NCBI GenBank assembly: GCA_009786575.1
Contig: WQRV01000006.1
Location: 1 to 39,528, forward strand
Length of the DNA: 39,528 nucleotides
Direction: 5' to 3'
Origin: Chitinispirillia bacterium
GTDB lineage: Bacteria; Fibrobacterota; Chitinivibrionia; Chitinivibrionales; Chitinispirillaceae
The notes beneath the pieces are model-generated. The model ran no database searches and was not told the DNA's origin. It saw nothing but the letters and a program-made list of their open reading frames with translations. This document shows, one piece after another, positions 1-39,528 of this stretch (positions within the stretch are counted from its first letter, which is position 1; each line of letters begins with the position of its first letter). The position numbers were made by a program, and so were the translations under genes.

Positions 1-3000
1 ACGCCCTTCTCTGCCCACTGCTTCCGCGCGGCAGGCACGGATTTCGGGAATCTCTCCCTATGGCCGTCTGGGATCCCGGCCTCGTCGGCGCGGCCAAAAC
101 GCCGTGAAAACGCTACCCCTCTATCCTCCACATATGCCCGCGTCTTCTCGGCGCGGGCGCCGGGCTTTGCCGGGTCGTAGGTGACGTAGGGGATGGAGTT
201 GCTTTCGAGTGCGGTCTTCAACTGCTCGTTTGTGTTTTCGGGTACGATAACGCCCTTGATCTCGTCTAAACGCACCGCGCAGCGGGGCTTGGCCTCGAAG
301 TACTCGGTGGGCATGGATTTCAGCTTGAAGAGTAACCTGCCTATGTCCTTTTCGAGTTTGGGCTTGTTTTCTATTTTAGATTCGGCGTACTGCTCAAACT
401 CGGTCAGCCTGCGGATTATCGCCGTCGGTGCCGTGCGCGGGTTTCTCGCGTAAGCCGCCGCCATGTCCGCCACCGCCTCGGAAGCGTCACCCAGCGCGTC
501 AAAGCTACGGAGCCTGCCGCCCTCGTTCATGCGCTCGATCAGCCCAAGCAGGCGGTTCTTATACTCCTCGTTCAGTTTATCGTAGTCAGCCTCGTCCATG
601 TGGCGGAGCCGGTCAGAGCCCTTGCGTATGGCGTCAACGCTCTTGAAGTCCTCGGTGCCCGCAGCCACAACCGTACTCAACCCCGGCACGAAAGAGTTAT
701 TTGCCTTTGGCTTCTCCGACCGCATGGCCCGAACAATGTTCTCAAGGGTAACTTCATCGTGCAGCACTTCCCAGTCGCGGCGGTTGCCCATGTTGGTAAA
801 GAAACCTTTGCTGTTCCGCACCCCGCTCTTCTCCACGGCGCCGGCAAATACTTCTTCTAACCACGCGCCGTATTCCCTTGCCAGTTCAGGGTTATCCTCA
901 ATCCGCTTGCGCAGCGCCCCCTCAGTCTCGACGGTGTCAATCTCCTGCCCGGCCCCGCCGCGGTTGTAATAAAATACTCCCTCCAGGATGCCGTCCATAA
1001 GATTGAAATCAAGCGGCTTCTCGTAGATCGCGGCGCGCCTGTCTTTACCCGCCCCAACAAAATAATCGTGCATAATCTTACGAATCCGCGGCTCAAGCCG
1101 GTCTCTACCCTTCGCATCCAATTCGTTCCACGCCCGCGCCGCCTCGGGTATCTCGCTTATGATCCGCTCGTACACCTCGTTATCGTATTTACCATAACGT
1201 TTCTCCGTCATAACCTGGTCAACGGACTCGCCGCGTTCAAGAAGGAAAGCGGCCATCATGCCAGGCTCGCGCCTGTAGTGAGACGCAATGCCCTCCTGCC
1301 CGCCGCTGTTCAGGGTATTCTGCAGGTTAACGCTGTCAAGTGCTAGGGTACGCCCCAGCTCAGCAAGCCCCTCCGACTGAAGCCGGTTGAGTATGCGCCC
1401 GCGCAGCCTCGGTATCATCTGGGGGTTGAGCTTGTGCCCGATCTGCGGAAAGGTCGGCGTCCAGGCGTCGCCGCCGTGAACCCTGTTATCCCGGCTGGCC
1501 GCCGGGTCTATGGTCTCCCGCCCGAAAATGACCGTAGTGTCGCCGTAACGGTCGTGCGGCATGTCCTTCTTCATAACGGCTATGGACGGCATGGGGAAGC
1601 CGCCGAGCCGGATGGTGCGGAGAAGCTCCGGTTGGGTAAGGTTGTGCAGCGCCACGAGGTTCCGGTCAGCGGGCTGGGGACCGGGGGCGGTGGTCTCCAC
1701 GTTCTCCCGGCGGGAGAACTGGATCCGGGCGTCGCGGGCTATGCGGGCGGCGCGGTCGGATGGAGAGACTCGGCGGTCTTTGGGGGTAGACTGGACCCGG
1801 CGCGGCGGACGCGCGGGTTCGGGTGCGGCGGGGGCGGATTGCGGTTCGCCGGAGGCGAGTTGCTTCTTGAGCGCGGCGAGTTCTCTTTCGAGGTCGGCTA
1901 TGCGCTGGTCGGCAGAACTTTCGGTGGAGGTTACGTCGCGTCGAAGATGTGCTTGATGTCGCTCGTCCTCCTTTGAATGTACCGATCGATCTCCGCCTCG
2001 GTCATCCCCATAGCCCTGCGTGTCTGCCTGAGCCTCTCCTCTGCTCGCTGCAAAGGAGTCAGTTCTGTTTTGTGAGTTTTCGTGGACATTGTTATTTTCT
2101 CCCTCTACACCACCACGAGTTCCGGGTATGCGTAGGCCAGATCCTCGGCTGCCTCGCGTTTTATTCTGGCCCATTCCTCCTTCGTGAAGCGCTGGCTGAT
2201 TATCGCCTCCACTTCGTCCGGCGTTGACCCCTTCGGTATTCCCAGTCTCTTCCAGCGTGTTTCCATGCTCATAAGTCTCCCCTTTCCCTATAGTTTTATT
2301 ATAGCGTAAATTTTTCTGATTTGCAACACTTTTTTGAATTTTTGACACATCAGCAAGATTTTTCTTTTTTTGGTATTCTGCAATAGCCTCCGCCTTACTC
2401 CGCGCTTCTTTGAATGGCGTTGTGCTGTCCCCCTTTATAAGGCCGTATGCTGTATGAAGCGCACCCGTATTCAGGAACCCGTCGTACCCCTCTATTCGTT
2501 TGGGGTAGACGATGTTGTTTATTCCCTGAGTTTTTCGTTCTTCGCCCATCCTGCGCTCAATGTCTCGCCGCATAGACCTCACGTCACCAACATCATTATA
2601 GCCAACCCACAGCGTCACATATTCATCGCTTCCAAACTTGCCAATAATACCACCGAGTTCATTTGTCGTATTGACGTAAATGTCGCCAATGACGGCGCGC
2701 AGCGCAACGTCGGCTTTCCCGTGGTCGTTTTTAAAATGCGCGTTCAGGCCGCCGAGATTGCCAATGTCCATAGCCTCAAGAATAAATGGGGTGTTGCTCG
2801 CCTGTAATTCCTCGTAGATATCCTTCAGCATTTGCTGGGGCAGTATCTCGTACCCCTCAAGGCCGCCCAAACCGGCAGACTCCCGTACCGTTTCTTTCTT
2901 CTCAGCGATCTTATCCTGCCGCATACTCTCCCGCTGCCCCTCCGGGTATTTCAGCAGGTTCGCCTCTGCGTCCGCACTTAGTTTCGGGGTCATCATCCTT

Positions 3001-6000
3001 TCGCGCTCCGGCGCAAACCGTGTCACGTGCTGTCGCTGCCGATCAATATGCCTGTCCAAAACGGGACCTATCGGAGTGCGGCTATCTTGCCGTCTATCCA
3101 CCGTGCGGCGATCCGCTGCGCTATCCTGCCGCCTGTCCCCCCGCCTCACCGAGAACTGCGCCCCCTGCGCGGCGTTTGCGCTCGTTTGCGCCCTTGCCCC
3201 GCCGCCGCTCTCCCGGAAGACCGTGCCCACCGCCGCCAGCTTCCCATCGTTTAGCCCGTGCGACCGCTCGACGATTGCCTCGTAGACCGCCTTGCGCATC
3301 TTGTCTAAGTTTGTCGCGTATTGGGATGTCGGCCCACCGCCGATGGCGCGGCCCTGCTCCGCCCCCGCAAACTCCCTCGCGGCAGCGTATGCCTTATTGA
3401 TGATTTGCAATAGCCTGCCAAAAACACTGTTAAAGGCGCTGCGGCGGTTCTCCCCGAGGCTGGCCCACATCTTCTCGTCGGAGATGATATCCCCCCAACG
3501 GTCGGAAATGAATTCGTCCATGACCTTGTCGGCGGATATGTCTAAGTTCTCGCGTTTCGCGATGCGCGCCAGTTCCACCAGCCCTTCTCCGGTCATTCCC
3601 TCGAGCACCATCTTGGTAAACTGGCGGGTCAGATCCGGGTCAGACTCCCTCATGGAGTGGGAGAGTTCGTGGCCGATCGTCCAGTTGAGGGCCTTTTGCA
3701 GGTTGGCGGCATTAATGAAGATTGTGTTTGCAAGGCGTTCGTCGTCTTTCACGAAGACCCCGTTGAAGTCGGTATCAACACCGGCGGCATCTACCTCAAC
3801 AGGCACCACCTCCAACCCAAACCTCTCCGCTACGTCAGCCAGAAGGTCACGGCGATCCCTCTCTGTGCCGTCCAAGTCCCGCACGGTGTCGCCGTCTACT
3901 ACCCTTATGGCACCCTCCCGCGCGTTGACGCGGGCCCGGAGAATATCCACTTTCTGCTCCGCGGTGAGGGGGGCCTGTTCCGTTGGCGGCTGGGCCGCCG
4001 GTTCACCTGCAGGTTGGGCCGCCGCCGGTCCTTGCGTCTCCTGCGGCCACCCCGGCGTCTCCGCGTCTTCATGCCCCATGGCCTCCCGCAACTCCCGCTT
4101 GTACTTCGACTGCCTGTCGAGACGTTCCTGCCGATATTTTTCATGGGCAGCTTCCCTCTCTTCCGCGCGCAGTTCTTGCGGGGTAGCCTCGTTCGGATCG
4201 CGCCCAACCCCCAGCCTCTCGCGCAGCGTATTGAATATCTGCGGGCCCTGATGCGCCGCGTCGCCCTCGTCAGCCAGCCCGTCGTACGCAGACTCTATCT
4301 TCTGAGAGCCTATCTCATTAGATATGTCCCGCCCGCGCCGTGCCGCCTCCTGCATCTGGCCTTGCATGTCCTTATTTTGCGCGAAGTCGCCCGCGTTATC
4401 AACGCCAGTCTCCGGCATTGCCGCGAGGTTCTGCGCGTGCTCCTTCTGCGCCCGCACCTCCCGCCCTGCCTGAGCATACGCCCCGCTACGCATACCAGCT
4501 ATTCCGCCGCGCACATGGCCCACGCCGGCACCGGCGAGTACAAGGCCGGCCAGACCCGGCCCCGCCTCATCAAATGTAGCCCTTACAATATCCATGAACG
4601 GCACATGGTCGAGGTTTATACCCTGCTCTGCAAGGGCCTTCCGCACCGCGGCGTCCTGTATAATTTCCTGGCCTACCTCTTCCGCAATCTCCTGAGGCAC
4701 CTTCCCGCCGGCACGCAGCCCGGCAGTCACCAACCGTCTTCTGAAAGACCCCATTGCCGGCTGGCTCAATTTTGTGATATGCTTTACCTGAAGCCTCTCT
4801 ATAAGCGCATAGCCAACTGCGGCCGCCAACAGCCCATCCGCCGCCTCTACGGGGTTCCCGCCATGCATCGCAACATCGCCGGCCATCGCCCCCATAGCCT
4901 GTTTGGTCCACATCCCAGAAGATAATAGGCTGCCGATACCGGGAATGGCATCCAGCGCGCCGCCTTTGACCATCAGAGGGAGCATGTTCGCCATTCCGTC
5001 CGTCATCTTATCAAACCACCCGGCATTCTCCATACTCTTTGAGTGGTCACCCATCTCGTCGCGAACGCCTCGCTGTATCCTCAGGGCGTGGTCCAGGCGT
5101 TCTTTTGCAAACTCATTCTTGCTGTCCATAGCCGTCTCAAGCGCGTCGGCCACGAGAAAGTCTGCGTTACCGCCTATATTGCCCAAGGCTGCCGAGCGGC
5201 GCGCGCTTTTCGGCATATCGCGAATCTCGGCAAGATTCATCTGTAATTGGTCCGCGCGGAGGAACAGCGGGTCCGTTTCGTCCGCCTTTCGCGCCCGCGC
5301 TATACCCGCCTCTCTCACAGCCGCGCCGCGCTCCTCGCGGGGCGCTATGCTCTCATACGCTATATAAGCCGACAGCGCCTCGCGCTCCGGCTGCTTTAGC
5401 CCGCCGACCATATCTGCGGGCGGCTGGAGGAACGGGTTTGCCGAACGCGCTGTTCGCGTTTCATCAAGCCACTCCCGGAAACCGGGTATTCTCTCCGCCG
5501 TGCGGCTCCCCTCACTCACCGCCGCAGGGGTAATCCCCTCTCGCAATGCAATGGCACCCTGCTCTATCGCCCCGCCGCGCCGCCGCGCCTCATTGCCGAG
5601 GAGGCGGTTAGTCTCGGCTATGACCACACCGTCGATACCACGGCCAAACAAACCTGAGGAACATTTGGACCCGCGCTCCTCGGCATCACTCATTACCAAC
5701 CGGTCGGCTACCACCGGGGGCATCCGCATCTCGGTAACCACAGTCTCTACATCCGGGGCAGAGGGCGCCTGTGGGCGCAGTGGGTCAATGACCGGTCGAG
5801 GCGTAATAGTGGTGGCTGGCGGCGGGGACGGCGTCATTGTGGATGACGCTGGGGCCGAAGGACGCGGAATTTCCGGTGGCAATGGCGCATCTGCATCCGG
5901 CGGCGGCGCGTCCATCAGCCCAGCCTGCTGCAGTACACGGCGCTCGCTCTCGCGGGGGTTAAACGCGCGAGGGTTATTCATGCCCTTGCCGGCAGCGAGG

Positions 6001-6104
6001 CCTGCGCCTAAAGACTGCGGAGGCGGCGCGGCGTCTTCAGCCGGCGGCGTTAACACGATGTATTCCCCAAACCGACGAAGGAAATCATTAAAATTATCTG
6101 CCAT
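1..6104 (-). CDS. Giant polyvalent / internal virion-type protein (3' end beyond the left edge; at least 2034 codons)
   Basis: ATG at 6104 (MADNFNDFLRRFGEYIV...). One minus frame read by eye to base 1 without a stop; ATG 2771, HELSH and FSRR are all in this frame. Contains TIGHELSHSM (HExxH), MDIGNLGGLNAHF...GKFGSDEYV (GGDEF-like), LHNLTQPELLRTIRLGGFPMPSIAV and a Gly/Ala-rich hydrophobic stretch. Not in the ORF track because no stop lies in the window. Confidence 0.88.
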   Translation of the reverse strand, partial: MADNFNDFLRRFGEYIVLTPPAEDAAPPPQSLGAGLAAGKGMNNPRAFNPRESERRVLQQAGLMDAPPPDADAPLPPEIPRPSAPASSTMTPSPPPATTITPRPVIDPLRPQAPSAPDVETVVTEMRMPPVVADRLVMSDAEERGSKCSSGLFGRGIDGVVIAETNRLLGNEARRRGGAIEQGAIALREGITPAAVSEGSRTAERIPGFREWLDETRTARSANPFLQPPADMVGGLKQPEREALSAYIAYESIAPREERGAAVREAGIARARKADETDPLFLRADQLQMNLAEIRDMPKSARRSAALGNIGGNADFLVADALETAMDSKNEFAKERLDHALRIQRGVRDEMGDHSKSMENAGWFDKMTDGMANMLPLMVKGGALDAIPGIGSLLSSGMWTKQAMGAMAGDVAMHGGNPVEAADGLLAAAVGYALIERLQVKHITKLSQPAMGSFRRRLVTAGLRAGGKVPQEIAEEVGQEIIQDAAVRKALAEQGINLDHVPFMDIVRATFDEAGPGLAGLVLAGAGVGHVRGGIAGMRSGAYAQAGREVRAQKEHAQNLAAMPETGVDNAGDFAQNKDMQGQMQEAARRGRDISNEIGSQKIESAYDGLADEGDAAHQGPQIFNTLRERLGVGRDPNEATPQELRAEEREAAHEKYRQERLDRQSKYKRELREAMGHEDAETPGWPQETQGPAAAQPAGEPAAQPPTEQAPLTAEQKVDILRARVNAREGAIRVVDGDTVRDLDGTERDRRDLLADVAERFGLEVVPVEVDAAGVDTDFNGVFVKDDERLANTIFINAANLQKALNWTIGHELSHSMRESDPDLTRQFTKMVLEGMTGEGLVELARIAKRENLDISADKVMDEFISDRWGDIISDEKMWASLGENRRSAFNSVFGRLLQIINKAYAAAREFAGAEQGRAIGGGPTSQYATNLDKMRKAVYEAIVERSHGLNDGKLAAVGTVFRESGGGARAQTSANAAQGAQFSVRRGDRRQDSAADRRTVDRRQDSRTPIGPVLDRHIDRQRQHVTRFAPERERMMTPKLSADAEANLLKYPEGQRESMRQDKIAEKKETVRESAGLGGLEGYEILPQQMLKDIYEELQASNTPFILEAMDIGNLGGLNAHFKNDHGKADVALRAVIGDIYVNTTNELGGIIGKFGSDEYVTLWVGYNDVGDVRSMRRDIERRMGEERKTQGINNIVYPKRIEGYDGFLNTGALHTAYGLIKGDSTTPFKEARSKAEAIAEYQKKKNLADVSKIQKSVANQKNLRYNKTIGKGETYEHGNTLEETGNTEGVNAGRSGGDNQPALHEGGMGQNKTRGSRGSGLRIPGTRGGVEGENNNVHENSQNRTDSFAASRGEAQADTQGYGDDRGGDRSVHSKEDERHQAHLRRDVTSTESSADQRIADLERELAALKKQLASGEPQSAPAAPEPARPPRRVQSTPKDRRVSPSDRAARIARDARIQFSRRENVETTAPGPQPADRNLVALHNLTQPELLRTIRLGGFPMPSIAVMKKDMPHDRYGDTTVIFGRETIDPAASRDNRVHGGDAWTPTFPQIGHKLNPQMIPRLRGRILNRLQSEGLAELGRTLALDSVNLQNTLNSGGQEGIASHYRREPGMMAAFLLERGESVDQVMTEKRYGKYDNEVYERIISEIPEAARAWNELDAKGRDRLEPRIRKIMHDYFVGAGKDRRAAIYEKPLDFNLMDGILEGVFYYNRGGAGQEIDTVETEGALRKRIEDNPELAREYGAWLEEVFAGAVEKSGVRNSKGFFTNMGNRRDWEVLHDEVTLENIVRAMRSEKPKANNSFVPGLSTVVAAGTEDFKSVDAIRKGSDRLRHMDEADYDKLNEEYKNRLLGLIERMNEGGRLRSFDALGDASEAVADMAAAYARNPRTAPTAIIRRLTEFEQYAESKIENKPKLEKDIGRLLFKLKSMPTEYFEAKPRCAVRLDEIKGVIVPENTNEQLKTALESNSIPYVTYDPAKPGARAEKTRAYVEDRGVAFSRRFGRADEAGIPDGHRERFPKSVPAARKQWAEKG

Positions 6105-6115
6105 TTAATACCATC

Positions 6116-7654
6116 CTATTCTTCTTTAAGTTGGTACGCCCGACCATTGACCGTAACACCATCACGCAATAACTTTGCTATTTGGTTATTGTCGCCCTTG
6201 GCCATGCTGCTTATGGTTTTCCGCACATCTTTAGGAAGCGTGTTGAAGTAATCCATTGGATCTACCTTCTGCACTTGCTTAGTGGGAAGCGAATATTTTT
6301 TCATGGCTTCATCAAGGTCAAACTCATAATCTTCAACATAGTAAGGGTTATTCTCCAAATGTCTTCGCATGACCCTGTCAGCGTTCTCGTATGCATCTCT
6401 GAGATCACTTATTATGCCGGGCAGTTTTGATGCCGCATTGTCCTTATTGATCTCCACCGATGTGCCGTTTGTGCGGGTGACTGTGTAGTTCCCCTTTCCG
6501 GTGGTTGCAATAGCAAAAACATCCCTATATGCCTCCCTAAGTTTCTGTCGCCGGGCCTCGGCCCGCTCAAGGGCCTGCAACGTCTGGGCTTCGTTCATTG
6601 GTTTATTCCCCGCTGTACCACTCTTCTTTGACGCCTTCTTATCTGCCAGTTTCTCCTGATGGGTGCGGTTCAGCGCGTTTTCGTTCGTCTTATGCTCGCG
6701 GTTCAGCTTAGCTTGGTCCGACTGATGATCGCGGTTTAGCTTGGCTTGGCCCGACTGATGGGTGCGGTTTTTGTCGTCCCTGTCCTCTTCTCTCTGCGCC
6801 TTTTTCTCCGCGTCTAACTTAGCTATCTCATTGTCAATGAATGCCAGGGCGGGCTCAGCATGCTCCTTGCTAATGGATCCCTCTATAAGCCCGCGGATCA
6901 CTTTTTCGCGGGTAGCTCCCCAATCAACCCCTGTATTACTCGCAACCGGCGCGCTCTGCGGGGCCTGCGGTTGATTAATGGGTACCGGCGCGGGCGCTGC
7001 AGGTTGTTCGGCGGGCACGCTATTAGATGGCATATCGCCGGCTGGGGTTGGGTATTTGAACGAGGGGTCGCTATGCCGCTGCGTAGATTCAACATAGCTT
7101 GTTGGCAGCGGCTGTTGTCCGGCGACAGCACTGCCTGTGAATGGCACAGCACGAGGCCCGTCGGCCTGCGGCAAAACGGCATCGTTCGCGGGCGCGGGCT
7201 GTTGCCCTGTGGCCGAACGATCGCCCCATAAAGCCTGTGAGGTGGCGGCACGGCTCGCCGCGCCCTGCTTCGCCGCCGCAAGCTGCTTCCGGTACTCCTC
7301 AAACTTCGGAAGGATATCTGTCTTCATGCGTTCCGTATATTTAGCGTCGCTCTCGCCAAAGCGCCGCTGTGCCATTGCCCGCGCCGCCTTCAACGCGGCT
7401 CCCGGCTCCTCGTTCGCAAAAATCTGGTCCACGTACATCGCACCAAGATATTGCTTTTGTAAATCGTCTGAAAGGCCCTTGCGATCTTCCGACAGCGCCC
7501 CGACCTGCCCGGCAATGTCATCACCTGCCCGCCTCTCGGAACCCCGAGCCGCCACCTCGTCCACAACCCCAGCAGCAACATTGCCCAAATCCTTCCCCGC
7601 CTGCGCGATATAGGAGTAATCTTTCCGTACCGGCGTGTATCCGTAATAGCTCAT
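6116..7654 (-). CDS. Hypothetical virion-associated protein with charged 11-aa coiled-coil-like repeats
   Basis: 512 aa ORF in the structural operon; repeats LNRTHQSGQAKLNRDHQSDQAKLNREHKTNENALNRTHQEK. Confidence 0.8.
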   Translation of the reverse strand: MSYYGYTPVRKDYSYIAQAGKDLGNVAAGVVDEVAARGSERRAGDDIAGQVGALSEDRKGLSDDLQKQYLGAMYVDQIFANEEPGAALKAARAMAQRRFGESDAKYTERMKTDILPKFEEYRKQLAAAKQGAASRAATSQALWGDRSATGQQPAPANDAVLPQADGPRAVPFTGSAVAGQQPLPTSYVESTQRHSDPSFKYPTPAGDMPSNSVPAEQPAAPAPVPINQPQAPQSAPVASNTGVDWGATREKVIRGLIEGSISKEHAEPALAFIDNEIAKLDAEKKAQREEDRDDKNRTHQSGQAKLNRDHQSDQAKLNREHKTNENALNRTHQEKLADKKASKKSGTAGNKPMNEAQTLQALERAEARRQKLREAYRDVFAIATTGKGNYTVTRTNGTSVEINKDNAASKLPGIISDLRDAYENADRVMRRHLENNPYYVEDYEFDLDEAMKKYSLPTKQVQKVDPMDYFNTLPKDVRKTISSMAKGDNNQIAKLLRDGVTVNGRAYQLKEE

Positions 7655-7657
7655 ATC

Positions 7658-7966
7658 TTACCTCCCCCCAAACAGCGCGGCGCGCCGCGCGATAAGGTTA
7701 TCTGTACGCTGGCCGGAAAGCTGCCGGTCTTGCACCGTTGCGTTTCTCCGCGCCATCAGTTTATCGAACATCGCTTCTTTGTCCCGAAACTCACGGTCCT
7801 CCACGGCCAGCTTATTGTTGAACCGGTTTTGCGCGAGCTGGTCTTCTCTGGCGACATTCGCCAGTCTCAACTGCTGCGCGTTCTGCTTATCGGCCGCCCG
7901 GTTTTGAAAATACCCGCTCAGCAGATTGCCGAGAAGGGACGCCCCGCCTGTTATTAATTCTGTCAT
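7658..7966 (-). CDS. Hypothetical small virion protein
   Basis: 102 aa ORF, tightly packed between neighbours; Gly-rich N-terminus then charged helix. Confidence 0.7.
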   Translation of the reverse strand: MTELITGGASLLGNLLSGYFQNRAADKQNAQQLRLANVAREDQLAQNRFNNKLAVEDREFRDKEAMFDKLMARRNATVQDRQLSGQRTDNLIARRAALFGGR

Positions 7967-7968
7967 GG

Positions 7969-10059
7969 TTATTTAACCTCCCTTTCCACTACTTTTTTGG
8001 TATTGTCGGCGGCGTTGTACTCCATTTCCCTACCGTCCTCGAACAACACTGTGTAGACCTTGGTTTTGTTGGCGCTATTGTTTGCCTTAGCTTCGCTTAT
8101 ATCAACAACCCTGCCAAGCTGCATCTGGCCGTTGACGTTTAGCAATACGAGGTTATGGTCTTTGTGTGCCGCATCCAGCTTCGGATACCCGTAAGTCTTG
8201 TTATAGGCTCCTGTCCGCTCCTCAAGCGGATGCTCCTTGACGGCGCCCTTCTCTACTAAATACTGAATAACATCTGCCCGAGAACCTGCATCCGTTATCT
8301 CAGATAGGCTGCTCATCAACGACGAAGCCAACCGCCGGGTACCGTCCTCGCCGTACAATATCGAATTGGCGTATTTTTCTACCGAGGTGCTGTGCGCCGC
8401 TGTACCTCTTTCGGCGCCGGACGAATTTAAAATCTCAAGGGCTGTAGGGGCCGGAGCGCCGCCGGTCAGATTATCCTGATTCGTATAGTCCAGCCACCAG
8501 TCCCAGGCAGCCGTCCCTGCGGCATCCCGCTCTTTCGGCGTTCCTCTCGGCATCGCCTGAATCTCCACCCAGCGGGGGTCGGTCCTCTGGTACTCCGCCA
8601 TGCGCAGTTCCGATTCAGTTAGTTTCGCCTGCGCCGCGAGCCCTGCGTAAACGTCGTCAGAATACTTATTCCCGTAAGCCGCCTTCAGCGCGCTGGCGAT
8701 GTCCGCCTCGGACTTATCACGCATCGTACCGGCGAGCGCGTCCATTTTCAGGAACTCGCTCGCCGTCGCATCCTGCACCATGCCCTCAAACGCGGACGTT
8801 TCTAATCCGGGGAAAGCCCATTTCATTATCCGAACAGCTTCCGCCGTGCCCCCCGGATCACCCGATGCGAGAAGCGTGCTCGCCAAGTCCAACGACTGGC
8901 TGCGCGTTTCTTTATCCTGCGCGAAAGCGTATTCTGCCGCGAACTGGTTGATACCGCGATCCTGCTGTGCCTGAAGCATCGCATTCTGCGCCCACGCCGC
9001 GTTTGCGTCTGTACCGCGCATCGCCTGCATGTGCTGCTGATATGCCTGTTGTTCTGCCGCCTGTCTGCGCAGTTCGTTTATGCGGTACGATCCCTCCGCA
9101 CCGCGCAGATTATTCGGCGCCCAAGCCGTGTTTATCTGATCTAAATACTGGTTGGCTGTATTAGGGTCGTAGCTAACCGAGGGGACGTCTTGCTTGTTAA
9201 TAAGATCAAGGCCCATCTGCGCGTTCGCATTTAGGTCGAGCGGCGTTACTTCGTCCGTGTCTTGAGTTTGCCACGGGCGGTTTTTAGCCTGCCCCCGCAA
9301 TTCGTCCAGGCTGACGCCGCCCTGATACCCTTCATTGTACCACTTGCGCTTGGCGGCGCGTTCCGGGTTCAAGATTGTGGGTTCAGGTATTTTGACAACC
9401 GATTCTTTAACCTGGCCCGTCGTTCCCTCGTTATTGCTGATGGTATCCATCGCGGGGGTAGCCGAGGTTGGCGGGGCCGGCTGTGCGCCCGTGTCCGTAC
9501 CGGCAACCGTTTTACTTAAACCTGCCATTCTCGGCGAGTTCAACGGTTGTGTGATATACTGCTGCGCCCTTCGCGCGGCATTAATCGCCGGCTGTACGAA
9601 TCGAGGCGCGCGGGGCTGCGGTTGCGCCTGCTGTTGTGCTGGCGTCTGCTGCTGTGGCTGAACCGGCTGCTGTATTGGCGGCGGCTGCTCCGGCGCCCCA
9701 ATAGTATTCCCGCCGGCCTGAAACGACGGCATTCCTCCCATCGCCCTGCGCGGCCCCATAAACCGCCCTACCGCCTCGGGTGCGGCCTGAGGCGCAATGC
9801 CGGCGTTCAGGTACAGCGTATTCTCAGGCGTTTGCACGCGCACCTCCCCCTGGTGGAAGACGTGCGGCTGGCCGTCTGTCATGCCGAACCCCGCCGGAGC
9901 CGATCTGTCAACCGTGCCATCCGGGTTCGTGCCGGTGTACGAGATTCCCTGCCGTTCAGACAGCGGGCGCTGGGTGTAGCTCGGCATCCCGCGGCGCTGA
10001 AGCCGCCGCTCCATCTCCTGCCGCTGCGCCTCGGCTATCCACTTGTGATTACCTATCAT
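7969..10059 (-). CDS. Hypothetical structural protein (Gln/Pro-rich N-terminal part)
   Basis: 696 aa ORF in the minus-strand structural operon. Confidence 0.8.
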   Translation of the reverse strand: MIGNHKWIAEAQRQEMERRLQRRGMPSYTQRPLSERQGISYTGTNPDGTVDRSAPAGFGMTDGQPHVFHQGEVRVQTPENTLYLNAGIAPQAAPEAVGRFMGPRRAMGGMPSFQAGGNTIGAPEQPPPIQQPVQPQQQTPAQQQAQPQPRAPRFVQPAINAARRAQQYITQPLNSPRMAGLSKTVAGTDTGAQPAPPTSATPAMDTISNNEGTTGQVKESVVKIPEPTILNPERAAKRKWYNEGYQGGVSLDELRGQAKNRPWQTQDTDEVTPLDLNANAQMGLDLINKQDVPSVSYDPNTANQYLDQINTAWAPNNLRGAEGSYRINELRRQAAEQQAYQQHMQAMRGTDANAAWAQNAMLQAQQDRGINQFAAEYAFAQDKETRSQSLDLASTLLASGDPGGTAEAVRIMKWAFPGLETSAFEGMVQDATASEFLKMDALAGTMRDKSEADIASALKAAYGNKYSDDVYAGLAAQAKLTESELRMAEYQRTDPRWVEIQAMPRGTPKERDAAGTAAWDWWLDYTNQDNLTGGAPAPTALEILNSSGAERGTAAHSTSVEKYANSILYGEDGTRRLASSLMSSLSEITDAGSRADVIQYLVEKGAVKEHPLEERTGAYNKTYGYPKLDAAHKDHNLVLLNVNGQMQLGRVVDISEAKANNSANKTKVYTVLFEDGREMEYNAADNTKKVVEREVK

Positions 10060-10226
10060 CTTTCTCTCCCTCCGTTTGTCCCCCGGCCCTGCGGGCGCCG
10101 CGCACTGGCGGGCGCCGTTGAAGCGCCGAGGCGGTTGTATATGTCCCTGATCGCGCTCAATATCCGCTCATTAAACAGCGGGTCTTTCGCGTCCGGTAAT
10201 TTCGGTATGCCTGTGCGTCCGCTCAT
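10056..10226 (-). CDS. Small hypothetical protein (MSGRTGIPKLPDAKDPLFNERILSAIRDIYNRLG...)
   Basis: ATG at 10226 overlaps the stop of the upstream 1160 aa ORF (ATGA), suggesting translational coupling; the ORF-track start at 10301 is inside the neighbour. Confidence 0.65.
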   Translation of the reverse strand: MSGRTGIPKLPDAKDPLFNERILSAIRDIYNRLGASTAPASARRPQGRGTNGGRER

Positions 10227-13200
10227 GGCAGCCACCCTTCCCCGCCGCGGCTGACCGCGTCTATGTATGCCTGTATCGACTCCGGCGACACCGCCGCCCA
10301 AACAACCCGCACGTCAAACATCTCGGAACGGCGGCCGTCCCCTATCCGCATCTCGCCCATCGCGAGCCTGAAGCGCCGCGAGGTCGTGCTCGACTGGTGG
10401 CCGTTGATGTACAGCGATACCCTGCCGAAGCCGGTAACTATGGCGATGTGCGCCCACTCTCCGCGCTGCACCGGCGCTTCCAATATCACCGCCCCGCGCG
10501 TAAAGCGTACCCTGCCGGAAGGCCGGTCGTATTCCAGCTCAAGGCCGAACCCCCGCGACGGCGGGATAGGGAACCCGCCCGACGCCATAAATAAACGCCC
10601 CGATTCGAGAGGGCGCACCCACATAGACAGCGTGAAGTTCAGCGTCAACCGCCACGCGGCGGGAATGCCTGCGTAGTTCTCCGGCCAAAACGCCTCGCCC
10701 ACGCGGCCAAACGGCCCGTCTGCCTTGTGTATCGGCCCGCCGGTTGCGTCGTTGCCGTCGGCGCGGTTATACGCCGGGTACGGGCGGTTGCGCGATAATA
10801 ATACAAGCGCCCTCCGCCACTCGCGCTGATACTTGACCGTTGACGCCTCGTTGTTTCCCGGTAACGCCTCACGGTCAGACGTCTGCACCTTCGTTACGAC
10901 CTGCGAAATTTTATATGCCGACGTTGTAGTTTCAATCCGCTCTTGAATACGCCGTGCATCTATCTTCTGAAGATAAGCGTAATCCCCGTTGCGGTTTATA
11001 TCCCGCAGCGCCGACGCCTCCGCTACCACCTCACCATCCTCGAATATTTTGAGCGAGGCTTGATGTGCAATCTTGAAACCGTCCATAGTGAAACCGCGTA
11101 TACCACGGTACGTAGTCATCCAGGGACGCATAGCTATATGCGTCTCTAAGTGACGCTGCCACTTGTACCCATCCGCTATCGCCGGCAACGTAATGGCCGT
11201 CGGGATGTCGTACCCTTCCCCGCCGTTTTCCCCTTCTCTGTCTGCCCATACTTCCGCAAGCCCTATTCTGTAAAAGTTCCCGGTCCGCGCGTCTTCGATC
11301 AGAATTAGCCGTTGGCCGTCCGGGTCGTAACCCGACGCTACAGACGCCGCGCCGGCATCCGGCCAGAGCCAGCGCTCGCCGCCGTACTCCGTCTGCCCGC
11401 CGCCCTGCCCGCCCCGCACCGCAAGACGGAAGCAATAAGACGTCAGCGTCTTTAAATGCTCGTTCTCGGCCCCGCCGTCCTCTATTTCAGCGCGCCACGC
11501 GATATACCCGATCTCCTCGCCGTACACCGCCACAGTCTCTCTTGTGGCCCGCATACGGTTCTTATTGCGCGACATTCCAAGGGTATTGTCTACGAGGAGG
11601 TTGTCGCTATAGCGGTGCCCGTTAAATATCCGCACCCCCGGCGTCTCGGCCTCCCGCGTAACAAGGATAACCTCCGCGCCGGATATGCGCCGGATGCTGC
11701 GGTACTCCTTGCACCCGATGGTATAATCGACGATATTAATACTGGGCAGCATGGGCGGCACGGTGTCGCTTGATGACCCCGCCAGAAACTGCCACGTAGT
11801 CTTTGCTCCGAACACCGCCACCACATCAGGAAACACCTCTACGTGTTCTATACCGTCCGCCATCTGCGTATTGGTCTGCAACGGGTTGTGGCTGCCCCAA
11901 TACTCAGGGCCGTGCATCTCGTCGGCCTGCGTATGGTAAAGTTTACTTTCGCCGGAAACCGCGCAAACCACGAAGCCCGGTATCGCCGCGGCGATATTGC
12001 AATCCGGCAACGGCTTGCGGTACATCGTGTTTAGGGTCCACGTGTGCAGGCGCGGGCGCAGCGCCGGGGCCTCGGGGGCGCTATCGCTAATTTCGTCGGG
12101 GAGATTGTCGGTAAATGCCGAAGGTATACCAACCATGAAGGCCGCCGCGTACTGCACGGCGCCGCCAATGCCAACTACGCGGCGGCTCAATTTAACCATT
12201 AACGCACCGGTGTAAGGCGCACGTGTGATACTCACAACGCTATACGCTTCTCCGTCCGATAAAAACACCGGGCGCCCAAGCAAGTCTTCTGCACGCCCTT
12301 CGAATACGCTTGTATTGTGGTCTATCCGCAGCGTATCGCCCGCCTCCGTCACCACGTTGGCGGCTACGACTATCTGCGCCCAGCCGGCGGCTATCGCGCC
12401 GTCACCGCTCACGTTGCCCGGATTGTCTATGCTGTCTATTGTTGCGGATTTTCCGTCTGGTGCCACATCCGACAAACCAAACGCCGCCGAGTCGCCAAAT
12501 TTTAGGTACATCTTCTTGGACCACGGCGGCAATGCGCCCTGCGTGACCGTGAGCGTATTGCCTTCCAACCGCCCCATTATAACAGGTGTCAGGGGGATGT
12601 CCGCCACGAGCGCGTACTCGTCGCTCATATTAAACATCTCCGTACCGTCTACTATTCGGGGGTCTGCACGCAAATCAAGCGTGCGGTACACCCCAAGATG
12701 CGTTACCGTGCGCGTGTCCACATCTGGCTGAGGCGTTAATACCAACTGTGCGGTACGGTCTTTGCCTATGGGGGAAGAGTTAAAATGGACGCCATAAGCA
12801 TCCTGCGGCGGCGTCTCGTAATCCACAACGCCCCCGTCAAACCTTGATTTGCCGCGCATACGCAAACCGGTGATCAGATACCGGTACTCGTGCGCTATCT
12901 CCGCGCCTTGCGCGGGAGATTGCGGCCGTTGTACCGGCGCGTCGTTGTTCACACGGAACACAACGCCCTCGTCGGCAATCCAGCGAAATATCCCGCCGGT
13001 CCTGCGCCACCACACCAAATCATCCCGCCGGTTATAGATAAACCCTCCGGTGCGGTCCTCTATAAACGCGCTGCGGCCGCAGCTGAACGGGCTGTTCGCC
13101 ATATCGTCCAACGGGTACACCCGCGCCCATTCGGGGATGTTCCACGGAGAAGTGTTCAGCTGCCCGCTCTCTAACCGCACCCATATTTGAAACTCATTAT

Positions 13201-13705
13201 GCCAAACCATTATATCCGGCGCCGTGCGAAGTTTGATGCTGGAAAGCAATGCGGGCCCGTGGGGGTGGCCGCTCTCCGCCTGAACCACAAAGCCCTTCTG
13301 CGGGGGGGCGCTCCCGATAATACGGGTGATCACATCCCGGTCGCCGTCCGGCCACTCAACATACCGGATACGCTCAAACAGCGACGGTAGATACGGACCA
13401 AACATAATCCTGCGCGGATCCTGTGCGTCTGACGGCATAGGTGGCGGCTTATACACCGTCCCGTCCACAGGGCCGTGCTCGTTCGCCATCGATAGAGCTA
13501 TTGGCGTCTTCGCCGTACTAAACAGCTTCGACCCCGCGCGCCCCTCAACGTAACCCTTAAAACAGTTGACGTTGAACCCCTGCGCAATCGCGCCCTTGCC
13601 ATACAGAAGCTCGGCAGGGGCGTCCTCAATAGCCCCGCGCCCGAAAGTATTGAACTCACGGTCGGCAAGGTATTTGCGTTCTTTGGGGTCGGTCGTCTTG
13701 CGCAC
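10223..13705 (-). CDS. Large tail/structural protein with C-terminal LamG/concanavalin-like domain
   Basis: 1160 aa; C-terminus LTLNFTLSMWVRPLESGRLFMASGG...GEWAHIAIVTGFGRVSLYINGHQ...MRIGDGRRSEMFDVRVVWAAVSPESI has the LamG/laminin_G_3 pattern. Confidence 0.78.
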   Translation of the reverse strand: MRKTTDPKERKYLADREFNTFGRGAIEDAPAELLYGKGAIAQGFNVNCFKGYVEGRAGSKLFSTAKTPIALSMANEHGPVDGTVYKPPPMPSDAQDPRRIMFGPYLPSLFERIRYVEWPDGDRDVITRIIGSAPPQKGFVVQAESGHPHGPALLSSIKLRTAPDIMVWHNEFQIWVRLESGQLNTSPWNIPEWARVYPLDDMANSPFSCGRSAFIEDRTGGFIYNRRDDLVWWRRTGGIFRWIADEGVVFRVNNDAPVQRPQSPAQGAEIAHEYRYLITGLRMRGKSRFDGGVVDYETPPQDAYGVHFNSSPIGKDRTAQLVLTPQPDVDTRTVTHLGVYRTLDLRADPRIVDGTEMFNMSDEYALVADIPLTPVIMGRLEGNTLTVTQGALPPWSKKMYLKFGDSAAFGLSDVAPDGKSATIDSIDNPGNVSGDGAIAAGWAQIVVAANVVTEAGDTLRIDHNTSVFEGRAEDLLGRPVFLSDGEAYSVVSITRAPYTGALMVKLSRRVVGIGGAVQYAAAFMVGIPSAFTDNLPDEISDSAPEAPALRPRLHTWTLNTMYRKPLPDCNIAAAIPGFVVCAVSGESKLYHTQADEMHGPEYWGSHNPLQTNTQMADGIEHVEVFPDVVAVFGAKTTWQFLAGSSSDTVPPMLPSINIVDYTIGCKEYRSIRRISGAEVILVTREAETPGVRIFNGHRYSDNLLVDNTLGMSRNKNRMRATRETVAVYGEEIGYIAWRAEIEDGGAENEHLKTLTSYCFRLAVRGGQGGGQTEYGGERWLWPDAGAASVASGYDPDGQRLILIEDARTGNFYRIGLAEVWADREGENGGEGYDIPTAITLPAIADGYKWQRHLETHIAMRPWMTTYRGIRGFTMDGFKIAHQASLKIFEDGEVVAEASALRDINRNGDYAYLQKIDARRIQERIETTTSAYKISQVVTKVQTSDREALPGNNEASTVKYQREWRRALVLLSRNRPYPAYNRADGNDATGGPIHKADGPFGRVGEAFWPENYAGIPAAWRLTLNFTLSMWVRPLESGRLFMASGGFPIPPSRGFGLELEYDRPSGRVRFTRGAVILEAPVQRGEWAHIAIVTGFGRVSLYINGHQSSTTSRRFRLAMGEMRIGDGRRSEMFDVRVVWAAVSPESIQAYIDAVSRGGEGWLP

Positions 13706-13707
13706 TT

Positions 13708-14343
13708 TTAAAACCCCCTTCTTACGGGTTCAATATTCTCTGACTGTTCACCCTTATTCATCTGCGCCCAAAACTCCGGCTTCAGTTCCTTCTCTATCAC
13801 CCGCCGCGCCTCGACCGCGTTGCCGTTCTGTACCCCGTCAATCAGCATCGCTGTGGCGGGCAGCAGGTACGCCCCGTCAAGCGGCTGCGGAATAACGTGC
13901 GCCACGCGCGTCGATGTCAGGGGTTTGGGCCGCACGTAAGCCCGCAAGACGAACGCCAGCCCTTTCGGATCCTCCGAGAAGATCACCTTCGCGGGGTTAT
14001 CGTGCGATACATAATCCTGCGTCCGAAGCAGTTTAACCGCCCAGTAGTCAACGCCGCCGATCGTTATGGGGGCACCGCGAAGTCCGTGATGCCCTCGGAG
14101 AACCGGGAGCATAACGCCGCTCACCCGCCAGATGTTATCCGGCAGAGAATAGAGTTTCTTGCCGGCCTCGGTCTCAAGGGTCAGCATATCGCCGTTCTCG
14201 TCAAACGCGAGGGTCTGATGGCTCTCGCAAGCCATCAGAAGATCCTGCGCCTGACTCAGGTACGGCAGCACGCCCTGCGGCCCGTCCGTGGACCACCCCG
14301 TGAACCGCGCGGTCAGTTCGTCAACCAATTCTTCGGTCGTCAT
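13708..14343 (-). CDS. Putative head-tail connector/adaptor-type structural protein
   Basis: 211 aa ORF between capsid and tail genes; assignment by position and general resemblance only. Confidence 0.55.
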   Translation of the reverse strand: MTTEELVDELTARFTGWSTDGPQGVLPYLSQAQDLLMACESHQTLAFDENGDMLTLETEAGKKLYSLPDNIWRVSGVMLPVLRGHHGLRGAPITIGGVDYWAVKLLRTQDYVSHDNPAKVIFSEDPKGLAFVLRAYVRPKPLTSTRVAHVIPQPLDGAYLLPATAMLIDGVQNGNAVEARRVIEKELKPEFWAQMNKGEQSENIEPVRRGF

Positions 14344-14345
14344 GG

Positions 14346-15023
14346 TTACTTCGCCTCGCTCACAACCATCGGGTTAGACGGGCCCTTGCGAGGGGGCTTG
14401 CTGCCCGGACCGGGGGGCGGAGTCTTCACCGGATACTGCGGAGGGGCAGAGACCGGTGCGGGAGGCTGAACCGGCGGCGGCGTACTGTTCCTGTTCGCCA
14501 TCTCCTGCAGTTTTGCCGCTTTATCGCCCATAGCTTTCCTAAGTTCGGCAAGCTCAGCCGCCTGCGCCGCGCTCTTCGCGCGCTCCGCTTGAAGTTCAGC
14601 GAGTATCTCTGCAGTGGGATTAACGGTGTTCTCGTTGGCCGGAGGAGGAGATGCGGGCCCGTTCGGCATCCCCGGCGCAGGCTCCCCTGCCATAACCTGC
14701 GCGCCCTGCGCCTTATCAGCAAACTCGAACCCTTTATTGTTATAGTGGCCGCGCAGCAAGCGGCGGTTATGGGCACAGTCAAGCACCTGACAGTACGACC
14801 CGCCGCGGTCGTCGTCCCATGTGAAATTGAGCGGGCCGCCATCCACATAGAAGTCAAACTTCTCAGTGTTTGTTATGCTGTCAATTGTTCGGCTGGCCCG
14901 CAGGACATGCGCCCCTTGCACGCGGTTGAACGCATCGTTGAGCAACATTATTTCAATAAACACATACCCCACCATCTTTGCGCGAGCCACTATCTTCTTC
15001 ATGGTAAGACCGGATACTTTCAT
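14346..15023 (-). CDS. Hypothetical virion protein with Pro-rich C-terminus
   Basis: 225 aa ORF directly downstream of the capsid gene. Confidence 0.7.
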   Translation of the reverse strand: MKVSGLTMKKIVARAKMVGYVFIEIMLLNDAFNRVQGAHVLRASRTIDSITNTEKFDFYVDGGPLNFTWDDDRGGSYCQVLDCAHNRRLLRGHYNNKGFEFADKAQGAQVMAGEPAPGMPNGPASPPPANENTVNPTAEILAELQAERAKSAAQAAELAELRKAMGDKAAKLQEMANRNSTPPPVQPPAPVSAPPQYPVKTPPPGPGSKPPRKGPSNPMVVSEAK

Positions 15024-15057
15024 TCTACATCTCCTTTTTAATATTTATGTGATTGAT

Positions 15058-15083
15058 GGCCGCTCTGTACAGTCAGAGCGGCC
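15058..15083 (-). terminator. Perfect 10-bp stem hairpin after the capsid gene (terminator/attenuator or mRNA stabiliser)
   Basis: GGCCGCTCTG-tacagt-CAGAGCGGCC between the capsid stop (15116) and the next start (15023); no strong T-run. Confidence 0.55.
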
Positions 15084-15115
15084 CTTTAATACTAAACACC
15101 CAACGCCCCTAACGG

Positions 15116-16456
15116 CTATGCCGGGACAGTGCTGGGCAACCCGCAGATCGCCAGCACGCTCGAGAACTGCTCGAAAGCGGTCCCGGATTTACCGTTAGCC
15201 TCCTCCTGATTCGCCAAGTTGTACCTGTAGATCGGGATACCGATACCGCGAACCTGGGCGATGCCGGCGCCAACGCGTTTGCCGTAGTCTTCCTGGTCCT
15301 TGATCGGCATCCACTTCTGGGGCTCCCACTTGTACAGGGCGGCTCTGCCGTGCAGAATTGCAAGATCAAGCGCGCCCTCGGAACCATCCCTGTCGCGGTT
15401 GTCCGTATCGCCGTGCATCACGTACTTTGCGACAAGCAGATCAGGTGCCCCTGTCTCGGTTGCAATGCCGAGTTTGAGCGTCGGCATCATCATGTCCTGA
15501 ACGATGAGCAGACAACGGTACGAACCGATAACGCCCGGCCAGCCCATTTTTTCGCTTTCCGGCATTGCCCCCCCGTCAACCCACCTGCTGCCGAGGTTGT
15601 GCTTGGACCACGCGGGGTTGCTGATGTACGCGGCCTGCAGGTCCGACACGGTGAGAACCCAGCCTTTCCCCCCTTTTACGGGGAGGGACAGCTGAGTAAT
15701 GCGCTTCTTAGTCGCGAAGTTAATCAGCTCGTCCATCGCCACGCTGTCGAGGATGCGGCCATAAACGCCGTTGGCCTGGCCCAACCCCTTTATGGCGGTG
15801 GTGATGTTCTGTGTGTGGGTAGCGACATTAGGATCGTATAGAGGCTGCGATTTGGCGTTGCCTTTAATCCCCGCTACGAACACATTGGAGTTCCACCTCG
15901 GCTGACAGATATCCGATGTGTCCGTGGCACTGTCGTCATTGTGCGGATCAGACAGTACGTGGTCGTAGGTCTCCACAAGGGCACGGCGGCAGCCAAGCCC
16001 AAAGTCGTCCTTGGCCCACTGGGCAAGGCCGTCCTTGTGTTTTTCGACGAGGTCGAGATAACCCATCTCAATCTCCTCCTTGCCGTAGCCGGGGTTCACG
16101 ATAACCTTGCGGTTATTGTTGCAGTGCACTTCGGCGGCCTTCGTCTCGAACGTCTCCTCGCGCCCAATCGCCCGGTCGCTGCCGAGCACGCCGGGCTCGC
16201 GCAGCGGGTACACCATCGTAATGCGTCCGGTGGTGGCGGAAGATGATTCTTTGTCAACCTCCGCAATGTCGAGGAAGACGGCGTCCGGCAACATCTTTTT
16301 TTCGGTGGTATGGATACCCACCGACGTCGTGTAAATAGAGTCATCAAGCGCGGTCTTCGCCTGAAGCTCCTTGGCCATGAATACCTTCCGCGACTGTTCC
16401 GGCAGCCGCGCAGGGGCATTTATCCCCTGAGAGTTGGTTGAATTATTTGTAGCCAT
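15116..16456 (-). CDS. Major capsid protein (N4 gp56 / DUF4043-like)
   Basis: 446 aa, MATNNSTNSQGINAPARLPEQSRKVFMAKELQAKTALDDSIYT...; lies after the portal and scaffold-like genes. Confidence 0.82.
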   Translation of the reverse strand: MATNNSTNSQGINAPARLPEQSRKVFMAKELQAKTALDDSIYTTSVGIHTTEKKMLPDAVFLDIAEVDKESSSATTGRITMVYPLREPGVLGSDRAIGREETFETKAAEVHCNNNRKVIVNPGYGKEEIEMGYLDLVEKHKDGLAQWAKDDFGLGCRRALVETYDHVLSDPHNDDSATDTSDICQPRWNSNVFVAGIKGNAKSQPLYDPNVATHTQNITTAIKGLGQANGVYGRILDSVAMDELINFATKKRITQLSLPVKGGKGWVLTVSDLQAAYISNPAWSKHNLGSRWVDGGAMPESEKMGWPGVIGSYRCLLIVQDMMMPTLKLGIATETGAPDLLVAKYVMHGDTDNRDRDGSEGALDLAILHGRAALYKWEPQKWMPIKDQEDYGKRVGAGIAQVRGIGIPIYRYNLANQEEANGKSGTAFEQFSSVLAICGLPSTVPA

Positions 16457-16476
16457 AAATAAAAATCCCTCCTTAA

Positions 16477-17949
16477 TTAAGTGACTGTTATCGGCCCATA
16501 GCCAACCTCGGCACGGGCCCTGTTCATCTCCTCCAGCATGGACGGACTGCCCATTCTGGCATTACGTATCGCCTCCTCTGGGTTGATCCTCTCAATAACG
16601 CCCTGCGCCCATTCAACGCCGTGCGCGCCCGACGACCCCATAGTAGACGGATTGTTTAACTCTGTAACCGACGGATCGCGCTTCGTCATCGCGGCCGCGT
16701 AAGACTGCGCGCCGCGCTGGAAGTCCTGATTCGCTTTATCCTTATAAAAACCGGTGGCAAGACGGTGCTGTTGTATCGCCGTCTTGAGGTCCGGCAGCAT
16801 GGCAGGTACCAGCTGTCCGCTCGCCTGGTCATACCGCTTATGCTGCTCATGTCTGCCCGTGTTGGGGTCGATATAATAGCCGTCGCGGTAGTCCAGCATA
16901 TCCTGGAGCTGCAGATACCTCTGTACGTCCTGAGAGGGCACGGGGGGCACCCCGCGCTCCCTGCACTTCGCCATCAAGTCGGGGGAGCGCCGTTCGAGCT
17001 CGCGGAGCGCGATATTTACCTCGTCCGCGTTTTTGGCGGGGCGGCTATAAAACAGCATCGCCACGTCGTCGCCCCACCTCTCGTACTCCTGTCTTACGTC
17101 AGCCGACGGCTTCGACATCTTGAACTCCGCAAACTCCGGGTCGTTGCCAATGGCGTCCATCTCGGCGCGCTCCTTGACGAGCGCCTGCTGAAGGCGCTGC
17201 GTTTCGGCGGCTTCCTCCTGCTGCCTGCGCTGCGCGTCCATCTGTGCATGGTACGCGTCCACCCCGCCCTTGGTTTGTGACACAAGGTCAATGAGTTGGA
17301 TGTTCGCCTCCGCCTGCTCCTCCATAAGTTCGGCCAGTTTATCGTGCCAGGCCTCGCGCGCATCGACGTCATAGGGGCCTTCGGGTTTGTTGGCCCTGTG
17401 GTCCGCAATCTTAGTCTTGGCGTTCGCCAGCGCCTGACGCGCAGACTCGACGGTGATAGTGCTGTTGTTGGCGGCAGGGGGAGGCGCGGAAGCCTGCGGG
17501 ACCGGTGTCTGCCGGGCGGGCGGTTGTGCCGCCTGCGCGCGCAGCGCGTCTAATTCCTCGCGAAGTTTCCTCTCCTTCTCCTTTTGGAGTTCGATATAGC
17601 GCTCCTTTTCGGCAGCACCCTTGAGCAGCTCCTCGGCGTTCTTGTAGGAAAGGCCGAGTTCGCGCATTTTTTCAGGGGTAAGCTCAAAAGGGGCCGCCGT
17701 CGGTGCGGGCTCGGTCGCAGGTTCGGCCGCCGGCTGCTGTTCCGCGGCAACGGGCTCTTGTGGGAGCTCCGCCTCCTGCGGGTCAGCCGTACCGCCCTGC
17801 ACCTCTTCCTTCGCGCCGATAGTGGCGTTACGTATCCGCTCAAGCTGGTCCTCTGAGGCGGGGTCTCTCGTGTCCACTGCGGCGACCGCGGCGTCCCACG
17901 CCTCCTGGCTCTCGAACACCAAATTCTCCTGCTGCACTTCTGTACCCAT
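16477..17949 (-). CDS. Scaffold-like acidic coiled-coil protein
   Basis: 490 aa, Glu/Ala/Gln-rich and helical, located between portal and capsid genes. Confidence 0.7.
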   Translation of the reverse strand: MGTEVQQENLVFESQEAWDAAVAAVDTRDPASEDQLERIRNATIGAKEEVQGGTADPQEAELPQEPVAAEQQPAAEPATEPAPTAAPFELTPEKMRELGLSYKNAEELLKGAAEKERYIELQKEKERKLREELDALRAQAAQPPARQTPVPQASAPPPAANNSTITVESARQALANAKTKIADHRANKPEGPYDVDAREAWHDKLAELMEEQAEANIQLIDLVSQTKGGVDAYHAQMDAQRRQQEEAAETQRLQQALVKERAEMDAIGNDPEFAEFKMSKPSADVRQEYERWGDDVAMLFYSRPAKNADEVNIALRELERRSPDLMAKCRERGVPPVPSQDVQRYLQLQDMLDYRDGYYIDPNTGRHEQHKRYDQASGQLVPAMLPDLKTAIQQHRLATGFYKDKANQDFQRGAQSYAAAMTKRDPSVTELNNPSTMGSSGAHGVEWAQGVIERINPEEAIRNARMGSPSMLEEMNRARAEVGYGPITVT

Positions 17950-17965
17950 ACTGCACTCCTTGTTT

Positions 17966-20080
17966 CTATGCCATCCCCGGCTGTGTGTGCATCATCCCAC
18001 CCCCGCCACCCGGCGATTGTATGAGGTCGGATATCTGCGCCGCTTCAGGCGTGTTTACATGGTTTACTCTCGGATCGCCCGCATACTGCTCTTCCTCCGG
18101 CGGCGGGAACTGCACCGGATACGCGCCCTGATCAACCCCCTGCGCGCCGCCTATCATCGGCTGCTGCTGGGCCATCGCCTGCTGCTGCCACATCTGATCA
18201 AGCGACATCTGTATCTGCTGGCCTTGCAGCGTATCGCTCTGCAGGGCCACCTGCAAAGCGGAGATGTTCTTCATCTGCATCATCCGCCCGGTGATAATCG
18301 CGCGCTCGCACGCCGACTTAATATTGTCCTGCTGGTCAGCCTGTATCGGGAGCGTATTCATTAGTGTCGTCTGCATGATTGCGTGCAGTTCCGGCGATAC
18401 GGACGGATCGAGGTTGCGCAGCATCTCGCCGGCAAAACCCTGCTGGCGTGCCGTGAACGTCGGAGATTTCGCGTTCTCGGTTACTACCACCCTGCAGCGC
18501 GGAAGGTCCTCAACGGAATTATGCACTACCCCGCCCTCGCCAGGCTGATTGAGGGTGAGACGCCGCCCGCCCTTGAGTTCAACCGTATGGGGAGCGCCGC
18601 TGTTGTTAATCTGCCACTGGTAGAAGAAACCCTCGCCGATGTTGTTAATAAACTGACGCATCCGGCGATTAAAGCCGGTGTTGGTAATAAGGTTGAGCTG
18701 GAACTTACGCTCAAATAAAATACCGCTGTCCCCGCTCTCCGTGATAGAGCTCAGCGCGTCCGACGCGCGAGACAGCAACGGCAAAAAATCCTTCAGCATG
18801 CGCGCGCTCTGATTAAACGCCGCATCCGGGTACTGATTGTTGGCTAAGTGCATATAAGGCCGCTGCGAGTGCGACAGGGGGACAAAGAACGGATGCCCCG
18901 GCCTGTTTTTGTTTTTCGCGAACTCTTCTTTGGATCCGGCTTTAAGGAAGAGTTCGTCATCATAAAACGTCGCCCCGCCGCCCGCCGAGGCGATCATCTC
19001 GGTAATGAGGGACTCGCGCTTATTAATCGTCTGCTGCAGGTCAATCAAATCCTCCACGATTCCCATATCCTGACCACCCTGGCGCTTCGCCGTAAGGTGG
19101 TAAAACGGCAGCCCGTTAACCTGCACATCGCTCTTGCCATGCTCCACGAGCGACATCTGGAGAGACTCGCAGACCGTGGTAACATAGTGCATCCTGTCCT
19201 CGTAGGGCGACTCTTCTATGCTGAAGGGGTCTATATTATTAAGCTCGGCAAAGTAACTGCAATACGCTTCGTCCCGGTTGATGGGGAATACCACCCACTG
19301 CTGGGCATCCCTGCGGCGGCCAATGAGGCGGTTGCCCTTAATGCGTTTAAGGTAGTGCTTCTCAACGATCTTGTACTCATCCCCCACTATATTATCAAGG
19401 TGCTGCTTGGACTGCCGGCCGCCGCTGGGAAATTCAAGGGGGTTGGCCTTCATCTCCCTGATCCGCCGCTCTATCTCGTCGCTCTTGAAGCTGTACTCGT
19501 CTTTGAGCTGCTCGGGCGTCAGGTAGCGGAACCTGTACAGGAGTTCGCAATCGCGGTCGTTATTGGTCGTCCAGCGAGGATCAAACACCACGCGCCCGGG
19601 CTCCTCGCGGCTCAGGCGGATGCGCTTGGAACCATACCAGTTATTAACATGCAGATACGCGCAGCCCGAATGGATAATCGCGTCAAGGAACACGTCGTTG
19701 ATGGTAGAGTCGTAGTCGAACAGCTCCTTGTCAGAGTAATACGCCTCGGCAATAGCTTCCGTAACATGCGAACCCTCGCCCTGCACCGGCGCCCACGACA
19801 GGTCGGGTATGTCAGAGACAAGCGACCCGACCAGCGCATCTATTTTGGGGCCAATAACATTAAACTGTGTCGCGGGGCGGCCCTGCTCAAACAGCACCTT
19901 CAGGTCCTCGGCGTCCCACTGCCCGCTGTTCGCGCCAAAATACATCGAGCGGGCTTTGTTGCAGCGGCTGCGGTCATTCGAGCGCGCGGATACGGCGCGG
20001 CCCGCCTCGTTGATCACGTTGCGCGCCAACTCGTAATCGCTCGACATCCGCTCCTTGTAGCTGCCGGGGGTGGTAATCAT
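17966..20080 (-). CDS. Portal protein (P22-like)
   Basis: 704 aa; MITTPGSYKERMSSDYELARNVINEAG...ATQFNVIGPKIDALVGSLVSDIPDLSWAPV matches the P22-type portal N-terminal pattern. Confidence 0.85.
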   Translation of the reverse strand: MITTPGSYKERMSSDYELARNVINEAGRAVSARSNDRSRCNKARSMYFGANSGQWDAEDLKVLFEQGRPATQFNVIGPKIDALVGSLVSDIPDLSWAPVQGEGSHVTEAIAEAYYSDKELFDYDSTINDVFLDAIIHSGCAYLHVNNWYGSKRIRLSREEPGRVVFDPRWTTNNDRDCELLYRFRYLTPEQLKDEYSFKSDEIERRIREMKANPLEFPSGGRQSKQHLDNIVGDEYKIVEKHYLKRIKGNRLIGRRRDAQQWVVFPINRDEAYCSYFAELNNIDPFSIEESPYEDRMHYVTTVCESLQMSLVEHGKSDVQVNGLPFYHLTAKRQGGQDMGIVEDLIDLQQTINKRESLITEMIASAGGGATFYDDELFLKAGSKEEFAKNKNRPGHPFFVPLSHSQRPYMHLANNQYPDAAFNQSARMLKDFLPLLSRASDALSSITESGDSGILFERKFQLNLITNTGFNRRMRQFINNIGEGFFYQWQINNSGAPHTVELKGGRRLTLNQPGEGGVVHNSVEDLPRCRVVVTENAKSPTFTARQQGFAGEMLRNLDPSVSPELHAIMQTTLMNTLPIQADQQDNIKSACERAIITGRMMQMKNISALQVALQSDTLQGQQIQMSLDQMWQQQAMAQQQPMIGGAQGVDQGAYPVQFPPPEEEQYAGDPRVNHVNTPEAAQISDLIQSPGGGGGMMHTQPGMA

Positions 20081-20575
20081 CTATGCCCCCCTCACCAATT
20101 CCGTCAAAAGTTTAACAGCCGCGTTGGCCTTGCAGTCATCGCAGTCTTTGGTCTGTGCCGGTGTGTACCCCGGCGTACCCTGATCTACAATTTCCAGCTC
20201 GAAGTCCTCGCCGCGCATATGCGACACGAATGTCTCAACGGTGACCATGCTGTTGATTACCGCCCACTTGTTTTTGATGATCCCGTGCCCCGTCCCCAGC
20301 AGTATGCACCCCTCGATGTCGTCGATGGTGTTCCCTCTGTGGATCAGTATGCCCGTCCGGCCCGGCACGTCCTGCACGTAGTAGGCCTGCTTGCCGTTAG
20401 ACGGCCGCGTCTGCAGCTTGCAGATGTACCTGCCCGCCGGGATACAGCTGACGGACCGCTGATTATCCTTCCACGGTTCTTCGAGCGTGTCGGCCCAAAA
20501 AGCCCCGTTGATCATCAACGTGCCGAACGTGCCGTAGGCCGTGCCGATCTTTCTTACCAGCGTTACTGTTTTCAT
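20081..20575 (-). CDS. DUF5675-like protein
   Basis: MKTVTLVRKIGTAYGTFGTLMINGAFWADTLEEPWKDNQRSVSCIPAGRYICKLQ...; start refined from 20611 to ATG 20575, which reduces overlap with the patatin ORF. Confidence 0.7.
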   Translation of the reverse strand: MKTVTLVRKIGTAYGTFGTLMINGAFWADTLEEPWKDNQRSVSCIPAGRYICKLQTRPSNGKQAYYVQDVPGRTGILIHRGNTIDDIEGCILLGTGHGIIKNKWAVINSMVTVETFVSHMRGEDFELEIVDQGTPGYTPAQTKDCDDCKANAAVKLLTELVRGA

Positions 20576-20592
20576 CCCCCGCCTCCTCATGG

Positions 20593-21468
20593 TTAGGTTG
20601 TCCAATACCATTTTTCAACCGGCAGCCCGCTAAGCTTCGCCATGTCGGCTAAGCTGTCGAGCTTGTACTCCTTTTCGATCCTCGCATCGAAGTAATGCAC
20701 TTCGGTTTCGTTGTCCGCCGACATCCCCACCGCCATCGCCGCGTCGATTTGCTCCTGGTACGACGATTTCCGCGCGGCGCCGCCCTGCATGGGCGACAGA
20801 TACTCTTTGACTTCGGTCCACCAGTTCCCGCGGGACAGCCGTTTGAACTCCCGTTCGATGTCGGCCTGTTTGTGCGTGAGCAACCCAGTGCCAAACATAT
20901 ACACCATCAGCGGGCTGTTATCCCACCCGCGTTTGCTTACCTCGGCGAAGGCCGGCATTACGGGGAAATTATTGTACCCCACCCCGCCGTCTGTCAGCAC
21001 TTGTAACATCTCCCCTACCGTTACCGCCGTGAAGTACATCGGGGCGCAGAAGGACGGGCGTATGAACTCGGCGAGCAGCATGCCGGGGTTGACGCCCTTG
21101 CCGTCGGAGTTGCGGTAAATCGTCTTGTCGCGCACCATGTCGTAGGTGGATATCACCAGCGGCACGTGCAGATCCTTGACCCGCGCCCCGCGGAAGACAT
21201 CACGGTTGAGGTAGTCACAAGTGTTATCCGCGCTGTAGTACGGCGGGAACCATGCCTTTTTACCGAAAATCACCTTGGCGGACCCGGTGAAGACCCGCTC
21301 GCAGTCATCCGCGCTATTACCAAGCGCAAGGTACGCCCCGAGTATGGACCCGACAGACGTCCCGACGATAAGGTCGGGGGCTGTCAGATCGTCCGCGTTG
21401 GCCTGCATCGCTTTCGCCGAGATGATCCCGCCGATCCCGCCGCCGGAGAGTATTATCACTTTTTTCAT
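20593..21468 (-). CDS. Patatin-like phospholipase
   Basis: SGGGIGG oxyanion-type loop, GTSVG (GxSxG) nucleophile elbow, DGGVGYNN (DGG) catalytic Asp motif. Confidence 0.88.
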   Translation of the reverse strand: MKKVIILSGGGIGGIISAKAMQANADDLTAPDLIVGTSVGSILGAYLALGNSADDCERVFTGSAKVIFGKKAWFPPYYSADNTCDYLNRDVFRGARVKDLHVPLVISTYDMVRDKTIYRNSDGKGVNPGMLLAEFIRPSFCAPMYFTAVTVGEMLQVLTDGGVGYNNFPVMPAFAEVSKRGWDNSPLMVYMFGTGLLTHKQADIEREFKRLSRGNWWTEVKEYLSPMQGGAARKSSYQEQIDAAMAVGMSADNETEVHYFDARIEKEYKLDSLADMAKLSGLPVEKWYWTT

Positions 21469-21470
21469 TA

Positions 21471-21914
21471 TTATCCGCGCCCCCGGCCTGCGTAGAAGTC
21501 CCGCATATCTTTCACCATGGTGTTCGTTTGCACGACAACAACCTCAATGCTATGCACCTTCTCCTGCATCCGGTCGAAGTGGTCCCGGTCAACCTGCTTC
21601 TTCTCGATCTCTCCGAGGCGCGTAAATATCTCGGTGTCCCGCCTCTCGTGATCTCTGAGGTGTTCGTCAAGGGATTTGCCGACACCCTTTGCCTCCTTCA
21701 GCGCGGAAGCTATATTGTTGTTGATTTCGACCACCTCGGCGTTCCGCGACTCCACCCGCGCCGCCGTCTCCAAGCGCGTCTTGCGCGATACCAGCACAAG
21801 GTACGTTATCGCCACTATCGCCAGCACCGACGCTATTATCGCCAGCGCCGCCAGTTCGATGATCGTATCAACCCCTTTCGCGGCCGCTGCCGCCGCGTTC
21901 AGTTCGTCTACCAT
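21471..21914 (-). CDS. Single-TM coiled-coil protein (holin/hemolysin-XhlA-like or spanin-like candidate)
   Basis: One hydrophobic segment (IIELAALAIIASVLAIVAITYLVLV) then a long charged helix, next to the lipase. Confidence 0.65.
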   Translation of the reverse strand: MVDELNAAAAAAKGVDTIIELAALAIIASVLAIVAITYLVLVSRKTRLETAARVESRNAEVVEINNNIASALKEAKGVGKSLDEHLRDHERRDTEIFTRLGEIEKKQVDRDHFDRMQEKVHSIEVVVVQTNTMVKDMRDFYAGRGRG

Positions 21915-21994
21915 GTTATCCCCCCTACACCTTTCATTATTTGTATCAGTATTAATAATTAGTTACAACTCCTACACAATATGCGCCGGCATGT

Positions 21995-23965
21995 CTACGC
22001 CGGCGGTGAAGCCCCGCCGTCCCTGAGGTTGCGGCGGGTAGCTCCGCTGGTAACATTGGGTAGCGCGGTGAGCCATGCCGCGCGGTTGGCGCCGTAGAGC
22101 GGGACGCCTTGTAATGCGGCAGGTGTATCTTGCGGTACGGTTAATACGCCGCCCCGATTTTGTGGGGCCGCGGCGGTACTGTTGATAACAATGCCGGCAA
22201 CGAAAGATTCGCAGCCGAACATGAACCCCGTCTCGGCGGTGGCGGACGTGGTTATCTGCGCGGTTAGCGTTGACGGTAGCGTAATGCGTGTGTTGTACGA
22301 TTTGCAGTTGCGCAAGAAGCCGTTGCCGCCGGGGTAGCCGTTGACACCGTTGACACCGTTGCCGCCAGTGCCACCCCCACCGGCAGCACCACCCAAACTG
22401 ATTAAGTTAGCTAAATTGAGCGGCTTATTAAATGATGTGCATCCACTTAGAAAATTGTTGCCGCCACCGCTGCCGCCGTCGCTGCCGCTGCCGCCGCCGC
22501 CGCCGACTACCCCGGCGGTGGCGCCCCTGCCGCCCGCGCCGCCTGCACCGCCCAAACTGGTGAATTTAGATAAATTGAGCGGCTTATTAAATGATGTGCA
22601 TCCACTTAGAAAATTGTTGCCGCCTCCGCCGCCGCCGGGGCCGCCGGTGCCGGTGCCGACGCCACCGGCGCTGCCTTGGCCGCCATGTCCGCCTGCGCCG
22701 CCGTTGCCACCCAAACTAGTTAAGTTAGCTAAATTGAGCGACTGATTAAATGATGTGCATCCACTTAGAAAATTGTTGCCGCCTCCACCTCCGCCGGGGC
22801 CGCCGATGCTCACGAAGCCACCACCCGCGACGCCCCCACCGCCTGCACCTCCCAAACTGGTGAGTTTAGCTAAATCGAGCGGATAGTTAAATGATGTGCA
22901 TCCACTTAAAAAATCGCTGCCGCCACCGCTGCCGCCGGTGCCGCCGACGCCACCGGTGCTGCCACAACCACCACCGTTGCCGCCTGCACCGCCCAAACTA
23001 GTTAAGTTAGCTAAATTGAGCGACTGATTAAATGATGTGCATCCACTTAGAAAATTGTTGCCGCCTCCGCCGCCGCCGGGGCCGCCGTCAGCGGCACTGG
23101 TGCCAGTGCCACCCCCACCGCCTGCACCGCCCAAACTGATTAAGTTAGCTAAATTGAGCGGCTGATTAAATGATGTGCATCCACTTAGAAAATTGTTGCC
23201 GCCACCGCTGCCGCCGGGGCCGCTGCCGCCCCAGCTCCCGGTGCCGTAGCCTCCTGTGCCGCCCAAACTAGTTAAGTTAGATAAATTGAGCGGCTGATTA
23301 AATGATGTGCATCCGCTTAAAAAATCGCTGCCGCCACCGCTGCCGCCGCCACCGCCGCCGCCGGGGGCGTTGGTGCCGTCCGCGCTAAACAACGTGCTCG
23401 ACACCCCGGCCCCGAACTCCACCCCCAGCCACCTATTGGCGGCTACATTTGTACCGTTTAGGCGGACCGTCCTCGTTGCGGATGTGCCGCATAAATTATC
23501 TAACGCCGTAAGCGTGCCCTGCATCACGGCATTGGTAGTAGGATGCAAATACGTAACACGTATAACGCTCCCCGTAAGGGCCGCGGTGTACGGTATACAA
23601 TGTCCAAAGCCCCGCACCCCCGAGCGCGTAACAAGATATACCGCGGTGTCTCCGTTTTTGTTATCCCATGCAGCGTCAAGTTTCACCGATGTATCGCTCC
23701 ACGATACTACTCCGGCCTCCACATAATCATTAAGTAATCTGTCGAACACAAACGCGGTGCCCGCGGCATTGCCAAAGCGTTCGCCTGATATCGTACGGGT
23801 AGCTACCGTATAGCCAGTAATCCACGGCCCATCTGCCATAGGCTCCCCGCCGCCGGGTGGAGGGGGCGGGGAATACTCCTCCCCAGCAAAAAACACGCGC
23901 ACCCGCTTACCGCCGTAGTACGGGATCACTTCTTTTCCTGCGAGGTATAATTTTTTCTTTCCCAT
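21995..23965 (-). CDS. Tail fibre/adhesin with seven BspA/DUF285-like repeats separated by polyglycine linkers
   Basis: Repeats (N/S)(N/D)FLSGCTSFN(Q/K/Y)(P/S)L(N/D)L..LTSLGG joined by Gly-rich linkers; start refined to MGKKKLYLAGKEV (ATG 23965, upstream GGAG). Confidence 0.82.
   Translation of the reverse strand: MGKKKLYLAGKEVIPYYGGKRVRVFFAGEEYSPPPPPGGGEPMADGPWITGYTVATRTISGERFGNAAGTAFVFDRLLNDYVEAGVVSWSDTSVKLDAAWDNKNGDTAVYLVTRSGVRGFGHCIPYTAALTGSVIRVTYLHPTTNAVMQGTLTALDNLCGTSATRTVRLNGTNVAANRWLGVEFGAGVSSTLFSADGTNAPGGGGGGGSGGGSDFLSGCTSFNQPLNLSNLTSLGGTGGYGTGSWGGSGPGGSGGGNNFLSGCTSFNQPLNLANLISLGGAGGGGGTGTSAADGGPGGGGGGNNFLSGCTSFNQSLNLANLTSLGGAGGNGGGCGSTGGVGGTGGSGGGSDFLSGCTSFNYPLDLAKLTSLGGAGGGGVAGGGFVSIGGPGGGGGGNNFLSGCTSFNQSLNLANLTSLGGNGGAGGHGGQGSAGGVGTGTGGPGGGGGGNNFLSGCTSFNKPLNLSKFTSLGGAGGAGGRGATAGVVGGGGGSGSDGGSGGGNNFLSGCTSFNKPLNLANLISLGGAAGGGGTGGNGVNGVNGYPGGNGFLRNCKSYNTRITLPSTLTAQITTSATAETGFMFGCESFVAGIVINSTAAAPQNRGGVLTVPQDTPAALQGVPLYGANRAAWLTALPNVTSGATRRNLRDGGASPPA
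22290..23400 (-). repeat. Seven imperfect repeats: near-identical FLSGCTSFN block plus variable Gly-rich linker
   Basis: The block 'aaatgatgtgcatcc(a/g)ctta(g/a)aaaat(t/c)g(t/c)tgccgcc' recurs seven times at roughly 140-160 bp spacing. Confidence 0.9.
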
Positions 23966-23975
23966 GGTCGTCTCC

Positions 23976-25232
23976 TTATGCCAATACATTAGCGAGGATA
24001 AGGGTGGATGGGTTACTGACCGACGCCGATGCCGCCGCAGCATCGTCGGCAAACGTCGCCGATGTCGCGGGGATAAACTCCGCTGCCGCCTTCCCCCCGA
24101 GCTTCGCGCTGTCGGCGGCTTGGGCGGTGATGCCGAGCTTGCCGGCGAGGGCTTCGGTGATGCCGTCTATCGCAAGCAGGTTAAGCGCTATCTGATTAAC
24201 GAGGTTTGCGGTAATGCCGCTGTTTACCGCCGCCAGCTGGTCGGATGTCAGCGTAGAGTTATTGATGGGAAAATCGGGTATCCACTGCAAACCATCGTGC
24301 CGCGCACGCCACGGCTGGTCTATGCTGCCGAGTGCGGGGTCTTGGTTGATCATCGAGGCGTAGTCGTTCTTGGTGGGGGTATAGTCCTCACCGCGGTGAT
24401 ACCACGGCCCCGCCCGGAGTTCGTCCAAGCTATTCCACGGCCTGCTGCCGGCCGCGTCCGGCGTTACGGCGTTGGCGGCTAAATTTTCAACAGAGGAGTT
24501 TACAAAATCTCTATCGGCGAGCTGGTTGTCGGCGTTGGCCTGTTTAGGTATCTTCGCGTTAATGCCTTCTATCAGATACTCTACCAAAGCGACAGCAAGC
24601 CCCCGCGCTGCGGCCTCGGCGGCATCCGCCTGTTCGCGGGCGGCAGTCTCCTTAAGCAGTGCATCCCAAATCGCCCCGTCGTCTTCCTGTAATATCAGCC
24701 AATCGGGGAATTCTTCAGACACGGTCTCCGCGTCGAGCTCCTGATCAATCGCCCGCGCGGGGATGTAATCCCCTGCCTCGAAGTCTCCGAGGGCCATAGC
24801 CGCGCCGTCCGGCGTACCTCTGGCAAACCCCGCGTGTCCGCTCTCGTCGTACCCAAGGCGTTCCAGTTTGCTGTGGTTCTTGATCCCGCCGTTTTCAATG
24901 GCCCATTTTTTATTGACGACATCGTTATCTGCCTCGGGATCTGCGGCTTTCATACGCCCATGGCCGTCCCGCGCGGCGATGCTGCCGGGTTTGGCCTCGG
25001 CAGCTATGACGTCGGTAGTGCCCTGCTCGCCGTCTGCGGATACGGTGTAAGCGCGCAACGCCCCCTCGGTGGTGACTTTGTCGACTTTCTCCTCGAGCAT
25101 ACCTTTAAGATCGGGCAGGCCGCTAACGTCAATCCCGCTGCCGTCCTCGCGCGCAACTACCACAAGGCCTCCGTCTTCCTGACGGAAACTCTGTGTCGCT
25201 TCATCGTATTTTAAGAATATCTTGCTACTCAG
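23976..25232 (-). CDS. Tail-fibre-like protein
   Basis: C-terminus ITAQAADSAKLGGKAAAEF is a common tail-fibre motif. The frame is open upstream to CTG 25232 (LSSKIFLKYDEATQSFRQEDGG), preceded by AAAGGCGGTGA; the track start is GTG 25163. Confidence 0.7.
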   Translation of the reverse strand: MSSKIFLKYDEATQSFRQEDGGLVVVAREDGSGIDVSGLPDLKGMLEEKVDKVTTEGALRAYTVSADGEQGTTDVIAAEAKPGSIAARDGHGRMKAADPEADNDVVNKKWAIENGGIKNHSKLERLGYDESGHAGFARGTPDGAAMALGDFEAGDYIPARAIDQELDAETVSEEFPDWLILQEDDGAIWDALLKETAAREQADAAEAAARGLAVALVEYLIEGINAKIPKQANADNQLADRDFVNSSVENLAANAVTPDAAGSRPWNSLDELRAGPWYHRGEDYTPTKNDYASMINQDPALGSIDQPWRARHDGLQWIPDFPINNSTLTSDQLAAVNSGITANLVNQIALNLLAIDGITEALAGKLGITAQAADSAKLGGKAAAEFIPATSATFADDAAAASASVSNPSTLILANVLA

Positions 25233-25366
25233 TCACCGCCTTTCTTATAGCAGGGGAGGGTGCTGCCCCCTCAGCGGCAAGGTGAAGCATCCCTGCCTGC
25301 GAACTGTCGCTCCCTGCGATATGTTTCAAAACTGACCACTCTGTGCAGCGCCACGCCGCGCAAAAA

Positions 25367-25717
25367 TTACACTACGTGCGTCCCTTCCACCCCGCGAGCC
25401 TCCCGGCCCATCGTCCGCTTCCGCAGCCACATCAAGCCCTCCTCGAACTTCGTAATGGCGACCGCATTCTCCCGGCATTTGAAGCTGCTGTCCTGGAAGC
25501 CCTCAAGCCGCCTGATCACCATAGCGATCAGGTCCTCGTTACAGACGCCATTGACGCCGACCTCATTGATCGGCCCCTCTTGGAAGTCAACCTCGCACAG
25601 GACATCGCCGTCCTTTACCCGCTTAACCTTGAAGTGGTGCGGGGCATTGTACGAGTAATTATCCTCGTGTTCTACCTGCGTGTACTTCTGTGTTATTAAT
25701 GCGCTCTTCAATTCCAT
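25367..25717 (-). CDS. Acb2/Tad1-hairpin-like small phage protein (candidate anti-CBASS/anti-Thoeris signal sponge)
   Basis: 116 aa: ...[74 protein letters not shown]. The pattern FQxGPixEvGvNGv..E-L...RL.gFQ..F.CrENA.Ai.k.eE.L.WL..RT..R..RGVEGT is recalled from a phage family carrying this name. Confidence 0.6.
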
Positions 25718-25748
25718 TACATACCCCCAAAAGGTTAAAGTTTAGATA

Positions 25749-25934
25749 CTACGCCCTCTCGCACTTCTCCGGCCCGGGACACCTCGACATCACACAATCC
25801 CCGCGCCGGCAATCAGGCTGGGGGAATATCTTGCCGAAGTTCTCACGGAAGTTATGCATCCCCTCCCGAACATCCCGCCCCCTCCACTCCACACCGTACG
25901 CAGACGGCACATTTACTCCGTTAGGTTTTGACAT
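25749..25934 (-). CDS. Small Cys-rich protein
   Basis: ATG 25934 overlaps the TerL stop (TAATG); MSKPNGVNVPSAYGVEWRGRDVREG...PQPDCRRGDCVMSRCPGPEKCERA. Confidence 0.6.
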   Translation of the reverse strand: MSKPNGVNVPSAYGVEWRGRDVREGMHNFRENFGKIFPQPDCRRGDCVMSRCPGPEKCERA

Positions 25935-27967
25935 TATGACGCCATCCACCCGCCTGCGGACTTTTCCGGCTGCCGCGCCGCCGCATAATCGGCCCGCTTC
26001 CGCTCGCGAAGTACCACGATCTGCTGACGGAGCTCCGACGCGATCAGGCACAGTGCCTCGCCGTACCCGCACCCGCGCTCAGGACGCTTGCCGCCCTCCT
26101 CATAGCACCACCCCGCGACCGCCACCCCCAGTTCCGCGGCGCCGTGCAGTACGTCAACGTGCACGTCCTGGAACATCTGGCCCATAAACGCTATAGCGCC
26201 CGGCTCGTCGTGCTTCATAGCGCGGGACAGCCGCACCGGCACCTGCAAGGCGCCAAGCTCGTTATTTATAAGCTGGGCAATACCGCGCTGGCCTGGGGTT
26301 CCAAACATATCCTCATTGCCGAGCAGCTTGGTTCCATGCACAACGCGTAGCGCCGAGCGCATGGTCATGTAAGACGCAATCTGTACCGCGTTGATGTCGG
26401 GCCACCGCTTGGCCTCGTACACGCAGAGGTAGCTCTCTATGGGGTCGTACGCAGCAGCCGCGTAAACCGCCGTACCGTCCGGCGCGCAGACCACCGCCCC
26501 AACGTGCAGATTTTTGAACATTACCGCGCGGTTCGTCAGATCAACGCGGGGGCCTGGCTCGCGGATATAGTCCGCAGACCACTCCGGCCATACCCTCTTG
26601 AGAACCGTCAGCATCTTGTGTGCCCCGTCCACGCTGTCTATCTGGTCACGCTTCTTCATGGGGAAGCTCCCGGCCTCGGCAAGGAAAGGCTTGTTCCACT
26701 CCCCTTCCACGATATACACCCGCCCAAACTCCGCGGCGGCGGCAAGGGGCTTCGCGCGCTCAACCTTATCGCCAGACACCGGGTCAGGCTTGCAGGTAAA
26801 CCCCGCCAGCATGCCTATCATGTGATGGGAGTTAAGTTTACCCGCAGACGCCTTCTCCTCCTCCCACGCCACCATAACGGGCCGGCCGTCCCGCTCCGCC
26901 ACCGCCCGCACACGCTTCAACGTCTCCCCGGGCGTAGCGCGGAAGCGCACGATGTCCATGATATAGGTATTCCCGGCATGAGTACCAAGCAAGGCCCCAG
27001 ACGTCCAGTCAGGATCGTTATTGTCCCTGACCTCCGTCGCCGCAAAGTCCCAATACCGGCACATCTTAATCCCCTGTGGCAGCTGCGACGCCTGAATCTT
27101 AATGAACCACGACGGGTCAAACATCCCGCCCGTGTAGCTGATCCGCCAGTTGCCCTTGAGCAGCCGCTCGCGGGTTACGAGGTCTTGGGCGTACAGGTTG
27201 CGCTTATAATTAGGGTCCCGGGCAAGCAGGGCCGGGTTGTCGTCTACGGAGGCCGATATGAACGTGAAACTAAACGGCTTTACTCCGTCTGGGCCACGCC
27301 ACTTCCTGTCCACCCAAACTACCTTATTATCCTCTATGGTGAAGAACTTTATGACACCCGAATGCTTGGGGATGGGATAGCCGCCCTCGTCTATGTACCA
27401 CTCAATGAACTCCACCACCCAGCTGTCGGCGTCCGGGTTGCACGTGGCAACCATCCGGCAGCGGCGGTCAAACCCCGGCGGTGGGCGCAGTCTGGATATC
27501 ATGTACAGAAACTGGCTGCGCTCGAACGTCGGCAGCTCGTCGAACCCTATGAAAGAATACTGCGCCCCCTGGTGCCTGAAGCGGTCGTTCTCGTGCTGCA
27601 TGTGCGAGAACTCAACCCGCGCCCCGGACGGGAACACGTACTTGCTCTCGTTTTTCCCCACGCCCCCCATAGCAGGGTAAATCTCACCGGCGGTGTCCCA
27701 GAGGCCGCCGCCCGCGACAATCTCAGGGTGCGTCCGGCGAAATATTATGGCTCGGTGCTTAGGGTGGTCATAGTACCGGCCCCCAAGCAGCACCGTGGCA
27801 AAAGACTTGCCGCCGCCGGCCTGGCCGCCGTAAATAATTATATCCGCCTTGGAACTGCAAAAATCCCACTGCGGGCCCTCCTGCGGGCTAATCCTCGGGC
27901 GGGCGTCAGTCTGGGTCGCCGTAGCCATAAGCACCGCCAATATGATTAATACCCATATACGCGCCAT
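25934..27967 (-). CDS. terL: Terminase large subunit
   Basis: Walker A YGGQAGGGKSFA; FRRTHPEI...; downstream nuclease-type region CRYWDFAATE...; follows TerS. The true start may be ATG 27928 (MATATQTDARPRISPQEG). Confidence 0.9.
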   Translation of the reverse strand: MARIWVLIILAVLMATATQTDARPRISPQEGPQWDFCSSKADIIIYGGQAGGGKSFATVLLGGRYYDHPKHRAIIFRRTHPEIVAGGGLWDTAGEIYPAMGGVGKNESKYVFPSGARVEFSHMQHENDRFRHQGAQYSFIGFDELPTFERSQFLYMISRLRPPPGFDRRCRMVATCNPDADSWVVEFIEWYIDEGGYPIPKHSGVIKFFTIEDNKVVWVDRKWRGPDGVKPFSFTFISASVDDNPALLARDPNYKRNLYAQDLVTRERLLKGNWRISYTGGMFDPSWFIKIQASQLPQGIKMCRYWDFAATEVRDNNDPDWTSGALLGTHAGNTYIMDIVRFRATPGETLKRVRAVAERDGRPVMVAWEEEKASAGKLNSHHMIGMLAGFTCKPDPVSGDKVERAKPLAAAAEFGRVYIVEGEWNKPFLAEAGSFPMKKRDQIDSVDGAHKMLTVLKRVWPEWSADYIREPGPRVDLTNRAVMFKNLHVGAVVCAPDGTAVYAAAAYDPIESYLCVYEAKRWPDINAVQIASYMTMRSALRVVHGTKLLGNEDMFGTPGQRGIAQLINNELGALQVPVRLSRAMKHDEPGAIAFMGQMFQDVHVDVLHGAAELGVAVAGWCYEEGGKRPERGCGYGEALCLIASELRQQIVVLRERKRADYAAARQPEKSAGGWMAS

Positions 27968-28543
27968 TCAATTGTCCCCCTCGTCCACGTCCACGGGATT
28001 ATATGAATCGTTATCCGGCAGGATAATTAACGGTGGCAGCGGCTGCCCCCCGCTCGTATGGTCAACACTAACGGACTCCTTAAATAGCCCGTACCGCTTC
28101 CCAAGCAGCTCCTGCGCCTTGGTCATCTCAACCTGATCCGGCAGTTTCTTGACAGTCTTTTCCTCAGATCGCCCTTCGCCCTGCCCAAGAACGACAACCA
28201 CCTCCGACTCGCTGAGCCCGCGGGCGGTGGACGTCAGCATCTCCAGCACCTCGTTCGCGTCGGCAATACGCTCAGACCGGAGCGCGGCCAGGACCTCTTG
28301 TATATACGCGGAGACTTTGGGATTTTTAAGAAGCTTCGAGGCAGACGCGGCCGCGCCATAGTACGACACCGCCCCCGGGTGCGAAGCCTGATACGCGCGG
28401 GTAGCATTAAGGTCCTTGAGGTACTCCTCACAGAACGCCTTATGCTTCTCGCACATCGCATCATCCGCAGACCTCACCGGGGGCTTCCTTGGTGTCGGGG
28501 TTGCAGACGTCTTTTTCGCAGGTTTTTGAGCCTTGGCCGCCAT
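27968..28543 (-). CDS. terS: Terminase small subunit (Terminase_2-like)
   Basis: KHKAFCEEYLKDLNATRAYQASHPGAVSYYGAAASASKLLKNPKVSAYIQE. Confidence 0.85.
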   Translation of the reverse strand: MAAKAQKPAKKTSATPTPRKPPVRSADDAMCEKHKAFCEEYLKDLNATRAYQASHPGAVSYYGAAASASKLLKNPKVSAYIQEVLAALRSERIADANEVLEMLTSTARGLSESEVVVVLGQGEGRSEEKTVKKLPDQVEMTKAQELLGKRYGLFKESVSVDHTSGGQPLPPLIILPDNDSYNPVDVDEGDN

Positions 28544-28746
28544 ACGCGCCTCCTACCCATAATAAACCATAACGCCGCAAAAAAGTCAAACGGTAAATTT
28601 TAAGGGGGTAGGTTGTCAAGCAAAATTTGCAAAGTGGGTACAATCGGGGATAATTGGGGATAATTTGAAAGGTAGGGGGTAAGGGTACACCATCCGTACA
28701 GTTTGTCAAGTGGGGGGGGGGATTTGGAGCCACGCAGGGTAAATAG

Positions 28747-29256
28747 TTACTTAAAACACATCTGCCCTATCTCATATATTATGTTCGCAAATCGAGCGGT
28801 TGATTTAGGATACTGCTTATAACGATCACTATTTTTCATCATATGCGTCAGGGCCAACAGAAACATACCCTTGTTCGGCTCAAATATGGCTTCGTTTAGG
28901 GGCCTCTTCAGTTGTTCTTGTAATACCATGCACATTATGTCGAAACAGTAATGCTCATTAATCTTCTGTGCATTTTGTGACAACCTTTGGTCTGATTTGG
29001 ATACATAAAAATCGAACAAGGGATTTTCTAAATGCAGTTGAATATAAAGTGCGAGCTTCACATACCCAGCATATGCTTGGTGAACGCGCGAAGCCTCCCA
29101 TGCCCATTTCATCCTGGAAGGGAAACTCTGGGTCACCCGCCCTATCGCCTCTTTCTTGATAAAGACAAGGTCTTTGCCTGCTTCTTCAACATATATGGGC
29201 GCAACATTCTCGGTAAGATACTTGGGCCAAAGTTGTAAATCAAAGCTGAACGGCAT
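28747..29256 (-). CDS. Hypothetical protein
   Basis: 169 aa ORF adjacent to and co-oriented with 29258-29536. Confidence 0.65.
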   Translation of the reverse strand: MPFSFDLQLWPKYLTENVAPIYVEEAGKDLVFIKKEAIGRVTQSFPSRMKWAWEASRVHQAYAGYVKLALYIQLHLENPLFDFYVSKSDQRLSQNAQKINEHYCFDIMCMVLQEQLKRPLNEAIFEPNKGMFLLALTHMMKNSDRYKQYPKSTARFANIIYEIGQMCFK

Positions 29257-29257
29257 T

Positions 29258-29536
29258 TTAACGCCAGGCAGTTCCTTTCTCTTTTATCTCCCTAAGCCTC
29301 GCATTGACCACAGCTGCAACGCTCGCCTCCGTGGATGGTTCACAAATAGCTTCGATTGGTGGGGCTGGCCAAATATCAAGTCGCTCGTCGGTCAGCAATG
29401 CGCCAGGATTCTTCCGGAGAACCTCCAACGGATCAGGGCGGCCGGCATTTTTCTCGACTGGCCGTTTCTCCGACATTTTCAGCAGGGCGCTATTGCGACC
29501 GGCCTGTTTTTCTGAAACACATAACACTGGCGGCAT
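29258..29536 (-). CDS. Hypothetical protein (MPPVLCVSEKQAGRNS...)
   Basis: Start refined to ATG 29536, preceded by AAGGGGTGCAAT. Confidence 0.6.
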   Translation of the reverse strand: MPPVLCVSEKQAGRNSALLKMSEKRPVEKNAGRPDPLEVLRKNPGALLTDERLDIWPAPPIEAICEPSTEASVAAVVNARLREIKEKGTAWR

Positions 29537-29553
29537 ATTGCACCCCTTGTTTT

Positions 29554-29754
29554 TTGGACCCCGCTCGTACTGCAATAACTCACTCCCTGCCTATAATATA
29601 ACATCAAACCAGTTAAAAATCAAGGGCGGCGGGGCAAAAAGACCCGCCAATGCCCCCAAATCACCCAAAAAACGCAGTTCAAGGTCCAATACAAGCCACC
29701 AAGACCGCCCACCGCGGCGATGGCAAGGGGGGGGAGCCATTCCATATAATATAG
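29554..29754 (-). promoter_or_regulatory. Regulatory cassette A: 22-nt leader element, sigma70-like promoter, hairpin, 17-nt element, AT-rich box
   Basis: TTGATT (29618-29623), 17-nt spacer, TATATT (29595-29600), then TTGCAGTACGAGCGGGGTCCAA (29554-29575), all on the minus strand; shares blocks with 30655-30862. Confidence 0.65.
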
Positions 29755-29774
29755 ACGAATGCCACCCACCCGGA

Positions 29775-30338
29775 TCAACCAGCCACTCCGCCTCGAACCG
29801 CCTCTATGGTGAGTTTTTCCATCAAAAACAACTCATTGGACAGCGACAGGGCGGTAAGCCCAACATCCCTGTCGCCGGCACGGTACGCCTTGCGCAGCTT
29901 AACAGCCCAAATTTTCTCATACAACCCCTCGTCACGCAACGGGCTCGGCATGGCAAGACCACCGTACTTCTCAAGGTATGCAGCCATTTCACCGCCACCG
30001 GCACGCATAAACGTACCCATAACAGATAACCCCGCGTGTATGGCTATCCTCTCACGGTACGGCTCGTACTGGGCATCTTCATGTAAAATTATCAGCCGCT
30101 TCTCAAAGGCAACCATAATGGCCGCAGCACACTTATGGCGGTCAATAACCACCTTGGCATCCTTCATGTGCTCCATTTTTATAGCGCTGTTGATCTCCAT
30201 ATAACCCCGGATTATCGCCGGCCTTGAGCGCCGAACTATCCTGCACAGGGCTTTAGCGTGGGACATATTGGGGATGCTGTACAGAATTGACTCCATAACA
30301 CCCTCAAACAGCAAATCATAATACCCTTTTTTGGCCAT
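29775..30338 (-). CDS. Hypothetical protein
   Basis: 187 aa ORF; next to and co-oriented with 30343-30555. Confidence 0.65.
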   Translation of the reverse strand: MAKKGYYDLLFEGVMESILYSIPNMSHAKALCRIVRRSRPAIIRGYMEINSAIKMEHMKDAKVVIDRHKCAAAIMVAFEKRLIILHEDAQYEPYRERIAIHAGLSVMGTFMRAGGGEMAAYLEKYGGLAMPSPLRDEGLYEKIWAVKLRKAYRAGDRDVGLTALSLSNELFLMEKLTIEAVRGGVAG

Positions 30339-30342
30339 TACG

Positions 30343-30555
30343 CTACCATTCGTTGGTCAGGATGCTCTTGTTGCACATAAAAAAACGGCCGCCGTTGAGC
30401 TCAACCGCCTCCTCAAGAGTCATGTCCCCGTTGTCGTATTTGGCAGAATCAAGAGGAGACTCTATAAACGGCGGAACCATGTCATCGGGGTAGTAGTCTA
30501 CCGGCTCACTAAGAATGTCGGCCAAGGCTTCCGCCACTTCGCGGCTGTCGTTCAT
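30343..30555 (-). CDS. Small acidic hypothetical protein
   Basis: 70 aa ORF, start preceded by a TTTTAGGGGG ribosome-binding-like stretch. Confidence 0.6.
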   Translation of the reverse strand: MNDSREVAEALADILSEPVDYYPDDMVPPFIESPLDSAKYDNGDMTLEEAVELNGGRFFMCNKSILTNEW

Positions 30556-30654
30556 TAAAACCCCCTAAAATTATTTAAGGTATCTGTTTTTATAAATACG
30601 TTATACTTAATCACGTTATTTAACCACAAAAAAACAACCGTATACTGCGGATAG

Positions 30655-30862
30655 TTGGACCCCGCTCGTACTGCAAAGGGATAACCCCTTTCTACTAAAT
30701 ATGTTATAGCGACAGGCAAAAATCAAACAAAAAAACGAAAATATCCCGCAAAAACCGTCAAGAGGCCCCAAAATCACTGGTTTTAGCCCAAAACAGGCCA
30801 CCAAGACCGCCCAGCCCACCTGCCCCGCCGACGAGGGGGAAGGCCTATTCTATATAATATAG
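30655..30862 (-). promoter_or_regulatory. Regulatory cassette B, paralogous to cassette A
   Basis: TTGATT (30721-30726), 17-nt spacer, CATATT (30698-30703), identical 22-nt element (30655-30676), identical 17-nt element (30797-30813), shared atataatatag box. Confidence 0.65.
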
Positions 30863-30939
30863 CCCGTTACCCCGACCCTGCCCGGCAAATTTTGCCTACC
30901 TCCACGAGTTGGGATATCCGCCGACACCTAACCCAACCC

Positions 30940-31062
30940 CCACCGGACCCTCCCAGCCCCCAACCGTCTCACCTACCGAACCACCGGACCCTCCCAACCC
31001 CCAACCGTCTCCCCCAGCAACCCACCGGACCTCCGAGCCCTCAGCCGTCTCCCACACCGTGC
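30940..31062. repeat. Three tandem copies of a 41-bp GC-rich repeat
   Basis: CCACCGGACC(CTC/TCC)... starts at 30940, 30981 and 31022 (period 41). Confidence 0.8.
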
Positions 31063-32279
31063 CAACGGTAGGCGCGGCGGAAGCCGGCATCCTCGGCCTC
31101 GGCGACTGTGAAGGCGTACCGCTCGCCCTTATCCCTCTCAATTTTAACAGTATCGTACTGCTGGTCCATCGGAAGGTGGTATATTCGCTTCGCCTCTCCA
31201 TATTCGTTTCGTCCGATATTACACTTTATCAGGGGGTACTCGCCTATCTCTACCCCTTCCCTTATCTTGATGCCAAGCCTATCAGCAAATAACCTCGCCG
31301 TATCCGACAGCGAGGCGGAAGTTACAAATACAGCCCGCACGTCTCCCCCCCTACCCTCCGTAATCTTATACATGGCCGTAGTGCCGTACAGCTGAGCGAT
31401 GTGTTTTTCGTGTACAGTTTTGTTCCTTGACCAATATTTGCACTGCACTATGTCGGTGCGGCCACGCCTCTTCGCGATTATGTCTCTCCCCATGTCCTGA
31501 AGCCGCTTTTCAATACCGAAGTATTCAACAGTGTAGCCGTCTTCCTCGTACATATATCCAATGTAGCGCTCAAAGTCCCGCCCGATCTCCCACTTTTTCT
31601 TATCTCTCTTCCTATAATACTCTAGTGCCCTCTCGTTCTTTTTTCGGTCGGAAAGGATTTGGTACTCCTCTTGCGTCAGAAACCAGTCCGGGCTGTCCGC
31701 GTCCTCCACCTCATCGCTATAATCATAGTCGTCCTCAATATCGTCATCCATTAACGTCTTTATATACTCTATCTCATAGAGAAGTTCACGGTTCGCCGTT
31801 TCGAGCGCTCGCTTCTCTTTTCTTAAAATATCCAGTTTTGCGCATGCATCCCAAGACCGAGCCCGGCTGACTAATTCGTCATCGGGGCGGAGTAAATCCC
31901 TATGGTATAATCTAATGTCTGCAATGATGGGGGCTATCCACTTATATGTCGCCTCCTTGTCGCCCAGCTTACTGTCTAAAGTTTTAAAGAGTTTGTCCCT
32001 AATGGCTTCGTGTTCGCTTATCCAGTCTTCCTTTTCTTTCTTTAGCTTTTCTCTGGCCGCTTTTGCCAACTGCTGCATATCCAGCACGCTCTTTTCTGCG
32101 TTCGCAATTTGTGCCGCCGCCCTATTTTTAGCTGAAGAAACTGGCCACACTACACCACTCATCAAAATAAACGTAACCGTGGCACCAACAATCACCCAGC
32201 CACCATCATTGGCCGCCCAGATAAAAATCAAAAGGGCGATGCCGCCAAGCCATAAAACTGTCCATGCAAAGGTCTTCAT
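31041..32279 (-). CDS. Membrane-anchored Mrr-like (PD-(D/E)xK) restriction endonuclease
   Basis: Two N-terminal hydrophobic segments, coiled coil, then WEIGRDFERYIGYMYEEDGYTVEYFG...MGRDIIAKRRGRTDIVQCKYWS (E...GRD...QxK Mrr_cat pattern). Confidence 0.85.
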   Translation of the reverse strand: MKTFAWTVLWLGGIALLIFIWAANDGGWVIVGATVTFILMSGVVWPVSSAKNRAAAQIANAEKSVLDMQQLAKAAREKLKKEKEDWISEHEAIRDKLFKTLDSKLGDKEATYKWIAPIIADIRLYHRDLLRPDDELVSRARSWDACAKLDILRKEKRALETANRELLYEIEYIKTLMDDDIEDDYDYSDEVEDADSPDWFLTQEEYQILSDRKKNERALEYYRKRDKKKWEIGRDFERYIGYMYEEDGYTVEYFGIEKRLQDMGRDIIAKRRGRTDIVQCKYWSRNKTVHEKHIAQLYGTTAMYKITEGRGGDVRAVFVTSASLSDTARLFADRLGIKIREGVEIGEYPLIKCNIGRNEYGEAKRIYHLPMDQQYDTVKIERDKGERYAFTVAEAEDAGFRRAYRWHGVGDG

Positions 32280-32327
32280 TAGTTCTCCATGTATCTATAT
32301 TAAACTCACGGCAGACAGAGCGGAAGC

Positions 32328-33923
32328 CTAGCCCCCAATCGCCACGAGTCTTCTGGTGCGCCTATTCAGCTTCTTGTCTATAGTTGGCGTATCAACCCCT
32401 CCCATGAAGCCCATAACGGCAGGATGTACCATTATGTCTCTGCGCAGAATCCGCCGAACCAAGTGTAGATTATCCATGCTAACACATCTGGAGAGAGCCA
32501 CGTATGTCTGCCCAAAATCAAAGGCACCCCTCCACCCCATGTCTATGGCTACGGACTCGTAGGTTTGCCCCTGCGACCTATGTATAGTCATTGCCCATGC
32601 AAGCCGCATGGGGAACTGGCGGAATAGGCCAACCCGCTCTTGCACAAGCTCCTTGGTTTTTTTGTCATAGACATACTCGAATTTCTCCCAGTCGCGCGTC
32701 TCAACATTGTGTTCAAGCTTGCCGATTTTTACACCAATAACTTCTGTGCCAAGCCGCGTGATCACCCCCAAGCTTCCATTAACCCACCTATGTGACCTGT
32801 CATTCGCGAGCATCACAACCTGCGCCCCTACTTTTAACTTCAAAAATTCGTCTGCAGGGTATTCATCCCGCGTATACTTGCCAACGATATCAGCCCTGTA
32901 TGTTGACGCTCTGCCCGGCAACTCGTCCAGTTTTTCTTCGTTTCTGAGACGTGCCGCATTATTTGTTGGTACAAGTCTTGGCGAATGCTGGTCGCTAAGC
33001 CCCCTATAACACCGCTGGTTTAGAATAGCCAAATCCTCATTCGTCACCTGATCAATCCGCGTTTTATTCAAAATGTCAAGAAACTCTCCTTTACCTTGCC
33101 TGTGAACATTGGACAGTTCATAAACCGGAATATCTTTCACTGAAGGTGCGGAGAAGAAAAAACGACTTTGGTATCTACCTCTCAAGTACCTAACCTCTGC
33201 GTTGTTCCCGTCCCTGTCTCTCAGCACCGGCGGGAGTTGGTACGGGTCGCCAATCATTATTATTTGCTTCCCACCAAAGGGAAGGTCGCCCCTATTAACC
33301 ATGCGCAGTTTTTGGTCGATGCCATCCATTAAGTCTACGCGGACCATGGAAACCTCATCAATAACGACCGTTTCTACTTTTTTGAGCTTCTCCACGAGAC
33401 TGGTGGGCCAGTCCACCAATGGCGCAATCTTCTCTGGTATTACCAACCCGGGCGCGATCTGAAAGAAGGAGTGTATTGTCTGGCCGCCAATATTTATTGC
33501 GGCAAGGCCAGTCGGCGCCACAACCGCAACGTCTTTTTTTGTTTGTTCTTTGAAGTATCTAAGTAAATACGACTTGCCGGTGCCGGCCTTACCAGTAATA
33601 AACATGGAATTACTCGTACTTTCCATCTGCTCAAAAATATGGCGCTGTTCGTCATCCAGCGTATATGCTTCGCTGGGTTCTGGCTCCCTGGGGGGCGGAA
33701 TATCATTGCGCCGCGAAAACTGGACGGATGGTTTATCGTCAATCGAGGATTGACATTGCAAAAACTGAACGAGTGGTTTGTCGTCAGCCGAAGACTGGCG
33801 CCGTGAAAACTGGACATCTGACCCGCCGACGAGGACGGGTGGGCGTCTTATTGGTGGTACTCGCACCAAATTAGTGTCTTCCGGTCGCGGTTTCAGACCA
33901 AACAACCTCATGAGCCACTTCAT
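32328..33923 (-). CDS. PIF1/RecD2-like SF1B helicase
   Basis: Walker A ITGKAGTGKSYLLR, VVIDEVSMVRVDLMD, IMIGDPYQLPPV, AWAMTIHRSQGQTYESVAIDMG, TYVALSRC. Confidence 0.9.
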   Translation of the reverse strand: MKWLMRLFGLKPRPEDTNLVRVPPIRRPPVLVGGSDVQFSRRQSSADDKPLVQFLQCQSSIDDKPSVQFSRRNDIPPPREPEPSEAYTLDDEQRHIFEQMESTSNSMFITGKAGTGKSYLLRYFKEQTKKDVAVVAPTGLAAINIGGQTIHSFFQIAPGLVIPEKIAPLVDWPTSLVEKLKKVETVVIDEVSMVRVDLMDGIDQKLRMVNRGDLPFGGKQIIMIGDPYQLPPVLRDRDGNNAEVRYLRGRYQSRFFFSAPSVKDIPVYELSNVHRQGKGEFLDILNKTRIDQVTNEDLAILNQRCYRGLSDQHSPRLVPTNNAARLRNEEKLDELPGRASTYRADIVGKYTRDEYPADEFLKLKVGAQVVMLANDRSHRWVNGSLGVITRLGTEVIGVKIGKLEHNVETRDWEKFEYVYDKKTKELVQERVGLFRQFPMRLAWAMTIHRSQGQTYESVAIDMGWRGAFDFGQTYVALSRCVSMDNLHLVRRILRRDIMVHPAVMGFMGGVDTPTIDKKLNRRTRRLVAIGG

Positions 33924-33989
33924 TTATTATGTCTCCTTAGTAACTACCTCAGTTAAAGTCAACGTAAGTAATTGGCCCGTCCACACGTA

Positions 33990-34457
33990 TTACGCGAGAC
34001 CGACGCTTTTTTCGCCCCCGTACTGCGCTGTGGATAATCGCTTGTTTTCGGTAGACAGCCTGTTATTTTCCTCGGTTAGGCGGTGGATAACTACTTTTTG
34101 CATACCAATCTCATCTTGCAGGCTATCAACATGTTCTCCTTGCAACTTTATGAATGCTAATAAAACCTGATTGGCGTGTTTATAGTTTACGTCGCCATCC
34201 ATCGCACCTGCCGTAAACCCATCTATGGCCTGAATTAGTTGGCTAATAGAGTCAAGGCTGGCGGACGGCTGAGGCATTATACCCTGCTCACACAATAAAT
34301 CGTTTATTTTAGCTGCATTGGCACGGTTGGGGGAACGGTTTTCTCCAGTCTCTAACGCAGAAACTGCCTTTTGGGTTATGCCGAGCCTTTCTGCCAATTC
34401 AGCCTGCGACCACCCCATTTTTTTTCGCAAATCAGTCAACGCTTGCCCATAATCCAT
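33990..34457 (-). CDS. HTH_3 (CI/Xre-family) repressor with C-terminal coiled coil
   Basis: LRKKMGWSQAELAERLGITQKAVSALETGENRSPN; C-terminal VVIHRLTEENNRLSTENKRLS; divergent from the early operon. Confidence 0.85.
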   Translation of the reverse strand: MDYGQALTDLRKKMGWSQAELAERLGITQKAVSALETGENRSPNRANAAKINDLLCEQGIMPQPSASLDSISQLIQAIDGFTAGAMDGDVNYKHANQVLLAFIKLQGEHVDSLQDEIGMQKVVIHRLTEENNRLSTENKRLSTAQYGGEKSVGLA

Positions 34458-34538
34458 AGAAAGAACTCCTTTCTATAAAAAATATGTGTAGTAAAATCAA
34501 CAACTTACACACATTTTACTATTTTCAGAATTTTTTTA

Positions 34539-34567
34539 TTGCTTTTTGATTCTAAAAATAGTATATT
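34539..34567 (+). promoter_or_regulatory. Candidate early (Cro-side) promoter
   Basis: TTGCTT (34539-34544), 17-nt spacer, TATATT (34562-34567) in the divergent intergenic region. Confidence 0.55.
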
Positions 34568-34659
34568 ATGGGTGTAGCTGTTGCTGTGTCTGTTGCCCCT
34601 TGTGCCAATGCCAATTAGACAGGGGGCAATTCTTAAACAATATAATATATGGGGTTTAT

Positions 34660-34857
34660 ATGTCAAAGTTAAACTGGCAGATTTATTCCGCACGGCTGAA
34701 AAAAGCCGGGGTAACGAAGGCGGAAATCACGCGGAAAACCGGCATTGATTACAGCCGCCTTGTCGGTTTCTTCAACGGCTACTGGGACCTGCGGGCGGAA
34801 GAACTTGCCAAGGTAGACGCCGTCCTCAGCGCGTCGGCGGCAGAGGGGGCGGCATAA
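34660..34857 (+). CDS. Cro-like small HTH protein
   Basis: MSKLNWQIYSARLKKAGVTKAEITRKTGIDYSRLVGFFNGYWDLRAEELAKVD; first plus-strand gene opposite the repressor. Confidence 0.65.
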   Translation: MSKLNWQIYSARLKKAGVTKAEITRKTGIDYSRLVGFFNGYWDLRAEELAKVDAVLSASAAEGAA

Positions 34858-34858
34858 C

Positions 34859-35035
34859 ATGTCAAAAATTGTCGAAGTCCCCGACCCGTCCGACGGCCTA
34901 ATCCCCGTCAACCCGGCCTTGTGGAGGGCGATGGTTAATCGCGCGGCGGAGGCGGATCGGCTTGAGGAACAAGTTCGTAGGCTGTCCGATGAAAACGCGG
35001 GGCTCATGAAAGCATTGTTGGCGCGGACTATTTAA
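34859..35035 (+). CDS. Small coiled-coil protein
   Basis: 58 aa: MSKIVEVPDPSDGLIPVNPALWRAMVNRAAEADRLEEQVRRLSDENAGLMKALLARTI; below the ORF-track size cutoff. Confidence 0.55.
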   Translation: MSKIVEVPDPSDGLIPVNPALWRAMVNRAAEADRLEEQVRRLSDENAGLMKALLARTI

Positions 35036-35077
35036 CGGTCTGCGCCGCCTTTAACTTATAAAAACAGCGGGGTCCAG

Positions 35078-35208
35078 ATGTACCGCATCACAAACAAAAC
35101 ACGTAAATTCGGGCGCGCTGTCCGCAGGGGGCGCAGGGGTGGGATGGACCCCCTACCCTGCACCAGGCCGACGGCGGCGCGCCCTTTGTTGAAGGGGGTC
35201 CACTCATG
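35078..35208 (+). CDS. Possible tiny basic protein
   Basis: MYRITNKTRKFGRAVRRGRRGGMDPLPCTRPTAARPLLKGVHS; stop overlaps the next start (ATGA). Confidence 0.4.
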
Positions 35209-35478
35209 AAAGAAGGGGTTAATAGTTTGCACCGCCTGCTCTTCGGCCAGCTCGAAAAGCTCGCGGACGAGGAGATCAGCGGCGTAGACCTTGAGCGGGA
35301 GATCCGCCGCACCGACGCGATGGTCGCGGTTGGTACGTCCCTGCTCAAGGGCTACGACATTATGCTTAAGGTGGCCGTAATGCGCAGCAATATCGGCGGC
35401 GGCAATATTGAGCTTCCGCCGCAGCTGGGCGGTCCGGTTATTGACGCTCAGATTGGGGGGGGCGATGACGGCAACTAA
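35206..35478 (+). CDS. Hypothetical phage early protein
   Basis: 90 aa ORF in the early operon. Confidence 0.65.
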   Translation: MKEGVNSLHRLLFGQLEKLADEEISGVDLEREIRRTDAMVAVGTSLLKGYDIMLKVAVMRSNIGGGNIELPPQLGGPVIDAQIGGGDDGN

Positions 35479-36109
35479 AGCACGGCGCCCCTACACATCG
35501 CGCCACTATTACACGCCGGAAGAGATCGCCTTTATCCGCGAATCCTTCATAGCTCACGGCCGCGAGGAGACAATATCCCTTTTTGCAGAGCGTTACGGTG
35601 TCAGGCTGACCGTCTCGCAATTCAAGAATACCGTCCAACGAGCTGGAATAAAAGCAGGCAGGCCCGGCGGGTTCAAGAAGGGGAACAAGATCCGGCGGAT
35701 CAATAGCGCCGCTCCGCACTTGGAGGCTTTTCGATTCAAAAAGGGTTGCGCTATAAGGTCTTTGCCTATAGGGTCGGAGTGTGTAGACTCGCGGCGCCAG
35801 TCGCGGCAGTACGTATACGTGAAGGTTGCCCAGCCCAACGTCTGGCGGCTTAAGCATCAGGTTGTATGGGAGAAGGCGCATGGGCGTGAAATACCCACGG
35901 GGCATGTTGTCATGTTCGGGGACGGCAACACCCGCAATTTTGAGGTGGACAACCTCATACTTGTATCGCGCGAGGAGCTTGGTATAATGGCGGCGCAAAG
36001 GCTGTACTTCCCCGACGCTGAGATGACACGTACCGGGGCGGCATTGGCGGCGCTGCAGGTTGCCAGAAATAAGATAGTCAAAAACAAACCAAAAACCGAA
36101 AGGGTATAA
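35465..36109 (+). CDS. HNH endonuclease (phage type)
   Basis: VWRLKHQVVWEKAHGREIPTGHVVMFGDGNTRNFEVDNLILVSREE; start refined to ATG 35465. Confidence 0.8.
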   Translation: MTATKARRPYTSRHYYTPEEIAFIRESFIAHGREETISLFAERYGVRLTVSQFKNTVQRAGIKAGRPGGFKKGNKIRRINSAAPHLEAFRFKKGCAIRSLPIGSECVDSRRQSRQYVYVKVAQPNVWRLKHQVVWEKAHGREIPTGHVVMFGDGNTRNFEVDNLILVSREELGIMAAQRLYFPDAEMTRTGAALAALQVARNKIVKNKPKTERV

Positions 36110-36111
36110 TC

Positions 36112-37761
36112 ATGGCTAAAAAGAAAACAAGTACAGGCATCGGGAAACTCAATCCCGCAATAGTCAAAGCTATTCAGGCCGGCGAGAAGCGCCGTGTAGC
36201 CGACGTGCCGGAAGACCGCGCCGGTAATGGCAAACCCGCCGCCCGTAAAGCGGCTAAAAACAAGCCCGCCGAGGCCGTCCCGGACGCTCTCCCTCCGGCG
36301 CAGGTGGGGTATAAGTGGAGGTTTGACGAAGCTGTGCCGCTCTCCCTCATCCGCGTCGTCAAGAACAGCCGCCGCGGGCGCATCACACCGGAGAGCGACC
36401 CGAAGGTACTGGAACTGGCGGACGACATCGAGCGTACCGGCCTCCAGGCGCCCCTGTTGCTGCGCGAAGTAACGGGGCAGGACACGTTCGACGTCATCGC
36501 CGGCCACAGGAGATTTTTCGCGCTGGAGATAGTCCGGTCCCGAAACCCTGAGCGCAGCGCTGCCATGTCGCGGATATTCACCGGCCTGACCGATGATCAG
36601 GTGATGGATATGCAGACGGCGGAGAATATCCACCGCAAGGACCTCCTCCCAACCGAAGAGGCCGAGATATACAGGCGGCTGCACGACGACCGCGGCTGCA
36701 AGGTCGAGGAGATCGCGCTGCGCGTGGGCAAGTCCCCCAAGCATATTAGCCGCTACCTCCGTCTGCTGTCCCTGCCGGAGAACCTGCTGGAACAGATTGA
36801 CGACGGGACCCTGAGCCTTACAAAGGCCCAGATACTCTGTTCCATGCCGGATAGCGTCCTTAAAGAGTTTGCTGCGGGCGAGTATGCCTGGATGCTGCGG
36901 GGCGGCTACAACGCCAAGCAGTTCGCCGACGAGCTCACGGAGCGGTTCTTCGGCAGCTTAAACGACGACGACCTTCCTTTCGACCGGAAAATGAAATACG
37001 TAGACCCGGAGACCAAGAAGGTATACCCTCCCTGCGCCAAGTGCCAGTACAAGGATCAGATCGACCTGTTCCGCGAATACGCTGCCGACGGCACCTGCCC
37101 AAACAAAGAGTGCTTCGACACCAAGGGGAATATCGCCTGCGCCCTCGAATCTGCGGAACGCCATGAGAATGCCGCCGCCGCGGAGCTCGCCGAGGAGTAC
37201 CCTACCGGCAATACAGGCGGCAGTTCTCTAATGTCCCCGAAGGAGATGAAGGCATGGGAGGCGGAGCGGGTCAGGCGGAACGAGGAAGGGGCGGCGGAGC
37301 AGGCGGAAAGGCGCAAGGCGCGAATGGATCAGAATATCAGACGGACTGATTACTATGTGGGCGAGTTGCTCCAGAGGTCGTTCAGCCCGGTCGCCGTCCA
37401 CGACTTCATGTTCCCGTGGAACAAAATAGCGGTCGAAGACGATGATGGGGAGCTGGAGTCTGCCGTCAATGCGCTCTTCACAAAATACATCAACAAGCGC
37501 ATATCGCAGTTGAAGGCTGGCTGTTCGCACGGCGATTTCTTCAAGGCGTTCCTTATCGCCTCAATCTTTGAAGCTGATGATTTTGATACCAATGATCTCG
37601 CCGAGTTCATAGGCTGCGAAGTATTCCCGGAGGATAAAGCCGAGGAGGAAGACGCAGAGGATGACGACAGCGAAGACGGCGGCGATTATGACGTAGCGGA
37701 GGATCTCGAAGAGGCCCCCTACGGTGACGAGGACGATGTCGAAGAAAGCGCGGAGGGATAA
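36112..37761 (+). CDS. ParB/RepB/Spo0J-like protein with Cys cluster and acidic tail
   Basis: FDVIAGHRRFFALEIV, TAENIHRKDLLPTEEAEIYRRL, HTH region VEEIALRVGKSPKHISRYLRLLSLPE. Confidence 0.88.
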   Translation: MAKKKTSTGIGKLNPAIVKAIQAGEKRRVADVPEDRAGNGKPAARKAAKNKPAEAVPDALPPAQVGYKWRFDEAVPLSLIRVVKNSRRGRITPESDPKVLELADDIERTGLQAPLLLREVTGQDTFDVIAGHRRFFALEIVRSRNPERSAAMSRIFTGLTDDQVMDMQTAENIHRKDLLPTEEAEIYRRLHDDRGCKVEEIALRVGKSPKHISRYLRLLSLPENLLEQIDDGTLSLTKAQILCSMPDSVLKEFAAGEYAWMLRGGYNAKQFADELTERFFGSLNDDDLPFDRKMKYVDPETKKVYPPCAKCQYKDQIDLFREYAADGTCPNKECFDTKGNIACALESAERHENAAAAELAEEYPTGNTGGSSLMSPKEMKAWEAERVRRNEEGAAEQAERRKARMDQNIRRTDYYVGELLQRSFSPVAVHDFMFPWNKIAVEDDDGELESAVNALFTKYINKRISQLKAGCSHGDFFKAFLIASIFEADDFDTNDLAEFIGCEVFPEDKAEEEDAEDDDSEDGGDYDVAEDLEEAPYGDEDDVEESAEG

Positions 37762-37768
37762 CCGAACC

Positions 37769-38638
37769 ATGCCGCGCCGCGCCTACATCAAATTCTACAC
37801 CGCCGATTTCTTGGTAGGGATCACTGGTATGACCAATGCCCAGGTTGGCATGTACATACAGTTGATCTCCTTGGAGAATGAAAAAGGCCATCTCTCCGAG
37901 AAAATAATGCGCCACGTCTGCGGCGGTGTAAACAGGGCAGTCTTCGACAAATTTTTAATTGACGGGGACGGGAATTATTACACCCGGCGCGGCGAAGAGG
38001 GATTAGTTGAATATGCTGAATTATGCGCCAAAAATGCAGAAAACAGCAAAAAAGGCGGTCGCCCTAAAAACCCAGTGGGTTCTGAAATTAAACCCAAAGA
38101 GAGCCCAGTGGGTTCTGAAATTAAACCCAAACAAAATCCAGCGGGTTCTGAAACGCAGTCCGTAGAAAAACCCACTGGGTTATTTTTAGAAACCAAGCGC
38201 GCTTTTGATTCTGATTCTGATAAACCACAGAATCAGAATACTCTCTCTCTTGAATCCCCTGTTAATAATACTTGTTTTAAAAACAATGGGTTAATAGAAA
38301 AAAATGTATGTAACACAGAAGGCGCGCGAGGGGCGGCGGGTCAGCCGGAGGGAGCCAAAAAGTACGGCGCGCACGGCTGGGTGCGCCTCACCGACACCCA
38401 GTTCAAAGCCCTTATCGCGGAGTTCGGGGGCGAGGTCGTGGGCCGCCACGTCGCGATCGTGGACCAGCGCGCACAAGCTACAGGTAACGCGCACAAGTGG
38501 AAAGACTGGGACCTTAAGATCCGGCAAGCTATCGCCGAGAAGTGGGGCACGAATCCGGCCCCGGCACAAAAATCAACCGATGAAGGGAGGCTGCATGAAT
38601 TCGAGCGTAACGCTGTCGGCAAATACAACCACCTCTAA
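37769..38638 (+). CDS. Replication initiator, lambda O-like (DUF1376-like N-terminus)
   Basis: MPRRAYIKFYTADFLVGITGMTNAQVGMYIQLISLEN...; upstream of a DnaC-like ATPase gene; contains in-frame iterons. Start refined to ATG 37769. Confidence 0.78.
   Translation: MPRRAYIKFYTADFLVGITGMTNAQVGMYIQLISLENEKGHLSEKIMRHVCGGVNRAVFDKFLIDGDGNYYTRRGEEGLVEYAELCAKNAENSKKGGRPKNPVGSEIKPKESPVGSEIKPKQNPAGSETQSVEKPTGLFLETKRAFDSDSDKPQNQNTLSLESPVNNTCFKNNGLIEKNVCNTEGARGAAGQPEGAKKYGAHGWVRLTDTQFKALIAEFGGEVVGRHVAIVDQRAQATGNAHKWKDWDLKIRQAIAEKWGTNPAPAQKSTDEGRLHEFERNAVGKYNHL
38069..38181. repeat. Four palindromic iterons (consensus AACCCASTGGGTT): candidate replication origin
   Basis: Copies at 38069-38081, 38102-38114, 38135-38147 and 38169-38181 (33/33/34 bp phasing), followed by AT-rich DNA. 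Confidence 0.75.
38208..38239. repeat. Perfect 12-bp inverted repeat with 8-nt loop beside the iterons
   Basis: ATTCTGATTCTG-ataaacca-CAGAATCAGAAT. Confidence 0.85.
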
Positions 38639-39443
38639 TATCGCCGCGCCGCCGGAGGCACAGCCCACGTGCCGCTTACATCCGGGCGTAGCCCTCACGG
38701 TGGAAGTTTACGGTTTTGGCGCGCATAGCTATACGCAGCGCCGCTGCCCAATATGCAGGGCGGCCGCAGATCGCGCGGAAGAGGAGCGGCGGCAGGCGGA
38801 AAAGCGCCGGCAGCTGCTACGCGGCATCCCTCACCATTACCACGGCGCCGATCTCGCCGCGCTCGAACCCGATAAGTTCCAGCTGAAGAAAATAACCGCA
38901 GACGGCGAATCGGTATACGTGCGCGGCGGGTGGCCCCTGCTCAAGAGGTGGATCATCGCGCCGCGGGGGTTCTGCTACCTCTACGGCGATTGCGGCACGG
39001 GCAAAACCTACGTCGCATGCGCCGCAATGAAGCGGTTCAACTCGGAGGGCAAGCCCGCGGAGATCACGTTCGCCAATGAGACTTTCCTGCGCCTGCGCCA
39101 CAGCTACGAGAAAAACGCGCCGCAGGGCGAGGCGGAGATACTCAACCGCATAGCCCCGGAAGACGGCCGCCCCCACATCGCCATCATAGACGATCTGGGC
39201 GTGCAGCTGAAAAGCAAGCACGTGGTAGAAACGTGGACGCTGCTGATAGACCGGCTCGCCCGGAACAACACGCCCGCGCTCATAACGACCAACCTGTCGC
39301 CGGCGGAAATAGGTGACCTCCTCGGCGACCGCGTAGCCTCCCGCCTCGCATCAGGCCCGGTGATAAAGCTCACGGGCCCAGACAGGAGAATGCGCGCAAA
39401 AGACCCGGCAGAAGCCGGCGAACAGTGGTGGCAGAAATTGTAA
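38595..39443 (+). CDS. DnaC/IstB-like helicase-loader ATPase
   Basis: Walker A YLYGDCGTGKTYVACA, Walker B HIAIIDDLG, LITTNLSPAEIGDLLGDRVASRL; start refined to ATG 38595 (GAAGGGAGG upstream). Confidence 0.88.
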   Translation: MNSSVTLSANTTTSNIAAPPEAQPTCRLHPGVALTVEVYGFGAHSYTQRRCPICRAAADRAEEERRQAEKRRQLLRGIPHHYHGADLAALEPDKFQLKKITADGESVYVRGGWPLLKRWIIAPRGFCYLYGDCGTGKTYVACAAMKRFNSEGKPAEITFANETFLRLRHSYEKNAPQGEAEILNRIAPEDGRPHIAIIDDLGVQLKSKHVVETWTLLIDRLARNNTPALITTNLSPAEIGDLLGDRVASRLASGPVIKLTGPDRRMRAKDPAEAGEQWWQKL

Positions 39444-39528
39444 TCTATTCAACGGGGCGTAAGCTCCGAGCGAATAGCCCGGTGCGGTAACGGCGGGAGG
39501 GTGTAAGGGCGGAGCAGCCGATCCGCCC

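Follow-up and report, generated by a model that had tools for sequence, protein, structure and literature searches.

The window under study is the whole stretch of 39,528 nucleotides analysed here, from a Chitinispirillia bacterium, and all the window features described below are located on its minus strand. The genes of the large and small terminase subunits were found at positions 25934 to 28543 (phrog_979, E = 5e-130, and phrog_51, E = 1e-34) and a portal protein gene at positions 17966 to 20080 (phrog_156, E = 4e-35), both in a late-gene context. The terminase, portal and head genes are followed, on the same strand, by a giant gene, which has the late-virion-gene position characteristic of polyvalent proteins. 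In the window this gene spans positions 3 to 6104 in the list of open reading frames and remains open at the left end, so that only 2034 residues are present, corresponding to codons 1 to 2034 of 4468. The complete gene, coding for 4468 residues (L015:112-13518), was recovered on a contig of 55,178 bases (IMG/VR 3300027864_000994) identical to the window over the 8,951 bases compared. The contig end within the giant gene (window 1-116) is a stretch of 116 bases that recurs about 1 kb further on with 96.6% identity, and this repeat sits around the repeated ART-PolyVal region. Because the stretch is repeated in the same gene, the contig was probably broken there. At its other end, the longer contig carries a tyrosine-recombinase-like integrase gene, read by eye. 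Near that same end, a gene at L016:3373-3999 (minus strand) exhibits a CxxxCxxC motif (CPRQCPWC) and possibly encodes a radical SAM enzyme.

The Pfam matches in the whole 4468-residue protein are PBECR5, ART-PolyVal, LPD3 and a weak PBECR3. Several ART-PolyVal stretches and two copies of LPD3 make this an unusually rich polyvalent architecture. Within the window, the PBECR5 nuclease-like domain is located at positions 1077 to 1670 (PF18814, E = 1e-44) and a zincin-like metallopeptidase motif region at positions 3615 to 3773 (phrog_1516, E = 6e-4), in which the HELSH sequence (HEXXH) can be read directly at 3657-3671. The protein combines the large size and the unrelated enzymatic domains (zincin motif, GGDEF, PBECR5, ART-PolyVal, LPD3) by which polyvalent proteins are recognised.

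Between these two elements lies a GGDEF-fold domain (about residues 1083 to 1255, window 2340-2858), in which the sequence MDIGNLGGLN starts at residue 1112, corresponding to window position 2771. A first-pass annotation made from the letters alone had proposed a GGDEF-like domain in the giant protein, and this proposal is borne out by the predicted fold, by an independent profile and by profile-profile comparisons. AlphaFold yielded two models with pLDDT values of 89 and 94 (pTM of 0.88 for the latter). The GGDEF fold, whose absence from a structural model had been named as grounds for refutation, is present: for each of the two models, the top 50 matches of the fold search against the PDB were all GGDEF domains. 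The TM-scores of these matches are moderate (about 0.6, with rmsd of 3.5-8 A), which marks the domain as a diverged member of the fold. The independent profile was built from 16 phage relatives, excluding the window sequence and its nearest homologue. It detected the window domain with an E-value of 1.7e-12 over 180 residues, compared with 0.45 for the best among 200 shuffled proteins, so the match is beyond chance. When the profile of the branch family was compared with that of the cyclases encoded in the host genome, the E-value was 5e-17, and it was 1e-6 when the two closest sequences alone were used. Searching the PDB with the family profile using hmmsearch retrieved 43 distinct sequences, the top ones being GGDEF proteins (best E = 5e-10).

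The single sequence of the window was far less informative. It gave no GGDEF match (PF00990) in Pfam, where the curated score was not reached, and weak matches to diguanylate cyclases in NCBIfam (E-values of 0.02-0.03). Nothing significant was obtained in the single-sequence searches against Pfam, the PDB (phmmer) and GenBank phages, or with a peptide pattern on genome contigs. The family first became visible through a homologue from the same genus, described below. Taken with the models, the profile results strongly support the reading of window 2340-2858 as a complete GGDEF-fold domain, real but unusual.

This homologue (L018) was the one strong match of a tblastn search over 169 genomes of the phylum (Chitinispirillales, 41% identity, E = 9e-50). 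It belongs to a giant prophage protein of 2741 residues and carries VGGDEF at the same place. In a BLASTP comparison of the whole proteins, the sole aligning stretches were the GGDEF module and LPD3. The best-conserved module common to both (residues 965 to 1307, window 2184-3212) aligned with 36% identity and an E-value of 1e-53. That this is the best-conserved stretch between otherwise diverged giant proteins suggests that the GGDEF module is under purifying selection. Directly downstream of the domain, at window 2250-2330, a short motif is common to the window protein and L018 (YNKTIGKGETYE, YNDGIGKGENYE). This motif, which a stretch of another relative, L077, resembles, may be a linker or a processing site. 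A third homologue, in a gammaproteobacterial genome, was found from the window and L018 sequences (Pfam GGDEF, E = 1.9e-12).

From the shared stretch DxxNLGGLNAH we derived a DNA pattern for searching the branch. All 15 exact matches in IMG/VR fell in reading frames of 578 to more than 3,000 residues, with the remainder of the GGDEF domain downstream. A looser pattern yielded 13 further matches, of which 7 were members and 6 were dropped as chance matches, on account of wrong context and profile scores of at most 15 bits. As a result, 25 members were found, from uncultured phages and prophages. By its sequence, the window domain is one of a phage-associated GGDEF branch that is marked by DxxNLGG[LIM]N and that we call NLGG. 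Selection of the members used the nine leading residues of this motif and not the GGDE located about 45 residues later, and GGDE is found in 22 of the 24 aligned members. Within the branch, 13 of 18 members reach the Pfam GGDEF model at an E-value of 0.01 or better (best 2.5e-14). In the tree, NLGG splits from canonical cyclases with support of 94/94; the window sequence and L018 form a long sub-branch, and L077 aligns with both. The proteins of the branch relatives also carry InPase, ART, kinase, LPD5, LPD22, LPD38 and RadC domains. In two further giant phage proteins, L045 (LYRHGGDEF) and L049 (LFRVGGDEF), the GGDEF domain falls outside NLGG, which suggests that giant phage proteins captured GGDEF more than once.

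Among the GenBank phage records searched, none was recognised as carrying the NLGG branch. Two matches (H5 and H6) were set aside as bacterial cyclases because their neighbours are ordinary bacterial genes, and Pseudomonas phage Y11 (H8) gave a weak, unannotated match. Plasmid matches were rejected as chromosomal-type DgcP genes (E-values of 0.2-0.5).

The active-site residues were numbered after PleD through the alignments and general knowledge of the PleD structure. There, D327 is the first metal-binding Asp, N335 the base-contacting Asn, D344 the reader of the Watson-Crick edge and K442 the phosphate-contacting Lys. The equivalents of the first two in the window copy, Asp1113 (2766-2768) and Asn1121 (2742-2744), are invariant in all 24 aligned relatives, as are Asp1160 and Glu1161 of the signature. 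Lys1246 (2367-2369), the equivalent of K442, is a Lys in 22 of 24. Asp1132 (2709-2711) corresponds to D344, a placement somewhat dependent on the alignment because a two-residue insertion just precedes it in the window's sub-branch. At this position the branch is divided between 12 Asp and 12 Asn, the window copy having Asp and its closest relative Asn. Loss of the metal-binding acids in close homologues had been proposed as evidence against the domain; the metal Asp and the signature Asp-Glu pair are in fact kept in both closest homologues, and these residues together with the base Asn are invariant in 24 of the 25 members. The 25th, L059, reads GAGRM at the signature and is probably dead, the site being lost.

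The window copy has the metal Asp, the signature acids and the base-pocket Asn expected of a GGDEF domain, and departs from the GG[DE]EF consensus. Its signature, GSDEY (residues 1158 to 1162), has Ser for the second Gly and Tyr for Phe, and the usual Arg before it is Lys. The positions given in the first-pass annotation, 2619-2633 for GSDEY with the LGGLN stretch upstream, are exact. The description of this region as mirroring the GGDEF core stands as regards the metal Asp and the signature acids; NLGGLN, however, differs from the canonical DxDxFKxxND and identifies a distinct phage branch. We found the GS signature in no branch member other than the window copy. An error of base calling in a single assembly does not account for the Ser: the DNA of the domain, including the Gly-to-Ser change, is present at 100% identity in three IMG/VR records, perhaps not all independent as two of them share the left end of the window. 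With GSDEY in the window, GGDEF in L018 and QGDEF in L077 side by side, the signature glycines are drifting in this sub-branch while the acids are unchanged. In other cyclases, the first-glycine variants AGDEF and SGDEF are active (PMC3974145). In an evolution experiment that selected for raised cyclic-di-GMP, mutations brought a naturally occurring GSDEF cyclase, PFLU5960, into use (PMC4395868). In the literature we found no study that directly assayed Ser at the second position. Catalysis by the NLGG branch is likely, and the chances that the GSDEY copy of the window is itself active are about even.

The claim that no RxxD inhibition site precedes the signature also proved right. The window copy reads ExxG at that place, and RxxD is absent from all 24 aligned branch members, against its presence in 7 of 8 host cyclases. 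This site is common in active diguanylate cyclases and is not obligatory.

Compared with canonical diguanylate cyclases (PF00990; PleD, WspR, DgcB), the window domain shares the fold, the metal Asp, the base-pocket residues Asn and Asp, the Asp-Glu of the signature and the Lys of the last helix. It differs by NLGGLN in place of DxFKxxND, by the missing RxxD and by the Ser for the second Gly, and the protein lacks the kinds of regulatory domain that usually accompany GGDEF. Like the Hypr GGDEF enzymes (GacA; PMC6456294), the NLGG branch often departs from a strict Asp at the Watson-Crick-edge position; unlike them, it has Asp or Asn there instead of Ser or Thr, the window copy having Asp, and so falls outside the Hypr definition. 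The presence of GGDEF in polyvalent proteins was reported in 2017 by Iyer et al. (PMC5512222), with WP_004096050.1 from an Acetonema longum prophage as an example, and is described there as not very widespread. The proteins of that report and the window protein share a GGDEF domain within a very large prophage protein with zincin and ADP-ribosyltransferase domains. The window protein adds PBECR5, LPD3 and GSDEY, and the text of that report consulted here discusses no separate branch, missing I-site or base-reading residue. A search of the literature on GGDEF with polyvalent proteins found no later paper describing the NLGG branch. What appears to be new here is a coherent phage GGDEF branch defined on its sequences.

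Several readings of the domain were weighed. A motif that arose by chance within a low-complexity linker would fit the missing Pfam match of the single sequence, but is refuted by the distance between the profile match and the best shuffle (1.7e-12 against 0.45), by the conservation in L018 and L077 and by the confident fold. We similarly reject a relative of the mCpol or Cas10 palm, or another palm domain, as very improbable: all these proteins have the palm fold in common (PMC12657218), but the top 50 PDB fold matches were GGDEF domains without exception, the family profile led to GGDEF proteins, and the GGDEF motif is nearly absent from mCpol proteins (PMC12657218).

The two other readings concern the activity of the domain and its product. 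That it might be a dead GGDEF domain, binding a nucleotide or cyclic dinucleotide or having simply a structural or sensing role within the giant protein, is a serious although clearly less probable alternative. It draws on the signatures of the window copy (GSDEY), L077 (QGDEF) and L059 (GAGRM), and on the observation that roughly one GGDEF domain in four is degenerate at the signature, some of them acting as receptors (PMC3974145). All the acidic and base-contacting residues are nevertheless kept in the window copy, as they are in 24 of the 25 members, AGDEF and SGDEF variants are active elsewhere (PMC3974145), and an I-site for classical c-di-GMP binding is lacking. A cyclase making another product (e.g. 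cGAMP or c-di-AMP), directed against nucleotide-based host defence or acting as a decoy for it, seems to us rather improbable. The even division of the branch between Asp and Asn at the Watson-Crick-edge position speaks for it, as does the Ser of Hypr enzymes, which broadens their substrates to other purines (PMC6456294); polyvalent proteins are, moreover, proposed as anti-defence weapons (PMC5512222). Against it, the window copy has the guanine-type Asp, and the host genome bin yielded no SMODS nucleotidyltransferase (CBASS-type). In the same bin, GGDEF was matched 14 times and EAL and PilZ once each, so that a c-di-GMP circuit is available for perturbation. On the whole, we lean, with some reserve, towards a virion-delivered GGDEF-fold cyclase domain, from a branch with invariant catalytic residues and without RxxD.

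GGDEF enzymes are dimers at work, and the single GGDEF domain per chain of the window protein counts against the virion-delivered cyclase; the domain would need a second copy as partner. From its gene context, the giant protein probably enters the virion together with the DNA and is delivered on infection. Packaging with the virion and injection were proposed for the polyvalent-protein class in PMC5512222, which already joins injection to nucleotide signalling, the same general idea of function. After entry, the zincin metallopeptidase may release the domains. If active, the GGDEF domain would join two purine nucleotides into a cyclic dinucleotide with no feedback shut-off. The substrate would most likely be two GTP, given the Asp at the base-reading position, and the cyclic-di-GMP signalling of the new host would be pushed at entry. 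A broader proposal, which we hold to be unlikely, is that NLGG domains are phage-evolved, feedback-insensitive cyclic dinucleotide synthases carried in virions and falling into two specificity classes (guanine for the Asp type, adenine or mixed products for the Asn type), flooding host signalling or jamming cyclic-nucleotide defence at entry.

Phages are mostly known for destroying or soaking up cyclic nucleotide signals. A virion-borne family of signal-making enzymes without product inhibition would, if true, reverse that picture, and would give a direct handle on phage action in the first minutes of infection of a cell. With 25 sequences and the Asp/Asn division, what the 2017 literature mentions in passing becomes testable with a few purified domains. 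Finally, three unannotated PHROGs of unknown function, 14602, 9661 and 5594, match 12, 12 and 7 of 18 aligned branch domains, respectively, and could be annotated as GGDEF. None of the three is matched by the window copy.
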